From an uncultured Porphyromonadaceae bacterium (GTDB lineage: Bacteria > Bacteroidota > Bacteroidia > Bacteroidales > Muribaculaceae), in the NCBI GenBank assembly GCA_947174995.1, contig CAMWLC010000008.1, positions 1-64,000 of the forward strand: a stretch of DNA of 64,000 nucleotides. Direction: 5' to 3'. The notes below the pieces were generated by a model. It worked only from the letters and a program-made list of their open reading frames with translations. It was not told the origin of the DNA and searched no databases. The position numbers were made by a program, and so were the translations under genes. Shown here piece by piece: positions 1 to 64,000 of this stretch. How positions within the stretch are numbered: the first letter of the stretch is position 1; the number at the start of each line of letters is the position of its first letter.

Positions 1-125
1 ATTTTTGCGATAGTCGTAAGTATTAAGGTGCATACATTTAACGGACGAACAACCATACAAATTTTGATATAAACTAATTTTCAACATCTACTTATAGAGA
101 TTCCACTTAGCTAATACCTAAATAT

Positions 126-317
126 TTATCTTGACGAGTTACTCTTTTCATACTCTATCAAGGCATCACTGGCGGGGACAATGCGAGGCTGACCGTTCTC
201 GTCAGCAAAGACCATGTCCTGACCCAGAGCGGCTTTGCGACGAAGAAGGTTCTCGAATGATTGCTTAAGCCCTTTCTCAATTTTTTCCTTTATATCTATC
301 TTTTCCTGTTCTGACAT
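126..317 (-). CDS. Small zeta-toxin partner protein, 63 aa
   Basis: This 63-residue soluble protein has a charged helical first half (about 1-35, rich in Lys/Glu) and a short tail with ALGQDMVFADENGQPRIV, which looks like a small beta-hairpin. It begins inside the last 22 bases of the zeta-toxin-like gene, so the two are almost certainly co-transcribed and translationally coupled. Small proteins of this style commonly sit beside zeta-type P-loop kinases in Bacteroidetes and Chlorobi. An antitoxin or chaperone role is inferred from position only. The order is kinase first and small gene second, unlike the classical antitoxin-first order of epsilon-zeta and PezAT. The region is AT-richer than the rest of the window. 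Confidence 0.6.
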   Translation of the reverse strand: MSEQEKIDIKEKIEKGLKQSFENLLRRKAALGQDMVFADENGQPRIVPASDALIEYEKSNSSR

Positions 318-865
318 GATTGCTTGATTTTAGAAAATAATTCCGCATTGCAAATAGAATCTTGGTCAGCCAATAATACAGTTTGATTAACGTTGTCATA
401 AAACATCCAACTATCTACTATTGGCGCGAAAATATTAAAGAAGTTCTGTAATCCTAACCAATATCGACGTACAATTGTTTCTGCCGGTATATTGTGACCT
501 CCTTCACTGACTCGTTTTGCTACACGCTCTTTAGCCATTTCGGGCGAAGAAAGCCAGAAGAACAACAGCACTACATGATACCCTTTATCATGAGCTCTTT
601 TTACTAACGATGAGTAACTGCGAGTCGCAAGAGTAGTTTCAATAGCAAATGATTTTCCCTGACATAAAAGAAGATTTATTCTCTGAATCATCAATTTACC
701 TGCTTCAATCGCAACCGATTCCGGATTGAAAGGTGACAGACCTTTGGCTATTTCATCGGCATTGACAAACTCCCGACAATTCAACATATCAGGCAATACG
801 GAATATGAAGCCGTTGTTTTACCGGCCCCATTACATCCTGCTACTATGTATAAAATCGGATTCAT
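296..865 (-). CDS. Zeta-toxin family P-loop kinase
   Basis: A 189-residue P-loop protein. A Walker A motif, GCNGAGKTT, lies at about residues 10-18, followed by NADEIAKGLSPFNP, the zeta-family region that binds substrate, and by AIETTLATRSY. Family members phosphorylate UDP-N-acetylglucosamine or related small molecules, blocking cell-wall synthesis; others are uncharacterised kinases. Length fits single-domain zeta proteins. The gene overlaps the downstream 63-residue partner by 22 bp. The start at 865 lies only 15 bp after the tRNA-Ser terminator, so expression may depend on read-through from the tRNA. Low GC and position at the 3' side of a tRNA gene suggest acquisition by transfer. Toxicity is inferred. 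Confidence 0.8.
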   Translation of the reverse strand: MNPILYIVAGCNGAGKTTASYSVLPDMLNCREFVNADEIAKGLSPFNPESVAIEAGKLMIQRINLLLCQGKSFAIETTLATRSYSSLVKRAHDKGYHVVLLFFWLSSPEMAKERVAKRVSEGGHNIPAETIVRRYWLGLQNFFNIFAPIVDSWMFYDNVNQTVLLADQDSICNAELFSKIKQSCQNRKR

Positions 866-880
866 CTTCTAAATATGGCG

Positions 881-914
881 AAAAATCCCGCAGGCAGTTC
901 TGCTTGCGGGATTT
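881..914 (-). terminator. Terminator of tRNA-Ser
   Basis: Inverted repeat with arms AAATCCCGCAGGCA and TGCTTGCGGGATTT around a GTTC loop, followed on the minus strand by a run of T. It lies 21 bp after the 3' end of tRNA-Ser and just before the zeta-toxin-like gene. Confidence 0.8.
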
Positions 915-934
915 CAATTGAATGTCAATTTTAG

Positions 935-1022
935 CGGAGTGAGCGAGATTCGAACTCGCGGTACGCTTTTGGCGCACACACGCTTTCCAGGCGTGCCTCT
1001 TCAGCCACTCGAGCATCACTCC
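935..1022 (-). tRNA. tRNA-Ser (anticodon GGA)
   Basis: Read on the minus strand, the 7-bp acceptor stem GGAGTGA/TCACTCC closes an 88-nt tRNA with discriminator G. The anticodon arm reads CGCCTGGAAAGCGTG, giving anticodon GGA, which decodes UCC/UCU serine codons. The long variable arm typical of tRNA-Ser is present, and the T loop contains GTTCGAATC. CCA is not encoded. The AT-rich zeta-toxin pair lies directly on its 3' side, a usual place for integrated elements. Confidence 0.95.
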
Positions 1023-1045
1023 TTGTGTGTTTTCGATTTCGAGTG

Positions 1046-1075
1046 CGAAGTTAATACATTTATTTGGATTGGCAA
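1046..1075 (-). promoter_or_regulatory. Promoter of tRNA-Ser
   Basis: On the minus strand TTG (1075-1073), a 19-bp spacer and TAACTTCG (1053-1046) match the Bacteroidales consensus TTTG/TAnnTTTG with one mismatch in the -7 box. It lies about 24 bp before the tRNA 5' end. Confidence 0.6.
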
Positions 1076-1231
1076 TAGTTTTTTGCAGTTTTTTTTGTAA
1101 TTTTGTCAATAATTTTTTCTTCCTCTTTGGCGGAGGGTCGCCGTTGCGGGCCGTTTCCGGGACGTAAGGAGATGATTTACCGTCTGTTGGGGGATTTTAT
1201 CACTTTTTTGACAACTACTTAATACCCGGCA

Positions 1232-1837
1232 GTGGATATGAAGGCGATCAAGGCAGTTATGGGCGGTGTGCTCCCGATGCTCCTGGCAGGCGTGATGACG
1301 GCCTGCGGCGGCAAGGGGGGCGAGGCCGGTGCTTTTCCGAAGAATTTCAATTCGCTCAGCGATGAGCAGAGAGTGGCTTACGTGATGGAGAACGCTTCGC
1401 CTGATTCTGTGGCGCGGTTCATCTGCCTGGCGGCCCTCGGCAAGGTACCGGGTGCGAGAATCGACACCCTGGCCACAGCTTCGCTTTATGCATACGAGCA
1501 TTATTCGGACAGTACGCTGACCATCTTCAGCGATGAGTTCGACCGGTTCTCCTCGTCGCTTCCGCTGCCTGACCGTATGCGCATCATCGCGCAGTCGGGC
1601 CTCGTGGATCCTCAGGGGCTGGGATATGAGCTTGGGCTGCATTATGTGGACAGAATCAGGGAGAGCCGCATGACTCCCGCCCAGGTGAAGGAGGAGATCG
1701 AGGCCCTGCGCAAGGCGTGCAAGGATGATCCCAAGACATTCACCCGGTTTCTGACCGGGTTCAAGACCGTCTTGAAGCTCGACCGGGGCAAGGACCTGGA
1801 CGCGGCTGTCTACGACACATTTATCAATTACGAATGA
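1232..1837 (+). CDS. Predicted lipoprotein of unknown function
   Basis: A 201-residue protein with an N-terminal signal peptide (about residues 3-24) ending in a lipobox, LLAGVMTAC, so it should be lipid-anchored. The mature part is mainly helical, with SLSDEQRVAYVMENASPDSVARFICLAAL and a lysine/glutamate-rich helix near VKEEIEALRKACKDDP. I do not recognise a named family. The start could equally be the second Met at 1238. It is followed 4 bp later by the polyprenyl synthase gene and is probably the first gene of that operon. A TAATTTTG box at 1098-1105 may be its -7 element, but no well-spaced -33 box is evident. Confidence 0.75.
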   Translation: MDMKAIKAVMGGVLPMLLAGVMTACGGKGGEAGAFPKNFNSLSDEQRVAYVMENASPDSVARFICLAALGKVPGARIDTLATASLYAYEHYSDSTLTIFSDEFDRFSSSLPLPDRMRIIAQSGLVDPQGLGYELGLHYVDRIRESRMTPAQVKEEIEALRKACKDDPKTFTRFLTGFKTVLKLDRGKDLDAAVYDTFINYE

Positions 1838-1841
1838 AGCT

Positions 1842-2810
1842 ATGAAAAGAATATCGGAATACTCCTCCGTTGTGGAGAGCGCCGTAAGGGCCATGGAGTT
1901 GCCCGGCGGCAAGCTGGAGGGTCTGTATGGCCCGGTGAAATATGGTATGGAGGCGGGGGGAAAGCGTCTGCGCCCGGTCATGGTGCTCATGGGGGCAGAG
2001 GCTTTCGGCGCCGACCCTCTGAAGGCGGTGGAGCCTGCCGTGGGTGTGGAGCTGTTTCATAACTTCACCCTCCTGCATGACGATGTGATGGACAACTCGG
2101 CGCTTCGCCGTGGCCGTCCCTCGGTACATGCCCGGTGGGACGCGAACACCGCCATACTTTCCGGCGACACGATGCTGACCCTCGCCACGGAGTATGTGAC
2201 GCGTGTGGACGACTCGCTGCTGCGCCGTGTCATAGCGGCCTTCGACCGCATGGCCCTGGATGTCTACGAGGGACAGCGTCTTGACATGGACTTCGAGAAG
2301 AGGGAGAGTGTCACTACGGAGGAGTACATAGAGATGATAAAGCTCAAGACCGGCGCGTTGCTGGGATTTGCCGTCATGCTCGGCGCCCTGATAGGTGGTG
2401 CTTCCGATGAGGATGCCCGCAAGATGTATGATTTCGGCATGATGCTCGGCGTGGCGTTCCAGATAGAGGATGACTGGCTCGACACTTTCGGTGATCCGGC
2501 GGCCTTCGGCAAGCCCATCGGCAACGACATCCGTCAGAACAAGCAGACCTACCTCCTTGTGTCGGGACTGCAGAGCGGTTCGGCCGACGTGGAGGCCCTG
2601 CGTGTGGCCATGGCCATGCCCGCCACCGACACTAAGGTGCGCACCGTGACGCGCATATACGAGAAGATGGGGCTCAAGGAGAGCGCCCATGCCGCCGTGG
2701 CCGAGTATGCCTCGCGTGCCATGTCGGCTCTGCGTGCCACCGGCCTCGGCGAGGCCCAGAAGGATGCCTTCCGCCTCTTGGTGGAGAAACTCGCCGGACG
2801 CCGCAAATGA
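1842..2810 (+). CDS. Polyprenyl (isoprenyl) diphosphate synthase
   Basis: A 322-residue trans-prenyltransferase that condenses isopentenyl diphosphate with an allylic diphosphate to build linear isoprenoid chains. The first aspartate-rich motif lies in LLHDDVMDNSALRRGRPS (about residues 80-97) and the second in FQIEDDWLDTFGD (about 206-218). GGKRLRP near residue 40 is the usual substrate-binding segment. The aromatic residue five positions before the first DDxxD (Phe in FTLLHDD) is typical of short-chain products, C15-C20, but longer products cannot be excluded. The tatD gene starts within its stop codon (ATGA overlap), so the two are coupled. It supplies precursors for quinones or lipid carriers together with the Dxs-like enzyme at the right end. 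Confidence 0.9.
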   Translation: MKRISEYSSVVESAVRAMELPGGKLEGLYGPVKYGMEAGGKRLRPVMVLMGAEAFGADPLKAVEPAVGVELFHNFTLLHDDVMDNSALRRGRPSVHARWDANTAILSGDTMLTLATEYVTRVDDSLLRRVIAAFDRMALDVYEGQRLDMDFEKRESVTTEEYIEMIKLKTGALLGFAVMLGALIGGASDEDARKMYDFGMMLGVAFQIEDDWLDTFGDPAAFGKPIGNDIRQNKQTYLLVSGLQSGSADVEALRVAMAMPATDTKVRTVTRIYEKMGLKESAHAAVAEYASRAMSALRATGLGEAQKDAFRLLVEKLAGRRK

Positions 2811-3601
2811 CCGACACGCACACTCATCTCTACACTATCGGCTTCCCCGATGAGGCCCGCGCGACCGTGCGCCGCGCCGTAGAGGCGGGGGTGGTGCGGA
2901 TGGTCTTTCCGGGCATTGATCCGGAGAGCGCTCCGGCCCTGCTCGCACTGGCCCGCGAATGGCCCGACAATGTCAGGATAGCCTTGGGACTGCATCCCAC
3001 CGAACTCGGCTTCGACTGGCGAGGACGCCTCGCGGAGATGGAGCGGATGTATGCCGAATCGGGGCTTCCGGTGGCCGCGATAGGGGAGGTGGGCATCGAC
3101 TTGCACTGGGAGCAGGAGACTATCCCCGAGCAGATTGAGGCCTTTTCCCGGCAACTTGATATGGCCTTGGAGCGTGACATCCCTGTCATAATCCACAGCC
3201 GCGATGCCCTTGACCGGACCATATCCTGCATAAAGGAGTGTGTATTGCGCCACGACGGTCGACTGCCAAAGCTGATTTTCCACAGCTTCACGGGAAGCCG
3301 TGATGATGTGAGGAGGATAAGGGAGGTGTGCGACCCGATGTTCGGCATCAACGGCGTGGTGACATACAAGAACGCTCCGCTTCTGCGCGAGGCTCTCCCC
3401 GAGATAGGAATCGACCGTCTACTCCTGGAGACCGATTCCCCCTACCTCTCCCCGGTGCCCTTCCGTGGACGGCGCAATGAAAGCGCATATCTCCCCCATA
3501 TACTCGGAGCCGTGTCCACGGCTCTCGGCCTTCCCGAAGAAGAGGTGGAAAAGGCCACAGACCGCAACGCGGCCCTCCTTTTCGGCTTTCCCTTACCATA
3601 A
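2807..3601 (+). CDS. TatD-family metal-dependent hydrolase/nuclease
   Basis: A 264-residue TIM-barrel hydrolase. The metal ligands of the TatD family are visible: DTHTHL at the N terminus, the EVGIDLHW glutamate at about residues 94-101, the IIHSR histidine, FHSFTGS, and the C-terminal LLETDSPYLSP. The family is cytoplasmic and acts as a 3'-5' exonuclease on DNA/RNA or as a D-aminoacyl-tRNA hydrolase-like enzyme; the sequence alone does not decide which. The start overlaps the preceding stop by 4 bp. Confidence 0.92.
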   Translation: MTDTHTHLYTIGFPDEARATVRRAVEAGVVRMVFPGIDPESAPALLALAREWPDNVRIALGLHPTELGFDWRGRLAEMERMYAESGLPVAAIGEVGIDLHWEQETIPEQIEAFSRQLDMALERDIPVIIHSRDALDRTISCIKECVLRHDGRLPKLIFHSFTGSRDDVRRIREVCDPMFGINGVVTYKNAPLLREALPEIGIDRLLLETDSPYLSPVPFRGRRNESAYLPHILGAVSTALGLPEEEVEKATDRNAALLFGFPLP

Positions 3602-3630
3602 TACCCTTTGCTGCCCCTTAAGCCTATCAG

Positions 3631-5676
3631 ATGCTGACGCTTCCCCTTCATAATCCCGTGGCCATATTCATGGTGGTGCTTGCCGTAATTCTCGGCACGC
3701 CACTACTGCTGCGGCGTCTGAAGATACCCAACATCGTCGGCATGATACTGGCCGGAGTGCTCATCGGCCCGTATGGCATCAACCTCGTGGAGCGTGACGC
3801 CAGTTTCGAGATATTCGGGCAGGTGGGGATACTCTACCTGATGTTCCTGGCCGCCGTGGAGATCGACATGTATCATCTGCGGCGCAACTTGAAGGGGGGT
3901 ATCATCTTCGGCCTGATAAGTTTCACACTCCCCATGACCGCCGGCATATTCTGCAGCCGTTGGGCCTTCGGGGTGGGATGGGACACCGCCGTACTGATAG
4001 CCTCGATGTATGCCTCCCACACCCTGGTGTCATATCCCATCGTGAGCCGGTTCGGCCTTCAGAACGACCGCGGGGCCGTCATAGCGGTGTGCGCCACGAT
4101 AGTCGCGGTCCTTCTCGCCTTGATAGCCCTGGCCGAGGTGGTGGCCGTGCGCAGCAAGGGGTATTTCGACTGGTGGGGGGTGATGCGCCTCATAGGGCTC
4201 ACGGCTGTATATGCCACTGCCGTGGGGTATGCCTTCCCGTGGCTCACGCGCCGGTTTTTCCGGCGTGTCGGCGACAGCGTCGGGCAATTCATCTTCGTGC
4301 TGGCCATGGTATGTCTCGCCTCCCTGATGGCCCAGGCCATAGGTCTGGAGGCCATCCTCGGGGCCTTCTACGCCGGTCTGGTGCTCAACCGTCTCATCCC
4401 GGTGCGCTCGCCCCTGATGCGACGCGTGGAATTTGCCGGAAACGCCATCTTCATCCCCTACTTCCTCATAGGAGTGGGTATGCTGCTCAACGTCCATGTC
4501 ATCTTCCGCGGATGGGGCGTGGGGTGGGTGGCGCTCAACATGGTGGTTGTGGCCCTCGCCACCAAGTGGCTTGCGGCCTGGCTTGCGCAGAAAGCTCTCC
4601 GGCTCGACAGCGACGACCGCCGCCTGATGTTCGGACTCTCCGGCGGCAAGGCCGCCGCCACGATAGCCGCCACCATGATAGGCTTCCAGTACGGACTGCT
4701 GAGCGAAGACCTGATGAACGGTGCCGTGGTGATGATATTGGTGTGTTGTGTCGTGGCCTCCGTAGTCACCGAGCGCACCTCAATACGCCTCAGGATAGCC
4801 CGCGCCGCAGAGGCCCTGGAGCGCGACGGGGCGGGGGAGGGGCCAGCTTTCGCGCGTCAGCTCGTGGCCGTGGCCAACCCCATGACCTCCGAGGGCCTGA
4901 TGAAGATGGCCGCCTTCATGCGCAATCCCGAAAACCGCCGTCCTGTCACGGCCCTCTTCGTGCGTTCCTCCGACGACGGGCGGGTGGTGAGGGCGGGCCG
5001 CGAGGCCATGCAGGCCGCCTCGGCAGCAGCCGTGGCCATGGACCTTCCGGTGGAGGAGGTGGAGAGATTCGACATGAACGTTGTCTCGGGACTCGTCAAC
5101 GTGGCCCGCGAGCGACATTCCACCGACCTGATAATAGGCCTTCACCGTCGCAGCAACATCGTGGACACATTTTACGGCTCCCTCATCGAGGGGTTGCTGC
5201 GCATGACGGCCCGCATGGTAGTCATATCGCGCTGCTTCATCCCGGTGGACACCGTGCAGCGCATCGTGGCAGTCGTGCCGCGCAACGCCGAATATGAAAC
5301 GGGTTTCCGCGCCTGGATAGCGCGTGTGTGCAACCTCGCCTCGCAGTTGGGATGCCGCATCCTCTTCATGGCCTACACCCCGAGTTGCCGCTTCATCGAG
5401 GAGGCCATACGCGAAGGGGCCTATCCGGTCAGGAGGGTCTACCGCGCCATGAACTCCTGGGATGACTTCATCGTGCTCTCAGGAGAGATAGGAAGTGAAG
5501 ATCTCCTTATGATAATAAGCGGACGAAAGGGGAGTGTCTCGGGGAGCAACGAGTGGGTGGACATGCCCGGCTTCCTGAGCCGGCATTTCTCCACGGCCAA
5601 CATCGTGGTGATATATCCGGACCAGATGGCGGGAGCCGGGGACAATCCCCACGCCATCATTGCCGGAGGCGTGTAG
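3631..5676 (+). CDS. CPA2-type cation:proton antiporter with C-terminal USP-like region
   Basis: A 681-residue inner-membrane protein. Residues about 10-385 form roughly twelve hydrophobic helices of the Na+/H+ exchanger (CPA2) fold, including IPNIVGMILAGVLIGPYG and GAFYAGLVLNRLIPVRSPL. Residues about 400-680 are soluble and resemble two tandem universal-stress-protein-like units, e.g. ADVIIGLHR-like TDLIIGLHRRSNIVDTFYGS. It should exchange Na+ or K+ for protons, with the soluble region sensing a nucleotide or stress signal. A second, different CPA2 antiporter lies 1.5 kb downstream. It has no RCK-type domain, in contrast to that one. Confidence 0.88.
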   Translation: MLTLPLHNPVAIFMVVLAVILGTPLLLRRLKIPNIVGMILAGVLIGPYGINLVERDASFEIFGQVGILYLMFLAAVEIDMYHLRRNLKGGIIFGLISFTLPMTAGIFCSRWAFGVGWDTAVLIASMYASHTLVSYPIVSRFGLQNDRGAVIAVCATIVAVLLALIALAEVVAVRSKGYFDWWGVMRLIGLTAVYATAVGYAFPWLTRRFFRRVGDSVGQFIFVLAMVCLASLMAQAIGLEAILGAFYAGLVLNRLIPVRSPLMRRVEFAGNAIFIPYFLIGVGMLLNVHVIFRGWGVGWVALNMVVVALATKWLAAWLAQKALRLDSDDRRLMFGLSGGKAAATIAATMIGFQYGLLSEDLMNGAVVMILVCCVVASVVTERTSIRLRIARAAEALERDGAGEGPAFARQLVAVANPMTSEGLMKMAAFMRNPENRRPVTALFVRSSDDGRVVRAGREAMQAASAAAVAMDLPVEEVERFDMNVVSGLVNVARERHSTDLIIGLHRRSNIVDTFYGSLIEGLLRMTARMVVISRCFIPVDTVQRIVAVVPRNAEYETGFRAWIARVCNLASQLGCRILFMAYTPSCRFIEEAIREGAYPVRRVYRAMNSWDDFIVLSGEIGSEDLLMIISGRKGSVSGSNEWVDMPGFLSRHFSTANIVVIYPDQMAGAGDNPHAIIAGGV

Positions 5677-5735
5677 GAGGGGAAAGGGAACGAGACAGCA
5701 GAACAAGCAATTATGATGAAATACGACACAAAACG

Positions 5736-6401
5736 ATGATTATGACACATTCAGCACGCAACCTGTATCTGATTCTCCCCGCCATATCGCTCTTTCTCGC
5801 CGCTTGCGGCGGGGGAGGGGGCAAGGATCGCGACTCCGCGGCCGCGGCCGACTCGCAGCGGGCAGCCGAAGCGGCCGCCATGCCTGACACGCTTCCCACA
5901 TTCTATCTCACGGCCGAAGGCCTGGGTCCCGTGAAGGTGGGTATGGCCGTAAACTCTCTGCCCGAAAAGGTGGAGGGGCTTTACACCGGCCGCTCCGCCG
6001 AGCAGGGCTTCGACAGCTCCGCCTACGTCTTCAGCAACGCCGACGCCCCGGAAAGCGACACCTATCCCTTCACGGTTCTCGACTTCGGCAGTGATCGTGT
6101 GGACGTCATCCTCCTCAACGACGACCAGTGTGCCGTGGCCGTGCCCGGCGCGGCCGACATCACCCTATCCAGCCCCTTCACCGCCGTGCTCGCCCTGCCG
6201 GGCGTGAAGGCGGAATGGGAGACGGTGGAGGGGAGCGGCGCGTGGTACTGGACCTGGGAGGGACTCTGGTTCCAGCCATCCCTCGACAATCCCGGCGATG
6301 AAGCCGCACGCAAGATGTATAACGGAGCATCCGCGCCCGTGGCCTCCGACTTCGGCCAAAGCGTCACCATAGGCTATATCGCCACAGGCCTTCCCTTCTG
6401 A
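5736..6401 (+). CDS. Predicted lipoprotein of unknown function
   Basis: About 221 residues. The signal peptide (NLYLILPAISLFLAAC) ends in a clear lipobox, followed by a Gly/Asp/Ala-rich linker. The mature domain contains FYLTAEGLGPVKVGMAVNSLPEKVEGLY, a pattern seen in small periplasmic domains of Bacteroidales lipoproteins, then a mixed beta-rich region to the end. The reading frame is open far upstream, but that part lies inside the antiporter gene, and the signal peptide places the start at 5736 or 5742. It sits between two ion-transport genes; its role is unknown. Confidence 0.75.
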   Translation: MIMTHSARNLYLILPAISLFLAACGGGGGKDRDSAAAADSQRAAEAAAMPDTLPTFYLTAEGLGPVKVGMAVNSLPEKVEGLYTGRSAEQGFDSSAYVFSNADAPESDTYPFTVLDFGSDRVDVILLNDDQCAVAVPGAADITLSSPFTAVLALPGVKAEWETVEGSGAWYWTWEGLWFQPSLDNPGDEAARKMYNGASAPVASDFGQSVTIGYIATGLPF

Positions 6402-6434
6402 CCTCCCATCCCCCTCAGCCATAACCGACTGCCA

Positions 6435-7166
6435 ATGCTTACACTCCACGTCTTCAACGACTTCCTCGCCGAGATGTCCTCTCTCGACGTCAGTCCGGCC
6501 AACGCCATAGTGCGCCTGATAGTGAGCGCCGTGCTCGGCTCCATCGTAGGAGCCGAGCGCAAGCACAAGGGTCAGATAGCCGGAATACGCACCTTCGCCC
6601 TGATTTCGATGGGGGCCTGCATGGCCATGCTCCTCTCCATCTACGTCCCTCAGGTATATCTCGGTCTGAAGAACGGCGACCCGGGGCGTATAGCAGCTCA
6701 GGTCATCACCGGCATCGGATTTCTCGGTGGCGGCGCCATGATCCAGCAGAAGGGGGCGGTGAGAGGTCTCACCACCGCCGCCGGCATCTGGATCACCGCC
6801 ATCATCGGCATGGCCGTCGGCGTGGGGATGTATTTCTCCGCCCTCGGGGCCACGGCCCTGATACTCTGTGTGCTGATGGGCTTCGAATGGTATGAACATT
6901 CCAGACGCGTGGGGCAGGAAAACAAGGTCATCAACATCAAAATAAAGGGGATAGTGGACGACATCACCCCTTACCGCCGAGTTCTCGCGCGTAACGACGT
7001 CCACCTCTCGATGTATTACATAGAGCAGAATTACGAGCGCGACACCACGGAGCTCAACATGGTGGTGCTCGTCCACACGCGCAGCGACCTTCTCCCGGTG
7101 CTGAAACAGCTGCGCGAAGTCACACCCACACGTTCCATCAACCTCTCAAGCCAAGTGGATATATGA
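6435..7166 (+). CDS. MgtC/SapB-family membrane protein
   Basis: A 243-residue protein with the MgtC/SapB signature: VLGSIVGAERKHKGQIAGIRTFALISMGA, then ITGIGFLGGGAMI and GLTTAAGIWITAIIGMAVG. About five membrane helices occupy residues 28-150, followed by a soluble ACT-like tail (about 155-243). MgtC proteins help cells cope with Mg2+ limitation and acid and can modulate ATP synthase; SapB-type members are less understood. It overlaps the next antiporter gene by 4 bp, so magnesium or ion stress and cation exchange appear to be co-expressed. Confidence 0.9.
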   Translation: MLTLHVFNDFLAEMSSLDVSPANAIVRLIVSAVLGSIVGAERKHKGQIAGIRTFALISMGACMAMLLSIYVPQVYLGLKNGDPGRIAAQVITGIGFLGGGAMIQQKGAVRGLTTAAGIWITAIIGMAVGVGMYFSALGATALILCVLMGFEWYEHSRRVGQENKVINIKIKGIVDDITPYRRVLARNDVHLSMYYIEQNYERDTTELNMVVLVHTRSDLLPVLKQLREVTPTRSINLSSQVDI

Positions 7167-9517
7167 AGCTCAACCTCCTGTCCTTACCCGCCGACAACGC
7201 CCTCTCCTCCCTCCCGCAGGAGAGCGACAGCGTGGCCGCCAAAGTGGAGCAGGTTCTCGTCACGGAGCTTGCCCCCGCCGACGGCGGAGCCTCCGACCAT
7301 GAGGACCACACCAACGGCCTCATCACAGACCTCGCCTGGATACTCCTTTTAGGTGCGATAGTCACCCTCCTCTTCAAGCGCCTCAAGCAGCCCGTGGTGC
7401 TGGGATATATACTCGCCGGCTTCCTGGCAAGCCCGAAATTCGTATATCTCCCCTCCATATCCAATCTCGCCAACATAGAGTTCTGGGCCGATCTGGGCAT
7501 CGTGGTGCTTATGTTCACCCTCGGCCTGGAGTTCAGTTTCAAGAAACTGATGCACTCCGGATCCTCAGCAGTCATCACAGCCCTGGTGATCATCACCGGA
7601 ATGACCCTGGCCGGATTCGGAGTGGGGTGTCTGCTCCATCTCGACTCCATCAACTGCATATTCCTCGGCGGCATGATCTCCATGTCGTCTACAACCATAA
7701 TACTCAAGAACTTCGCCGACCTCGGCCTGCGCCACAAGAAATTCGCCTCCCTGGTGCTGGCTGTGCTCATCATCGAAGATCTCTTCGCCGTGCTGATGCT
7801 CGTGCTCCTCTCCTCCATCGCCATGGGGGACGTCAAGGGTTCCGAACTCCTCTTCTCCATCGGCAAACTGATGTTCTTCCTTATAATATGGTTCATAGTG
7901 GGAGTATATGTGCTGCCTACGTTTCTGGAGCGATGCCGCAAGTATCTCAACTCGGAGACGCTGCTGGTGGTCTCGATGGGCCTCTGCTTCAGCATGGCGG
8001 TGTTCTCGGTGCTGTGCGGCTTCTCGCTCGAACTCGGAGCCTTCGTCATGGGCTCCATACTCGCCGGTACGGTCTACGCCGAGCGCATAGAGCACGTCGT
8101 GATTCCGATCAAGGACCTCTTCGGTTCCGTATTCTTCATCTCCGTGGGGATGATGGTGGACCCCTCCGTGCTCACCGCCTACTGGGGTGAGATCCTCCTC
8201 CTTGCGGTCGTGGTGATAGTGGGCATGATCATCTTCGGCACCCTCGGAATGCTCGTCACGGGCCAGACCCTGAAGGTGGCCATCGAGAGCGGATTCTCCC
8301 TCACGCAGGTAGGCGAGTTCTCCTTCATCATCGCCTCCCTCGGCATGAGTCTGGGCGTCCTCGAAGCCTCGCTCTATCCTATAATTGTGGCCGTGTCGGT
8401 CATCACCATCTTCACCACCCCCTACTTCATGAAGATGTCCGGCGGGGTCTACCAGGCGGTAGAGGCCCATCTGCCCAAGGGGCTTCAGTTCCTCATAGAG
8501 CGCTATTCCAAGCAGACCTCGGACCAGAGCGAGACGGCCAAACTGTGGAAGGACATACTCTCGCGCTATCTCTGGCGCATAGTGCTCTATTCCGTGATAC
8601 TGATAGCCATCATCCTCGTCTCGCGCAGCGTGGCGTGGCCGATGCTGGAGGGTATATTCGGCTCCTGGGGACGACTTATCACCACCTGCCTCACCCTTCT
8701 GGCCATGGCACCCTTCCTCGTGGCGCTCTCCTTCAGCTCCACCAAGCCCGACGAGCGCATGAAGCTCCACTCCACGGCCAGTTTCTATGACGTTCCCCTG
8801 GTAGCCATGAGGATAGTGCGCTATCTGGTGACGTTGATGTTCGTGGTATATCTCGTCACGCTCTATTACGGCTCCCTGGTGGGCTGGACCGTGGGCGTAG
8901 TGACATTCCTCGTGATAATCCTCTTCGCCTCCACGCGCCTCTTCAGCCGCTATCACGACATGGAGACCAAATTCATGGCTAACCTCAACAACCGCGACAA
9001 CATGCGTTACGGCGTGGGCAACAACGTCGTGGACGACCTTCACCAGGCCTGGGTGGAGGCCGTGCCCGGATGCGGCTTCGTGGGTGACCGCCTGCGCGAC
9101 TCCGGACTGCGCACACGCTACGGCGTGAGCGTCTCAGCCATACGCCGGGGAGAGACCACCCTTCCCCTCCCCGGAGGCGACACCCGCATATTCCCCGGCG
9201 ACATCATCGGCGTCATCGGCACCGACGACCAGATAAAGCGGCTCAACGACGACCTTGAGAAAGCAGCCGCCGATTACGCCTCGCGCCAGGAGCCACGCCG
9301 CAGCGTCGAGCTCAAGAGCATACTCCTCTCGAAAGAGAGCCCCGTGGTGGGACGTCCCCTCTCACAGACCGACATACGCGGCGACTATTACGCCATGATA
9401 GTCAAGATTCAGAAATGCGACGGCTCCTTCGTGCAGCCCGGACCCGACGTCGTGCTCCGTCCCGGCGACCTGCTCTGGGTGGTGGGAGACCCCGCGCAAT
9501 TCATCAAAATGAAATGA
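7163..9517 (+). CDS. CPA2-type K+(Na+)/H+ antiporter with two RCK_C domains
   Basis: A 784-residue KefB-like antiporter. After an unusual hydrophilic N-terminal leader of about 50 residues, helices span about residues 55-430, with LGYILAGFLASP, FTLGLEFSFKKL and GSILAGTVYAERIEHVVIPIKDLFGSVFFISVGMMVDPS. A second hydrophobic block (about 470-600) follows. The cytosolic tail has two TrkA_C (RCK_C) folds, about 625-695 and 705-784, each ending in PGD(I/L)xxVxG. There is no nucleotide-binding RCK_N domain. It overlaps mgtC-like upstream (ATGA) and the AI-2E permease gene downstream. Confidence 0.9.
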   Translation: MKLNLLSLPADNALSSLPQESDSVAAKVEQVLVTELAPADGGASDHEDHTNGLITDLAWILLLGAIVTLLFKRLKQPVVLGYILAGFLASPKFVYLPSISNLANIEFWADLGIVVLMFTLGLEFSFKKLMHSGSSAVITALVIITGMTLAGFGVGCLLHLDSINCIFLGGMISMSSTTIILKNFADLGLRHKKFASLVLAVLIIEDLFAVLMLVLLSSIAMGDVKGSELLFSIGKLMFFLIIWFIVGVYVLPTFLERCRKYLNSETLLVVSMGLCFSMAVFSVLCGFSLELGAFVMGSILAGTVYAERIEHVVIPIKDLFGSVFFISVGMMVDPSVLTAYWGEILLLAVVVIVGMIIFGTLGMLVTGQTLKVAIESGFSLTQVGEFSFIIASLGMSLGVLEASLYPIIVAVSVITIFTTPYFMKMSGGVYQAVEAHLPKGLQFLIERYSKQTSDQSETAKLWKDILSRYLWRIVLYSVILIAIILVSRSVAWPMLEGIFGSWGRLITTCLTLLAMAPFLVALSFSSTKPDERMKLHSTASFYDVPLVAMRIVRYLVTLMFVVYLVTLYYGSLVGWTVGVVTFLVIILFASTRLFSRYHDMETKFMANLNNRDNMRYGVGNNVVDDLHQAWVEAVPGCGFVGDRLRDSGLRTRYGVSVSAIRRGETTLPLPGGDTRIFPGDIIGVIGTDDQIKRLNDDLEKAAADYASRQEPRRSVELKSILLSKESPVVGRPLSQTDIRGDYYAMIVKIQKCDGSFVQPGPDVVLRPGDLLWVVGDPAQFIKMK

Positions 9518-10614
9518 ACACTTATCACCGACAGCCCTATACGTTAGACCGCGTGGTGCGTATCCTCTTCTCGATATGCACCATAGTGGTGGTGCTCGTA
9601 TTGCTCAACATCCTGAAGGGGGTGCTTCTCCCGTTTCTCGTGGCCTGCCTGATAGCCTATATGCTGGAGCCGGTGGTGGAATGGAACATGCGCTGGACCC
9701 GCTGCCGCACACGCTTCCTCCCCGTGGTGCTCACCCTGGTGGAGGCCCTCGTGGCCGTCTCCGTATTCTGCGCCGCCGTCATCCCCTATCTCATCTCGGA
9801 GTGCACGCAGATGGCCGACGTCCTGACCAAATACGCCACCACGCAGATACGCATACCCTACATTTCGGAGCAGATACATCAGTTCATACGCGAGAACGTC
9901 GATTTCGACTATCTCTCGCGTATGCTCTCGCGCGAGCAGTGGATCGAGCTTCTCAAGTCGAGCCTGCGCCGCTCCTGGAGCTTCCTCTCCTCGGGCCTGG
10001 CCTTCATATTCGGCGTGGTCAGCTGGCTGATAGTCATACTGTATGTCATCTTCATTATGCTTGATTACCAGCGGCTTATGCTTTCATTCAAGCAGCTCGT
10101 GCCCGTCACGCAGCGCCACAGGGTGTTTCATATCCTGGGCGACATCAAGAACGCCATGAACCGCTACTTCCGCGGCCAGTTCGTCATAGCCTTCATCGTC
10201 GGGGTGCTCTTCTCCATCGGATTCGTCATCATCGGTCTTCCGATGGGCGTCATACTCGGCCTCTTCATCGGGATGCTCAACATGGTGCCCTATCTCCAGC
10301 TCATATCCCTGCCGATAACGGCCATCCTCTGCCTCGTGGGCGTGGCCGCCGGAGCGCCCGACTTCTGGGTGCTCTTCGGAGAGGCAATGGCCGTGTATGT
10401 GGTGGTGCAGTGTATACAGGACCTCTATCTCACCCCTAAAATCATGGGTCGCGCCATGGGCCTCAACCCCGCCATCATCCTCCTCTCCCTCTCGGTGTGG
10501 GGCAGCCTCTTGGGATTCATGGGCCTCATCGTGGCCCTGCCCCTCACCACGCTTCTCCTTTCATATTACGATATGTATGTAGTCAACAGGATTCATGACG
10601 ACAAAGAGCAATAA
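9514..10614 (+). CDS. AI-2E/PerM-family permease
   Basis: About 366 residues with seven to eight membrane helices and the family features LLPFLVACLIAYMLEPVVEW near the N terminus and a long periplasmic/amphipathic middle segment, followed by GLPMGVILGLFIGMLNMVPYLQ and GLNPAIILLSLSVWGSLLGFMGLIVALPLTT. Members are called AI-2 exporters, but some are Na+/H+ antiporters or have unknown cargo; the ion-transport neighbours favour the latter. The ATG at 9514 overlaps the preceding stop codon, which decides the start. Its end overlaps the carboxypeptidase gene by 20 bp. Confidence 0.88.
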   Translation: MNTYHRQPYTLDRVVRILFSICTIVVVLVLLNILKGVLLPFLVACLIAYMLEPVVEWNMRWTRCRTRFLPVVLTLVEALVAVSVFCAAVIPYLISECTQMADVLTKYATTQIRIPYISEQIHQFIRENVDFDYLSRMLSREQWIELLKSSLRRSWSFLSSGLAFIFGVVSWLIVILYVIFIMLDYQRLMLSFKQLVPVTQRHRVFHILGDIKNAMNRYFRGQFVIAFIVGVLFSIGFVIIGLPMGVILGLFIGMLNMVPYLQLISLPITAILCLVGVAAGAPDFWVLFGEAMAVYVVVQCIQDLYLTPKIMGRAMGLNPAIILLSLSVWGSLLGFMGLIVALPLTTLLLSYYDMYVVNRIHDDKEQ

Positions 10615-11869
10615 CCGATTTCTCCCGCTGTTTCTCCTCCTCGCGCTCCTGCTCCTCCCGCACCCGCTCCTCGGGGCCGACGACGCGATGCGGAGCTGCG
10701 CCCGGGAGGGCATGACCCGTTTCGCCTCCTCTCGGGCCATAGCCCCGTCACGTTCCGCCGTGCTCATCACAGACCTTGCCGACGGCGCGGAAATCACATC
10801 CCTCAATCCGGATCTCCCTCTCGTACCCGCCTCGATAATGAAGACCGTCACCATAGCCTCCCTACTTTCGCAGACCGGTCCGGACTGGAAATACCGCACC
10901 CACGTAAAGCATGACGGCCGCATCAAGGATGGCATCCTGGAGGGAAACCTGATCGTGGAGGCCAGCGGAGACCCGAGCATTTCATCCTCATGCGAACCTG
11001 TGGGGAGCGACTTCGCCTCGGAAGTCGTCACCGCGCTCCGCGAGAAGGGGGTGCGCCATATAGTAGGGCGCGTAATCATCGACGAGACACGCTTCCCCGG
11101 GCCCTCATGTCCCTCCACATGGGCCTCGGGCGACCTGCCGCACTCCTACGGCACAGGCTCCCACGGCCTCAACTACCGCAACAACGCCTCCGGCAAAAAG
11201 GCCGTCACCGATCCCTCCGGATGGTTCAGACGCGACCTTGGGGCGCGTCTTGCAGACGCCGGAATAGATGTTGAGGGACTCTCGATGCCCCACACCGGAC
11301 GCCACACCCTCTTCACTCATGAATCGGCCCCCGTGGAGGAGATAATGCGCAGCTGCATGATGCGCAGCGACAACCTCTTTGCCGAAAGTATGCTCCGCAC
11401 CTTGGGAAGCCTGAAAGGGGAGGAGGGGAGCACCCTCGCCGGCACGGCCTTCGAGAGAGAGTTGTGGAAGAAACGCAAAGCCCCTCTCGATGGGGTGGAG
11501 CTTGTGGACGGCAGCGGCCTCTCCCGCTCCAACAGGGTGACGGCCCGCTTCATGGAAAGTGTCCTGCGCCATGAGAAGGATAATGTGGAGTACGCCTCCT
11601 TCATGCCCCTGGCCGGACAGGAGGGCACGCTGAAGAAATTCCTCGCCTCCACTCCCCTCGACAGCTATGTGGCCATGAAGACCGGAAGCATGAACGGCAT
11701 ACAATGTTATGCCGGCTACAAACTTGACGAGGAGTTTGCCCCGACCCATGCCATAGTGGTAATACTCAACGCGCTGCCTGCGGGACGTCCTGCCGCCCGC
11801 GCTGCTGTGGAGCAGTTGCTGCTCGACATCTTCGCTCCACAGGAAGAGCCGGAAGCAGCCCCGCAATAG
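10595..11869 (+). CDS. dacB: D-alanyl-D-alanine carboxypeptidase/endopeptidase (PBP4 class)
   Basis: A 424-residue class C low-molecular-weight penicillin-binding protein. A signal peptide covers about residues 8-27. The three active-site motifs are SxxK (PASIMKT, Ser80 and Lys83), SDN (MRSDNLFAE, about 258-266) and KTG (MKTGSMNG, about 364-371). An inserted domain between the first two motifs, rich in GDPSISS and LIDETRF-like strands, is typical of DacB. It cleaves terminal D-Ala and peptide cross-links in peptidoglycan in the periplasm. It overlaps the permease gene upstream by 20 bp. Confidence 0.92.
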   Translation: MTTKSNNRFLPLFLLLALLLLPHPLLGADDAMRSCAREGMTRFASSRAIAPSRSAVLITDLADGAEITSLNPDLPLVPASIMKTVTIASLLSQTGPDWKYRTHVKHDGRIKDGILEGNLIVEASGDPSISSSCEPVGSDFASEVVTALREKGVRHIVGRVIIDETRFPGPSCPSTWASGDLPHSYGTGSHGLNYRNNASGKKAVTDPSGWFRRDLGARLADAGIDVEGLSMPHTGRHTLFTHESAPVEEIMRSCMMRSDNLFAESMLRTLGSLKGEEGSTLAGTAFERELWKKRKAPLDGVELVDGSGLSRSNRVTARFMESVLRHEKDNVEYASFMPLAGQEGTLKKFLASTPLDSYVAMKTGSMNGIQCYAGYKLDEEFAPTHAIVVILNALPAGRPAARAAVEQLLLDIFAPQEEPEAAPQ

Positions 11870-11906
11870 TAAATAGATTTTCCCGAAAATAAGATTATTC
11901 CGAGAT

Positions 11907-12482
11907 ATGTATGAATCACTGTTAGACCGCGTGTATGAGCTGGAGGGATTGCTCCACCTCGCCCTTGAACGCGATGAGATACCCGAGCGCCTTGACCAGC
12001 TGATAGCCGACAAGGCCCTTCGCATTGCCGAACCCTTTGCCGACAGGATTGCTCCTGCTCCAGCCCCCGCCGCCCCTTCCCCTGTAGAAGAGGAAGAGGC
12101 GCACCCTTACGAAAGCCCATATAAAGAGCCTCAGGAAGAAGAGCCGGAAGAGGAGCCTGAGGTTGAAGCGGAAGAATTTGAAGAGTATTCGGAGGCACCG
12201 ATGGCAGAGGATGAGCCGGTTGCTGAGGTGGAGCGTCAGCCCCTGCGTCGTCATTTCAGCCTGAACGACAGATTCCGTTTCAGCCGCGAGCTTTTCGGGG
12301 GCAGCCCGGCGCGGTTTGACGAGATACTGCACGTGCTCGACGGCATGGACTCCGCCGCAGAGGCCGAGGCCTACCTCTGCGACGAACTGGGCTGGGAACC
12401 GGATGACGACGACATGGCCGCCGAGTTTGTGGAGATAGTCCGCGCCGGATTTGCCGACACCTCTCACCCTGCCAAAAACTGA
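11907..12482 (+). CDS. Conserved Bacteroidales protein with acidic linker
   Basis: A 191-residue cytoplasmic protein. Residues 1-45 are helical (MYESLLDRVYELEGLLHLALE). A strongly acidic, proline-containing linker runs from about 50 to 110 (EEEEA, EEPEEEPEVEAEE). The C-terminal domain starts at HFSLNDRFRFSRELFGGSPARFDEILHVLDGM and ends with AEAYLCDELGWEPDDDDMAAEFVEIVRAGF; this second part is a recognisable conserved block in Bacteroidales proteins of unknown function. It has no signal peptide. It is 6 bp from rsmI and probably co-transcribed. No function is claimed. Confidence 0.8.
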   Translation: MYESLLDRVYELEGLLHLALERDEIPERLDQLIADKALRIAEPFADRIAPAPAPAAPSPVEEEEAHPYESPYKEPQEEEPEEEPEVEAEEFEEYSEAPMAEDEPVAEVERQPLRRHFSLNDRFRFSRELFGGSPARFDEILHVLDGMDSAAEAEAYLCDELGWEPDDDDMAAEFVEIVRAGFADTSHPAKN

Positions 12483-12488
12483 GACTCC

Positions 12489-13187
12489 ATGGCCGGAAAA
12501 CTGTATATAGTCCCCACCCCCATAGGTAATCTCGAGGATATGACCGCCCGCGCCATACGAGTGCTCAGGGAGGCCGACCTTATTCTTGCCGAAGACACGC
12601 GCACGAGCGGCGTGCTCCTCAAGCATTTCGAGATCTCCACACCCATGCGGAGCCATCATAAATACAACGAGCACCGCGACGTGGCCGAAGTGGTGGAGCG
12701 CATCGAGGGGGGAGAGAACATCGCCCTTATATCCGACGCCGGTACTCCCGGCATCTCCGACCCCGGTTTCATGCTCAGCCGCGAGTGCCGCCGTGCCGGC
12801 GTGACTGTGGAGTGCCTTCCCGGCGCCACGGCCTTCGTCCCCGCCTTGGTGGCCTCCGGTCTGCCATGCGACCGCTTCGTCTTCGAGGGGTTTCTCCCTC
12901 CCAAGAAGGGGAGGGCCACTCGCCTCGCCCTGCTGAGTGTCGACCCGCGCACCGTTGTCATATATGAATCCCCCAAACGATTGGCCCGCACCCTCCGTCA
13001 GCTCGCCGAATCATTCGGCCCCGACAGGGAGGCCGCTGTGTGTCGCGAACTCTCCAAAGTGCACGAGACCGTCAACCGAGACACCCTCGGAAATCTCGCC
13101 GGATTTTATGAAATGAACCAAGCGAAAGGGGAAATTGTTATCATCGTGTCCGGATGCCCGCGATTAATCAACCCAAAAACCAATTGA
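12489..13187 (+). CDS. rsmI: 16S rRNA (cytidine-1402-2'-O)-methyltransferase RsmI
   Basis: A 232-residue tetrapyrrole-methylase-fold enzyme that uses S-adenosylmethionine to 2'-O-methylate C1402 of 16S rRNA in the ribosomal P site. Diagnostic segments are LYIVPTPIGNLEDMTARAI at the N terminus, LAEDTRTSGVLLKHF, ISDAGTPGISDPG, and FVFEGFLPPKKGRA. Length is slightly short of the roughly 280 residues of E. coli RsmI because the C-terminal extension is absent, as in many Bacteroidetes. It ends at GEIVIIVSG plus a short tail, 1 bp before the lipoprotein gene. Confidence 0.95.
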   Translation: MAGKLYIVPTPIGNLEDMTARAIRVLREADLILAEDTRTSGVLLKHFEISTPMRSHHKYNEHRDVAEVVERIEGGENIALISDAGTPGISDPGFMLSRECRRAGVTVECLPGATAFVPALVASGLPCDRFVFEGFLPPKKGRATRLALLSVDPRTVVIYESPKRLARTLRQLAESFGPDREAAVCRELSKVHETVNRDTLGNLAGFYEMNQAKGEIVIIVSGCPRLINPKTN

Positions 13188-13188
13188 T

Positions 13189-14043
13189 ATGAAAAAGACA
13201 ATCTTCACCCTCGCGCTCGGAGCCCTGCTCCTCTCCTCCTGTGGCGGCAAAGAACAAAAAATGCACGACTCCCTGGTCGACATGAGCCGCCAGTATGAAG
13301 AAGCCACCGACTTCAACGACTCCCTGATGCTCCTGATGGGTGACATCTATACCGGACTTGACTCCATCAACCAACAGGAGGGTCTCCTCTATAACCTCAA
13401 CGGGGGCGAATCCGTAGACCGCCGCGAGGAAATCCGCCATAACCTCGCCGCCCTCAAGGCACGCCTCGACGCCAACCGCGCCCTGCTCGCCAGCATGGAG
13501 GCGAAGCTCAAGGCATCCGATTCGCAAAACAGCGTGCTGACCAAGACCATCGAGCAGCTCAAGGCCCACATCGCCCAGCAGGACGAGAAGATCGCCAAGA
13601 TGCAGGAAGACCTTGATAACGCCAACGCCCAGATAGCCGACCTCAGCAACCAGGTGGCCGAGGGCCAGGAGCAGCTCAAGGGCGAGACCGAGGCCAAGGA
13701 GGCCGCACAGGCTGCCGCAGTGGAGGCTGAAAACGAGGCCAACCGAGTCTACTACGCCATCGGCACCAACAAGGAGCTGAAGAAGAACGGTCTGCTCGAG
13801 AAGAAATTCCTCGGTGCCACCAAGGTGCTCCAGGGTGACTTCAACACCAACTACTTCACCGTGGGCGACAAGCGCAAGATCTCCGTCATCCCCACCAACA
13901 GCAAGAAGGTGAAGATCTGGAGCAACGTCCCCGAGGGCTCATACGAAATCATCGAGGCCGCCGACGGTATGAAGTCCATCCGCATCCTCAAGCCCGCGGC
14001 CTTCTGGAGCTTGACTCCTTACCTGATCATTCAGGTGGACTGA
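13189..14043 (+). CDS. Coiled-coil lipoprotein
   Basis: A 284-residue protein with a short signal peptide and lipobox (ALLLSSC, Cys at about 18). Residues about 60-185 form a long heptad-rich coiled coil (LKARLDANRALLASMEAKLKASDSQ and TIEQLKAHIAQQDEKIAKMQEDLDNANAQI). The C-terminal 90 residues are a beta-rich domain with LLEKKFLGATKVLQGDFNTNYFT. The architecture suits a periplasmic spacer or scaffold anchored in a membrane. It overlaps the next lipoprotein gene by a single base, so the two should be made together. I do not recognise a named family with certainty. Confidence 0.85.
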   Translation: MKKTIFTLALGALLLSSCGGKEQKMHDSLVDMSRQYEEATDFNDSLMLLMGDIYTGLDSINQQEGLLYNLNGGESVDRREEIRHNLAALKARLDANRALLASMEAKLKASDSQNSVLTKTIEQLKAHIAQQDEKIAKMQEDLDNANAQIADLSNQVAEGQEQLKGETEAKEAAQAAAVEAENEANRVYYAIGTNKELKKNGLLEKKFLGATKVLQGDFNTNYFTVGDKRKISVIPTNSKKVKIWSNVPEGSYEIIEAADGMKSIRILKPAAFWSLTPYLIIQVD

Positions 14044-14552
14044 TGAGACGCCTCCTTATACTCTCTACGGTAATCATGGCTTGCATCCTCACCGGGTGCA
14101 AGCCTACCGAGAATAACTACAAGGCGGCATACGACGCCGCCCTTGCGAAGCGGCAGAGCGTGGACGCCGACGCCGCTCTCCTCAGCGGAGGTCACGATGT
14201 GGTGCGTCCCGATGCCCCCAAGACGCGCAAGGCGGGAGACCGCCAGGTGGCTTATCGCCGCGAGCGCATCAAGCCCGACGAGGGCACCGATATCGACCTC
14301 TCGCGTCTGCCGTATGCCGTGGCCGTGGCGCAGTGGCGGATGCCCACCAACGCCCGCTCCCAGGCGTCGGCCCTCCGGTCCGAAGGACTCGAAGCCTTCG
14401 CCGCCACGGACAGCCGCGACCGCTGGTGGACCGTCGCCGGAGCATATCCCACCTTCGAGGAGGCCGCCGAAGCCCTGCTGCGGTTTGCCGACTCGCATCC
14501 CGGGTTCACATACATCGGACTTGATGGCTCCCCCCTGGTGATAATGCGCTGA
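14043..14552 (+). CDS. Lipoprotein with SPOR-like domain
   Basis: A 169-residue lipoprotein (ACILTGC lipobox, Cys at about 19). The C-terminal half (about 92-169) starts PYAVAVAQWRMPTNARSQASALRSEG and continues WWTVAGAYPTFEEAAEALLRFAD, with the alternating beta-alpha pattern and the xxVxxG(A/S)Y element of SPOR domains. SPOR domains bind denuded glycan strands at division septa. The assignment is by pattern and should be treated as tentative. The ATG shares one base with the stop of the upstream coiled-coil lipoprotein. A terminator follows 59 bp after the stop. Confidence 0.75.
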   Translation: MRRLLILSTVIMACILTGCKPTENNYKAAYDAALAKRQSVDADAALLSGGHDVVRPDAPKTRKAGDRQVAYRRERIKPDEGTDIDLSRLPYAVAVAQWRMPTNARSQASALRSEGLEAFAATDSRDRWWTVAGAYPTFEEAAEALLRFADSHPGFTYIGLDGSPLVIMR

Positions 14553-14610
14553 GAGAGGGTCACCCCGTATGTTGTAAAACAGAAATAATACCTTAATCGT
14601 ACTTAAAATA

Positions 14611-14643
14611 GGTCTGCATGAAAATGGCAGACCATTTTTTTTG
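14611..14643 (+). terminator. Rho-independent terminator ending the 1.2-14.6 kb gene run
   Basis: Stem GGTCTGCAT / ATGGCAGACC (one bulged C) with loop GAAA, followed by eight T. It separates the lipoprotein pair from the SusC/SusD operon. Confidence 0.85.
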
Positions 14644-14686
14644 TAAAAAATGTTGCGTAAAGAGTGGAATTTTTACAAAAATTGTC

Positions 14687-14694
14687 TAAATTTG
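14687..14694 (+). promoter_or_regulatory. -7 element of the SusC/SusD operon
   Basis: TAAATTTG matches the Bacteroidales TAnnTTTG box exactly and is followed by CG. A convincing -33 TTTG is not present at the expected distance (AGTGGAAT occupies it), which suits a promoter that needs an activator. The implied leader is about 115 nt. Confidence 0.5.
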
Positions 14695-14713
14695 CGTAAT
14701 TTTAATAGTGTTA

Positions 14714-14753
14714 CAGACTTTTTAACAACTCCCCGGAGGTGTGGAAAAGTCTG
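14714..14753 (+). other. Hairpin in the SusC leader
   Basis: Perfect 9-bp arms CAGACTTTT (14714-14722) and AAAAGTCTG (14745-14753) enclose a 22-nt loop containing CTCCCCGGAG. It lies within the likely 5' untranslated region of the susC-like mRNA and is not followed by a T-run, so it is not an ordinary terminator. A regulatory role is inferred. Confidence 0.45.
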
Positions 14754-14811
14754 CATCGGCCGTAAAAAGTAAGAAAATACCTCAATAACCAACATCTTTA
14801 ACATTTTAAGT

Positions 14812-17800
14812 ATGAGAAAACTGTTTTTAATCCTGATGACGCTGATGGCGTGCACCTGGAGCCTTGCGGCCCAGACGCGCACCTATCACGGCACGATTGT
14901 TGACGCAGCCAACAACGAGCCGCTGATCGGCGCCACCGTGATGCCCGTCGGAGGCGGCAACGGAACGGCCGCCGACATCGAGGGCAACTTCACAATCACT
15001 GTTCCCTCGAATGTGAAGAAAGCAACATTCTCTTATGTGGGCTACAACACGCAGACACTTGATCTGCGCGACGGTATGACCGTCAAGCTCGCCGGCGGCG
15101 ACACCACCCTCGACAACGTCGTGGTGGTCGCATACGGCCGTGCCACCAAGGAGTCTCTGACCGGCTCCGTGGCCGTGGTGGGTTCGCAGGAGATCGAAGA
15201 CCGCCCCATCACCTCCGTGACCTCCGCGCTCGAGGGTAACGCCCCCGGTGTACAGGTCAACACCGCAGTAGGCCCTCCGGGCACCGCTCCCCAGATCGCC
15301 ATCCGCGGCTTCAACTCCATCACCGGCAGTTCCACTCCTCTCTATGTAGTGGACGGCGTCCCCTTCGAGGGCTCCATCGCCGACCTCAACCCCGCCGACA
15401 TCGAGTCGATGTCCGTGCTCAAGGACGCCGCCTCCTCCGCACTTTACGGTAACCGCGGTGCCAACGGTGTCATCCTGATCACCACCAAGAAGGCCAAGAA
15501 AGTGGGCAAGGTGGACGTGACACTTCAGATGCGCCAGGGTATGTACAACCGCGGTCTGCCTTTCTATGACCGTCTCGACGTCAACGACTGGATGCAGGTG
15601 GCCTTCGACGCCAACGTCAACGGCCTCTGGACCCAGAACCAGATCAACGACCCGCTGGCTACCCGCCAGGAGGCCATCGACCTGATGCGCAACGGCGGCT
15701 TCATGACGCAGTATGCACGCCTGAACCTCTTCGGCGGCGTGGACGCAGAGGGCAACCCCATCGGCACTGCCGACAATGACCTCTTCGACGAGAACGGCAA
15801 GTTCTTCGGCGGCACCATGCTTCCCGGCTATCAGGGAGACCGCGACTGGTGGAAGATAATCTCCCGCAGCGGCCACCGTCAGGAATACACCGTCAACGCG
15901 GCTGCCGCAGGTGAGAAATACAATGTATTCGCCTCCGCAGGCTACCTGAAGGAGAACGGCTATATGCTCATGACCGACTTCGAGCGTTTCAACGGCCGTA
16001 TCAACGCCAACTTCAACCCAGTAAGCTACCTCAAGTTCGGCTTCAACCTGGCCGCCACAGCCCAGGAGTCGCAGACAAACGCCAGCGGCGAGTATGAAGG
16101 AGCTGCCAACAACCCCTTCCTCACCATGTTCATGGCGCCCATCTATCCCTACTATGCGCATGACGAGGCCGGCAACATCATCTACGAGGACAACGTGCCC
16201 CAGTGGAACACGGCCGGATACCTCAACGGCACCAACGTAGCCGCCACCATGCGTCTCGACAACCAGAACAACTCCGCCACCGTAATCGACGGTACGGCAT
16301 ACGCGACAGCCGTGATCCCCTACGGCTTCGAGCTGACCTTCCGCGGCAACATGCACCGCGACAAGACCCACTCCACCTCCTACATGAACAACGTCATGGG
16401 ATCCGGACGCGGCATCGGTCTGCTCTCCAACGGCTACGGCAACTACAAGAACCACACTTTCCAGCAGATGCTCGAATGGAACCATGATTACGGTCTCCAT
16501 CACGTTGACGTGCTGCTCGACCATGAGAACTTCGAGTACTACTCCGACGGGGCCAGCATCACCGTCCGCGGCCAGAACTTCGAGAATATGCTCACCCTGG
16601 GCAACTTCAACGAGGCCGACGCCCCCACGGAGAGCGTGGCCATGCTCCGCAGCGAGTCCTATCTGGGCCGTGTGCGCTACAACTACGATAACCGCTACTT
16701 CGGTGAGGTCAGCCTCCGCCGCGACGGAAGCTCCCGCTTCGCCAAGGGTCATCGTTGGGGTACGTTCTGGTCGATCGGCGGAAGCTGGATCATCAACCAG
16801 GAGAAATGGATGCGCAACGTGAACTGGGTGGACTACCTCAAGCTCCGCGCCGCCTACGGTTCCGTAGGTAACGACGCCACCGCCGGTGCATACGCCTACT
16901 ATCCCCTCTACGGCACGATTCCCTATCTCAACATCAAGGGCCTTCTCCCCGTACAGCTCGCATCTGACAACGTGGTGTGGGAGTCCACCAAGACCTTCGA
17001 CATCGCCCTCGAGGGTAACCTCTGGAGAAAGTTCAACTTCAGCGTAGGCTTCTTCCACAAGCTCAATGACGACCTTCTCTATGACGTTACACGTCCCGCA
17101 TCGGCAGGTATGCTTGCCAACACCGGCAGCCTTCCCACGCTCCTGATGAACGTAGGCTCCATGCAGAACGTAGGCTGGGAAATCTCTCTCGGATACACCA
17201 TCCTTGACTCCCGCGACTGGTTCTGGGATGTACACGTGGACGCCACCACCTACAAGAACAAGATCCGTCACCTCCCCAACGGTCGCGACATCGTGGGCCA
17301 GGCTCTCTTCCAGGGCCACAGCATGGGCACGCTCTACAACTATGTGTGGGCCGGTGTCGACCTGAACAACGGTCGCTCCCTCTATGAGCTCAACGCCGAC
17401 TCCCCCGACTTCTGGACGTATGGCGAAGACGGCAAGATCAGTGAGAAGCTCACCCGCGCCGCCTACGAGACCATGCTTGCGGCAGGTATGGAGGCAGGCT
17501 CCATCGTGGAAATCGACGGCAAGCTCTACTCCTACGAGACCCAGTATGCTTCACGTCAGATCATCGGCAAGTCCCTGCCCGATGTATACGGCTCGCTGAG
17601 CACCAACCTCCGCTGGAAAAACCTCTCGCTCGGCATCCTCTTCACGTACAGTCTCGGAGGCAAGACCTACGACAACAACTACGTAAGCCTCATGGGCGTC
17701 GGCCAGGCTGCCACAGCCCTCCACAAGGACCTGCTCAAGTCCTGGACGGGCCGCCCCGAATGGGTAGGCGAGGACCAGCACGTCATTGATCCCAACGGCA

Positions 17801-18090
17801 TCCCCGAGCTCAACAGCGAGAACGAGAAGTACAACAACGCTGCCTCCAGCCGCTGGTACACCTCCAAGAGCTATCTCTATCTGAAGAACATCAACCTCAA
17901 CTATGACATGCCCCGCAAGTGGGTTGATGCCATGAAGATGACCAAGCTCTCCCTGGGATGCTCCATCGACAACCTCTTCCTCGTATCCAGCCGCAAGGGT
18001 CTGAACCCGAGCTACGGCTTCGGTTCCGGCCAGTCTGCCACCTACGTGCCCTCACGCGTGTTCTCCTTCTCCGTGACCGCACAGTTCTGA
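14812..18090 (+). CDS. SusC-family TonB-dependent outer-membrane receptor
   Basis: A 1092-residue SusC/RagA-type transporter. A signal peptide covers residues 1-20 (ending SLAAQ). A carboxypeptidase-regulatory-like beta domain follows (about 24-95, with GTIVDAANNEPLIGATVM and FSYVGYNTQTL). The plug domain (about 100-225) contains VVVVAYGRATKESLTGSVAVV, APQIAIRGFNSI, LYVVDGVPFEG and ALYGNRGANGVILITTK. The remainder is a beta-barrel ending in FSFSVTAQF with terminal Phe. It imports a nutrient captured by its SusD partner using energy from TonB. No glycoside hydrolase, sulfatase or sigma/anti-sigma gene is next to it, so the substrate cannot be inferred from context. Confidence 0.95.
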   Translation: MRKLFLILMTLMACTWSLAAQTRTYHGTIVDAANNEPLIGATVMPVGGGNGTAADIEGNFTITVPSNVKKATFSYVGYNTQTLDLRDGMTVKLAGGDTTLDNVVVVAYGRATKESLTGSVAVVGSQEIEDRPITSVTSALEGNAPGVQVNTAVGPPGTAPQIAIRGFNSITGSSTPLYVVDGVPFEGSIADLNPADIESMSVLKDAASSALYGNRGANGVILITTKKAKKVGKVDVTLQMRQGMYNRGLPFYDRLDVNDWMQVAFDANVNGLWTQNQINDPLATRQEAIDLMRNGGFMTQYARLNLFGGVDAEGNPIGTADNDLFDENGKFFGGTMLPGYQGDRDWWKIISRSGHRQEYTVNAAAAGEKYNVFASAGYLKENGYMLMTDFERFNGRINANFNPVSYLKFGFNLAATAQESQTNASGEYEGAANNPFLTMFMAPIYPYYAHDEAGNIIYEDNVPQWNTAGYLNGTNVAATMRLDNQNNSATVIDGTAYATAVIPYGFELTFRGNMHRDKTHSTSYMNNVMGSGRGIGLLSNGYGNYKNHTFQQMLEWNHDYGLHHVDVLLDHENFEYYSDGASITVRGQNFENMLTLGNFNEADAPTESVAMLRSESYLGRVRYNYDNRYFGEVSLRRDGSSRFAKGHRWGTFWSIGGSWIINQEKWMRNVNWVDYLKLRAAYGSVGNDATAGAYAYYPLYGTIPYLNIKGLLPVQLASDNVVWESTKTFDIALEGNLWRKFNFSVGFFHKLNDDLLYDVTRPASAGMLANTGSLPTLLMNVGSMQNVGWEISLGYTILDSRDWFWDVHVDATTYKNKIRHLPNGRDIVGQALFQGHSMGTLYNYVWAGVDLNNGRSLYELNADSPDFWTYGEDGKISEKLTRAAYETMLAAGMEAGSIVEIDGKLYSYETQYASRQIIGKSLPDVYGSLSTNLRWKNLSLGILFTYSLGGKTYDNNYVSLMGVGQAATALHKDLLKSWTGRPEWVGEDQHVIDPNGIPELNSENEKYNNAASSRWYTSKSYLYLKNINLNYDMPRKWVDAMKMTKLSLGCSIDNLFLVSSRKGLNPSYGFGSGQSATYVPSRVFSFSVTAQF

Positions 18091-18130
18091 TGCTGACAGG
18101 ATATAAAACCAACTTAACACAGCCTATTCA

Positions 18131-19849
18131 ATGAAAAAGAATATAATAATCAACGGAATTGCCGGCTGTCTGCTCCTCGGTGGAGCGGCATCCTGCGCCG
18201 ATGACTATCTGGATCTTGCTCCTGTCACCAGCGTGAGCACCGACATGATCCACACTTCCATCGAGGGTGCCGAGAATGCTGTTACCGGTCTCTACCGCTC
18301 GATGTACATGCAGTACGGTGACTGGGATGCCAACAACCGTTTCGTCAACGGCGAGGCATGGATGATGACCTTCTACGGCGACGTCTTCAGCCCCGACGCC
18401 TTCTACAACATCTGGGCCCCCTTCGGCGTGCAGATGTACGGATGGAGCGTTATCAACGACAAGGACACCTGGATTCCCGGCCGCATGTGGAGCTACTGCT
18501 ACAACCTCATCAACCAGGCCAATCAGATCCTCGTTGGCATCGACACGATGAACAGCGGCACCGAACAGCGCCGCCAGGCCGTCAAGGCCCAGGCCCTGAC
18601 CATGCGTGCCCATGCCTATATCCACCTGCTTCAGCTCTATGCTCCGCGCTGGGAAGACTCCGAGAACGGCAGCAAGAAGGTGCTGGTACTCCGCACCGTG
18701 CCCGGTGACGGCGACATGGGCCTCAGCACCCAGGCCGAGGCGATGGAGCTTGTCTATTCCGACCTTGAGGAGGCCATCCGCCTCTTTGAGGATAGCCGCT
18801 TCAGCCGCCAGGGCAAGTATGCCGTCGACAAGTCCGTGGCCCAGGGTCTCTTCGCCCGCGCCGCCATGATGAAGAACGACTGGCAGAAGGCCTACGACAT
18901 GGCCAAGGCAGCCCGCAGCGGATATGCCATCATGAGCTCCGACACTTATAAGGCCGGTTTCGTGGACGAGACCACCGAGTCGATGTGGAACAACCCCCTC
19001 GATCCGCAGTGGATGTACTACTACTCATGGGGTTCGATCTACTCCACCACCGGCGTATATGCATGCTACGGCGCAGGTTTCGGCGCCGGCTCCATGAGCT
19101 ACGACCTCTATAAGCAGATGGATGCCAATGACGTGCGTCGCGAGCTTTACTTCATGCCTGACAAGAGCCTGCGTCGTCCTCTGACCTCGGCCTCCTTCTG
19201 GAACGCCTCCATCATCGACGAGACGACCATGAACCTTAACGGCAAGAACGCCAACATGAATATCTCGCTCGAGGCTTTCGGCAACAAGGTGAATCCCGAT
19301 CCCAACCGTTTCGTGGTGCCTTACAGCAACGAGGCCGGCACGAAGCTCGACGCCAGCGTGATCGTACCCTTCGGAGCGCAGTACAAGTTCTGGGGTGAGG
19401 GTATCTACGCCATCCAGTGCTTCCCCTTCATGCGTGCCTCCGAGATGGCCCTGTATGAGGCCGAGGCAGCCTACCGCCTGGGCAAGATCGCCGAGGCACA
19501 GGCCGCGCTCACGGACGTCAACTCCAACCGTATCGCCAACTACACCTGCACCTCCACCGGCCAGGCCCTGATGGACGAGATCATGTTCACCAGCAGAGTC
19601 GAGCTCTGGGGCGAGGGTCACACCTGGATCAACATGAAGCGCTGGAATGTCAGCGCCGTGCGTCGTCCCTGGGTGGCCGGCGACGTGGAGTCCAACAACG
19701 TCCCCGCGCAGTTCCAGATCAACAAGTCCGCCTCCGACAACCGCGGATGGGTCTACACCATCCCTCGCGTCGAGCTTGACTACAACCACGCCATCCGCAT
19801 AGACGAAGTGGTGGGCCTCATAGCCAAGGAACCCAGCAAAGAAGAATAA
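18131..19849 (+). CDS. SusD-family surface lipoprotein
   Basis: A 572-residue lipoprotein (lipobox GGAASC at about residues 18-23). The SusD/RagB fold is visible in the TPR-like helices: SIEGAENAVTGLYRSMY, RAHAYIHLLQLYAPRWED, EAMELVYSDLEEAIRLFE, and the C-terminal SEMALYEAEAAYRLGKIAEAQAALTDVNSNR followed by ELWGEGHTWINMKRW. It caps the SusC-type barrel and binds its ligand at the cell surface. It begins 40 bp after susC with no promoter or terminator between, so both form one operon that ends at the terminator near 19890. Confidence 0.95.
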   Translation: MKKNIIINGIAGCLLLGGAASCADDYLDLAPVTSVSTDMIHTSIEGAENAVTGLYRSMYMQYGDWDANNRFVNGEAWMMTFYGDVFSPDAFYNIWAPFGVQMYGWSVINDKDTWIPGRMWSYCYNLINQANQILVGIDTMNSGTEQRRQAVKAQALTMRAHAYIHLLQLYAPRWEDSENGSKKVLVLRTVPGDGDMGLSTQAEAMELVYSDLEEAIRLFEDSRFSRQGKYAVDKSVAQGLFARAAMMKNDWQKAYDMAKAARSGYAIMSSDTYKAGFVDETTESMWNNPLDPQWMYYYSWGSIYSTTGVYACYGAGFGAGSMSYDLYKQMDANDVRRELYFMPDKSLRRPLTSASFWNASIIDETTMNLNGKNANMNISLEAFGNKVNPDPNRFVVPYSNEAGTKLDASVIVPFGAQYKFWGEGIYAIQCFPFMRASEMALYEAEAAYRLGKIAEAQAALTDVNSNRIANYTCTSTGQALMDEIMFTSRVELWGEGHTWINMKRWNVSAVRRPWVAGDVESNNVPAQFQINKSASDNRGWVYTIPRVELDYNHAIRIDEVVGLIAKEPSKEE

Positions 19850-19877
19850 AAACAGTTTTCGTATCATTCTTATAAAG

Positions 19878-19918
19878 GTCCGGCCGTCCCCGTGAGGGGA
19901 GGGCCGGACTGCTTTTTA
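19878..19918 (+). terminator. Terminator of the SusC/SusD operon
   Basis: Arms GTCCGGCC and GGCCGGAC, continued by CCCC/GGGG around GTGA, followed by GCTTTTTATA. Confidence 0.88.
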
Positions 19919-19959
19919 TAGTTGTAGAGCATAAAACTTAAAAAAATCTGTCAAATGTT

Positions 19960-19989
19960 TTTGTATATAAAAAATTATTGTTTACTTTG
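19960..19989 (+). promoter_or_regulatory. Promoter of the secreted protein gene
   Basis: TTTG (19960-19963), an 18-bp spacer and TTACTTTG (19982-19989) followed by C match the Bacteroidales consensus with one mismatch. The predicted start is about 27 bp before the ATG at 20023. Confidence 0.7.
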
Positions 19990-20022
19990 CGGCCATATTC
20001 AATCACTCTAACCATCACCAAA

Positions 20023-21738
20023 ATGAAGAAAATACTTACTCTTCTGACCATGGGGCTGCTGACGGCGGCCTCCGCGAGCGCGGTAGTTATGCCGGAGTTC
20101 GCAGGCAAGGGGATGTCTTTCAGTCTCACTCCCGAAGCCCAGCAGATGAACCGCGAGGCATTTGCCAGCCTTGCTGCTGACATTGAAGCCGGAGTCGTTT
20201 CTCCCGGCACGATGCAGAAAATCTGGCAGGACCGCAACGGAAACGTGTATGACGCGCGTTTCAACATGATGAGCGCCCCTCTGTGCGAGCAGCTCGTCTT
20301 CACCGATGACAAGGGACAGCCGGTTCAGTTCACCTTTGATGAACTCCCCTTCTACTGGGTGAACTATATCATGTATCAATATGACAAGACCGGCGCACGC
20401 GTGGGTATCTACAACCAGGCTCTCTCCTGGCCTTCCATGTATGTCTACGACCAGATCTTCACTTGGGATGGTCCCGTGACTTCGGATAATATGATACCCA
20501 TCGAGGACCGGGATTTCAAGGCCGTGCCTTTCGACGTGATGGCCAACCCGTATATTTTCCCCTACGGAGCCGAGCAGACGCGCACCTTCACAGAAAGCAT
20601 GAACGTATGGCCGGAATTCAACCAGCAGAACACGGCATTCCAGACGTTCGGTCTGCTTCCCACCGAAATGCTCGGCATCCAGAGTTCTTACCAGAACACG
20701 CTCTGCTTCACCAGCCTCAGCGGTGCAGCCTCCAACCTGACCTTCAACTACTACGACAAGGCCGAGCAGGTTGCATCCATCACCAACAACATCTACCTCA
20801 ACGTCGGTGGTATCAACCGTGCCATCCGTCCCGAATATGAGGGTGGTATCACGGTGATGGGCTTCGAACCTGCGAATCTCAGCTGGAACGCCGGTGAGAT
20901 CCATGTGTTCAATCTCGGTGTGACGGGCAGCGATGAGCTCGGTGAACTCAACTACTATCCCGAGGAGTGGGGTCCCCTCCAGGCTTACCGCATCTATATC
21001 CCGGGCGAGTATATGAACATCTTCCCCAACGTTCCCAACTCTCCCATCAAAGATGAAAACATCGGCATCGGCTGGAAGGAGGGCATTGACGCCCAGAATG
21101 AATCTTTCGAGAACATAAACTATGCTTTCACCACTGTCTACAGCGCAGTGGACGCCGAGCCCACGAACAGCGTATGGCATCTCGTACTCGGTCAAGAGGC
21201 ATACGATGCAGAATTCGATGAGTGGTACTACTCAATCAAGCCCGAGGCCGGTACCTTCGTGCAGAACGGCTGGACTTTCGACTGGAGCCAGGTTGACGGC
21301 TGCCTGATGTACTATCATCAGTTCCCCTTCACTCCCAACACCAAGGATTCCCAGATCTTCATCGGCTCCACCGAGGGTGCAGGTCTGATGATCAACGATG
21401 GTGACAACACTACCTTCACTGCCATCACCAAGCAGGATGTGGTTTACCACTACGATCCCCAGAACATCAGCAACACCAAACTCATCCCCGCAGTAGGCGA
21501 CATCAAGGTTGAGTCCGGCGTGAAGGAAGTTCTCGCGGAGGGTAACTTCAACGTATCCGCACGCAACGGCGCCATCAACGTCGTAGCCGGTGAGAACGGC
21601 CGCGTGGCCATCTACTCCGTCAACGGCCAGCTCGTGAAGAGCGTTGACGCCAAGGCAGGCCAGACCGTAAGCATCGAGGCTGCCAAGGGTCTCTACGTGG
21701 TGAAAGCCGGCAAGAAGGCCGTGAAGGTTGTGCTCTGA
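20023..21738 (+). CDS. Secreted protein with T9SS-type-A-like C-terminal domain
   Basis: A 571-residue protein with a classical signal peptide (MKKILTLLTMGLLTAASASA). Most of the body is beta-rich and unrecognised. The last ~70 residues resemble a type IX secretion sorting domain: FNVSARNGAINV, then GRVAIYSVNGQLVKSVDAKAGQTVSIEAAKGLYVVKAGKKAVKVVL. Such tails direct proteins to the cell surface in Bacteroidetes that have the machinery. It has its own promoter and a terminator separates it from susCD, so it is a separate unit that may still serve the same surface system. The ATG at 20023 is chosen over an upstream in-frame codon because the promoter lies between them. Confidence 0.8.
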   Translation: MKKILTLLTMGLLTAASASAVVMPEFAGKGMSFSLTPEAQQMNREAFASLAADIEAGVVSPGTMQKIWQDRNGNVYDARFNMMSAPLCEQLVFTDDKGQPVQFTFDELPFYWVNYIMYQYDKTGARVGIYNQALSWPSMYVYDQIFTWDGPVTSDNMIPIEDRDFKAVPFDVMANPYIFPYGAEQTRTFTESMNVWPEFNQQNTAFQTFGLLPTEMLGIQSSYQNTLCFTSLSGAASNLTFNYYDKAEQVASITNNIYLNVGGINRAIRPEYEGGITVMGFEPANLSWNAGEIHVFNLGVTGSDELGELNYYPEEWGPLQAYRIYIPGEYMNIFPNVPNSPIKDENIGIGWKEGIDAQNESFENINYAFTTVYSAVDAEPTNSVWHLVLGQEAYDAEFDEWYYSIKPEAGTFVQNGWTFDWSQVDGCLMYYHQFPFTPNTKDSQIFIGSTEGAGLMINDGDNTTFTAITKQDVVYHYDPQNISNTKLIPAVGDIKVESGVKEVLAEGNFNVSARNGAINVVAGENGRVAIYSVNGQLVKSVDAKAGQTVSIEAAKGLYVVKAGKKAVKVVL

Positions 21739-21782
21739 TTTTCCGGAATCTGATTACGCACCAATATTCATCCCCATAATGA

Positions 21783-21822
21783 CCGAGGGTGTGGCGGACG
21801 GGATGTCCGGCCGCACCCTCGG
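21783..21822 (+). other. Long imperfect hairpin between two genes
   Basis: Arms CCGAGGGTGTGGC and GCCGCACCCTCGG (one G-U pair), extended by GGAC/GTCC around GGGAT with one bulged G, make a stem of about 17 bp. No T-run follows. It may end the preceding transcript by another route, stabilise its 3' end or act in the leader of the response-regulator mRNA. Confidence 0.55.
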
Positions 21823-21847
21823 CATATACACCCCCACACTTTTCAAG

Positions 21848-22525
21848 ATGAAGAATTCAAGAATACTCGTCGTAGACGATGAAGAGACCCTCTGCGAGAC
21901 CCTGCAGCTCAAGCTCGAACTGGAGGGCTACGAGGTGGATGTGGCTTACAGCGCCGAGGAGGCCCTGCAGCTCGATCTCACCCGGTATGCCCTCATTCTC
22001 CTTGACGTGATGATGGAGAAGATCTCCGGCTTCGAGATGGCCCGCAAGATGCGAGCGAATCCCGCCACGGCCACTATACCCATCATCTTCTGCACCGCCC
22101 GCGACAGCGAGGACGACATGATTTCCGGCCTTCAGCTCGGCGCTGACGACTATATCCCCAAGCCCTATTCGCTGCGCAATGTGGTGGCTCGCATAGAGAG
22201 CGTGCTGAGGCGCACCAGCAAGCCCGCCAACGCCAATGTGATCACCTACGAGGGACTTGCCCTCGACCTTGCCCAGAAGACCTGTACTGTCGACGGCGAG
22301 GCCGTGCGTCTACCGCGCAAGGAGTTCGAGCTCCTCGCCCTGCTGATGGGAGAGAGGGGGAAAGTGTTCTCGCGCGAGGATATCCTCAAGGCCGTCTGGC
22401 CCGAGGAGGTGGTGGTGGTCAACCGCGTGGTGGATGTCAACATCACTCGTCTGCGCGGCAAGATAGGACGCTACGGCAAGATGATCGTGACGCGCAGCGG
22501 ATACGGTTACGGATTCATAGTCTGA
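21848..22525 (+). CDS. OmpR-family response regulator (RprY-like)
   Basis: A 225-residue DNA-binding response regulator. The receiver domain (1-115) has the acidic pair VVDDEE at 8-13, the phospho-acceptor Asp53 in LILLDVMM, the switch Thr in CTARD (about 83) and Lys105 in YIPKPYS. A winged-helix domain follows (about 125-225), with RLPRKEFELLALLM and NRVVDVNITRLRGKIG. It acts with the kinase gene 11 bp downstream. The arrangement and sequence resemble the Bacteroides RprY/RprX envelope-responsive pair, an inference from similarity. The upstream frame is open, but the conserved receiver begins at this ATG. Confidence 0.93.
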   Translation: MKNSRILVVDDEETLCETLQLKLELEGYEVDVAYSAEEALQLDLTRYALILLDVMMEKISGFEMARKMRANPATATIPIIFCTARDSEDDMISGLQLGADDYIPKPYSLRNVVARIESVLRRTSKPANANVITYEGLALDLAQKTCTVDGEAVRLPRKEFELLALLMGERGKVFSREDILKAVWPEEVVVVNRVVDVNITRLRGKIGRYGKMIVTRSGYGYGFIV

Positions 22526-22535
22526 GCGGCGGGGG

Positions 22536-24050
22536 ATGAGCAAAAACACTGAAAAATTCCGGCTCAGCTATTCCGCGCGCCTGATGGTCATGATCCTCGG
22601 GCTGTGCTGTATGCTCGTGGCCGTCTTCATGGTGTTTCAGTATGAGCGTGAAAATGAGTACGCCTCCCAGCTGCTCAACGCACGTCTTCAGCTGCTCAAC
22701 ACCACCATCCTCGACCATCTCGAAGACGGATACACGCCCGACCAATGGATTCCGGGTCTCGACCTCCCCTTCAAGTCACTGCGTATCACCCTGGTGGACA
22801 AGCAGAGCGGCGAGGCCGTCTACGACAATGTGGTCGAGAATATGCCGAAGCTAAACTATCTCACACTTCCCGAAATCAAGGCGGCGCTCGAAAATGAGGA
22901 CGGCAAGGCTTTCGTGAATTCTCTGGCCCCCTCCAATAACGAGCAGTATTTCTTCAGCACCCAGGTAGGCTCCACGATGATAGTACGCACGGGCGTGCCA
23001 CCCTTCTCGGTGAGTGTCGGGAAGTTTCTCGACGGCGACCGCACGTTTCTGTGGGTCATGGCTCTCGCCCTGGCGGTGGTGGGCGTGTTGACATGGTTTG
23101 CTACGCGTGCCATCGGAGGCACCATCAAGCGTCTCCAGAAGTTCGCGCGCGACGCCGAGGGGGGAGTGCGGATATATGACACCGAGGATTTCCCCAACGA
23201 TGAGTTGGGGTCCATAGCCCAGACAATAGTGCGCCTCTACGTGCGTCTTCAGCAGACCACGGCGGAGCGCGACCGCCAGCAGCTGATGCTGATGGAGGAG
23301 GAGGAGAACAAGCAGCGCATCAAGCGCGAACTGACCAACAATATCAATCACGAGCTCAAGACCCCCGTGGCCTCGGTGCAGGTGACTCTCGAGACCCTAA
23401 TAGACTATCCCGACCTTCCGGAGGAGAAACGTATGCAACTGTTGCTGCGGTGTGAGTCAAACGCCCGGCGTCTGGTGACGCTGCTGCGCGACATCTCGAC
23501 CATCACCCGCATGGACGACGGCAACTCCCTCATCGGACGCGAGGAAATAAATGTCTCGAAGGTGGTGGAGGATATCGTGGAGGACTCCACGCCCCGTGCC
23601 GCCGACAAGGGGATGAAGATCTACTGTACCCTCCCCCCGGTGGTCAACATCAAGGGAAACGCCGGGTTGCTGGAGTCGATTTTCAGAAATCTCATAGAGA
23701 ACGCGATAGCCTACTCGGGAGGCTCGAAACTCACCATCTCCATGCTTGAGGCGAGTCCGGAGATGTATACCATCATTGTGGCGGACAACGGCTCGGGCAT
23801 CGCCGAGGAGCATCTGCCGCGTCTGTTCGAGCGTTTCTACCGCATAGACAAGGGGCGCAGCCGCCAGATGGGTGGCACGGGTCTGGGTCTGGCCATCGTC
23901 AAGAATGCCGCGCAGTTTCACGGCGGCGACGTGACGGTCAGCAACCGCTCCACAGGGGGACTGGAGTTCATCATAACCTTCCCCAGGGAGGCTTTCATTG
24001 ACGAGGCCGGGGAGGAGGATGCTTCGTACGGGAAGGAAGATAAAATATGA
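22536..24050 (+). CDS. Sensor histidine kinase (RprX-like)
   Basis: A 504-residue membrane kinase. Transmembrane helices lie at about 15-35 and 170-192, flanking a periplasmic sensor of about 135 residues. A linker coiled coil (240-268) leads to the phospho-acceptor His272 in NNINHELKTPVAS. ATP-binding motifs follow: N box FRNLIENAIAYSG, G1 VADNGSGIAEEHLPRLFERFYRID, and G2 GGTGLGLAIVKNAA. It should autophosphorylate and signal to the adjacent regulator. The glycosyltransferase gene starts inside its stop codon, linking this signalling pair with envelope genes. Confidence 0.93.
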   Translation: MSKNTEKFRLSYSARLMVMILGLCCMLVAVFMVFQYERENEYASQLLNARLQLLNTTILDHLEDGYTPDQWIPGLDLPFKSLRITLVDKQSGEAVYDNVVENMPKLNYLTLPEIKAALENEDGKAFVNSLAPSNNEQYFFSTQVGSTMIVRTGVPPFSVSVGKFLDGDRTFLWVMALALAVVGVLTWFATRAIGGTIKRLQKFARDAEGGVRIYDTEDFPNDELGSIAQTIVRLYVRLQQTTAERDRQQLMLMEEEENKQRIKRELTNNINHELKTPVASVQVTLETLIDYPDLPEEKRMQLLLRCESNARRLVTLLRDISTITRMDDGNSLIGREEINVSKVVEDIVEDSTPRAADKGMKIYCTLPPVVNIKGNAGLLESIFRNLIENAIAYSGGSKLTISMLEASPEMYTIIVADNGSGIAEEHLPRLFERFYRIDKGRSRQMGGTGLGLAIVKNAAQFHGGDVTVSNRSTGGLEFIITFPREAFIDEAGEEDASYGKEDKI

Positions 24051-25027
24051 AAGCGATGAGCAAAGAGAATACAATACCCGATATAAGCGTTGTGGTGCCC
24101 CTCTTCAATGAGGAGGAGTCGCTGCCCGAACTCACCGGCTGGATACGCCGCGTGATGGAGGCCAACGGATTCAGCTACGAGATAATATTCGTCAACGATG
24201 GCTCGACCGACGGCTCGGAGAGGGTCATCGAGCGGCTCGCGGAGGAGAATCCCTGCATACGCGCCGTGGCTTTCGCACGCAACTACGGCAAGTCTCCGGC
24301 CCTCAACGTGGGTTTCGCCCGCGCCCGGGGACGCGTGGTCATAACGATGGACGCCGACCTTCAGGACTCGCCGGACGAGATACCGGAGCTTTACCGCATG
24401 ATCACCGAGGATGGCTACGACCTCGTGTCGGGATGGAAGAAGAAGCGTTACGACCCGCTGTCAAAGACCATCCCCACGAAGCTCTTCAACGCCACGGCCC
24501 GGCGCGTGAGCGGCATACACAATCTGCATGACTTCAATTGCGGACTCAAGGCCTACCGCAGCGAGGTGGTGAAGCATATAGAGGTATATGGAGACATGCA
24601 CCGCTACATACCGTATCTGGCCAAGAACGCGGGCTACACCCGCATCGGGGAGAAGGTGGTGCATCACCAGGCCCGCAAGTATGGCACCACCAAGTTCGGA
24701 CTCGACCGCTTCGTCAACGGTTATCTCGACCTGGCGACGCTCTGGTTTCAGTCGCGTTTCGGCATCAAGCCGATGCATATTTTCGGCCTGTTGGGTTCGG
24801 CGATGTTCGTCATCGGATTCCTGGCGGTGCTGACGCTCATCGTTATGAAGATAGTCAGCATGGTGAATCCCTCCTACGCCTTCTATCTGACCAACTCGGT
24901 GTATTTCTACCTCTCGCTGGCGGCCATGATAATGGGGCTTCAGTTTTTCCTCACCGGCTTCACCGGCGAGCTCATAACGCGCAATTCCCCGGAGCGCAAC
25001 AATTACCTTATCTCAAGCGAGATATGA
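24047..25027 (+). CDS. Family 2 glycosyltransferase, GtrB/DPM1-like
   Basis: A 326-residue polyprenyl-phosphate-type glycosyltransferase. The GT-A catalytic domain (about 10-235) has ISVVVPLFNEEESLPEL, IIFVNDGSTDGS, and the DxD-type MDADLQDSPDEI. HQARKYGTTKFGLDR is the conserved patch near the membrane face. Two C-terminal helices (about 245-270 and 285-315) anchor it. Family members transfer a sugar from a nucleotide donor to undecaprenyl phosphate for later envelope modification. Starts at 24047 (4-bp overlap with the kinase stop) or 24056. The following gene overlaps by 4 bp. Confidence 0.93.
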   Translation: MKAMSKENTIPDISVVVPLFNEEESLPELTGWIRRVMEANGFSYEIIFVNDGSTDGSERVIERLAEENPCIRAVAFARNYGKSPALNVGFARARGRVVITMDADLQDSPDEIPELYRMITEDGYDLVSGWKKKRYDPLSKTIPTKLFNATARRVSGIHNLHDFNCGLKAYRSEVVKHIEVYGDMHRYIPYLAKNAGYTRIGEKVVHHQARKYGTTKFGLDRFVNGYLDLATLWFQSRFGIKPMHIFGLLGSAMFVIGFLAVLTLIVMKIVSMVNPSYAFYLTNSVYFYLSLAAMIMGLQFFLTGFTGELITRNSPERNNYLISSEI

Positions 25028-25863
25028 AGCGGCGTCTGATACTCCTCGCGGGGTTTATGCTGAGTGTGTGCGCGGCCTTCGCGCAGGGGAGCATCACTCC
25101 GGTGGACAATGACACGGAGAAGCCCCCGCAGCCCGTGCTGCACTATTACGACCGCCACGGCAACCGCCTTCAGACCCCGGTGCTTTTCCTGGCCGAGCTT
25201 GACACTGTGAAGAACGTCAGGTCCGGCCCGGTGTATCCTGCCGTGAGCGGGATGAGCGTGGGTGTCAATTTCTTCGACGCAATACTCAAGCTTTTCGGGC
25301 AGACCTATTCGAGCTTCGACGTGCACGCCGACATCACGCTCTTCAACTGGCTCATGCCGGTGGTGGAGGCCGGTGTGGGGTTCGCCTCGTCAAGTCCTGA
25401 CAACGGTGCCTTTCACATCAAGGTGCATCCCTCGCCCTACGTGAAGATCGGCTTCAACTACAATTTCCTGTATAAAAGCAATCCCGACTATCAGTTCTGG
25501 CTTGGACTGAGAGCCGGGATGGCGAATAGCAGATATGATGTGTGGGGTATCACCCAGTCGTGTGACTATTATGTGGAGGGGGGCCCGACGGCCTACGACG
25601 GTCTGCGCTGCACATCATGGTATGGTGATGTTCTCGCCGGACTGCGCGTGCGCATTGCCGGCCCGGTGTCGTTGGGGTGGAGCCTAAGGTATCACTTCAA
25701 TTTCTCCCGCGCGAGGAAGGGGATGGCCTGTCCGCCGTGGTTTGTGCCGGGATACGGGCATAATCCCCTCGGAGCCACGTTCTCGGTATATTTCGACCTG
25801 TATTCCAACCGGAAAAAGACTCCGGCCGCCGGTGTCGGCGAGATGGTCAATACATCGGAGTGA
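25024..25863 (+). CDS. DUF6048-like outer-membrane protein
   Basis: A 279-residue protein with a signal peptide (LLAGFMLSVCAAFAQ). The mature part contains alternating beta strands with aromatic girdles: VGVNFFDAILKLFG, FDVHADITLFNWLMPVVEAGVGF, VKIGFNYNFLYKSNPDYQFWLGLRAG, and GPVSLGWSLRYHFNF. This suits a small beta-barrel in the outer membrane. I associate it with DUF6048, from memory of the family pattern rather than a search. It begins in the stop codon of the glycosyltransferase gene and its end overlaps the convergent hydrolase gene by 17 bp. Confidence 0.8.
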   Translation: MKRRLILLAGFMLSVCAAFAQGSITPVDNDTEKPPQPVLHYYDRHGNRLQTPVLFLAELDTVKNVRSGPVYPAVSGMSVGVNFFDAILKLFGQTYSSFDVHADITLFNWLMPVVEAGVGFASSSPDNGAFHIKVHPSPYVKIGFNYNFLYKSNPDYQFWLGLRAGMANSRYDVWGITQSCDYYVEGGPTAYDGLRCTSWYGDVLAGLRVRIAGPVSLGWSLRYHFNFSRARKGMACPPWFVPGYGHNPLGATFSVYFDLYSNRKKTPAAGVGEMVNTSE

Positions 25864-26887
25864 AGGGGGCCGACTTCTTGAAGGCCTTGGTGGCGTCCCC
25901 CACGAGCATCGTTTCCTTGGAGGTGTCGAGCTTGAGCACGGGAGCCCCCTCCTTGAGGTTCACCTTGTTCAGGTCGACGTAATAGTAGCCGGGATTGGTC
26001 ACGATGTCGAAGTAATAGCGTTTATCGCGCGTGTTGGAGTATGAGCGCCATTGCGTGGAGGAGACGTTGGGTTCGCCCTCGATGGTGTAGGTGTAGGGCA
26101 CACAGCTGTTGACAAGCACGCTGCGGGTGATGGCGGCGCCGAGGTCGGCGTCGGGAGTCTGCTCCACACGGTGGGCGAAGAAGTTGGCGCGAACCACGCG
26201 GTCGGGACTGCTCACCGTGCCGGGGAGCATGTGGGTGCCTCCGATCTTGTCCCAGTAGTTGAGAATTGCGGTCATCTGCGGCCACTGTGGGTCATTTGTC
26301 ATGGCGCGGAAATCACCCGGATCGGAGATCAGGACGTTACCCTTGTCAAACTCCAGGATCACCGTCTTGCCCGAGGCATCGGTAATGCCCCAGTGGAGCG
26401 CGGAGACGGTGCCTCTGTCGAATGTGGCTCCTTCGATGCGGAAATTGTGGTCCTTGACGAGAGCCACTACCTCGTCGGTGGTGGCGCAGTTGTCAAGCAT
26501 CCACGCCACGAACATGGCCATCGAGATGAGGGGCTTGTTGTTGTATAGCTCGTTGTTGTAGATCGTCCCCTTGCAGAAGAGGCCGTTGACCACGAGACCC
26601 TTCTCGTTCATTCCCTCGGTCACGCCGCCGTCATAGCCCACGGCGTAGACCGCGCCGTAGCGCGATGTCCAGTTGATGCCGTCAGGCGAGGATGAACCCT
26701 GCTTGTACATCCCCCGGGGATATACGTAGAGGTTTGTCGGGATTGGAGTCTTCCAGTCAAGGGAGCGTCCGATGATATATAGTGAGTCGGTGCCTTCGTA
26801 GAGCACACGGGTGCAGGCATCGGCGGGAAGTGCGGAAGGAAGAGCGAGCATGGAGAGAGTCGCAAGGGCCTTGAAAGCGTTTTTCAT
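25847..26887 (-). CDS. Choloylglycine-hydrolase family enzyme (bile salt/penicillin V amidase-like)
   Basis: A 346-residue N-terminal-nucleophile hydrolase. A signal peptide ends before Cys25 (ALPADACTRVLYEG); this Cys would be the catalytic nucleophile after processing. With Cys25 taken as residue 2 of the mature enzyme, Arg41, Asp44 and Asn198 fall at positions 18, 21 and 175, the conserved active-site residues of bile salt hydrolases; a SPDRVVRANF segment probably supplies the catalytic arginine. Substrate could be conjugated bile salts, penicillin V, acyl-homoserine lactones or another linear amide. The signal peptide is common among Bacteroidetes members. It lies 51 bp after the helicase gene, and a BASS-type transporter gene is 2.3 kb away. 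Confidence 0.9.
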   Translation of the reverse strand: MKNAFKALATLSMLALPSALPADACTRVLYEGTDSLYIIGRSLDWKTPIPTNLYVYPRGMYKQGSSSPDGINWTSRYGAVYAVGYDGGVTEGMNEKGLVVNGLFCKGTIYNNELYNNKPLISMAMFVAWMLDNCATTDEVVALVKDHNFRIEGATFDRGTVSALHWGITDASGKTVILEFDKGNVLISDPGDFRAMTNDPQWPQMTAILNYWDKIGGTHMLPGTVSSPDRVVRANFFAHRVEQTPDADLGAAITRSVLVNSCVPYTYTIEGEPNVSSTQWRSYSNTRDKRYYFDIVTNPGYYYVDLNKVNLKEGAPVLKLDTSKETMLVGDATKAFKKSAPFTPMY

Positions 26888-26938
26888 AACATCACAAAAT
26901 TTGGTTTAGAACTACAACACCGCCGGGAACCGGATGGT

Positions 26939-29059
26939 TCACAGCCTTGTTGCACCCCCGATTACCTCAAGTATCTCGTGTCCATAATGCTTGAAGAGGA
27001 ATGGACCCACGCCCTTGATTTTCTTCAGGGAGAGGGGGGAGTCGGGAAGTTCCACGGCGATGGCGATAAGGGTCTTGTTGGGCATGATGCGGTAAGCGGC
27101 CACACCCTCCTCATCGGCTTTCTCTTTCCTCCAGGCCGCGAGGGCTTTGTAGACCTCGGGATTGGAGATGCCCGAGGGGGCGGAGGTGGACTCCGTCTTT
27201 TTCCGCGTGGTGCCGTTCTTGCGCATCCCTTCGGCCTCAAGGAATATCTCGGCCTTGCGTCGCAGGTAGTCCGACACGCTGAAGTCAGCGGTGCGGAAGT
27301 GGCGTAGCAGTCCGATCTGGAGATACAGGAGTTCGGAGAGTGCTCCCATGCGGTCTTTCAGGCGCGTGGTTACTATCGCGCTGTCGTGCTCCTTAGGGGT
27401 GAGGGACAAGAGTTCGAGAAGGTTCCGGAGGGGAGTGATGAAGTATGCTGCTCCGGCGCGTATGCGCTCCTTGAGCGCGTCATTGGCGGCGGGGTCGACG
27501 GTCGGATCCATCACCATGCGCGAGAACTGTGCGGCGAAGCGTCCGGCCACCTCCACGGCGTTGCTCCGGAACTCCTCCGATGTGCGGGCATACTCGGCGC
27601 AGACGTTGGGGAAGAGAGTAGAGAAGGCCTCGTCCACGGTGCGTCGCAGGGATTCAAGAAGCGTGTGGGTACGCTGGAATCCGAACAGTTCGGAGAGGAG
27701 GTTGATGTGGTATATGCGGTCGAGACGCGCCACCTCGCTCTCATCGGGCACTTTAGTCTGCTGCGACTTAATGAAGGCCCCGACAGTGGGGTCGCATATC
27801 AGGGAGGAGTGGCGCAGGGGGGCGTCGAGCACGAGTCCTTCGAGCGTGCGGCAGCGGGAGAGGGCTACGTAGGCCTGGCCGTGTGCGAAGGCGTCGGCAG
27901 CGTCGATGATCGCGCGGTCGAAGGTCAGTCCCTGGCTTTTGTGGATGGTGATGGCCCAGGCGGGTCTGAGCGGTATCTGCCGGAACGTGCCGCAGATCTC
28001 TTCCGAGATCTGTCGGGTAGCAGGATCAATCTCATACTTCACGTTATCCCAGTCAACGGCCCCGACGGTGATGTCGAGTCCGGTGTCGGCGCCCCGCACC
28101 GTCACCGTGTCCTCATCGAGGGCGGTCACTTCCCCCAACATACCGTTGTAGTAGGCCTTCTCGCCGGTGGGGTCGTTTTTTACGAACATCACCTGTGCCC
28201 CACGTTTCAGCACCAACGTCTCCGGAGCGGGGAATGACGTGTCGGGAAAGATACCCTCCACCTCGGCCTTGAACGTCATGGGGGAGCTCTTGAGGCGCGA
28301 CATGCACTCGCGGTTGATGGCATCGGCGCGGAAATTGTGGGTGGTAAGGCGTATGTATCGCTCTCCGGGAGGGGGTGTGAAATCCGGGCGGAAGCGGGTG
28401 TTGAGCTCGGCTATGACTTCCGGTGTGGCCGTGTTGGAGCGGATATGGTTGAGCAGGTCGAGAAACCTCCCCTCGTTCTGGCGGTAGACCTTTTTCAGCT
28501 CCACGGTGACATACTGCGTCTGCGCAAGGGCGTTGCTGTCGAAGAAATATGGCGACCGGTAATACTGACCGAGCATTTCCCACTCATCCTCCTTCACCAC
28601 CGGGGGGAGTTGCTGCAGATCGCCGATGAGCAGGAGCTGCACTCCACCGAAGGGGCGCGTCGGGTCGCGGTGGCGGCGGAGCACGTCGTCCACGGCATCC
28701 AGCAGGTCGGCCCTCACCATGGAAATCTCGTCAATCACCAGCAGGTCCATGCTGCCGATGACGCGCCTCTTGGCCTTGTTGAAGCGGTCATATCTGCGCT
28801 TCTCGGCAGAGAGTTTCGCTCCCGGAAAGAAGGGGGCGAAGTCGAGTTGGAAAAAGGAGTGTATGGTCATCCCCCCCGCGTTGATGGCCGCGATCCCGGT
28901 CGGAGCGAGCACCACGATGCGCTTTTGGGAGGATTGGCGGAGGTCGCGCAGGAAAGTGGTCTTTCCCGTGCCGGCCTTTCCGGTCAGGAAGAGATTCACC
29001 CCGGTGCGCTCTATGAGGTGGCGTGCTAATTCGAGTTCGGGATTGGAAGATTTGGCCAT
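26939..29059 (-). CDS. Pif1-like ATP-dependent helicase with HRDC-like tail
   Basis: About 706 residues. The N-terminal half is a superfamily 1B helicase: Walker A in NLFLTGKAGTGKTTFLRDL, VLAPTGIAAINAGGMTIHSFF (motif Ia), LVIDEISMVRADLLDAVD (motif II), LLIGDLQQLPPV (motif III), and ITIHKSQGLTFDRAIID with YVALSRC (motifs V/VI). The C-terminal part (about 630-700) reads YKALAAWRKEKADEEGVAAYRIMPNKTLIAIAVELPDS, an HRDC fold for nucleic-acid binding. It should unwind DNA or RNA-DNA structures. The frame is open for 39 codons further upstream, but those run across the divergent promoter region; the start at 29059 (MAKSSNPELEL) begins the conserved part. Confidence 0.92.
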   Translation of the reverse strand: MAKSSNPELELARHLIERTGVNLFLTGKAGTGKTTFLRDLRQSSQKRIVVLAPTGIAAINAGGMTIHSFFQLDFAPFFPGAKLSAEKRRYDRFNKAKRRVIGSMDLLVIDEISMVRADLLDAVDDVLRRHRDPTRPFGGVQLLLIGDLQQLPPVVKEDEWEMLGQYYRSPYFFDSNALAQTQYVTVELKKVYRQNEGRFLDLLNHIRSNTATPEVIAELNTRFRPDFTPPPGERYIRLTTHNFRADAINRECMSRLKSSPMTFKAEVEGIFPDTSFPAPETLVLKRGAQVMFVKNDPTGEKAYYNGMLGEVTALDEDTVTVRGADTGLDITVGAVDWDNVKYEIDPATRQISEEICGTFRQIPLRPAWAITIHKSQGLTFDRAIIDAADAFAHGQAYVALSRCRTLEGLVLDAPLRHSSLICDPTVGAFIKSQQTKVPDESEVARLDRIYHINLLSELFGFQRTHTLLESLRRTVDEAFSTLFPNVCAEYARTSEEFRSNAVEVAGRFAAQFSRMVMDPTVDPAANDALKERIRAGAAYFITPLRNLLELLSLTPKEHDSAIVTTRLKDRMGALSELLYLQIGLLRHFRTADFSVSDYLRRKAEIFLEAEGMRKNGTTRKKTESTSAPSGISNPEVYKALAAWRKEKADEEGVAAYRIMPNKTLIAIAVELPDSPLSLKKIKGVGPFLFKHYGHEILEVIGGATRL

Positions 29060-29104
29060 GACGGGAGGATGTATATTCCGGTGACTCCGGAGCGATTCAT
29101 AATG

Positions 29105-29132
29105 CAAATTTATAAAAAAATGAGTAATTTTG
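29105..29132. promoter_or_regulatory. Back-to-back promoters of helicase and BASS transporter
   Basis: TAAATTTG on the minus strand (29112-29105) points to the helicase and TAATTTTG on the plus strand (29125-29132) to the transporter. Both match TAnnTTTG exactly. The -33 boxes are weak. Confidence 0.6.
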
Positions 29133-29169
29133 CACCATGAAATTATGAGTAATTTTCCAACATGAAATT
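29120..29169 (+). repeat. 25-bp tandem duplication across the transporter start
   Basis: Two adjacent 25-bp copies (29120-29144 and 29145-29169) match at 23 of 25 positions. Each contains ATGAGTAATTTT and ends CATGAAATT. The second copy supplies the true start codon at 29162; the first supplies the -7 box and a decoy ATG AAA TTA TGA. Confidence 0.85.
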
Positions 29170-30106
29170 CGGACAATTTCTAAGAGACTGGGCTCTTGTG
29201 CTCGCCATTCTGACGGGTATTCTCGCTTATTTCGTGTATGTGGCCATTCCGCTGCTTGACTCCACGCACGCGCTTGCGATGCAGGCTGTGGGGATAGTGC
29301 AGCCGGCCCTGATATTCGCCATGCTCTTCCTTACGTTCTGTCGTGTGAGTCCGCGCGAGTTGCGGCTGTGCGGGTGGCATCTGTGGCTGCTCCTCATCCA
29401 GGGCGGTGCTTTCACTGCGCTCGCTCTGGTGGTCATGTCGATGCCTCACGGCGGCTGGCGAGTGATTCTGGAGGGGGCGATGCTCTGCCTTATATGCCCC
29501 ACTGCCACGGCTGCCGCCGTCATAACGCGGCGCCTGGGGGGAGACGTGGCGCATGTCACGACCTACACCATACTCATCAATATCCTCGGCGCGCTGCTGA
29601 TTCCGGCCCTCACTCCCCTGGTGCATCCTGAGGGCACGCTCGGCTTCGCCGGCTCGGCGGTGCTGATCATGCGCGAGGTCTTCCCGCTGCTGTTGCTCCC
29701 TTTGGCCGGGGCGTTGCTGCTGCGATGGAAGTGGCCCAAAGCATGCGAGATGCTGGGGCGCCATGCGGAGTGGTCGTTTTATCTCTGGGCGGTGGCCCTG
29801 GCGCTTGCCATGACCGTGACCACGCGGAGCATAGTGCACTCCACGGTGGGACTGGCCACGCAAGGGGGACTGGTAGGGGTCTCGTTGGTGTGCTGTGCCC
29901 TGCAGTTCTGGCTCGGGCGCAAGATAGGGAGGCGTTATGGCGACGCCATAACGGCGGGTCAAGCCTTGGGACAGAAGAATACCGTCTTTATCATCTGGCT
30001 CGGCTACACCTTCTTCACCCCCGTCACCGCCGTCATCGGCGGCTTCTACAGCATCTGGCACAACCTCGTCAACACCTGGCAGCTCTACCGCCACGACCAC
30101 CGCTAA
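29162..30106 (+). CDS. BASS-family (bile acid:Na+ symporter-like) transporter
   Basis: A 314-residue membrane protein with nine to ten helices. The family core is visible in GAMLCLICPTATAAAVITRRLGGD, a discontinuous-helix region, and in ALGQKNTVFIIWLGYTFFTPVTAVIGGFYSIWHNLVNTW near the C terminus. BASS members import bile acids, pantoate, pyruvate or other organic anions together with Na+. The choloylglycine-hydrolase gene nearby makes a bile-acid or organic-anion cargo attractive but unproven. It is transcribed alone from the divergent promoter and ends at a bidirectional terminator. Confidence 0.82.
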   Translation: MKFGQFLRDWALVLAILTGILAYFVYVAIPLLDSTHALAMQAVGIVQPALIFAMLFLTFCRVSPRELRLCGWHLWLLLIQGGAFTALALVVMSMPHGGWRVILEGAMLCLICPTATAAAVITRRLGGDVAHVTTYTILINILGALLIPALTPLVHPEGTLGFAGSAVLIMREVFPLLLLPLAGALLLRWKWPKACEMLGRHAEWSFYLWAVALALAMTVTTRSIVHSTVGLATQGGLVGVSLVCCALQFWLGRKIGRRYGDAITAGQALGQKNTVFIIWLGYTFFTPVTAVIGGFYSIWHNLVNTWQLYRHDHR

Positions 30107-30147
30107 AGGGGACTCAGGCTCCATCCATGTAAATCAAGCCTCCGCAT

Positions 30148-30186
30148 AAATCAAGCCTCCACGTCAGAAACGCAGAGGCTTGATTT
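30148..30186. terminator. Bidirectional terminator between convergent genes
   Basis: Arms AAATCAAGCCTC (30148-30159) and GAGGCTTGATTT (30175-30186) with A- and T-rich flanks. Partial extra copies of each arm lie on either side (AAATCAAGCCTCC at 30131; CTTGATTTTCATATCAG again near 30196), so the site looks locally duplicated. Confidence 0.8.
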
Positions 30187-30208
30187 TCATATCAGCTTGA
30201 TTTTCATA

Positions 30209-32887
30209 TCAGCGGTTGGAGGCGGCGATGCGGGCGCGAAGGGCCTCGTTGAAGGCCCGGCGGGAGCGCAGGTCAGCCACGGTGAGGTGCATACGGTAGC
30301 GCCAGTAGTGGGTCGGGTTGGCCGGCTCGTTGATCTGCTCCTCATTGGGGTTCTCGCGGCGAAGCTCGCCGTCGGTCGAGAGCCAGTCCTGCAGGGGGAG
30401 TATGCAGAGCATCGAGGGGGAGGCGAGCTGGAGCCATATTATCTTCTCGCATACCCAGGGCTCGGCGAAATAGGGGGCCTGGCCATGCTCGTGGAGCACA
30501 TGGTTGAAGTATCTCTGGCTCTGCGCCGGGTCGCTCTCCCACCATGCGCGGATGCCGCTCATGTCGTGGGTGGAGGTGGTGCAGACGCTGTAATAGGGAT
30601 AGTGCCAGGTGTCTCCGAACTCCGTCTTGGGATCCTTGGGCATGCGCTGTATCTCAAGCGAGAGAATCTGGAGCTGGCGCATCACCTCGGGCACGCAGTC
30701 GGGTATCATGCCCAGATCCTCGCCACAGGTGAGCATCGAGGTGGCGTCGAGCAGCGGTGGAAGTTTCCACATAGCCTTGCCATACCAGAAGTCGTTATGA
30801 CGATGGTAGAAGAAGTCGTTGTAGAGGCGGTTGAAGCACCACTTCTCGTAGTCGGAGAGGTTGCGGTACTGGTAGGTGAACTGTCCCGAGATGCGGGGAT
30901 GATAGTGCCCCTTATTGTAGGGATCCTCGATGAAGAGCACATCGTCGATAAGGCCCATGAGGGCATTCTCGATGCGGGTGTTGCGCTCGGTTTTCTCAAG
31001 GGAGGCGAAGTGGTCGCGCACCTTGAGCTGGGTGTTGACAAACTCCTTGAGACGGTAGCGTCCGGCCGCGACGTGGTCGAGATATTCGTGCTTCACCTCC
31101 TCGGTGTATTCCCCGAAGAAATCGGAGAGCATCCATTCGAGGATGAGGGGATTTGTCTGGAGGTCCACGTCAATCCAGAAATCGTAGTTCTCGCGCAGTT
31201 CGTCCGGGGAGAAGGGGAGGGCAGGGTTGAAGTATCCGAGAAGGCCGTGGAGGGCGTCCAGGGGTATCTGCCAGATGCGGAAGAATCCGAGGATATGGTC
31301 GATGCGGTAGAGGTCGAAATACTCCGCCATCTTGCGGAAACGATCTTTCCACCATGTGAAGCCGTCGCGTGCCATCTCGTCCCAGTTGTAAGTGGGGAAT
31401 CCCCAGTTCTGTCCGAGCACGGAGAAGTCATCCGGCGGCGCTCCGGCCTGGCAGCTCATGTTGAAGAGGCGGGGACGCTGCCATGCGTCCACGCTGTGTC
31501 GGCCGATGCCGATGGGGATGTCGCCCTTAAGCACGACACCGCGGGAGTGGGCGTAGTCCACGGCCTCGCGGAGCTGACGGTCGAGGTGATACTGCACGAA
31601 GCAGTAGAAGTCGATCTCCTCCTTGTGTGCGGCGCAGAAAGCCTCGACGGCCTCAGCGTCATACTGCGCATACTCGCCCCAGAGGGTGTTGTCGGGGGTG
31701 CCGTTGAGGTCGCGGAGCACACACCAGGCGGCGTAGGGGCGCAGCCAGTATTCGTTGGCCTTCATGAAGCGGCGGTAGGCATCGGTGTTGGCCGTGGCCT
31801 TGCCGTCCTGCGCGAATATCTCGTGCAGGAACTCGTCCTTGAGGTGATTGACACGCTCGTAGTCGATCTGCTCAAGCTCGTTGAGCTCGCGGCGCATCCC
31901 GTCGTAATACGCGCGCCGCTCCCCGGAGACGAGGCGTCCCACCTTCTCGGGGCGGATATACATGGGATGGAGCGCGAATGTGGAGTTGGCGCTGTAAGGA
32001 TATGAGTCGACCCAGGTGCGTGACTTGGTGGTGTCGTTGATGGGGAGCACCTGGAGGATTTTCTGCCCGGTCTCGGCACACCAGTCTGCCATCTCCTTGA
32101 GGTCGAGGAAATCTCCGACGCCCCAGTCCTCTTCGGTGCGGATGGAGAAAACAGGAATCGCCGTGCCGGCACCCTTCCAGTCGCCACGGGGATTGACGAA
32201 GCGCAGGCCATCGATGACGATCTGCTCGGCGGGGGAGGAAAGGGAGATGCCGAAGACGCGGTTGTCGCGTGCCTCCCAGGCGCGGACTTCGCCGGTGGAC
32301 TTGGAGATAATGAGGAATTTGTATTCAAACGGCACTTTCACGCCCGAGAGGGGTATGTTGCACTCCCAGAGGGGATAGCGGGCATCGCTGAGGCGGATGG
32401 CCTTTGCGGGGTCCCAGTTGCCCAGGGCCTCGCCCTCGCCGCTGACGGCGAGAATCTCGTCGGGATTGACCATGGGGGCGAAAATGCGCATATTGGCCGT
32501 GGAGGGAGCCACGGGGGGGAGGGGAGCGCGTCCCGTGCGGGCGAGCATACCGTCAACGAAAGCCGAGGAGTAGTAGGGCTTGTCATGGGGCACGCCGTTC
32601 CAGGAGTCGAAGATATTGTAGATGCTCACCTCGCGCGAGGGGCGGAACACGTGGGGCATTCCCCACTCGAAACGCCACTCCTGCTCGGGAGCCTTCACCA
32701 CGAAATTGTATTCAAACTCCGGGGTGTCATCGGGAAGGTTAAGGTCAAGCGTCCACATATCGGGACCCTCGAGGTGCATGGGCGCCCCCTTGCGAGGATC
32801 GCCGTCGCCGAGGGCCTTAACGCCTCCGTAGACGTACAGCGCCTGTCCCCACTCGGTGTGGTAGTTGATGTGCAGTCTGATATTCAT
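30209..32887 (-). CDS. malQ: 4-alpha-glucanotransferase with N-terminal CBM20 domains
   Basis: An 892-residue GH77 enzyme that transfers glucan segments between maltooligosaccharides or glycogen chains. Two starch-binding (CBM20-like) modules lie at about 1-115 (WGQALYVYGG) and 130-245 (MVNPDEILAVSGEGEALGNWDPAKAIRL). The catalytic barrel follows, with FLDLKEMADWCAETGQKILQVLPINDT, the nucleophile Asp in LYRIDHILGFFRIW and the acid/base Glu in LTCGEDLGMIPDCVPEV. The CBM20-plus-GH77 layout matches plant DPE2-type enzymes and many Bacteroidales proteins. It has no signal peptide, so it acts on cytoplasmic glycogen or imported oligosaccharides. The start at 32887 is chosen because upstream codons overlap the nrdJ 3' end. 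Confidence 0.94.
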   Translation of the reverse strand: MNIRLHINYHTEWGQALYVYGGVKALGDGDPRKGAPMHLEGPDMWTLDLNLPDDTPEFEYNFVVKAPEQEWRFEWGMPHVFRPSREVSIYNIFDSWNGVPHDKPYYSSAFVDGMLARTGRAPLPPVAPSTANMRIFAPMVNPDEILAVSGEGEALGNWDPAKAIRLSDARYPLWECNIPLSGVKVPFEYKFLIISKSTGEVRAWEARDNRVFGISLSSPAEQIVIDGLRFVNPRGDWKGAGTAIPVFSIRTEEDWGVGDFLDLKEMADWCAETGQKILQVLPINDTTKSRTWVDSYPYSANSTFALHPMYIRPEKVGRLVSGERRAYYDGMRRELNELEQIDYERVNHLKDEFLHEIFAQDGKATANTDAYRRFMKANEYWLRPYAAWCVLRDLNGTPDNTLWGEYAQYDAEAVEAFCAAHKEEIDFYCFVQYHLDRQLREAVDYAHSRGVVLKGDIPIGIGRHSVDAWQRPRLFNMSCQAGAPPDDFSVLGQNWGFPTYNWDEMARDGFTWWKDRFRKMAEYFDLYRIDHILGFFRIWQIPLDALHGLLGYFNPALPFSPDELRENYDFWIDVDLQTNPLILEWMLSDFFGEYTEEVKHEYLDHVAAGRYRLKEFVNTQLKVRDHFASLEKTERNTRIENALMGLIDDVLFIEDPYNKGHYHPRISGQFTYQYRNLSDYEKWCFNRLYNDFFYHRHNDFWYGKAMWKLPPLLDATSMLTCGEDLGMIPDCVPEVMRQLQILSLEIQRMPKDPKTEFGDTWHYPYYSVCTTSTHDMSGIRAWWESDPAQSQRYFNHVLHEHGQAPYFAEPWVCEKIIWLQLASPSMLCILPLQDWLSTDGELRRENPNEEQINEPANPTHYWRYRMHLTVADLRSRRAFNEALRARIAASNR

Positions 32888-32925
32888 CTGAGTATTAGTT
32901 ATGTAAGGATTTATTAGTTTCGGGT

Positions 32926-35505
32926 TCATCCGCAGCGGGAATTGCCGCAGTTCTTGCAGATCAGGCATCCCTCCTGGTAGACCAGCGACTCGGAGCCGCA
33001 TTGCGGGCATTTCTGTCCGGTGGCTCCCGTGCCGTTGGGGATATATTTCTTCAAGGCACGCTCCACGCCGTTCTTCCAGGTGTTGATGCTGTCGGAATCC
33101 AGGTCGAGGCTCCCGACGAGCTTGAGCACCTGGTCGATGGGCATGCCGTAGCGGAGCACACCGGAGATAAGTTTGGCGTAGTTCCAGAACTCGGGATTGA
33201 ACTTCCCGCTAAGCCCCTCGATGGTGGTCTTGTAGCCGCGCTTGTTGATAAACTGGAAGTCATATCGCTTGCGCCCCTCGGAGTCCGTGGCCTTGATGAT
33301 TTTGCCGTGGGTGACGCTCTTGGGGCAGAAGAGGCCCTCCTCGTCATCGGCCAGGCCGGTGAAGATCTCGTAGGGTTGTCCCTTGTCATCGAGACCCACG
33401 AAGGCTATCCATTTCTCCTTGTTGTTCTGGAAGCGCACCACATCGGCCTCAAGCTCCACGGGACGTTTCATCACGCGCGAATGATGGATAAGCTCATGCG
33501 CGGCGGGGATGGACTTGGAGGAGCTGACGGCTTCCAGCACATTGTTGCGCGAGCCGTCGCGGTAGACGGTACACCCCTTGCATCCCTGCCTCCAGGCCTC
33601 CACGTAGAGTCGCCCCACCAGTTCCTCGTCGACATCGGCGGGAAGATTGATGGTGACGGAGATGGAATGGTCCACCCATTTCTGCACGGCTCCCTGCATA
33701 CGCACCTTCTCCACCCAGTCGATGTCGTTGCTCGTGGCGAGGTGGTAGGGGGAGGCCGCCACGAGTTCGTCAAGCTCGGCGGCACTCATGTTCTTGTGGG
33801 GATCGATGCCCTGCACGCGCATCCATTCGAGGAATTTATGGTGGTAGACGGTGTATTCCTCAAAGGCGTCTCCCACCTCGTCCACGAAATCTATCGTCAC
33901 GTTGGCGTCGTTGGGGTTGACCTTGCGGCGGCGCTTGTAGACGGGGAGGAAGACCGGCTCTATGCCGGAGGTGGTCTGCGTCATGAGCGAAGTGGTGCCC
34001 GTGGGGGCGATGGTGAGACATGCTATGTTGCGTCGGCCATACTTCACCATGTCCTCGTAGAGGGCCGGGTCGGCCTCCTTGAGGCGGAGGATGAAGGGAT
34101 TGTTTTTCTCCCTTTCCGCATCGTAGACGGGGAAAGCCCCGCGCTCGCGGGCGGTGTCCACCGAGGCGCGGTAGTAGGCCAGGGCGAGTTGCTTGTGGAC
34201 TTCGGCGGAGAAAGCCGTGGCCTCGGGGGTGCCGTAGCGCAGCCCGAGGGCGGCGAGCATGTCACCCTCGCCGGTGGTGCCGCATCCGGTGCGTCGGCCG
34301 AGAAGGGTCTTGTCGCGTATCTTCTCCCAGAGGTGCAGCTCGGTGGCCTTCACCTCCATCGTCTCGGGGTCTGAGTTTATCTTGGCGATTATGGTCTCGA
34401 TTTTCTCCATCTCCAGGTCGATGATGTCATCGAGCACGCGCTGCGTCATCGCGGCGTGGCGGCGGAAGAGGTCGAAATCAAACGAGGCCTCCGGCGTAAA
34501 GGGATTCCTCACGTAGGAGTAGAGATTGATGGCCACGAGACGGCAGCTGTCGTAGGGGCAGAGGGGAATCTCGCCGCAGGGGTTGGTGGAGATGGTGCGG
34601 AACCCCTTGTCGGCGTAGCAGTCAGGTACTGACTCGCGGGTGATAGTGTCCCAGAAGAGCACTCCGGGCTCGGCACTTTTCCAGGCATTGTGCACTATCT
34701 TGTGCCAGAGGGCGCGTGCATCTGTCTCCACTTTCACCTCCGGATCGGGGGAATCGACGGGGAAAGTGCGGATATAGGGGGTATTGTCGATGGCGGCCTG
34801 CATGAAGGCGTCGTCCACGCGGACGCTGACGTTGGCACCCGTCACCTTCCCTTCGGTCATCTTGGCGTCGATGAAGCGCTCCGAATCGGGATGCTTGATG
34901 CTGACGGTGAGCATCAGCGCACCGCGGCGGCCGTCCTGGGCCACCTCGCGTGTGGAATTGCTGTAACGCTCCATGAAGGGCACGAGTCCCGTGGAGGTGA
35001 GGGCGGAGTTCTTGACGGGCTGTCCCTTGGGACGGATGTGGCTCAGGTCATGGCCCACGCCTCCGCGGCGCTTCATGAGCTGCACCTGCTCCTCGTCTAT
35101 CTTGATGATGCCGCCGTAGGAATCGGGCGAGCCGTCGAGTCCGATGACGAAGCAGTTGGAGAGGGAGCCTACCTGGTGGTCGTTGCCGATGCCGGCCATG
35201 GGGCTCCCCTGGGGCACGACATAACGGAAATCTTTGAGTATGCCGTAGATATCCTCTTCGGAGAGGGGATTGGGATATTTAGACTCGATGCGGGCGAGTT
35301 CACGGGCGATGCGGCGGTGCATATCGTCGGGCGTCAGCTCGAAAAGATTGCCGAAAGAATCCTTGAGCGCGTATTTGCTGGCCCACACTCTCGCGGCGAG
35401 TTCGTCGCCTTTGAAGTATTCGAGCGAAGCGGCGTATGCCTGATCATACGTATATGTGGGGGTGAGGGGTGACTGCACCTGCTGCGTGGAGGAAGACTGG
35501 TCCAT
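32926..35505 (-). CDS. nrdJ: Adenosylcobalamin-dependent ribonucleotide reductase (class II)
   Basis: An 859-residue class II enzyme that reduces ribonucleotides to deoxyribonucleotides using a cobalamin-generated thiyl radical, independent of oxygen. Visible features are NCFVIGLDGSPDSYGGI, FVP-type VPFMERYSNSTREVAQDGRRGALML, the active-site NPCGEIPLCPYDSCRLVAINLYSYV, and TLLGRRTGCGTTGEGDMLAALG. A C-terminal zinc-ribbon-like tail reads CPQCGSESLVYQEGCLICKNCG, supplying the electron-shuttling cysteines and metal site. The frame opens at a TTG three codons earlier; the ATG at 35505 is preferred. Use of vitamin B12 for DNA precursor synthesis fits a gut anaerobe. Confidence 0.95.
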   Translation of the reverse strand: MDQSSSTQQVQSPLTPTYTYDQAYAASLEYFKGDELAARVWASKYALKDSFGNLFELTPDDMHRRIARELARIESKYPNPLSEEDIYGILKDFRYVVPQGSPMAGIGNDHQVGSLSNCFVIGLDGSPDSYGGIIKIDEEQVQLMKRRGGVGHDLSHIRPKGQPVKNSALTSTGLVPFMERYSNSTREVAQDGRRGALMLTVSIKHPDSERFIDAKMTEGKVTGANVSVRVDDAFMQAAIDNTPYIRTFPVDSPDPEVKVETDARALWHKIVHNAWKSAEPGVLFWDTITRESVPDCYADKGFRTISTNPCGEIPLCPYDSCRLVAINLYSYVRNPFTPEASFDFDLFRRHAAMTQRVLDDIIDLEMEKIETIIAKINSDPETMEVKATELHLWEKIRDKTLLGRRTGCGTTGEGDMLAALGLRYGTPEATAFSAEVHKQLALAYYRASVDTARERGAFPVYDAEREKNNPFILRLKEADPALYEDMVKYGRRNIACLTIAPTGTTSLMTQTTSGIEPVFLPVYKRRRKVNPNDANVTIDFVDEVGDAFEEYTVYHHKFLEWMRVQGIDPHKNMSAAELDELVAASPYHLATSNDIDWVEKVRMQGAVQKWVDHSISVTINLPADVDEELVGRLYVEAWRQGCKGCTVYRDGSRNNVLEAVSSSKSIPAAHELIHHSRVMKRPVELEADVVRFQNNKEKWIAFVGLDDKGQPYEIFTGLADDEEGLFCPKSVTHGKIIKATDSEGRKRYDFQFINKRGYKTTIEGLSGKFNPEFWNYAKLISGVLRYGMPIDQVLKLVGSLDLDSDSINTWKNGVERALKKYIPNGTGATGQKCPQCGSESLVYQEGCLICKNCGNSRCG

Positions 35506-35511
35506 CGGGAT

Positions 35512-35519
35512 CAAATGTA
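35512..35519 (-). promoter_or_regulatory. -7 element of nrdJ, next to the start codon
   Basis: TACATTTG on the minus strand matches TAnnTTTG exactly. A TTTC lies 21 bp upstream as a possible -33. The box ends 6 bp before the nrdJ ATG, so the transcript would be nearly leaderless. Confidence 0.55.
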
Positions 35520-35536
35520 ATATTTTGTGCCCCGTG

Positions 35537-35568
35537 TTTGGAAAGATGCCGGGGGTATGTTATCTTTG
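35537..35568 (+). promoter_or_regulatory. Promoter of the nitroreductase gene
   Basis: TTTG (35537-35540), a 20-bp spacer and TATCTTTG (35561-35568) match the Bacteroidales consensus exactly. The leader would be about 95 nt. Confidence 0.75.
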
Positions 35569-35668
35569 TGCAAAATTAACCAAAAACATACACATATACA
35601 ACACGCGCGAGAGTATAATTTCCCGCTGTTTTCGGTAAATATGTGAAAATGTGAAAGTTCATAAAGTG

Positions 35669-36445
35669 ATGAAGAATCCGGAAAACTATTTTCAGTCAAG
35701 GCGTACCGTGCGCCGCTTCTCCGGGAGGGAGGTGCCGCCGGCTCTGGTGGAGTCGATACTGGAGCGTGCCGTGAAGGCTCCCACGTGCGGCAACATGCAG
35801 CTTTACACGGTGATAGTGACGCGCGAACCCGCACGCCGCGAGGCCCTGGCGGCGGCGCATTTCAATCAGCCCGCGGCTGCCGATGCTCCCGTGCTGCTGA
35901 CGGTGTGCGCCGATTTCAACCGCTTCACGCGCTGGTGTGCCCTGCGCGGAGCCGACGCCGGTTTTGACAATTTCCTGTCGTTTACTTCGGCCGTGGCCGA
36001 CGCCACGGCCCTCACCCAGCAGATAGCCACCATCGCCGAGATGGAGGGCCTCGGCACGTGCTGGCTCGGCACGGTGACATTCAACGCCCCGGCCATATCC
36101 AAGTTGCTGCGTCTGCCGGAGCTGGTGGTGCCCGTAGGGGCGCTCGCCCTGGGGTGGCCCGCGGAGGAGGGGGAGGAGACGGAGCGTCTCCCCATGCAGG
36201 CCGTGGTGGCACAGGAGGAATATCCCGAGTGGAGCGACGGCGAGGTGCTCCGGCTTTTCAAGAGCAAGGAGGAGTATGCACCCAACATGGGATACGTGAA
36301 GGAGAACGGCAAGGATAATCTCGCGCAGGTATTCGCCGAGGTGCGCTATCCCCGCTCGATGAACGAGTCTCTCTCGGAAGTTTTTCTCAAATATCTCGCG
36401 GAGCAGGGTTTCCTGCCGGAAGCCTGCGCCGCTGAGCAAAAATAA
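35669..36445 (+). CDS. Nitroreductase-family FMN oxidoreductase
   Basis: About 258 residues. The FMN-binding start RRTVRRFSGREVPPALVESILERAVKAPTCGNMQ is typical of the family, as is the later ATALTQQIATIAEMEGLGTCWLGTVTFNAPAISKLLRLPELVVPVGALALGWPAE. These enzymes reduce nitroaromatics, quinones or flavin-related substrates with NAD(P)H; the physiological substrate is unknown. An upstream in-frame GTG (35651) exists, but the ATG at 35669 better fits the family N terminus. The dehydrogenase gene follows after 10 bp, so the two probably form an operon. Confidence 0.9.
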   Translation: MKNPENYFQSRRTVRRFSGREVPPALVESILERAVKAPTCGNMQLYTVIVTREPARREALAAAHFNQPAAADAPVLLTVCADFNRFTRWCALRGADAGFDNFLSFTSAVADATALTQQIATIAEMEGLGTCWLGTVTFNAPAISKLLRLPELVVPVGALALGWPAEEGEETERLPMQAVVAQEEYPEWSDGEVLRLFKSKEEYAPNMGYVKENGKDNLAQVFAEVRYPRSMNESLSEVFLKYLAEQGFLPEACAAEQK

Positions 36446-36455
36446 TTATGAAGAT

Positions 36456-37409
36456 ATGAAAATAGTGGTATTGGACGGATACACCATCAATCCCGGTGAT
36501 CTCTCATGGCAGGAGCTGGACACGCTCGGCGAGGTGCGCATATATGACCGCACGGCCCCCTCTGAGGTGGTGGAGCGTTGCCGGGGATACGAGTTCATCC
36601 TCACCAATAAGACAGTCATCACGGCCGAAATGCTCGACCGTATGCCAGACGCCCGCTACATAGGCGTCTTGGCCACGGGTACCAACGTGGTGGATCTCAT
36701 GGCGGCCACGGCCCATGGCATCACCGTGACGAATATCCCGGCTTACAGCACGGAGTCGGTGGCCCAGGAGGTGTGGGCGCTCATTCTTGCCATAGTGCAG
36801 AGGGTGGAGTCATACACTTCGGCCATACGCGAGGGGGAGTGGGCGCAGTGCGCTGATTTCTCCTATCTCTCGTGGCCGCTGATGGAGCTTCACGGCAAGA
36901 CAGTGGGAATAGTGGGCTTCGGCAACATCGGCCACGCCGTGGCACGCATAGCCCGGGGCTTCGGCATGAAGGTGCTCGCCTCGACCTCGAAACCGCAGGA
37001 TGCATTGCCGGAGGGAGTGGTGAAGGCCGATCTCGACGATGTCTTCCGCCGCAGTGACATCGTGACCATCCACTGCCCGCTGACTCCGGAGACGGAGAAG
37101 CTCGTCAACGCCGGAAGGCTGGCGCTGATGAAGCGCACGGCCATCCTTATCAACACCTCGCGCGGCGGAGTGGTGGACGAGACGGCTTTGGCCGAGGCCC
37201 TGGAGCGGGGCGAGATCTATGGGGCCGGCGTGGACGTGCTCTCCACCGAGCCCCCGAAGCCTGACAATCCCCTGCTTCACGCCCCTCACTGCGTGGTGAC
37301 GCCCCACATCGCTTGGGCCACCCACGAGGCGCGGGCGCGTTTGCTGCGCATAGCCATAAGCAATATACTCTCCTATCTGGCCGGAGCGCCGAAGAATGTG
37401 GTAAACTGA
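36456..37409 (+). CDS. D-2-hydroxyacid dehydrogenase (glycerate dehydrogenase-like)
   Basis: A 317-residue NAD-dependent dehydrogenase. The nucleotide-binding loop is GIVGFGNIGHAVARIARGFGMKV (about 149-171). Catalytic Arg lies in INTSRGGVVDE, and His in VVTPHIAWATHEARAR, with the paired Glu in DVLSTEPP between. MKIVVLDGYTINPGDLSWQEL at the N terminus is characteristic of the glycerate/hydroxypyruvate branch common in Bacteroidales. It interconverts a 2-keto acid and a D-2-hydroxyacid; hydroxypyruvate to D-glycerate is the best guess. It ends at a bidirectional terminator facing the DUF1015 gene. Confidence 0.9.
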   Translation: MKIVVLDGYTINPGDLSWQELDTLGEVRIYDRTAPSEVVERCRGYEFILTNKTVITAEMLDRMPDARYIGVLATGTNVVDLMAATAHGITVTNIPAYSTESVAQEVWALILAIVQRVESYTSAIREGEWAQCADFSYLSWPLMELHGKTVGIVGFGNIGHAVARIARGFGMKVLASTSKPQDALPEGVVKADLDDVFRRSDIVTIHCPLTPETEKLVNAGRLALMKRTAILINTSRGGVVDETALAEALERGEIYGAGVDVLSTEPPKPDNPLLHAPHCVVTPHIAWATHEARARLLRIAISNILSYLAGAPKNVVN

Positions 37410-37414
37410 TGATA

Positions 37415-37460
37415 AAAAGAAAGCCTTCCCAGCCGATGCGCGGGGGAGGCTTTCTTTTCT
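37415..37460. terminator. Bidirectional terminator
   Basis: Arms AAAGAAAGCCTTCCC and GGGGGAGGCTTTCTTT with T-rich flanks on both sides, between the convergent dehydrogenase and DUF1015 genes. Confidence 0.88.
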
Positions 37461-37479
37461 TTCAGGGATAGGCCCGAAA

Positions 37480-38724
37480 TCAGTCGAGTTTGTGGATCAC
37501 GAGGCCGGAGCGGAGCTTGGGCTCGAACCATGTGGTCTTCGGGGGCATGATGTTGCCCGTGTCGGCGATGTTGATGAGCTGGTCCATGGTGACGGGATAG
37601 AGGGCGAGGGCCATCTTCATCTCTCCGCTGTCGACGCGGCGCTTGAGTTCGCCGAGGCCGCGGATGCCGCCCACGAAGTCGATGCGCTTGTCGCTGCGCA
37701 GGTCGGTGATGCCGAGGATGTCGCGCAGGATGAGGTCCGAAGACACGGTCACATCGAGCACGCCGATGGGATCCTTGTCATCGTAGGTGCCCTCCTTGGC
37801 GGTGAGGGAATACCACTTGCCGTCCATGTAGAGGGAGAAATTGTGCAGGCCGGAGGGCTGGTAGATCTCGGTGCCCTTCTCCTCCACGATGAAGTTCTCG
37901 CCCACCTTGGCCAGGAACTCCTCGGGTGTCAGGCCGTTGAGGTCGCGCACCACGCGGTTGTAGTCGATGATCTTGAGGTGTGAGGCAGGGAAGGCCACGG
38001 CCAGGAAGTAGTTGTATTCCTCGTCCCCCTTATGGTTGGGGTTCTGCTGGGCCTTCTCGTTGCCCACGAGAGCGGCAGCTGCGCTGCGATGGTGGCCGTC
38101 GGCGATGTAGAGGTTGGGGATCTTGTCAAACTCGGCGGTGACGGTCTCGATCATCTCCGGGTCCTCGATCACCCAGAGGGTGTGGCCGAATCCGTCGGGG
38201 GCCACGAAGTCATACTCGGGCGTGCCGGCGGTGACGGTGCGAATGATTTCCTCGAGCTTCTCGTTGTCGGGGAAGGCGAAGAAGACAGGCTCAATGTTGG
38301 CGTTGTTGACGCGCACGTGCTTCATGCGGTCCTCCTCCTTGTCGCGGCGGGTGAGCTCATGCTTCTTGATTCGGCCCTCCATATAGTCGTTGACCCAGGC
38401 TGCCACCACGAAGCCGTACTGCGTGCGGCCGTCCATGGTCTGGGCGTAGATATAGTATTTCTCCTTGTCGTCCTGCACGAGCCATCCCTTGTCCTGGAAC
38501 ATGCGGAAGTTCTCCACGGCCTTGTCATAGACCTTGGGGTCATGCTCGTCGGTGCCCGGCTCGAAGTCGATTTCGGGCTTGATGATGTGGTAGAGCGACT
38601 TCTCGTTGCCCTCCGCTTCCTTGCGTGCCTCTTCGGAATTGAGCACGTCGTAGGGACGCGAAACTACCTCTTCCACCATCTCTTTGGGGGGGCGGACACC
38701 CTTGAAAGGCTTAACTTTTGCCAT
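37480..38724 (-). CDS. DUF1015-family protein
   Basis: A 414-residue soluble protein of the widespread DUF1015 family: VKPFKGVRPPKEMVEEVVSRPYDVLNSEEARKEAEGN at the N terminus, YIADGHHRSAAAALVG near the middle (a HxxRxxxA-type conserved core) and ALYPVTMDQLINIADTGNIMPPKTTWFEPKLRSGLVIHKL at the end. The biochemical role of the family is not established. In Bacteroidetes it is often found near serine/D-3-phosphoglycerate dehydrogenase genes; here a D-2-hydroxyacid dehydrogenase lies opposite. It follows the Fur-family gene by 24 bp on the same strand and probably shares its transcript. Confidence 0.93.
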   Translation of the reverse strand: MAKVKPFKGVRPPKEMVEEVVSRPYDVLNSEEARKEAEGNEKSLYHIIKPEIDFEPGTDEHDPKVYDKAVENFRMFQDKGWLVQDDKEKYYIYAQTMDGRTQYGFVVAAWVNDYMEGRIKKHELTRRDKEEDRMKHVRVNNANIEPVFFAFPDNEKLEEIIRTVTAGTPEYDFVAPDGFGHTLWVIEDPEMIETVTAEFDKIPNLYIADGHHRSAAAALVGNEKAQQNPNHKGDEEYNYFLAVAFPASHLKIIDYNRVVRDLNGLTPEEFLAKVGENFIVEEKGTEIYQPSGLHNFSLYMDGKWYSLTAKEGTYDDKDPIGVLDVTVSSDLILRDILGITDLRSDKRIDFVGGIRGLGELKRRVDSGEMKMALALYPVTMDQLINIADTGNIMPPKTTWFEPKLRSGLVIHKLD

Positions 38725-38748
38725 TGTCGTCTGGTTTTTTTTAGATTG

Positions 38749-39246
38749 TTAGGTTAAACGTGTTTTCTTTCTTGACTTGTGTTGCGGGCTCTTTTCGCCG
38801 GCCATGCAGTCGCCGCAGAGTCCGTAGACAGTGGCGGAGAAATAGGCCGGGCGGAAATCGCCGTGTCTTATCGAGTCGAGAGCGCGGGCTATCTGGCGGT
38901 CGTCGGCTTCGGAGATGCGTCCGCAGCGGGTGCAGACGAGATGGAAGTGGCTTGTCCCGGCCACTTCATACCGGGCCTGGTGTGTCTCGAAGATATGGCG
39001 ACGTATCAGGCCGCAGTCAAGGAGAAGATCCAGGGTGTTGTAGACCGTGGCGCGGCTGACGTGATAGCCCGATTCCTCCATCAGCCCGTGGAGATAGTCG
39101 ACTCCGAAGTGTCCCTTTATCTCCAGCACGCGGCTCAGGATTTCAAAGCGTTCCGGCGTCTTGCGCAGCCCGGAGGCGCTGAGAAACTCCGCGAATGTCC
39201 TTTCGGCGGCCTCCGCGCGGCTCGGCTTGTCGTCAGTGGTCTTCAT
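38749..39246 (-). CDS. Fur/PerR-family metalloregulator
   Basis: A 165-residue regulator with a winged-helix DNA-binding domain (GHFGVDYLHGLMEESGYHVSRATVYNTLDLLLDCGLIRRH, about 48-87). The C-terminal dimerisation domain has the metal-binding HFHLVCTRCGRISE and a second pair in LCGDCM, giving the two CxxC structural zinc motifs. Family members repress iron uptake or peroxide-defence genes when metal is bound; the sequence does not separate Fur from PerR. Its own promoter almost abuts the start codon. DUF1015 is the probable second gene of the operon. Confidence 0.92.
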   Translation of the reverse strand: MKTTDDKPSRAEAAERTFAEFLSASGLRKTPERFEILSRVLEIKGHFGVDYLHGLMEESGYHVSRATVYNTLDLLLDCGLIRRHIFETHQARYEVAGTSHFHLVCTRCGRISEADDRQIARALDSIRHGDFRPAYFSATVYGLCGDCMAGEKSPQHKSRKKTRLT

Positions 39247-39254
39247 TGCGTGTG

Positions 39255-39285
39255 CAAAGTTAATATTTCCCGCCGGGAGTGCAAA
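39255..39285 (-). promoter_or_regulatory. Promoter of the Fur-family gene
   Basis: On the minus strand TTTG (39285-39282), a 19-bp spacer and TAACTTTG (39262-39255) followed by C give a complete consensus match. The box ends 8 bp before the ATG, so the leader would be only a few bases. Confidence 0.8.
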
Positions 39286-39319
39286 ACATTCAGCCGGATT
39301 TTTAGCGGCTGTAGTTGTT

Positions 39320-40234
39320 TTAGCGGCTGTACTTGTCGGCCATCATGAGGCCTCCGATGATGAGCACGCACCCCACGTAGCCGAGGGCGTATATTTGCTC
39401 GCCGAAGACGAAGTAGGCCACAATCATCGTGACGGGGGCCTGGAGATAAAGATAGTTGTTGGTGGAGACGGGGCCGATAATCTTCATCGCCTCGTTCCAG
39501 AAGATGTAGGCCATAAGGGAGCACATCAGCACCAGGAAGAGGAGGTTGAGCAGATAGTGCGGGGTGGTGAAGAGCGTGGCGAGGTGGGTGGGCTCATTCT
39601 GCGCGAGAAGGAAGGGAATGGCCGTGATGACGCCGTAGAAGAAGAGCTTGCGCGTCACGAAGAATGTGCTGTAATGGGGTATGAGGCTCTTGATGGCCAC
39701 GGCGTATATGGCCCACGACAGGGCGGAGGAAAGGGCCAGGAGGTCACCGAGGGGATTGATTTCCATCCCGAGTCCCTGGGCGAGGGGAGTGCTGAAGATC
39801 ACGCATCCCACTCCGATGAAAGCGGCCAGCGAACCCAACATCACGCCCTTGCTGACGCGGGTCTTGTAGATGAGGGCCATCAGCAGGGTGGTGAATATGG
39901 GGGAGATGCCCGAGAGGAGGGAAACGTTGCCGGCGGAGGTGTTGAGCAGGGCGTAGTTCTCGGTGATGAAATAGACCGTGCCGGAGCAGATGCCGCAGAG
40001 GAAGAACTGCAGCTCGTCGCGCCAGGAGCGCGAGCGTATGTGGCGTATGGTGAATACGAGCAGTACGAGGTATGCCAGGGCGAAACGGTAGATGTAGGTC
40101 TCCACCGGGGTGAATCCCCCCTCCTCCATCAGCACTTTTGTGCATATAAACGAGGAGCCCCAGGCCATGACGGTGAGCAATGCGGCCAGATGTCCGAGGG
40201 GAATCATGTATTTTGAATTCTTGATCGAACTCAT
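39320..40234 (-). CDS. DMT-superfamily (EamA) transporter
   Basis: A 304-residue protein with ten predicted membrane helices in two EamA repeats (about 12-145 and 160-300). Typical segments are LTVMAWGSSFICTKVLMEEGGFTPVETYIYRFALAYLVLL and ISPIFTTLLMALIYKTRVSKGVMLGSLAAFIGVGCVIF in the first repeat, and FWNEAMKIIGPVSTNNYLYLQAPVTMIVAYFVFGEQI in the second. These proteins export amino acids or other metabolites; cargo is not predictable. It has a strong promoter and a palindromic site at the predicted transcription start. Confidence 0.9.
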   Translation of the reverse strand: MSSIKNSKYMIPLGHLAALLTVMAWGSSFICTKVLMEEGGFTPVETYIYRFALAYLVLLVFTIRHIRSRSWRDELQFFLCGICSGTVYFITENYALLNTSAGNVSLLSGISPIFTTLLMALIYKTRVSKGVMLGSLAAFIGVGCVIFSTPLAQGLGMEINPLGDLLALSSALSWAIYAVAIKSLIPHYSTFFVTRKLFFYGVITAIPFLLAQNEPTHLATLFTTPHYLLNLLFLVLMCSLMAYIFWNEAMKIIGPVSTNNYLYLQAPVTMIVAYFVFGEQIYALGYVGCVLIIGGLMMADKYSR

Positions 40235-40268
40235 GATGTGTCAGATATATACGGTATAGATTCAGGTA

Positions 40269-40283
40269 GGCGTCACTGACGCC
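40269..40283. promoter_or_regulatory. Palindromic operator-like site of the DMT transporter
   Basis: GGCGTCA-C-TGACGCC is a perfect 7-bp inverted repeat with one central base. It lies 5 bp downstream of the -7 box (40295-40288), covering the predicted transcription start, where a bound repressor would block initiation. Confidence 0.5.
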
Positions 40284-40287
40284 GCCA

Positions 40288-40318
40288 CAAATTTAATACA
40301 TTTCCCGCAGATGTGCAA
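40288..40318 (-). promoter_or_regulatory. Promoter of the DMT transporter
   Basis: On the minus strand TTG (40318-40316), a 20-bp spacer and TAAATTTG (40295-40288). The leader would be about 45-50 nt. Confidence 0.75.
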
Positions 40319-40386
40319 TAAAATTCCCCTCCTTTTCAGGGGAGGGGAACTCTTTGTACTTTTCGCTATGGTCCGGGAACGGACTG

Positions 40387-40536
40387 CTACCGGGAAGCCG
40401 ACTCTCTGCGCTGCATCGCGGTCGCGGGCACCGGGACGGGGGAGGAGCGGCGGGTGTGGCGGAAAGCAACGAGGGCCGGCGATACCACCAGCAGTGCCGT
40501 GATGAGGAGGACGATGAGATGCAGAGTAGGGTTCAT
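40387..40536 (-). CDS. Possible small single-span membrane protein, 49 aa
   Basis: A 49-residue reading frame, MNPTLHLIVLLITALLVVSP then a basic tail (FRHTRRSSPV). Residues 5-26 form one strongly hydrophobic helix followed by positively charged residues. A short inverted repeat TTCCCCTC/GAGGGGAA at 40324-40349, with T-rich sequence after it on the minus strand, could end the transcript. A weak CAACTTTG box lies about 50 bp upstream. Only length, hydrophobic pattern and position between two promoters support it; it may be spurious. Confidence 0.3.
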   Translation of the reverse strand: MNPTLHLIVLLITALLVVSPALVAFRHTRRSSPVPVPATAMQRRESASR

Positions 40537-40618
40537 GGCTGAGATATTGTTAATTTCACATTTCTGAATTTCAAACAAGCAAAGTTGGCGGATGTTCGCC
40601 GGATTTGAAAAAAATTAT

Positions 40619-40626
40619 TAATTTTG
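40619..40626 (+). promoter_or_regulatory. Possible -7 element of the AraC-type gene
   Basis: TAATTTTG matches TAnnTTTG. The nearest TTTG (40604-40607) is too close to serve as -33. Confidence 0.4.
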
Positions 40627-40694
40627 TCACTGATTTTAGAGTTGGTTTGAATTTTAACACACATACGGGCCTTGTGCGCCACATCTGACAGACT

Positions 40695-41558
40695 ATGGAT
40701 CTTGAATTGAAATACAGCGTGAAACTTCCCGAGAACGTGGCCGACATACTCGACAGCGACTTCTGGGTCTACACCGGATTTGACGCGGCAATCATATCGA
40801 CCGTCAGCGGGCCGGTGAAGTTTTCCGCCTCCGTGTCCGTGTATGTCAGCAGCGGCAGCGGGGAGCTGGAGATCAACCTCAGAAAATACAGAATCCAGGC
40901 CCCGTGTGTGGTCAACATACGCGCCGGGGAGATACTCCAGGCAGTGAAATGCACCCCCGACCTGCGGGCCTCCTGCATGGTGATGTCAAGGAAGTTTATA
41001 CGCTCCATATTCATGGCGGTCAACGACATCCGCACGCTCAACTACATTTTCACCTCTCCCATAAGGCAGATCCCTCCCGAGATGACGCAGCAGTATGACG
41101 ACATGTACACGCTGCTTTACCGGACATACAGGGATTTCGACAATCCCTACCGCTACAATGCGATGCTCTTCAGTGTCCTCTCCTTCTATTATCATGTGGT
41201 GGGGCGCACCTACTGTCCCTCCGCCCGCGACTGGAGCGACACGGCCGGAAGGCTGAGCGACCGGTTCCTGGCCCTGGTGGAGGAGCATTTCCGCGAGGAG
41301 CGTTTCCTTGACTTCTACGCCGCCGCCCTGGCGGTGACTCCCAAGCATCTGTCGCGCACCATCAAGGCGCAGACAGGCCAGTCAGCCGCCGAATGGATAG
41401 AGCGTTTCGTGATTCTCGAGGCGAAGGTGCTCCTGAAATCCTCGACTCTCAACGTGCAGCAGATCTCGGAACTCCTGCATTTCCCCACGCAGTCGTTTTT
41501 CGGCAAATATTTCAAGAAACGCACCGGACTCTCCCCGAAAGAATTTAGAAATTCCTGA
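40695..41558 (+). CDS. AraC-family transcriptional regulator
   Basis: A 287-residue regulator. The N-terminal ~170 residues look like a cupin-type sensing region (KFSASVSVYVSSGSGELEINLRKYRIQAPCVVNIRAGEIL). The C-terminal ~100 residues form two helix-turn-helix units, LDFYAAALAVTPKHLSRTIKAQTGQSAAEWIERFVILEAKVLL and VQQISELLHFPTQSFFGKYFKKRTGLSPKEFR, the classical AraC signature. The ligand is unknown. It stands alone; the tyrosine kinase gene downstream has its own promoter. Confidence 0.92.
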   Translation: MDLELKYSVKLPENVADILDSDFWVYTGFDAAIISTVSGPVKFSASVSVYVSSGSGELEINLRKYRIQAPCVVNIRAGEILQAVKCTPDLRASCMVMSRKFIRSIFMAVNDIRTLNYIFTSPIRQIPPEMTQQYDDMYTLLYRTYRDFDNPYRYNAMLFSVLSFYYHVVGRTYCPSARDWSDTAGRLSDRFLALVEEHFREERFLDFYAAALAVTPKHLSRTIKAQTGQSAAEWIERFVILEAKVLLKSSTLNVQQISELLHFPTQSFFGKYFKKRTGLSPKEFRNS

Positions 41559-41675
41559 CTACGGCAGTGTCGTTTCCGCTGTGAGACAGAACACAGGAAG
41601 AGTCCCGATAACAAAAAATCACCGGAATACAAATATTTTTGCGGAATTTTATTTTTAAAATCGCCCAACATTATC

Positions 41676-41683
41676 TAACTTTG
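41676..41683 (+). promoter_or_regulatory. -7 element of the tyrosine kinase gene
   Basis: TAACTTTG followed by C matches the Bacteroidales box exactly; the upstream half is AT-rich (TTTTTAAAA) without a clear TTTG. The leader would be about 60 nt. Confidence 0.6.
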
Positions 41684-41750
41684 CAAAAAAATCACCCTTT
41701 AGGGCAAACACACGACTAACTGCGAAACAACAATACAACAGTACGCATAT

Positions 41751-44138
41751 ATGGAAATCAACAACCAGGTCCCTCCGGTGGTGAGTGTGGCGCCTTCCAC
41801 TCAGGTGCAGACGACACAGATCTCGCTCATGGAGGTGTTCCAGACCACGCTGAGCCACTGGAAATGGATAGTGTTTTCGGTGGTGGTATGCTTGTGTCTG
41901 GCAGTGCTCTACCTCGCACGCACCCCGAATGTCTACACACGCTCGGCCGCCATTGAGATCAAGGACGAGAACAACGGCGCCACCAACAGCGCCATGGCCA
42001 CGTTTGCCGACATGGGTCTCACCACGGGCAACACCAACCTCTACAACGAGATGGCCTATTTCCAGTCTCCCGACCTGATGGAGAAGGTGGTGAAGCGACT
42101 CAAGCTCGACATCAGCTACTCCACCCGCAAGGGCCTCAAGCAGCAGCCCCTCTACGGAGCCACGCTCCCCATCAACGTCTCCTTCCCGACAATGGTGGAG
42201 AGCAAGAGCGCCACTGTGGAGGTGCACGTCGCTCCCGGCGGAAAGATCACACTGAGCGACCTGAAGATGGACGGCGAGAAGTATGAATACACCATGTCAA
42301 AGCCCGTGGCCTTCGGCACGAAGATCTCCACACCCATCGGCGTGGTGGTAGTCGACAAGACTCCATATTATGATCCGGACGAGGATTACAATATCCGCGT
42401 CAACCGCAGTTCCCTCAAGGGGGCCGTGGCCACGTGGACGGGACGCCTGGAGGTGAAGGAGCAGAAGAATGACGGCACCGTCATCGACCTCTCCATTACA
42501 GACGCCTCCGCCCAGAAGGCCGAGGATGTGCTCAACGCCCTCATCGAGGCCTACAACGAGCAGTGGATTCTCGACAAGAACCAGATAGCCGTCTCCACCT
42601 CCAACTTCATCAACGAGCGTCTCGGCGTGATCGAGAACGAACTGGGCACAGTGGACCAGGACATCTCCTCCTATAAGTCGGCCCACATGATTCCCGACGT
42701 GGCGCAGACCGCCGCCATGTATGTGACGGAAAACCAGGAGACGAGCCAGAAGCTCGTGGAACTTGGCAACCGTCTGCAAATGACCCGCTACCTGCGCGAG
42801 CACCTCATGAAGGATGCGCGTAACGATCATGTGCTCCCCGCCAACACCGGTATCGAGAACACCAGCATCGAGAAGCTGATAGCCGACTACAACCAGCTCG
42901 TGCTTCAGCGCAACTCGCTTGTGGCCAACTCCTCGGAGACCAACCCCCTCGTGACCGACATCGACGCCCGCCTCGGCTCGATGCGCACCTCCATCGTGGC
43001 TTCCATCGACAACCAGATCAAGGCCCTCTCCACCGACATCTCCAACCTGCGCGGTTCGCAGGGCGCCCTCTCGGCACGCATCGCCGCCAGCCCGACGCAG
43101 GCCAAATACCTCCTCAGCGTGGAGCGTCAGCAGAAGGTGAAGGAGTCCCTCTACCTCTATCTGCTCCAGAAGCGTGAGGAGAATGAGCTCAACCAGGCCT
43201 TCACCGCCTACAACACCCGCATCATCACCCGCCCGACCGGCGTGCCGCAGCCCACGGGTCCGCAGCGTACCAAGATACTCGGCCTGGCCTTCATCGTGGG
43301 TCTGCTCATCCCCTTCGGCGTGGAGTATGTCAAGGCCATCAACAACACCAAGGTGCGTGGCCGCAAGGACCTTAAGAACGTGACGGCTCCCTTCCTGGGC
43401 GAACTCCCTGTGGTGAAGGTGAAGCGCGGCGAGAACAAGGACACCATGATGGTGGTGCAGCCCGCCAACCGAAACGTCATCAACGAGGCGTTCCGCGTGG
43501 TGCGCACAAACCTCAATTTCATGCTCCAGGGCGACAAGGAGCTCCCCGGCGCGCGCCGCATCATGATCACCTCCTTCAACCCCGGCAGCGGCAAGACCTT
43601 CATCACCCTCAACCTCGGCATGTCTCTCGCCATCCGCGGGGCTAAGGTGCTTGTCATCGACTGTGACCTGCGCCGCGGTTCGGCCGGTGCCTTCGTCGGA
43701 AGCCCCAAGGTGGGTCTGACGCAGTATCTCTCCGGCCAGGTGAAGGATATCAACGAGGTCGTGATGAAATTCAACGAGGATCAGAGCCTCTACGTGATCC
43801 CCGCCGGCAAACTCCCCCCCAACCCCACGGAGCTTATCGAGAACGGACGTCTTGACAAGGCCGTGCAGGAGCTGAGCGCCGAGTATGACTACATCTTCTT
43901 CGACTGCCCGCCGATGGAGATGATAGGCGACGCGAGAATCATCAATACCCTGACGGAGCGTACTATCGTGGTGGTGCGTGCGGGAGTGTTCGAGCGCAGC
44001 ATGATACCCGAAATCGAGAAGATCTATCAGGAGAAGAAATACCGCAACGTGGCCGTCCTGCTCAACGGTTGCTCCGGAGTGGGAGCATACCGCTACGCCT
44101 ACGGCTACTCGCAGGGCAAGAACTATTACCACAAGTAA
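41751..44138 (+). CDS. Polysaccharide co-polymerase/tyrosine autokinase (Wzc-like)
   Basis: A 795-residue BY-kinase. Membrane helices at about 37-57 and 505-525 flank a long periplasmic Wzz region with coiled coils. The cytoplasmic kinase domain has Walker A in ITSFNPGSGKTFITLNLG, A' in KVLVIDCDLRRGS, and B in YDYIFFDCPP. The C terminus carries a tyrosine cluster (YRYAYGYSQGKNYYHK) for autophosphorylation. Such proteins control chain length and export of capsule or exopolysaccharide. Unusually there is no outer-membrane export (Wza), flippase or glycosyltransferase gene beside it, so it must serve a locus elsewhere or have another target. Confidence 0.93.
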   Translation: MEINNQVPPVVSVAPSTQVQTTQISLMEVFQTTLSHWKWIVFSVVVCLCLAVLYLARTPNVYTRSAAIEIKDENNGATNSAMATFADMGLTTGNTNLYNEMAYFQSPDLMEKVVKRLKLDISYSTRKGLKQQPLYGATLPINVSFPTMVESKSATVEVHVAPGGKITLSDLKMDGEKYEYTMSKPVAFGTKISTPIGVVVVDKTPYYDPDEDYNIRVNRSSLKGAVATWTGRLEVKEQKNDGTVIDLSITDASAQKAEDVLNALIEAYNEQWILDKNQIAVSTSNFINERLGVIENELGTVDQDISSYKSAHMIPDVAQTAAMYVTENQETSQKLVELGNRLQMTRYLREHLMKDARNDHVLPANTGIENTSIEKLIADYNQLVLQRNSLVANSSETNPLVTDIDARLGSMRTSIVASIDNQIKALSTDISNLRGSQGALSARIAASPTQAKYLLSVERQQKVKESLYLYLLQKREENELNQAFTAYNTRIITRPTGVPQPTGPQRTKILGLAFIVGLLIPFGVEYVKAINNTKVRGRKDLKNVTAPFLGELPVVKVKRGENKDTMMVVQPANRNVINEAFRVVRTNLNFMLQGDKELPGARRIMITSFNPGSGKTFITLNLGMSLAIRGAKVLVIDCDLRRGSAGAFVGSPKVGLTQYLSGQVKDINEVVMKFNEDQSLYVIPAGKLPPNPTELIENGRLDKAVQELSAEYDYIFFDCPPMEMIGDARIINTLTERTIVVVRAGVFERSMIPEIEKIYQEKKYRNVAVLLNGCSGVGAYRYAYGYSQGKNYYHK

Positions 44139-44161
44139 GTTCCCTCTCCATAATGAATATG

Positions 44162-44198
44162 AAAAGACGATGTCCCCGCCGGGACATCGTCTTTTTTT
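44162..44198 (+). terminator. Terminator of the tyrosine kinase gene
   Basis: Perfect 14-bp arms AAAGACGATGTCCC / GGGACATCGTCTTT around CGCC, followed by further T residues. Confidence 0.93.
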
Positions 44199-44232
44199 GA
44201 CGTTTGAAGAGGCGAAATGATGGCAGTATGCA

Positions 44233-44240
44233 AAAAAATG
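44233..44240 (+). promoter_or_regulatory. -7 element of carAB
   Basis: TAACTTTG followed by C, about 40 bp before the carA start. It lies downstream of an in-frame ATG at 44217, so that codon cannot be on the main transcript. Confidence 0.65.
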
Positions 44241-44279
44241 ATTAACTTTGCAGGCAGAAAATTCCCAACAGAAGTTTTT

Positions 44280-45350
44280 ATGCGCCAAATCCTCAAAGCC
44301 CGTCTGATTCTGGAAGACGGCACCATCTTTGAAGGTAAGTCTTTCGGCTATGAAGGTTCGACAGCCGGAGAAACAGTTTTCAACACCGCGATGACAGGGT
44401 ATCCCGAATCATTGACCGATCCATCCTACGAGGGTCAGATACTCGTCACCACCTATCCCATTCTCGGCAACTACGGTGTGCCCCCGAGGCGCAAAAAAGA
44501 CGACGTGAGTGAATATTACGAGAGCGACCACATCCACGCACGCGCCATTATAGCCCAGGATTACAGCTGGCACCACTCCCACTGGCAGGCCGACCGCTCC
44601 CTCTCCGACTGGCTCAAGGAGGAGAAAATCCCCGGAATCTACGACATCGACACCCGCGCACTGACCAAGCTGCTGCGCGAGCGAGGCTCCATGCTCGGCA
44701 AAATCGTGGTGGAGGGGGCCGAGGAGCCGGAGTGGTATGACCCCAACAGGGAGAATCTCGTGGCCAAAGTGTCATGCAAAGAGCCGGAAGTGCACGGCGA
44801 GGGGGAGAAGACCGTGGTGCTCGTGGACTGCGGAGTCAAGCACAACATCATACGCTGCCTCACCCGCAGGGGAGTGAGGGTAATCAGAGTGCCCTGGGAC
44901 TACGATTTCAACACCCTGGAGTATGACGGACTCTTCATTTCCAACGGCCCGGGCAATCCCGACATGGTGGACAAGACCGTGGAGCATCTGCGCGTGGCCA
45001 TGAAGGGAGACAAGCCTATATGGGGCATCTGCATGGGCAATCAGTTGCTCTCCAAGGCAGCCGGAGCCAGAATCTACAAGCTCAAGTACGGCCACAGAAG
45101 CCACAACCAGCCCGTGCGCCGCGTGGGCACCGAACAATGTTTCGTCACCTCGCAAAATCATGGCTTCGCCGTGGACCACACCACTCTCCCCGAGGACTGG
45201 GAGCCGGCTTTCGTCAACATGAACGATGGCACCAACGAGGGTATCCGCCACAGGAGCAAGCCCTTCTTCTCGGCGCAGTTCCATCCCGAGGCAAGTTCGG
45301 GACCGAAGGACACGGAGTTCCTTTTCGACGAGTTTATAGCACGCCTCTGA
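44280..45350 (+). CDS. carA: Carbamoyl-phosphate synthase small subunit
   Basis: A 356-residue glutaminase subunit that releases ammonia from glutamine for carbamoyl phosphate synthesis, feeding pyrimidine and arginine pathways. The N-terminal domain begins ARLILEDGTIFEGKSFGYEGSTAGETVFNTAMTGYPESLTDPSY. The class I amidotransferase domain has the nucleophile Cys in WGICMGNQLL (GICLGHQ in most relatives) and His/Glu in SAQFHPEASSGP. carB starts 24 bp downstream. The start at 44280 is fixed by the -7 box. Confidence 0.96.
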   Translation: MRQILKARLILEDGTIFEGKSFGYEGSTAGETVFNTAMTGYPESLTDPSYEGQILVTTYPILGNYGVPPRRKKDDVSEYYESDHIHARAIIAQDYSWHHSHWQADRSLSDWLKEEKIPGIYDIDTRALTKLLRERGSMLGKIVVEGAEEPEWYDPNRENLVAKVSCKEPEVHGEGEKTVVLVDCGVKHNIIRCLTRRGVRVIRVPWDYDFNTLEYDGLFISNGPGNPDMVDKTVEHLRVAMKGDKPIWGICMGNQLLSKAAGARIYKLKYGHRSHNQPVRRVGTEQCFVTSQNHGFAVDHTTLPEDWEPAFVNMNDGTNEGIRHRSKPFFSAQFHPEASSGPKDTEFLFDEFIARL

Positions 45351-45374
45351 TTCCACACCCAACAATTACGAAAA

Positions 45375-48300
45375 ATGTCACACCATAATAACAATTCCGA
45401 ATCATCCAAACCCCACAATGTGAAGAAAGTGCTGCTCTTAGGCAGCGGCGCCCTCAAGATAGGAGAGGCCGGAGAGTTTGACTATTCCGGCTCGCAGGCC
45501 ATCAAGGCCCTGCGCGAGGAGGGAGTGGAGACGGTGCTCATCAATCCCAATATCGCCACGGTGCAGACCTCCGAGGGGTTTGCCGACAAGATCTACTTCC
45601 TGCCGGTGACGCCCTATTTCGTGAAGCGCGTCATAGAGAAGGAGCGCCCCGACGGTGTGCTGCTCTCCTTCGGAGGACAGACGGCCCTGAACTGCGGCGT
45701 GGAGCTGTATCAGGAGGGGGTGTTCGAGGAGTATGGAGTGAAGGTGCTCGGCACGCCGGTACGCGCCATCATGGACACCGAAGACCGCGAGCTCTTCGTG
45801 CGCAAGCTCGATGAGATCGGCGTGAAGACCATCAGGAGCGAGGCCGTGGAGAGCATCGACGAGGCAGTACGCGCCGCCGAGGCCCTGGGTTATCCCGTCA
45901 TAGTGCGTGCCGCATACGCCCTCGGAGGTCTCGGCTCGGGCTTCTGCGACAACCGCGAGGAGCTGGTGGCCCTCACCGAGAAGGCCCTCTCGTTCTCCCC
46001 GCAGGTGCTGGTGGAGAAATCCCTCAAGGGATGGAAGGAGGTGGAGTATGAGGTGGTGCGCGATCGCTTCGACAACTGCATCACCGTCTGCAATATGGAG
46101 AATCTCGACCCGCTGGGCATCCACACCGGCGAGAGCATCGTAGTGGCTCCCTCGCAGACGCTCACCAACGAGGATTACCACTATCTGCGCAAACTCGCCA
46201 TCAACATCATACGCCACATCGGCATCGTGGGAGAGTGTAACGTGCAGTATGCTTTCGACCCCGAGTCGATGGACTACCGCGTCATCGAGGTCAATGCCCG
46301 CCTGAGCCGCTCGTCGGCCCTGGCGTCGAAGGCCACCGGTTTTCCCCTGGCTTTCGTGGCCGCCAAGCTGGGCCTGGGCTACGGACTCTTCGACCTCAAG
46401 AACTCCGTCACGAAGGAAACCACGGCCTTCTTCGAGCCGGCGCTTGACTACGTGGTGGTGAAGCTCCCGCGCTGGGACCTCGGAAAATTCCACGGCGTGC
46501 GCCGCGAGATCGGTTCCTCCATGAAATCGGTGGGAGAAGTGATGGCCATAGGCCGTACCTTCGAGGAGGCCATGCAGAAGGGTCTGCGCATGATAGGGCA
46601 GGGGATGCACGGTTTCACCGGCAATAAGGAAATCAAGGTGGCCGACATCGACCGCGCCCTGCGCGAACCCACGGACCGCCGTATTTTCGTGATAGCGGAC
46701 GCCATGCAGCGCGGCTACAGCGTGGAGCGAATCCACGAGCTGACGAAAATTGACCGGTGGTTCCTCTACAAACTTGAGAACATCATCACCACGGAGCACG
46801 AGCTGGATAAATTCAACTCCCTCGAAGAACTTCCCGACGAGCTTCTCCTCCTGGCGAAGAAGCAGGGGTTCTCGGACTTCCAGGTGGCGCGTGCCCTTTT
46901 CAAGGAGGAGATGGGCAACGGTGCCGATGCCGCCCTGCGCGTGCGCGCTCACCGCAAGGAGCGCGGCATAGTGCCCGTGGTGAAACAGATCGACACTATG
47001 GGGGGAGAGTATCCGGCCCAGACCAATTATTTATACGTCACATACAATGGCACCACCGATGACATTGAGTTCCAGCACGACCACCGCTCGATAGTGGTGC
47101 TCGGATCGGGAGCCTACCGCATCGGATCATCGGTGGAGTTCGACTGGTGTTCGGTCAATGCCCTGATGACCGTTAAGAAGGAGGGATGGCGCTCGGTGAT
47201 GATCAACTACAATCCCGAGACTGTCTCCACAGACTACGATATGTGTGACCGCCTCTATTTCGACGAGCTGACTTTCGAGCGCGTGATGGACATTCTCGAA
47301 ATGGAGCAGCCCTACGGCACGATAGTGAGCGTGGGCGGACAGATTCCCAACAATCTCGCCATGCGTCTTGACGCCGAGGGCGTGAACATCCTCGGCACCA
47401 CGGCCCGCAGCATCGATAATGCCGAAGACCGTCACAAGTTCTCGCAGATGCTCGACGACCTGGGCATCGACCAGCCCCGCTGGAGAGAGCTGACCTCCAT
47501 GGCCGACATCAACGAGTTCATCGGTGAGGTCGGCTTCCCGGTGCTCGTGCGTCCGAGTTACGTGCTCTCCGGCGCGGCCATGAACGTGTGCAGCAATCCC
47601 GAGGAGCTGGAGCGCTTCCTGCGCCTTGCCGCCAACGTGTCGAAGGAACACCCGGTGGTGGTCAGCGAGTTTATCCAGGGAGCCAAGGAGATCGAGATGG
47701 ACGCCGTGGCTCAGGACGGCGAGATAAAGGCCTACGCCATCAGCGAGCACATCGAGTTTGCCGGCGTCCATTCCGGTGACGCCACAATACAATTCCCTCC
47801 GCAGAAACTTTATGTGGAGACCATGCGCCGCATCAAGAAGGTGTCGGGCCAGATAGCCGCCGCGCTCAAGATTTCAGGGCCGTTCAATATCCAGTTCCTG
47901 GCCAAGAACAACGAGATCAAGGTTATAGAGTGCAACCTCCGCGCCTCGCGCTCCTTCCCCTTCGTGAGCAAGGTGCTTAAAATCAACTTTATCGACCTGG
48001 CTACCAAGGTGATGCTCGGCATCCCGGTGGAGAAGCTGCACAAGAGTTCGTTTGATCTGGATTATGTCGGCATCAAGGCCTCGCAGTTCTCCTTCTCGCG
48101 TCTTCAGGGTTCCGACCCGGTGCTGGGCGTGGACATGAGCTCCACAGGCGAGGTGGGATGCATAGGCGTGGATACGGATGAGGCTATCCTCAAGGCGATG
48201 CTCTCCGTGGGACAGCGCATACCGAGCCGCTCGGTGCTTCTGAGCACCGGAGGCGCAAAGCAGAAGGCCGACCTGCTCCACTCCGCCCAGAAGCTCTTCA

Positions 48301-48629
48301 AGCATGGCTACAAGATATATGCCACTCCGGGCACTCACCGCTATCTCAACGATAACGGCATACCCTCGCTCTGCGCCTATCCCCCCTCGAGCACGGGACA
48401 GTATCCCCAGGCCCTCGACCTGCTCCACGACAAGGAGATAGACCTGGTGGTCAACGTGCCTAAGAATCTTACTCCCACCGAGCTGAGCGACGGCTACCGC
48501 ATTCGCCGCGCGGCAGTGGACCTCAATATTCCGCTCATCACCAACGGGCGTCTGGCCGATGCCTTCATCAACGCCTTCACCTCCATGAGCCTCGATGACA
48601 TCGAGATCAAGGACTGGAGCGAGTATTAA
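45375..48629 (+). CDS. carB: Carbamoyl-phosphate synthase large subunit
   Basis: A 1084-residue enzyme made of two homologous ATP-grasp halves. The first half starts VLLLGSGALKIGEAGEFDYSGSQAIKALREEG and includes VIVRAAYALGGLGSGF and EVNARLSRSSALASKATGFPLA. The second starts VVLGSGAYRIGSSVEFDWCSVNAL and includes VLVRPSYVLSGAAMNVC and ECNLRASRSFPFVSKV. A C-terminal MGS-like allosteric domain (about 935-1084) holds LLSTGGAKQKADLLHSAQKLFKHGYKIYATPGTHRYL. It makes carbamoyl phosphate from bicarbonate, ammonia and two ATP. It forms an operon with carA. Confidence 0.97.
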   Translation: MSHHNNNSESSKPHNVKKVLLLGSGALKIGEAGEFDYSGSQAIKALREEGVETVLINPNIATVQTSEGFADKIYFLPVTPYFVKRVIEKERPDGVLLSFGGQTALNCGVELYQEGVFEEYGVKVLGTPVRAIMDTEDRELFVRKLDEIGVKTIRSEAVESIDEAVRAAEALGYPVIVRAAYALGGLGSGFCDNREELVALTEKALSFSPQVLVEKSLKGWKEVEYEVVRDRFDNCITVCNMENLDPLGIHTGESIVVAPSQTLTNEDYHYLRKLAINIIRHIGIVGECNVQYAFDPESMDYRVIEVNARLSRSSALASKATGFPLAFVAAKLGLGYGLFDLKNSVTKETTAFFEPALDYVVVKLPRWDLGKFHGVRREIGSSMKSVGEVMAIGRTFEEAMQKGLRMIGQGMHGFTGNKEIKVADIDRALREPTDRRIFVIADAMQRGYSVERIHELTKIDRWFLYKLENIITTEHELDKFNSLEELPDELLLLAKKQGFSDFQVARALFKEEMGNGADAALRVRAHRKERGIVPVVKQIDTMGGEYPAQTNYLYVTYNGTTDDIEFQHDHRSIVVLGSGAYRIGSSVEFDWCSVNALMTVKKEGWRSVMINYNPETVSTDYDMCDRLYFDELTFERVMDILEMEQPYGTIVSVGGQIPNNLAMRLDAEGVNILGTTARSIDNAEDRHKFSQMLDDLGIDQPRWRELTSMADINEFIGEVGFPVLVRPSYVLSGAAMNVCSNPEELERFLRLAANVSKEHPVVVSEFIQGAKEIEMDAVAQDGEIKAYAISEHIEFAGVHSGDATIQFPPQKLYVETMRRIKKVSGQIAAALKISGPFNIQFLAKNNEIKVIECNLRASRSFPFVSKVLKINFIDLATKVMLGIPVEKLHKSSFDLDYVGIKASQFSFSRLQGSDPVLGVDMSSTGEVGCIGVDTDEAILKAMLSVGQRIPSRSVLLSTGGAKQKADLLHSAQKLFKHGYKIYATPGTHRYLNDNGIPSLCAYPPSSTGQYPQALDLLHDKEIDLVVNVPKNLTPTELSDGYRIRRAAVDLNIPLITNGRLADAFINAFTSMSLDDIEIKDWSEY

Positions 48630-48694
48630 GGATCGGATCTTAACATTTTTTGGCATCATCCGCACAACTCCGGATTGAGCCTCAGCGTTTTATT

Positions 48695-48724
48695 GAAGGA
48701 CGCACCCGAAGGGGAGCGTCCTTC
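48695..48724 (+). terminator. Possible terminator after carB
   Basis: Arms GAAGGACGC / GCGTCCTTC enclose a 12-nt loop, without a clear T-run after it, 66 bp past the carB stop. Confidence 0.4.
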
Positions 48725-48797
48725 GGTGTGTCGGCGCCTTCCCGCCAGTGCGGGGAGTGCTGCCGTGTCACACGATTATTAACCAAAGTCCAAAAGT

Positions 48798-49412
48798 ATG
48801 AAGAAACTCCTCTTTGCAGTCTTGATAATGGTCATGAGCAGCGTAGGGTTGGTGAGCAATCATACAGGGGGAGGCACCCCCAAGGCTCCCACCTTCGATG
48901 ACGCCGTGGAAATCATCAAGAAATATGAGGGCCTCCATTCGGCCAAACACTGGCCGCTTGTAGGTTATGGCCACAAGGTGCTTCCCGGCGAGAAGTTCAC
49001 GCGGGGCAAGGCGCTGACGGAGGCCCAGGCCGACAAGCTCCTGCGCCAGGATTTGGCCAAGCTCTGCGCGCGCTACCGCAGTTTCGGACCCGACTCGCTG
49101 CTGCTGGCCGCCCTGGCCTACAACACGGGTATCGGCACCGTCAGCAAGTCGAGCGTGCTCAAGAAGCTCCAGGCGGGAGACCGCAACATCAAGGCGAACT
49201 ATCTCGCCCATTCCACCTATCGCGGACGCACCAACTCGCAGCTGAAACGCCGCAGGACGGAAGAATTCGAAACCCTTTTCGTGGAGGAAACCGTCTCCCG
49301 CACCAAGACCGTGGCCCGGCTTGACGGCTTCGCTCCCCTCAGACTTATGGCCGATTTCCTCGGCCGCTATTCCGAGTCAAAATTAACAGCTTATAATCTG
49401 GAGAACAATTGA
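48798..49412 (+). CDS. Secreted GH24-type lysozyme of an atypical subgroup
   Basis: A 204-residue protein with an N-terminal hydrophobic segment (LLFAVLIMVMSSVGLV), probably a signal peptide or anchor. The lysozyme core is recognisable: IIKKYEGLHSAKHWPLVGYGHKVLPGEKFTRGKALTEAQADKLLRQDLAKL, and later AALAYNTGIGTVSKSSVLKKL. The catalytic Glu is in YEG. Compared with phage T4-type enzymes, the segment between this Glu and GYGH is about five residues shorter, and the catalytic Asp/Thr positions are replaced around KHWPLV. It should cleave or bind peptidoglycan in the periplasm. No phage genes surround it, so it appears to be a housekeeping envelope enzyme. A lipoprotein gene follows after 4 bp. 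Confidence 0.85.
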   Translation: MKKLLFAVLIMVMSSVGLVSNHTGGGTPKAPTFDDAVEIIKKYEGLHSAKHWPLVGYGHKVLPGEKFTRGKALTEAQADKLLRQDLAKLCARYRSFGPDSLLLAALAYNTGIGTVSKSSVLKKLQAGDRNIKANYLAHSTYRGRTNSQLKRRRTEEFETLFVEETVSRTKTVARLDGFAPLRLMADFLGRYSESKLTAYNLENN

Positions 49413-49416
49413 GTCT

Positions 49417-50415
49417 ATGAGCACGATGACGTATATAAGAATCAAGCGTATGGTGCAGGAGTGTCTCTCCCTGTCGGCTATCATGCTGCTGGCCGCGATG
49501 GTCGGCGCGTGCGGCGGGAAGACGGAAAAGGATGACGACCGCCCCAAGCCGCCGGCCGACACCGAGGCCCTGCGGCAGGCTTTCGCCTCGGGAGACGCCA
49601 TGCAGGTGGCACACCTGTCACGCTATCCCATCGAGCGTCCTTATCCCCTTCAGGACATCAAGGACTCGGCCCAGATGGTGGCCTATTTCCCCATCATGGT
49701 AGATGACTCCCTGCGCCGCGTGATGTCTGGCATCACCCCCGCAGACTGGGAGGACTCGGGATGGCGCGGATGGACTTTCGGCGACGGAAGTTATCTCTGG
49801 GTGGACGAGGGGCTCTATTCGATCAACTACATATCCCACGCCGAGAGAGCCCTGCGTGACCGCCTGGCGATGGAAGAGATACAGTCTCTCGCTCCCGAGA
49901 TGCGCAAGGGGTGGACCCCCGCTTTCTGCCTCATAGGTACGGACGACGGCACGCTCTACCGCGTGGATAAGAACGTCAGAGATCGCGGGGCGCAGGCCGC
50001 CGAGGCTGCCGAGGGCACAATGGCCGACCTCCCGGACCAGGATATGGCGGACGAGGAGCGCACTTACCGCCTGGCCGTCTATCCCGTGGGCCGCAATCTC
50101 TCGGATATGCCGGAGCAGGTGCTCATCGGGCGTATGTCGTCTGAGGGCACGGCGCTGTCGAGGGTATACAATTTCCGCGATTCCATCGGCGATGAAGCGG
50201 AGTACATAGCCGACGCCATGTCGGAGGATGATGTGCCGGTCATCACGTTCCGCCACAAGGGAAAGGATGTGGACCGCCCGGTGCGCAAGGCCTATTGGCG
50301 TGACTACACGACGCGTCCGAGGCGCAACCCGCAGGGACAGGCCTCCGGTGAGGCCGAGGGGCGCTCACTCAAGCAGGGGGAAACCCTCCCCGCTCAGGAA
50401 GAGCCTGAATCCTGA
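49417..50415 (+). CDS. Predicted lipoprotein of unknown function
   Basis: A 332-residue protein with signal segment SLSAIMLLAAMVGAC (lipobox) preceded by a basic stretch. The mature part contains a folded region (about 65-290) with RYPIERPYPLQDIKDSAQMVAYFPIMVDDSLRRVMSG and WEDSGWRGWTFGDGSYLWVDEGLYSINYISHAERALRDRLA, a pattern reminiscent of periplasmic ligand or SH3-like domains. The last 40 residues are disordered and charged. It is probably co-transcribed with the lysozyme gene, and its 3' end overlaps the convergent beta-galactosidase gene by 51 bp. Confidence 0.8.
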   Translation: MSTMTYIRIKRMVQECLSLSAIMLLAAMVGACGGKTEKDDDRPKPPADTEALRQAFASGDAMQVAHLSRYPIERPYPLQDIKDSAQMVAYFPIMVDDSLRRVMSGITPADWEDSGWRGWTFGDGSYLWVDEGLYSINYISHAERALRDRLAMEEIQSLAPEMRKGWTPAFCLIGTDDGTLYRVDKNVRDRGAQAAEAAEGTMADLPDQDMADEERTYRLAVYPVGRNLSDMPEQVLIGRMSSEGTALSRVYNFRDSIGDEAEYIADAMSEDDVPVITFRHKGKDVDRPVRKAYWRDYTTRPRRNPQGQASGEAEGRSLKQGETLPAQEEPES

Positions 50416-52776
50416 GGCACTCCCCTTGACTCCGCTCTCCATGCGGGGGAGATATTCAATCCCCTTGACTTCATAATCCCCGCCCATGTCGATGACGATG
50501 AGGTGGGGATATTCCTTACCCTCCTGCGTGAGCCAGTATGTGGATTCCTGAAGATCGAAGGCTTTGTCGGGGGTATGGTTGCCCTGCGTGACGGAGGAAT
50601 CGGCGTATATGCTTTTCCATGCCTCACGCGAGAGGCGCGTGCCGTCGGCTCCGATGAGGTATAATTCCGCCACTCCGAGTATGTCGCCGCCGTCGTGGGA
50701 ACATGTGAACTCCACCACAGCATATCTTCCCGAGGCCGCCGAATCAGCTTCGGCTCTCTGCCATCCCCTGTCGCCGGAGAATGTGCCCTGAAGTAGTATG
50801 GAGGCGCGGCTCAGGTCAGGTGTGCCGGCTGCCTCCTTTTCTGTTGTCAGCGGACGCAGGGAGTCGAGTATCGGGGCCCGCAACCCCTCCGAGGATACCT
50901 CCTCGGGTCCGAGGATGTCAAACACCATTATATCGTTCTCACCCTCGCGCAGCCAGCAGCCCGGCACATAGAGCGTCTGCTGGGGCCCGATGTGCCAGAT
51001 GCGCCCTATGCCGTGGCCGTTGACATATACCAGCCCTTTGCCCCAGCTGCTGAAATCCAGGAAAGTGTCGGAGGGTGAGGTGAGGGTGAAGGTGCCCCGA
51101 TAGGCTCCGCGCGGCAACCGCTTGCCTTCTTCCGACTCCACGCCTGCGAGGGGGATAAAGCGCAGGGAGTCGTAATAAGCGGGTGAATCCTCCAGGGGGT
51201 ACACCATCCACTCCTTCACCGGCTGCGGCTCCGGGGTTCCGGGAAGGGTGATGGTAACATCCTCTGAAATACCTTTGAAATCCTTGATTGCACGTCCGAA
51301 GTTGATTCTGCCGGTGGCCTCTACCAGTATATCGAGACGTGTGCTCCCCTTCACTTCGGGGAGGGTAATATCCTTCTCTCCGAGGCGGCGGTCAAGGGTG
51401 CCGATGAGTGTTCCGTCAAGGAGAATCTGGGCGAAGTCGTGAGGTTCGTCCACTGTAAGGAGCGTCCCTTCGGGAAGAGTAGGGAGGGTGGTGGAGTAGA
51501 GTATAGAGCCGTAGCCGAAACCGTATTCCTCCATCGTGCGTATGTCCCTGTCGCGATGAGGCTCGGGAAGATTGTCTAAGAGGGGGGCCACCTGCGTGAA
51601 GTTGAATCTGTCCACGGCGATTGTCGGGATAGTGTCGGGCACGGCGGGAAGTTCATCCCCCGCATGGTGACTCAGAGCCGTGCGGAGAAGATGATACTTC
51701 TGTGTCGGAGTGCCGTTTTCGCTGATCGGGGCGTCATAGTCGTAGGATGTGACGTCGGGGGCGTACCCGGGGGAATTGGCTCCGGCCCAGTGTCCCCAGT
51801 TGGTGCCTCCGTGGGTCATGTAGAGGCTGAAGGAGATACCTTTTTCAAGCATGTCGGAGATGCCCTGCACCATTGCGTCCGCAGGGCGTGTCTCGTGGCC
51901 GGCGCCCCATTTGTCAAACCATCCGCTCCAGAATTCCGAACACATTAGCGGCGAGTCGGGCCGCGACTCGCGCAGCGGGGCGAACTCGCGGTCGATGTCG
52001 GCGCCCGTGCCGAAGTTAAGGGTCCAGGTCAGGTCGTCAAGGCCGTTGTCAAGGAAGTTTGACGACCAGTCACACTGAAACATCTCAACATCCTCGCCAT
52101 ACTCCTTTCGGAGCATATCACGTATGGTCCCGACATACTCCTTGTCTTTGCCGTAGGAGCCGTATTCATTCTCCACCTGTATCATCAGTATCGGACCGCC
52201 ATTGTCTATGGTGTGGGGGGAGAGTTGTCGGGCCACGGCCTTCTCGAATCCGGCCACGCGCTCCAGGAAGCGGGGATCATTCTCGCGGAGACGTATATCC
52301 TTATCCTGAAGGAGCCACCATGGGAGGCCCCCCATTTCCCATTCGGCGCAGACGTATGGGCCGGGGCGCAGAATCACGTACATGTTGTTTTCCTGACACA
52401 GGCGCACGAACTCGGCAATGTCGTTCTGCCCGGTGAAGTCGAAGGTGTCGGGCGTGGATTCATGGGCGTTCCAGAAGACATACATGCAGATGGTGTTCAT
52501 GCCTAAGGCTTTGGCCATCTTTATACGATGGTCCCAGTAGGGGCGGGGTATGCGGGGGTAATGCAGTTCGGCGGCTTTGATCACGAATGGCTCGCCGTCA
52601 AGCAGGAACTCACCCTTGCCGGGCGTGAAACGTCCCGCCGCGGCGGAGGCGACGGCGAGCGCCGCGAGCATGCCGGGCAGGACGATATTACCGATCGATT
52701 TTCTATGATTTTTACGTCTTATAAGATTTATAAGATTTATACGACTCATAAGACTTATAAGATTCATGCGATTCAT
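50365..52776 (-). CDS. GH35 beta-galactosidase
   Basis: An 803-residue glycoside hydrolase family 35 enzyme. The catalytic barrel (about 45-365) begins FLLDGEPFVIKAAELHYPRIPRPYWDHRI and includes RPGPYVCAEWEMGGLPWWLL, the acid/base Glu in QVENEYGSYG and the nucleophile Glu in LMCSEFWSGWFDKWG. C-terminal beta domains follow, the last (about 660-790) resembling an F5/8 discoidin carbohydrate-binding domain. A hydrophobic segment near residues 29-50 should act as a signal peptide. The first ~21 residues are coded by a 9-bp tandem repeat, giving a three-residue periodicity; the real start could be further inside. It begins 1 bp after copA ends. Confidence 0.92.
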   Translation of the reverse strand: MNRMNLISLMSRINLINLIRRKNHRKSIGNIVLPGMLAALAVASAAAGRFTPGKGEFLLDGEPFVIKAAELHYPRIPRPYWDHRIKMAKALGMNTICMYVFWNAHESTPDTFDFTGQNDIAEFVRLCQENNMYVILRPGPYVCAEWEMGGLPWWLLQDKDIRLRENDPRFLERVAGFEKAVARQLSPHTIDNGGPILMIQVENEYGSYGKDKEYVGTIRDMLRKEYGEDVEMFQCDWSSNFLDNGLDDLTWTLNFGTGADIDREFAPLRESRPDSPLMCSEFWSGWFDKWGAGHETRPADAMVQGISDMLEKGISFSLYMTHGGTNWGHWAGANSPGYAPDVTSYDYDAPISENGTPTQKYHLLRTALSHHAGDELPAVPDTIPTIAVDRFNFTQVAPLLDNLPEPHRDRDIRTMEEYGFGYGSILYSTTLPTLPEGTLLTVDEPHDFAQILLDGTLIGTLDRRLGEKDITLPEVKGSTRLDILVEATGRINFGRAIKDFKGISEDVTITLPGTPEPQPVKEWMVYPLEDSPAYYDSLRFIPLAGVESEEGKRLPRGAYRGTFTLTSPSDTFLDFSSWGKGLVYVNGHGIGRIWHIGPQQTLYVPGCWLREGENDIMVFDILGPEEVSSEGLRAPILDSLRPLTTEKEAAGTPDLSRASILLQGTFSGDRGWQRAEADSAASGRYAVVEFTCSHDGGDILGVAELYLIGADGTRLSREAWKSIYADSSVTQGNHTPDKAFDLQESTYWLTQEGKEYPHLIVIDMGGDYEVKGIEYLPRMESGVKGSASGFRLFLSGEGFPLLE
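52716..52776 (-). repeat. Degenerate 9-bp tandem repeat at the GH35 5' end
   Basis: About six units of ATAAGA(T/C)T(T/C) read on the plus strand (ATAAGATTT twice, ATACGACTC, ATAAGACTT, ATAAGATTC, ATGCGATTC). Because the unit is 9 bp, the frame is kept and each unit adds three residues (MNR MNL ISL MSR INL INL). Confidence 0.85.
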
Positions 52777-52777
52777 A

Positions 52778-55300
52778 TTATCCTAAGTTTGAGTTATGAA
52801 TTGCCGCAGGGTATCCTGCGGCGGAGATCGCCTCGATGACTCTCTGCGGATCGGCCTCTCCGGTGACCGTGGCTGTGCCTGATACGAGATCCACCGTCAC
52901 CTCCTCCACCCCGTCGAGGGCAAGTATGACTTTTGTGACACGGGCCGTGCAGTGTGAGCAGGTCATGTCGGCCACATCATATACCGTTGTTGTTTTGGTC
53001 TTTGTCAGCAGGGGCGTGGCGGTTTCGGGCCGGGCCATTGTTTCCACTGTACATTCCGCGGGCCGGGCTGTGGCGATAGCCGTTTCTTCCGACCGACGCC
53101 GCGGCCCCAGGCGGCGGCTGCGGAGCAGAAGACTGTTGGTAACCACGCTCACGCTGCTGAAGGCCATTGCCGCTCCGGCAATCATGGGGTTGAGGAGAAA
53201 TCCGTTGATGGGGTATAGCACACCCGCGGCCACGGGCACTCCGATCACATTGTATATGAAAGCCCAGAATAGATTCTGCCGGATGGTGTGCACCGTCGCT
53301 TTCGCCAGGCGTATGGCGTGGGGTATTTTCTGAAGGTCTGACGAGATTATGGTGACTTGCGCCACGTCGATGGCAATGTCGCTACCGGTGCCCATGGCTA
53401 TGCTGAGGTCAGCCGTGGCAAGGGCGGAGCTGTCGTTGATGCCGTCGCCCACCATCGCGACACGTTTTCCCTCGGCTTGAAGACGTTTCACGAATTCCGC
53501 TTTCTCCTGCGGAAGCACTTCGGCCACGGCATGGCTTATGCCCGCCTGTCGCGCTACGGCACGGGCGGTCTCCCGGTGGTCACCCGTGAGCATATAGACG
53601 GTGATGCCCATGGCTTCCATTTCTTCTATCGCTGCGCGTGACGTGGGACGCACCGGGTCGGAAATCCCGGTCAGGGATATGAGTCCCCCTCTGTCGGCAA
53701 ACCATACCAGGGAGCAGGCCCGGCGGGTCATTTCCTCAGCGGCCTTGGCGGCTTGGGGTGGAATGGCGATGCACGCCTCCTCCATGAGGCGGCTGTTACC
53801 GGCAAAGTATTCGCGTCCGCCATGTTCTCCGGCTACCCCGCGTCCGCTCAGAGCTTGGAATCCTCCGATGGAGGCGGGCGTGACATCTGCTAGAGCATCG
53901 GTTATCGCTTTGCCCAGGGGGTGTTCCGACTCAAGCTCAAGGGCCTTGAATATGGCGGAGGCTTCAGGGTCTTCGCGGAAGGTGATGGTATCTTGCACTG
54001 CGGGGGCCCCCACGGTGATAGTTCCTGTCTTATCGAGCACCACGGCGTTGATGCCCGGCGCCCTCTCCAGGGCCTCGGCATCCTTGATGAGTATGCCCGA
54101 CTCGGCTCCGCGTCCTATGCCGACCATGATGGCCGTGGGCGTGGCCAGTCCCAGTGCGCAGGGACATGCTATCACCAGCACGGTGACGGCTGCGAGTAGT
54201 CCGTGCGTGAATCCACCCGTACCGTCGCAAAGGAGCCATATAAAGAAAGTGACGATCGAAATGCCCAATATCACCGGCACGAATATGGAGGCGATTTTGT
54301 CGACGAGTCTTTGCACCGGGGCACGACTTCCCTGGGCCTCCTGCACACTATGTATGATACGCGCCAGGAGCGTGTCGGCCCCCACCTTGTCGGCCGTGTA
54401 GGTGAAGGCCCCGCTTGTGTTGACGGTGCCGGCAAACACTCTGTCGCCCGCTCTCTTGCCTACCGGAATCGGCTCGCCGCTCAGCATCGATTCATCTACG
54501 TATGATTCTCCCGAAGCCACTGTACCATCCACAGCCACGCGCTCGCCGGGATGCACGGCCAGGGTGTCGCCCGGCATTATGTCGGCCACGGCCACTTCGG
54601 AGCGCGTGCCGTCCGGGGCAATCCTCGTCACGGTGTCGGGACGCAGACCCATCAGCCGGCGTATGGCCGAAGCCGTGTTGCCTTTGGCCCGGCTCTCCAG
54701 GAGTTTTCCGAGGAGTATGAAGGCTATGATGACGGCCGAAGCCTCGAAATAGACGTGGGGATGGATGCCGTGGGCCAGCCAGTAGGAGGGGAAGGCCATG
54801 TTCGCCACGCTGAAGAGCCAGGCGATACCTGTGCTCAGGGCCACGAGCGTGTCCATGTTGGCCGAGCCGTGGCGCAACTGTTTCCATGCGCCGCGGAAGA
54901 ACCGCAGTCCCGGCCCGAAAACCACCGGTGTGGAGAGAAGGAGCATTATCAAATTGGCGTATGGCCAGTGCATCCCCAACATTCCGTAGATGACCACGGG
55001 AATGGAGAGGGCAATCGCAAAGATCGTGTTTCTGCGCAGACGTCTGAAATCGGCTTTTTGGCGCAGATCCAGAACTTCGGAATCCTCGGTGATGAGCATA
55101 TCGTATCCGGCCTCGCGCACCGCACGGCGCAGATCCTCGGGCGAACATACATCGCCGTCAAACTCCACCCGGGCAGCTGATGTAGCGAAATTCACCTCGG
55201 CGTGGCGCACACCCTTGCATGCGTTGAGGGTTCTGTCGATGCGTGTCGCGCATGAAGCGCAACTCATGCCTGTCAGAGGAAAATTGCGGGTTTCAGTCAT
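52778..55300 (-). CDS. copA: Copper-type P1B ATPase with metal-binding domains at both ends
   Basis: An 840-residue heavy-metal-translocating ATPase. The N-terminal HMA domain (1-70) has GMSCASC. Eight membrane helices carry the CPC motif in [19 protein letters not shown], the mark of Cu+ transport. DKTGT ([13 protein letters not shown]) is the phosphorylation site, and [24 protein letters not shown] the hinge. A second HMA domain lies at the C terminus (about 770-835) with DMTCSHC, joined by a linker of about 40 residues; in most CopA proteins all HMA domains are N-terminal. It exports copper from the cytoplasm. The start at 55300 is preferred over an upstream Met because the conserved domain begins there and a good promoter lies just before it. 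Confidence 0.94.
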
Positions 55301-55333
55301 ATCAAGTAATAGATGAATGAGGAAAGTTTTTAC

Positions 55334-55365
55334 AAATATAACCCTTTTCAATCCATTATCCAAAT
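55334..55365 (-). promoter_or_regulatory. Proximal promoter of copA
   Basis: On the minus strand TTTG (55365-55362), a 20-bp spacer and TATATTTG (55341-55334) form an exact consensus, with a leader of about 28 nt to the copA ATG at 55300. Confidence 0.8.
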
Positions 55366-55370
55366 AAAAC

Positions 55371-55380
55371 CTGTACAGGT
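55371..55380. promoter_or_regulatory. Palindrome CCTGTACAGG upstream of the copA promoter
   Basis: A perfect 10-bp palindrome located 6 bp upstream of the -33 box, a usual activator position. A copper-responsive regulator is an inference. Confidence 0.45.
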
Positions 55381-55484
55381 CGCAATATCAGTCCGCATAT
55401 TGATTTACAGTCGAAATTGTGGTGACATCGCGTGAGATGTCTCCAACCAAACAAATTTTAAAATCAACGGGGACCCCTTGATAA

Positions 55485-55688
55485 ATCTCTTACTTAGAGA
55501 TAGTGAAATCAGTGCAAAGTTATCTCAAAATTACGTAAAAAACAACTGAATATGTAAGAAAAAAAGCAAAGAATAATTAAAATAAGGGGTAATAAACTCT
55601 GCATTTGTTTAGTAAATTGCAAAAACAAATAATACAATCAACTGATGATTATTGACTTAGGTGTAACGCATATCTCTAAGTAAGAGAT
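55485..55688. repeat. 18-nt inverted repeat pair flanking a promoter (possible invertible segment)
   Basis: ATCTCTTACTTAGAGATA at 55485-55502 recurs as its exact reverse complement at 55671-55688. Each copy is itself two short arms (ATCTCT/AGAGAT) around a 5-bp asymmetric core, TACTT in one and AAGTA in the other. The 168 bp between them is AT-rich and contains a promoter pointing left. Read in direct orientation the copies also share the tail AGTGAAA (21 of 24 positions match), which would suit two operators. The wider gene-free stretch 55301-55730 holds this pair, two copA-directed promoters and one short palindrome; I see no coding sequence or recombinase gene in it. Confidence 0.6.
55515..55545 (-). 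promoter_or_regulatory. Promoter inside the inverted-repeat segment
   Basis: On the minus strand TTG (55545-55543), a 20-bp spacer and TAACTTTG (55522-55515) followed by C. It points to copA with a leader of about 200 nt. After inversion of the segment the -7 box would lie at 55651-55658 on the plus strand, about 75 bp before the SGNH hydrolase gene. Confidence 0.7.
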
Positions 55689-55730
55689 AGTGAAAAATTA
55701 AAGATATGCAGTTTACCTAAATCATGAATC

Positions 55731-57173
55731 ATGATGTTGAATCTTATGCTTTTAAAGAAAAATTTTCTTGGATTGCCAGCCATTTTTGCTCTATGCGTTA
55801 TGGCGTGTGGCCAGGTGTCTTGCACACATGACATACCGGATGAGCCGGACAACTGGCTTGAAAATCTCATGCCCGACTATTCGGGCAACTCTTCTGACAA
55901 GAGATACCCGGTGGATGTGGTGCTCCCCAACCGGATATATGCTGTGGTGGGCGACACGCTTCAGCTTTTCTTCCGGGGAATGATTGCGTCGGTCAATCCA
56001 TACAACTATGATATTCTCGTTACGTGTGAGCGAGGTAAGAAATATCCCCGCTACTTCGAGTATGTACCCTCAAAGGAGGATATAGGGGAGATACCCTTTT
56101 CCGTGACATTGCGCGATGACGAGGGGAATATAATGGGGTATGACGAGTGTGTGATCGAGGTGGTGGACAAAGAATGTACGGAGAACTTGCACATAGTGAC
56201 TTTCGGCGATTCACTGACGAGCGGCGGAGTGTGGTGTCAGCACGCGGACAGCCGTCTGCCTGACAATGTCGTGTTCTGCGGAGCCAAGGATAACAGGGGA
56301 ACACATTACTTCGGTGTCGGAGGGTGGACTTGGGCGAGCTATACGACCGCTGCCCGTCCGGGACTCCGTTTCTTCGTCAATGATGTGAATCTCCTGTCGA
56401 TAGGAGCCACCTATACCTGCGACAGAGGCTATAAGTATACTGTCATGGAGATAAACGTCACGGACGGAGCGGGAAATGTACTGATGATGGTCGACAACAA
56501 GACCTGCGAACCGGGTGTTCCCTCAGGTGTATTGACGAAGACGTCCGGAGGGGGCGATTCCGAGCTTTCTTTCACATCCTATACTGCTGAGTGCAGTAAT
56601 CCGCTGTGGGACGGTGATAAAATGACGTTCCGGCCATATATGGAAAGGTATGCCGGTGGCAAAGTGGATGCGGTCTATGCCTTTATGGGATGGAACAGTA
56701 TCCAGCCGTGGCAGACCGATTTCAGCAGGATGATGGATGAGGTGGATAAATTCTGCCGCACCTTCCATGCCGAATATCCGGAGGGCAGAATATATCTGAT
56801 GGGTCTGCAACTTCCGAGTCTGAACGGAGGTATAGGCAATTCGTATGGGGCGACAGGTGACGGATATGCCGATTGCTATGGATTGTGCATCACGGTGTTG
56901 AATCTCAACCGGGAGTACGAACGTTTTACTGAGGAACGAAGCGGCTATGTGGAGTTCCTGAACGTATCGTGTCAGTTTGACTCCGAATACAACATGCCGT
57001 ATACTGACAAACCGGTCAACAAATACAATCCGGAGACCGAGCAGATAGGTACCAACGGAGTGCATCCGAACAACTACGGGTATTACCAGATAGGGGACGT
57101 GGTGATGCGCAGCATCTACGCCTATCGGACGCACGGAGCATCCGCGGGTGTGCCCATGCTCAAGACACGCTGA
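55731..57173 (+). CDS. SGNH/GDSL-hydrolase-like lipoprotein
   Basis: A 480-residue lipoprotein with signal segment FLGLPAIFALCVMAC and a second Cys in GQVSC. Residues about 45-145 form a beta domain. The SGNH hydrolase follows: block I HIVTFGDSLTSGG (Ser nucleophile), block III AFMGWNSIQPW (Asn), and block V GTNGVHPNNYGYYQIGD with the catalytic His. Family members deacetylate polysaccharides or cleave esters at the cell surface. Starts at 55731, 55734 or 55746 are all possible. Base composition is lower in GC than most of the window. No strong promoter faces it in the present orientation of the upstream inverted-repeat segment. Confidence 0.85.
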   Translation: MMLNLMLLKKNFLGLPAIFALCVMACGQVSCTHDIPDEPDNWLENLMPDYSGNSSDKRYPVDVVLPNRIYAVVGDTLQLFFRGMIASVNPYNYDILVTCERGKKYPRYFEYVPSKEDIGEIPFSVTLRDDEGNIMGYDECVIEVVDKECTENLHIVTFGDSLTSGGVWCQHADSRLPDNVVFCGAKDNRGTHYFGVGGWTWASYTTAARPGLRFFVNDVNLLSIGATYTCDRGYKYTVMEINVTDGAGNVLMMVDNKTCEPGVPSGVLTKTSGGGDSELSFTSYTAECSNPLWDGDKMTFRPYMERYAGGKVDAVYAFMGWNSIQPWQTDFSRMMDEVDKFCRTFHAEYPEGRIYLMGLQLPSLNGGIGNSYGATGDGYADCYGLCITVLNLNREYERFTEERSGYVEFLNVSCQFDSEYNMPYTDKPVNKYNPETEQIGTNGVHPNNYGYYQIGDVVMRSIYAYRTHGASAGVPMLKTR

Positions 57174-57292
57174 ATATTTTCGACAGAAATCGAAAAATAC
57201 ATATATTCCTGAAAATTTTTCGACTGTACTCGAAAATTTCACATATTTCAGCTAAATTTTCGACCACAGTCGAATTTTTTCATATTTTTGCA
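57174..57292. repeat. Three 40-bp tandem repeats with palindromic cores
   Basis: CGAC recurs at 57181, 57221 and 57261, an exact 40-bp period. Each unit contains TTTTCGA, a 6-bp spacer and TCGAAAA (TCGAATT in the third), then a CATAT(T/A)T element. The third can form stem TTCGAC/GTCGAA followed by six T, so it can act as a terminator for the SGNH gene; the array lies between convergent genes. Confidence 0.8.
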
Positions 57293-57329
57293 ATCATCCC
57301 ATCTCACAAGTAATATTAACATCTGGGTC

Positions 57330-58349
57330 TTAATTCTTGCGCAAAGCCTTAACACGGTCTATTGGTAAATTTGTCGCGGCTGCTATTGTCTCGTCTGTGA
57401 TGCCTATACCGATTAGATTTTTCGCTATATCCAAAGACTGATTGAGCCTTCCCTGTGTCTCGCCCTCGGCAAGACCTTCAGCGCGACCTTCAGCCAGGCC
57501 CCTGGCCATACCCTTGGCCATACCCTTGGCCATACCCTTGGCCATGCCCTGTTCCTCACCGCGTATACGTGCAGTGGCCATCTCCGCGTGATAGTCACGC
57601 GCCTTCTTTAGTTCATAGTCATACTCCCTGCGCTCCGCAGGGGAAAGTTGTGTCAGCGACGCCACTTTGGCAAGACGCCTGAATATATCCTGATGCGAGG
57701 TAAATGCCATTGTCTCCATATCCGCCATATGTTTAAGGTTATACATCCATTGATCAAACGGTGTCTCGCAATCATCCTTGCTTTTCTTAAAAGCCGGCAT
57801 CTGTATAAACACCATCCGCATATAGTCTCCCACGGGTCTCTGATCCTCCTCATCCATGAACCGGCATCTCGTGATCACCTTCTTCGGTAATCCGTCAATA
57901 AAGAAGTCAGACAGGAAAATGCCCACCACCGGTATGACATTATAGTCCCAATATATCTCCGCCTCCGGTTCGCGCGCCTCCAGCGGGTCATCAGCCCATT
58001 CGGTGCCCAGCGGCTCCTGTTTCCCCTTGTATCCCTGCTGGGCCACCGCACGGGACACATAATAGAAAGCACGCTTGAGAAAATACACCTGGTCGTTTGC
58101 CTGCATCTCGATGATGAACCTGTGGCCCGTCGAGGTCTCGCAGTATACGTCATACGCTATGCTCTTGCCCTGTTTCCATTCCCGTGTCTGCTCAGTGGGA
58201 CGGTATCTTACGGAAACTATGTCGCTGAGCACCGGATCATCGGCGAACAGCACATTAAGGAAGGCGCAGAGTATTTCATTCGACACATTTTCCGTGCCGA
58301 ATATTCTCTTGAAACCGGTGTCGAGGAAGGGGTCTACAAATGTGCTCAT
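57330..58349 (-). CDS. Rpn/PD-(D/E)XK nuclease family (transposase-like) protein
   Basis: About 339 residues. The N-terminal nuclease region reads FVDPFLDTGFKRIFGTENVSNEILCAFLNVL, then IAYDVYCETSTGHRFIIEMQANDQVYFLKRAFYYVSRA, with the D...ExQ core of the PD-(D/E)XK fold. YDYELKKARDYHAEMATARIRGEEQGMAKGMAKG follows, then a segment of four-residue repeats (GMAK, GLAE) and a short C-terminal helical domain. Members of the Rpn/PDDEXK_2 group promote RecA-independent recombination or act in phage defence; most are uncharacterised. It stands alone 3' of a tRNA-Gln gene. The start at 58349 (MSTFVDPF) is preferred over 58376. Confidence 0.88.
   Translation of the reverse strand: MSTFVDPFLDTGFKRIFGTENVSNEILCAFLNVLFADDPVLSDIVSVRYRPTEQTREWKQGKSIAYDVYCETSTGHRFIIEMQANDQVYFLKRAFYYVSRAVAQQGYKGKQEPLGTEWADDPLEAREPEAEIYWDYNVIPVVGIFLSDFFIDGLPKKVITRCRFMDEEDQRPVGDYMRMVFIQMPAFKKSKDDCETPFDQWMYNLKHMADMETMAFTSHQDIFRRLAKVASLTQLSPAERREYDYELKKARDYHAEMATARIRGEEQGMAKGMAKGMAKGMARGLAEGRAEGLAEGETQGRLNQSLDIAKNLIGIGITDETIAAATNLPIDRVKALRKN
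57504..57551 (-). repeat. 12-bp tandem repeat inside the Rpn-family gene
   Basis: GGCCATACCCTT repeats three times exactly and once with changes, coding for GMAK units. Unit length keeps the frame, so copy number could vary without breaking the protein. Confidence 0.9.
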
Positions 58350-58373
58350 GGGCGTTGCTTTTGATTGATACTG

Positions 58374-58389
58374 CAAATATACAAATTTA
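58374..58389 (-). promoter_or_regulatory. -7 elements of the Rpn-family gene
   Basis: Two overlapping-register boxes on the minus strand, TAAATTTG (58389-58382) and TATATTTG (58381-58374), both match TAnnTTTG; -33 boxes are weak. Confidence 0.5.
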
Positions 58390-58416
58390 GGAGCATATTA
58401 TCAAGTATAATAAAGT

Positions 58417-58453
58417 AAAAACGCAACCGGATGAAATCCAATTGCGTTTTTTA
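58417..58453. terminator. Terminator between tRNA-Gln and the Rpn-family gene
   Basis: Arms AAAACGCAA / TTGCGTTTT with A-rich and T-rich flanks; it ends the tRNA transcript on the minus strand. Confidence 0.8.
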
Positions 58454-58458
58454 CTTCG

Positions 58459-58529
58459 TTGCCTTGGAAGGACTCGAACCCTCACTAAAGGTGCCAGAAA
58501 CCTGCGTGCTACCATTACACCACAAGGCA
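58459..58529 (-). tRNA. tRNA-Gln (anticodon CTG)
   Basis: On the minus strand a 7-bp acceptor stem TGCCTTG/CAAGGCA with discriminator A, U8, a D arm with GTG/CAC, anticodon stem CAGGT/ACCTT (outer pair mismatched) with loop TTCTGGC giving CTG, and T loop TTCGAGT. U1-A72 is a glutamine identity feature. No CCA is encoded. The anticodon reading rests on this hand fold. Confidence 0.88.
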
Positions 58530-58779
58530 ATGTGGTCATTCAAAACCTATTTTCGCATCCTCATCGGCTCTCTTGCCTGATGTCTGTCGGTGCGTTCCCG
58601 TTTTGACACTGCAAAATTACAACAACTTTCCGAACTGACCAAATTTTTCAGCAACTTTTTTTCAATAAAATTTTCATAAAATTATAATTATCTATTATTC
58701 AGTAAATTAAAAATATAATTATGATATGGAGAGAGCTAATATTATTCGGGCGTTTTAATTGCGGAATATGGGAGGGGGG

Positions 58780-58810
58780 TTGTGTATGTCGGAAAAAGTC
58801 GTTAACTTTG
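58780..58810 (+). promoter_or_regulatory. Promoter of the DUF1846 gene
   Basis: TTG (58780-58782), a 20-bp spacer and TAACTTTG (58803-58810) followed by C. The box ends 9 bp before the ATG, so the transcript would have only a few leader bases. Confidence 0.78.
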
Positions 58811-58819
58811 CAGTCCGTT

Positions 58820-60322
58820 ATGAAACACGGTTTTGACAACGAGAAATATCTCGAAATGCAGTCCCAGCATATCCGGGACCGCATCGCCGAATTCGGCAAC
58901 AAGCTATATCTTGAACTCGGAGGCAAACTCTTCGATGACCACCACGCCTCCCGCGTACTCCCCGGCTTTCAGCCCGACAGCAAGCTCCGTATGCTCAGCA
59001 ATCTCAGCGACCAGGCCGAGATCGTGATAGTCATCAGCGCCGCCGACATAGAGAAGAACAAGGTGCGTTCCGATCTGGGCATCACCTACGATATGGACGT
59101 GCTGCGTCTGCGGGATGAGTTTACCAAGAGGGGATTCATGGTCTCTTCGGTGGTCATCACCCACTACAACGGGCAAAGCAGCGCCGACGCTTTCCGCCGC
59201 CGTCTTGAAAACCTCGGTGTCAACACTTACGTGCACTATCTCATTGACGGCTATCCCACCAACGTGGATCTCATCGCCTCTGACGAGGGTTTCGGACGCA
59301 ATGACTACGTGAAGACCACCCGCCCGCTGGTGATTGTCACGGCTCCCGGACCGGGGAGCGGAAAGATGGCCGTCTGCCTCAGTCAGCTATACAACGAGCA
59401 CAAGCGTGGCATAGAGGCGGGATATGCAAAGTTTGAGACGTTCCCCATCTGGAGCATACCTCTCAAGCATCCCGTCAATATGGCGTACGAGGCCGCTACC
59501 GCCGACCTCAACGACATCAATATGATCGACCCCTTCCATCTTGAGGCATACGGCAAGACGGCGATCAACTATAACCGCGACATCGAGATATTCCCGGTGC
59601 TGGATGCCCTCTTCACGGGTATCTACGGCCATAATCCCTACAAGTCGCCCACGGATATGGGTGTCAATATGGCCGGATTCTGCATCAATGATGACGCCGT
59701 GTGCCGCGAGGCCTCTCGCCAGGAGATAGTGCGCCGTTATTACGCGGCCCTCAATCAGTTTGCCCAGGGCGCCGACAACGAGGGGGAGGTCAATAAGATA
59801 GGATTGCTTCTCAAGCAGGCGGGCATCACGACGGCCTACCGCCAGCCCACGGTAGCCGCCAAGGAGCGGGCGCAGAAAAGCGGAGTGCCCTGTTCGGCCA
59901 TCGAGCTTGAGGACGGCACCATCATCACCGCCGAGTCCGGCAATCTTCTCGGTTCCAGCTCGGCCCTGCTGCTCAATGCCATCAAGCATCTCGCGGGCAT
60001 CCCCCACGAGGTGAAGCTCATCCCGCAGGCCCTCATCGAACCTGTGCAGCACACCAAGACCACCTATCTCCTCAGCCACAATCCGCGTCTTCACACCGAC
60101 GAGGTGCTCGTGGCCCTCTCAGTGCTGAGCAAGGAGGATGACAACTGCCGCCGCGCCCTCGAGGTGCTTCCGGCCCTGCGGGGATGCCAGATGCACTCCA
60201 CGGAGATGCTCGGGGAGGTGGACCACAAGATTTTCAACAAGCTCGGCGTGGGCCTCACGTGTGACCCCCAGCGCAAGCGCAAGACGAAATCCAACTTGCC
60301 TCCGGAGCACGAAAACGACTGA
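58820..60322 (+). CDS. DUF1846-family protein
   Basis: About 500 residues, the usual length of DUF1846 proteins. Recognisable segments: HGFDNEKYLEMQSQHIRDRIAEFGNKLYLELGGKLFDDHHASRVLPGFQPDSK at the N terminus, IVTAPGPGSGKMAVCLSQLYNEHKRGIEAGYAKFETFPIWSIPLKHPVNMAYEAATADL in the centre, and HNPRLHTDEVLVALSVLSKEDDNCRRALEVLPALRGCQMHSTEML near the end. The GPGSGK stretch looks like a phosphate-binding loop. The biochemical role of the family is not settled. The start at 58820 is fixed by the promoter just upstream. Confidence 0.93.
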   Translation: MKHGFDNEKYLEMQSQHIRDRIAEFGNKLYLELGGKLFDDHHASRVLPGFQPDSKLRMLSNLSDQAEIVIVISAADIEKNKVRSDLGITYDMDVLRLRDEFTKRGFMVSSVVITHYNGQSSADAFRRRLENLGVNTYVHYLIDGYPTNVDLIASDEGFGRNDYVKTTRPLVIVTAPGPGSGKMAVCLSQLYNEHKRGIEAGYAKFETFPIWSIPLKHPVNMAYEAATADLNDINMIDPFHLEAYGKTAINYNRDIEIFPVLDALFTGIYGHNPYKSPTDMGVNMAGFCINDDAVCREASRQEIVRRYYAALNQFAQGADNEGEVNKIGLLLKQAGITTAYRQPTVAAKERAQKSGVPCSAIELEDGTIITAESGNLLGSSSALLLNAIKHLAGIPHEVKLIPQALIEPVQHTKTTYLLSHNPRLHTDEVLVALSVLSKEDDNCRRALEVLPALRGCQMHSTEMLGEVDHKIFNKLGVGLTCDPQRKRKTKSNLPPEHEND

Positions 60323-60337
60323 TCTCACCGAAATGCA

Positions 60338-60390
60338 CACGAAACAGCACCCCCCATCCCGCGCCGCGGGATGGGGGGTGCTGTTTCGTG
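60338..60390. terminator. Very long perfect hairpin between convergent genes
   Basis: Two exact 25-bp arms (60338-60362 and 60366-60390) around a 3-nt loop GCC. Arms start CACGAAACAGCACC and end ATCCCGC. There is no T-run on either side, so it is unlike the other terminators here although its position between DUF1846 and rubredoxin genes fits a bidirectional one. Confidence 0.7.
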
Positions 60391-60400
60391 GCGATCAGGC

Positions 60401-60562
60401 TCAGTCCACTTTCGAGAACTGATCCGTGCCGACCCCGCAGAGGGGACATACCCAATCTTCTGGAAGATCTTCAAAAGGAGTACCGGGGGCGATTCCGTGT
60501 TCGGGATCGCCGATTGCGGGGTCATATACCCAATCGCAAACATCACATACGTATTTCTGCAT
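60401..60562 (-). CDS. Rubredoxin
   Basis: A 53-residue one-iron electron carrier. The protein reads [20 protein letters not shown], then an [17 protein letters not shown] stretch, then [16 protein letters not shown]. The two CxxC pairs (Cys6/Cys9 and Cys39/Cys42) bind the Fe atom, and the [19 protein letters not shown] stretch is diagnostic. It usually passes electrons to oxygen- or peroxide-reducing enzymes in anaerobes. The gene is short and easily missed. It is followed on its 3' side by the 25-bp hairpin; the next gene upstream (tail of the Dxs-like gene) ends 54 bp away, so co-transcription with it is possible. Confidence 0.95.
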
Positions 60563-60616
60563 AATTTTTTGTTTTGATTGATTATGCCTTTCTAACGCCC
60601 GAGGAGCGCGTGCGGT

Positions 60617-62383
60617 TCATTTCATGGTCGAGAGAACCGTCGATGCGATCTGCTCCGGGGTGAGTCCGCACCTCTTCTTAAGTTCGGAGTAGTCGTATCT
60701 GTTAAGGAACTCCTTGGGGAGCCCGAGGTTTATCACCTTCGCCGGCGCCTCTCCGAGGTATGACGCCACCTTCTGTCCGAAGCCGCCGTCGATTATTCCA
60801 TCCTCGGCCGTCACCACGACGCTGTAATCCTTGAGGGTGTCGAGCGTGGCGGTGTCGAGACTGGAGAGATTGCGGGGATTTATCAGCGTGGCCTTCACGC
60901 CGGCCTCGGCAAGTTTGTCGGCGGCCTGCGCCATGATGCCGAACATCAGGCCCGCGCCGATGAGGGCCACCTTCTCACCCTGGCGTACGATCTCGTATTG
61001 CGGACGGGAATAGTCATCAAGCAGCTCTATTTCCGGATTGGAGGCGACCACTGTGCCCGGAGTGCGGATTACGACGGGAGTTTCCTCCTGTCTGATCGAC
61101 CAGTCGAGCATGGCGTCGAACTCCTCCCCGCATGTCGGTGCGAGAAAGAGGAGGTCCGGGATGTTGGATAGCAGGGCGATGTCGAAGAATCCGAGATGGG
61201 TCTCATCGTTCATGCCGAACATCGTGCCGTAGAAGGTGACGAAAGTTGCAGGTTGCTTGTTGAGGGCGATGTCCTGGCTGAACTGGTCATAGGCCCTCTG
61301 GAGGAAGCTGCTGACAAATCCGGCTACCGGTCTCATGCCCCCCTTCGCCAGGCCGCTGGCCACATCGACGGCCGCCTGCTCGGCGATGCCGACATCCACA
61401 AACTGCCTTCCGGCCTCCATTCTGCGGGCCTTGTCAAACCCGAGTACGCCGGGAGTGCCGGAGGTGATGGCCACGACCTTGCCGTTCTCCTTCATCTTGC
61501 GGAGCATCTCCTTCGCGAAATGTTCGCTGTAATCTTCGGGACCGCCATCCGTCTCTCCCTTTATGGCTCCCGTCTTGAGATCAAAGGGAGCGGAGAAATG
61601 GAATGTTTCCTTGTCGGCCTCCGCCACGGGAAGACCAAGGCCCTTCATGGTGTTGATATGGACCACTACGGGATGATCAATATCCTTCACGGCCCTGAAC
61701 ATCTCGATCAGGCTCTTCAGGTCATTGCCGTAGTTCACGTAGCGGTAGGCGTATCCCATGGCTCGGAAGAGATTCGGCTCCGCCGTGCCGTTGGTGTTGC
61801 GAAGCAGACGCAGGTCGGCATATATTCCGCCGTGGTTCTCCGCGATACTCATCTGGTTGTCGTTGACCACCACTATGAAATTGCTTCCCAGCGTGGCACC
61901 GTAATCGAGGCCTTCGAAAGCCACGCCACCGCTGAGCGAGCCGTCGCCTATCACGGCCACGACATTCTCCTTTCCTCCCTGCATATCACGCGACTTGGCG
62001 AGACCGGCCGCAAGAGCCACGGCCGAGGAGGTATGTCCTAAGGAGTAGAGGTCATATTCGCTCTCCGAGGGATTGGTGTATCCCGTCACGTCGTCATAGT
62101 GGGCCGGATCTGTGAAGGCCTCCATACGCCCCGTCAGCATCTTGTGGGGATAGGTCTGATGCGAGACGTCAAAAATAATTTTGTCCTGCGGAGTGTCAAA
62201 GACGTAATGCAGAGCGATGACGGCCTCGACCATTCCGAGATTCGGCCCCACATGGCCGCCGTGAACCGAAAGTTTATCCATGAGGGCACGCCGCATTTCG
62301 GCGGCAAGCAGCGTGAGTTCCTCGATATTCATGTTGCGGATGTCCGCAGGAGTCTTGATGGATGATAAATCAATATTTTTCAT
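60617..62383 (-). CDS. 1-deoxy-D-xylulose-5-phosphate synthase-like transketolase, short form
   Basis: A 588-residue thiamine-diphosphate enzyme. The TPP motif is GDGSLSGGVAFEGLDYGATLGSNFIVVVNDN. HVGPNLGMVEAVIALHYVFDTPQDKIIFDVSHQTYPHKMLTGR corresponds to the Dxs substrate region, but the usual DVGHQ is DVSHQ and the protein is 30-50 residues shorter than canonical Dxs. The pyrimidine-binding and C-terminal transketolase domains are complete. It would condense pyruvate and glyceraldehyde 3-phosphate to DXP, the first step to isoprenoids, thiamine and pyridoxal. It may be a second, divergent Dxs; the main copy could be elsewhere. Confidence 0.85.
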   Translation of the reverse strand: MKNIDLSSIKTPADIRNMNIEELTLLAAEMRRALMDKLSVHGGHVGPNLGMVEAVIALHYVFDTPQDKIIFDVSHQTYPHKMLTGRMEAFTDPAHYDDVTGYTNPSESEYDLYSLGHTSSAVALAAGLAKSRDMQGGKENVVAVIGDGSLSGGVAFEGLDYGATLGSNFIVVVNDNQMSIAENHGGIYADLRLLRNTNGTAEPNLFRAMGYAYRYVNYGNDLKSLIEMFRAVKDIDHPVVVHINTMKGLGLPVAEADKETFHFSAPFDLKTGAIKGETDGGPEDYSEHFAKEMLRKMKENGKVVAITSGTPGVLGFDKARRMEAGRQFVDVGIAEQAAVDVASGLAKGGMRPVAGFVSSFLQRAYDQFSQDIALNKQPATFVTFYGTMFGMNDETHLGFFDIALLSNIPDLLFLAPTCGEEFDAMLDWSIRQEETPVVIRTPGTVVASNPEIELLDDYSRPQYEIVRQGEKVALIGAGLMFGIMAQAADKLAEAGVKATLINPRNLSSLDTATLDTLKDYSVVVTAEDGIIDGGFGQKVASYLGEAPAKVINLGLPKEFLNRYDYSELKKRCGLTPEQIASTVLSTMK

Positions 62384-62509
62384 TAATAATGTCTTTTTTC
62401 AGAGCGCGTATGAGTTGGTTTAAGTTCATACACTCTCTTCATTCCGAATATTAAACGTCAGGGAATAACCCCCGGTTTTGTGTATCGCTTACCAATAGAT
62501 TTGAAATCC

Positions 62510-64000
62510 TTACCAATTCCCACTGATAAAGCGTCCCGTCACGCTCCGGGGATTTTGCGACACCTCCGCCGGGATCCCGGCAGCCACCACTGTGCCTCCC
62601 GCGTCTCCCCCTCCGGGCCCCATGTCGATGATATAGTCGGCGTTTCGTATCACGTCGAGATCATGCTCGATCACAAGCACCGAGGCGCCCCTGTCGATGA
62701 GCCGCTGGAACACGTCGATGAGCTTTATCACGTCAAGGGGATGCAGGCCGATGGTGGGCTCGTCAAACACGAAAAGGGTGTCGTCCTGCTCGCGTCCCAT
62801 CTCCGTGGCGAGTTTGAGCCTCTGCGCCTCGCCTCCCGAGAGACTCGGCGTAGCCTCCCCCAGGGTGAGGTATCCGAGTCCGAGACTGTCAAGCGTGGAG
62901 AGGCGTGAGGCCACGCTTTTATGGGCCGAACACTCCTCTTTAGCTACCTCCACATCGTCATCCATCAGCTCCGGGAGCGACACCGCGTGGCCCGAGGCTC
63001 CCGGAATCCTGACAGACCAGGCCTTGCGGGCATAGCGCGAGCCCCGGCACTCCGGGCAGGGAATGTCCACATCGGGAAGAAACTGCACGTCAAGGCTCAC
63101 GGTGCCCGTGCCGTCGCATACCGGACAGCGCAGGCTCCCGGTATTGTAGGAGAAATCACCCGCCTTCAGACCCATGCTCTTCGCATCGGCTGTGCGACCG
63201 AATATCTTGCGCAGTTCATCGTGGATATTGGCGTAGGTCGCGACGGTAGACCTCAGGTTTGCGCCGATAGGAGTGGAGTCGATCAGTTTGACGTGCTTTA
63301 TTCCGGGGGCCTCCACAGACACTATATGCTCCGGCAGGGGCTTCCCCCCGACGGCTGCCTGAAGGCCCGGCACAAGACTTTCGAGCACCATCGTGGTCTT
63401 GCCCGAACCCGAGACACCGGTCACGACCGTGAGGCGTCCCTTGGGAATCCTGACTTCAAGGGGTTTCACCGTATGGATGGCCCGGGTGGACATCCGTATA
63501 TAACCCCCGTCAAACATTTTGCGCGAAGGAACCACGGGCCTGATTCTCTCCTCCTCCTCGCCCGAGAGAAACGGTCCTATTCTTGAATCAGGGTTGCGCT
63601 CTATCTGCGCGACGGTGCCCTCAGCTATTATGCGTCCGCCGTTGGCTCCTGCCCCCGGACCCAACTCCACCATCCAGTCGGCATCGCGCAGGATTTGCGT
63701 GTCATGATCCACAAGCACGATGGAATTGCCGTCGGCTATCAGATCGCGCATCACCCACTTCAGACCGTTGATGTTGGCGGGATGGAGCCCGATGGAGGGT
63801 TCGTCGAGTACGTATAGGATGCCGGTGGTGCGGTTGCGCACTACTCTTGCCAGCTGCATCCTCTGGCGCTCGCCGGTAGAGAGTGTAGCCGACGCGCGGT
63901 CCAGGCTCAGGTATCCCAATCCCAGATCAACGAGCCGGCGGGCCGTCAGCAGAAAAGACTCCCCGATGTTCAGTGCCATCTGCCTCATTTCCTCCGGCAG
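62510..64000 (-). CDS. UvrA-family ATPase paralogue, partial (5' end beyond the window)
   Basis: The last 496 residues of a UvrA-type ABC ATPase; the frame runs off the right edge. The first ABC signature (ATLSTGERQRMQLARVVRN) and Walker B (ILYVLDEPSIGLHP) are followed by a second ATPase module: Walker A VVTGVSGSGKTTMVLESLV, a zinc module CPVCDGTGTVSLDVQFLPDVDIPCPECRGSRY, signature PSLSGGEAQRLKLATEM, and Walker B LFVFDEPTIGLHP. After RGSRY the text is KAWSVRIPGASGHAVSLPELM rather than the usual NRETLEVxYKGK, so this looks like a class II paralogue, a group linked to DNA-damage or drug tolerance, not the housekeeping UvrA. The stop is at 62510. Confidence 0.88.
   Translation of the reverse strand: MPEEMRQMALNIGESFLLTARRLVDLGLGYLSLDRASATLSTGERQRMQLARVVRNRTTGILYVLDEPSIGLHPANINGLKWVMRDLIADGNSIVLVDHDTQILRDADWMVELGPGAGANGGRIIAEGTVAQIERNPDSRIGPFLSGEEEERIRPVVPSRKMFDGGYIRMSTRAIHTVKPLEVRIPKGRLTVVTGVSGSGKTTMVLESLVPGLQAAVGGKPLPEHIVSVEAPGIKHVKLIDSTPIGANLRSTVATYANIHDELRKIFGRTADAKSMGLKAGDFSYNTGSLRCPVCDGTGTVSLDVQFLPDVDIPCPECRGSRYARKAWSVRIPGASGHAVSLPELMDDDVEVAKEECSAHKSVASRLSTLDSLGLGYLTLGEATPSLSGGEAQRLKLATEMGREQDDTLFVFDEPTIGLHPLDVIKLIDVFQRLIDRGASVLVIEHDLDVIRNADYIIDMGPGGGDAGGTVVAAGIPAEVSQNPRSVTGRFISGNW

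Follow-up and report, generated by a model that had tools for sequence, protein, structure and literature searches.

Between copA and an SGNH-like lipoprotein gene, the window (the whole 64,000-nucleotide stretch of DNA analysed here) carries a perfect 18-nt inverted repeat around an AT-rich segment. Is this segment a promoter that can be turned round, as the initial annotation proposed, or are the repeats sites of another kind? Tsr19 is described as a single tyrosine recombinase that inverts a promoter immediately downstream of its own gene as well as a distant one, and the promoters it inverts control surface and polysaccharide genes (PMC4747536). The invertons of gut Bacteroidota have been grouped by repeat motif, and some groups are described as having tyrosine recombinases nearby (PMC11892184). 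The locus examined here resembles those invertons, as they are described, in that a promoter motif of the Bacteroidota lies between inverted repeats and close to surface genes, and the family of site pairs to which it belongs may already be one of the published groups. The terms Muribacul and helical are absent from the main text of that paper.

We consider it very probable that the unit is an inverton, that is, a Bacteroidetes-type promoter between sites for a tyrosine recombinase of 401 aa encoded elsewhere in the genome, on contig C34. Elements of this type are already known; what a specialist might not expect is that private cores are matched within pairs and that the lengths fall into classes. 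Through the analysis, what was one suspected switch becomes a system that can be tested.

Two sites and a promoter between copA and a lipoprotein gene

The features of the locus are as follows.

52778..55300, minus strand: copA, copper-type P-type ATPase
55333..55364, minus strand: copA's own promoter-like site, TTTG-N20-TATATTTG
55485..55502, plus strand: putative left recombination site, ATCTCT-TACTT-AGAGATA, a perfect inverted repeat with the right site, with the arms of the family
55503..55670, no strand: putative invertible segment of 168 nt; the sites are spaced at 187, which falls in the middle length class (184-190)
55503..55509, plus strand: GTGAAAT, which flanks the left site on its inner side and forms the outer part of a presumed half-site
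55515..55522, minus strand: -7 box TAACTTTG of the putative invertible promoter, now facing copA, with 13 nt between box and site, as is most frequent in the family
55543..55545, minus strand: TTG in the -33 region, located 20 nt upstream of the -7 box
55671..55688, minus strand: putative right recombination site, the left-site sequence on the opposite strand, core exactly inverted
55689..55695, plus strand: AGTGAAA, which flanks the right site on its outer side; a flip would let it pair with the flank on the promoter side, forming a 13-bp stem
55731..57173, plus strand: SGNH/GDSL-like lipoprotein gene, presumed target, expected to be OFF as assembled

The repeat arms at 55485-55502 and 55671-55688 enclose 168 nt exactly as first described, and the cores TACTT and AAGTA are exact reverse complements, the opposed arrangement that inversion needs. 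Each site is a dyad, ATCTCT-N5-AGAGAT; the dyads start at 55485 and 55672, 187 bp apart. Because each arm is itself a dyad, a direct-repeat reading is equally true. In direct orientation 21/24 positions are identical, and all three differences lie within the 5-nt core. This likeness would also suit a pair of operators, with a repressor bridging the divergent promoter region by looping and the orientation fixed. Operators are often dyads, and one site is found shortly beyond the start of the minus-strand promoter, whereas the other precedes the lipoprotein gene. The initial annotation had counted the direct likeness, including AGTGAAA, on the side of operators. The likeness itself stands. Its value as a sign of operators is largely lost, and AGTGAAA agrees with what is seen in the outer part of half-sites.

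A genome-wide search for further copies of the site had been proposed with the initial annotation. With exact arms, ATCTCT-N5-AGAGAT was absent elsewhere in the source assembly (2.45 Mb, 82 contigs, 92% complete). When up to two mismatches were allowed, the window gave five matches against 1.1 expected, four of them being the two sites read on both strands. The locus was found in no other searched genome (111 genus genomes and 396 others of the family set). The site search matched 12 stretches in viral contigs. The single stretch of the genome collection that matched a 24-nt pattern, in a Sulfurimonas bin, was taken as chance.

The segment contains TTG-N20-TAACTTTG on the minus strand, as annotated, and a second box lies 24 nt from the left site. 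The promoter now faces copA, whose own promoter-like site at 55333-55364 is nearer to the start of copA. Before the lipoprotein gene, which had been said to lack a clear promoter, TTG-N18-22-TAnnTTTG was not found on the plus strand of 55481-55740 in the present orientation. Because the assembled promoter faces copA, which has its own promoter, the lipoprotein gene should be OFF in this state. Turning the segment would place the -7 box at 55651-55658, a computed 72 nt before the ATG at 55731 (about 75 bp in the initial annotation), and the gene would be ON. The mRNA of the turned state would start near 55666, by estimate, and begin with a 13-bp stem-loop; the predicted energy of this leader is -23.9 kcal/mol, versus -16.3 kcal/mol for the same coordinates now. 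We infer that the cell, presumably that of a gut bacterium, can probably switch the surface lipoprotein gene on or off by turning the segment.

An extended hairpin was tried and rejected as a general rule of the family: when the inner flank at the promoter end was compared with the present outer flank, at least six letters agreed in 10/77 pairs only. Compared with the far outer flank, at least six letters agreed in 4/77 pairs, and the window locus is among these four.

The lipoprotein matches PF13472 at 25.1 bits, under the cut-off of 32.9, and its GDSL assignment is weak. The gene had no match in the other genomes of the 111-genome genus set nor in the 396 others of the family set; a paralogue (40-42% identity) lies on contig C80 of the same assembly. 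DNA of the copA region matched few of the 30 relatives searched.

Several minor features surround the switch. An imperfect 35-nt inverted repeat (77%) at 55645-55679 and 55698-55732 surrounds the right site and may be a degenerate additional copy of the site plus flank. A dispersed palindrome resembling GACATCGC-GCGATGTC lies between copA and the switch, at 55424-55441, and recurs at two more places (contig C8, 65851-65893, and contig C30, 2305-2347, of this genome, G000); a sequence resembling it also lies upstream of the recombinase gene on C34. A gene for a PD-(D/E)XK (PDDEXK_2) transposase-like nuclease (57330-58376) adjoins the lipoprotein gene on the opposite strand.

A family of site pairs with matched private cores

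The single-site pattern ATCTCT-N5-AGAGATA was present in 65/111 genus genomes, and its reversed control gave 6 matches in 4 genomes. With relaxed arms and a spacing fixed by the search at 172-202 bp, 110 pairs were found in 58/111 genus genomes, and the reversed-pattern control gave 0. Stricter arms at a spacing of 170-200 bp identified pairs in 27/397 family genomes, belonging to 7/30 genera.

The cores of each pair match in inverted form. In 33/33 pairs listed from the stricter-arm family search, read by eye, the same 18-mer starts both strands. Pairs were also chosen from the retrieved loci by their arms alone (at most one mismatch, 100-400 bp apart), the core playing no part in the choice. 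Among these 65 pairs, which are distinct sequences and not independent events, 62 have identical cores in inverted orientation and 0 in direct orientation; the other three are cross-pairs between two neighbouring elements of locus L093. Relaxed arms at 140-280 bp gave an inverted core match in 86/87 pairs, the exception being a third site beside the pair of locus L246. Between loci, cores agree in 62/2080 comparisons.

If the sites were operators, there would be no cause for the cores to vary between loci and yet be matched, inverted, within each locus. On this evidence the operator pair was rejected, and we regard it as very improbable. The pairs could also be the ends of a small family of non-autonomous transposons, which would explain why many loci have a short segment with inverted ends. 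A transposon end would not be expected to vary in its core from locus to locus and yet match within the pair, nor to hold a promoter at a fixed place at one end. The core matching led us to reject transposon ends, an explanation that we find scarcely credible. For the inverton, since the core differs between loci, exchange should stay within a locus. Paired private cores thereby suggest how many switches could share one enzyme without DNA exchange between loci.

The promoter occupies a fixed place in the family. An outward TAnnTTTG box is at most 30 nt away from a site in 57/62 pairs, at one end only in 54/62, and the -7 box is 12-15 nt inside the site in 55/62. Windows of 38 nt from the middle of the segments contain a TAnnTTTG box in 6/176 cases.

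Beyond the dyad, T at position 1 and A at position 6 of the flank are each present at 77-88% on all four flanks (77 pairs), and the commonest flanks are TACTTA and TTTGGA. AGTGAAA is a variant with the A at position 6, which the window locus has on 2/4 flanks only. Since two of its four flanks match the outer half-site poorly, the window copy might be slow or locked.

Homologous loci were compared with regard to orientation, and three groups contain the segment both ways round. In the first, seven loci from five genomes fall into two orientation classes, one of two loci (G005:C40, G014:C194) and one of five (G107:C107, G109:C147, G109:C228, G012:C147, G014:C151). The classes are consistent in the 18 comparisons listed; the flanks hold internal repeats and a few short matches run otherwise, so the matches nearest the site or the longest were used. 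Between G005:C40 and G107:C107 the inside is reversed (94% identity over 184 nt) between flanks that run in the same direction (left, 88.6% over 193 nt up to the site; right, 76.7% over 176 nt). In the second group, contigs C11 and C69 of G102 share a left flank (96.5% over 1,758 nt) and have the inside reversed; these may be two loci, because their right flanks are unmatched. In the third, G032:C38 and G131:C3 share a left flank (86% over 1,135 nt), their promoters are opposite, and the reversed inner match covers 33 nt, which is under the cut-off of the stricter comparison. Opposite orientation of L087 and L093 was suggested by a 25-nt match, which was too short and was left uncounted. Segments reversed between collinear flanks also argue against operators of fixed orientation.

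The same orientation was seen in both copies of G033:C8/C53, G033:C23/C34, G115:C222/C356 and G022:C21/C46, and in eight comparisons among loci linked to a recombinase gene. Within the stricter-arm family set, 5/27 loci lie at most 300 bp from a contig end versus 0.7 expected. Mixed orientations could cause such breaks, as could other causes.

The first long reading frames beside the pairs (n=75, including that of the window) include NusG (6), FHA (4), KOW (4) and SrfB (3). Because NusG/KOW, FHA and SrfB proteins adjoin pairs in relatives, the family probably governs surface and polysaccharide functions.

Some neighbours and arrangements stand apart. At 9/73 site-fetched pairs, the gene for a protein of 446-480 aa starts next to the pair and reads away from it. 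The protein weakly matches an integrase SAM-like domain close to its N-terminus, and matches NusG or KOW nearer to its C-terminus. It is possibly a recombinase-NusG fusion under control of the switch. Its genes in relatives include the following.

L066, 8619-10025: SAM-like/NusG-KOW protein
L055, 3011-4399: SAM-like/NusG-KOW protein
L086, 1866-3215: SAM-like/NusG-KOW protein
L100, 1-1350: SAM-like/NusG-KOW protein

Locus L246 (G033:C14) has sites at 3406, 3592 and 3759, a pair plus a third site with another core, and L093 has two neighbouring pairs within one locus. Both are possible composite switches. In two genomes a cysteine-rich protein and a protein that looked radical-SAM-like by eye adjoin recombinase-linked pairs (L159, 3018-3605; L174, 3-1145), and these are possibly phase-variable peptide products.

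A candidate tyrosine recombinase that would act in trans

This genome has 11 tyrosine-recombinase (PF00589) matches. None (0/11) is on the window's contig, which for the tyrosine class agrees with the initial annotation that no recombinase gene is in the window. One of the 11 is the candidate.

G000, contig C34, 24156-25358, minus strand: candidate tyrosine recombinase, 401 aa, with arm-binding, SAM-like and PF00589 domains

G144, G189 and G176, the three further genomes with pairs that were examined, encode relatives of this protein with 50-62% identity, and 75/111 genus genomes have a homologue at E 1e-60. Pair and homologue occur together in 54 genus genomes; 4 have the pair only (no homologue at E 1e-60), 21 the homologue only (no pair within the searched spacing) and 32 neither. 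The association is strong when relatedness is ignored (Fisher P 8e-10).

Recombinase genes also adjoin the pairs. A homologue lies within 1.5 kb of 27/86 pairs in the retrieved loci, within 604 nt in 26 of the 27, and 26/27 of the linked genes read towards the pair. The promoter faces the recombinase gene in 19/24 linked loci with a clear promoter. Because 13 of the 27 linked loci had been fetched by means of the recombinase, the less biased figure for linkage is that of the site-fetched pairs, 14/73. It is a recombinase gene, not a regulator gene, that recurs beside the pairs, a further point against operators. Beyond the family, homologues of 45-55% identity were found in 15/295 order genomes, a count that includes G000 and one family member. 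An inverted repeat of at least 14 nt lies a few tens of nucleotides past the 3' end of the gene in 8/17 out-of-family loci examined, and two of these repeats have clearly related arms, CTCTTTATAAGAGA and TCTTTCTTCATAAGAGAAAAT.

Residues R249, K275, Y345, R348, H371 and Y380 are invariant in 21/21 aligned proteins, the C34 protein included. We take R249, K275, R348, H371 and Y380 to be the catalytic residues of a tyrosine recombinase. The family carries YxxR, not HxxR, and a first scan for recombinases near the pairs was empty because its motif required HxxR. No NCBIfam model reached its cut-off for the C34 protein; among solved structures, the closest matches are XerC/XerD-like (E about 3e-5).

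No pair lies beside the C34 gene in the 3.2 kb examined, where the contig ends 300 bp from the gene. The recombinase would for this reason have to act in trans. With relatives encoded next to pairs of this kind, the C34 protein is likely to be the invertase of the window locus. Compared by description, it resembles Tsr19 in being a tyrosine recombinase with catalytic residues that would act on a distant promoter. The C34 gene differs in having no local pair in this genome, whereas some of its relatives do have an adjoining pair. One enzyme acting on many distant promoters is also described for Mpi of Bacteroides fragilis (PMC4747536). Mpi is described as a serine recombinase, whereas the candidate here is a tyrosine recombinase. 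The site of an Mpi-type serine invertase would be even-centred with a 2-bp core; the dyad here is odd-centred with a variable 5-nt core.

It may be asked whether the window locus is a former inverton, now locked in this strain, with the enzyme absent in practice or acting on other sites. The genome has only one pair, none lies beside the recombinase gene, and the common A is missing from two of the four outer flanks. Against this stand the perfect 18-nt repeat, core and -7 box, and a recombinase that is full length and retains its catalytic residues. We consider locking unlikely. The proposal of an invertible promoter is supported at the level of the family, by cores matched in inverted form, a box at fixed distance, both orientations at homologous loci and a linked recombinase that would here act in trans. 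The initial annotation was right on the kind of element, and its operator objection is largely answered. A genome with one pair and one recombinase of this type is a minimal case in which to ask whether the enzyme flips a distant site.

Segment lengths and the helical repeat

The proposed inversion would begin when the recombinase brings the two sites together across a short loop, and strand exchange in the 5-nt core would then turn the segment round. The 86 segment lengths are consistent with a constraint on such a loop. They fall into classes of 172-178 bp (22), 184-190 bp (35) and 193-200 bp (22), and none is at 179-183 or 191-192 bp; the gaps allowed in the search bounded the range of lengths and set no classes inside it. 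Lengths outside the three classes are 163, 208, 230, 240, 244, 254 and 256 bp.

Periodicity was examined with one length per sequence cluster. For 64 clusters the resultant is 0.70 at 11.4 bp versus 0.57 at 10.5 bp. The period of 11.4 bp has a bootstrap interval of 11.05-11.65, and smooth nulls reached the observed value in 0/3000 trials at each of three bandwidths. Clustering into 46 gave 11.25 bp, and into 17 gave 11.85 bp with a wide interval. In all three strict clusterings (64, 46 and 17) the null was reached 0 or 1 times in 3000. With very loose clustering into 7 clusters the phasing was absent, the null being reached in 535-574 of 5000.

The length quantum of about 11.4 bp is near the in vivo helical repeat. 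Fits to lac loops in E. coli are given as 11.08-11.60 bp per turn (PMC1762422), and about 11 bp per turn is also given for lac loops (PMC8501960). We infer from the length classes that, with a short loop between them, the two sites have to face one another. Helical phasing of the spacings would also suit a repression loop between operators. A literature search of a limited collection found nothing joining Muribaculaceae with invertons, or an inverton with helical phasing.

For the inverton, a wider proposal can be made, to which we give about an even chance. The pairs would form one family of switches, spread through a single bacterial family that may be Muribaculaceae, where a tyrosine recombinase of one type acts in trans on several promoters, private 5-nt cores act as addresses that prevent cross-talk, and segment lengths come in whole helical turns (about 174, 186 and 198 bp). 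If this is true, the in vivo helical repeat of short DNA loops in these bacteria can be read from the segment lengths. The length classes also lead to a sharp prediction, with good flipping expected near 174, 186 and 198 bp and poor flipping near 180 and 192 bp.
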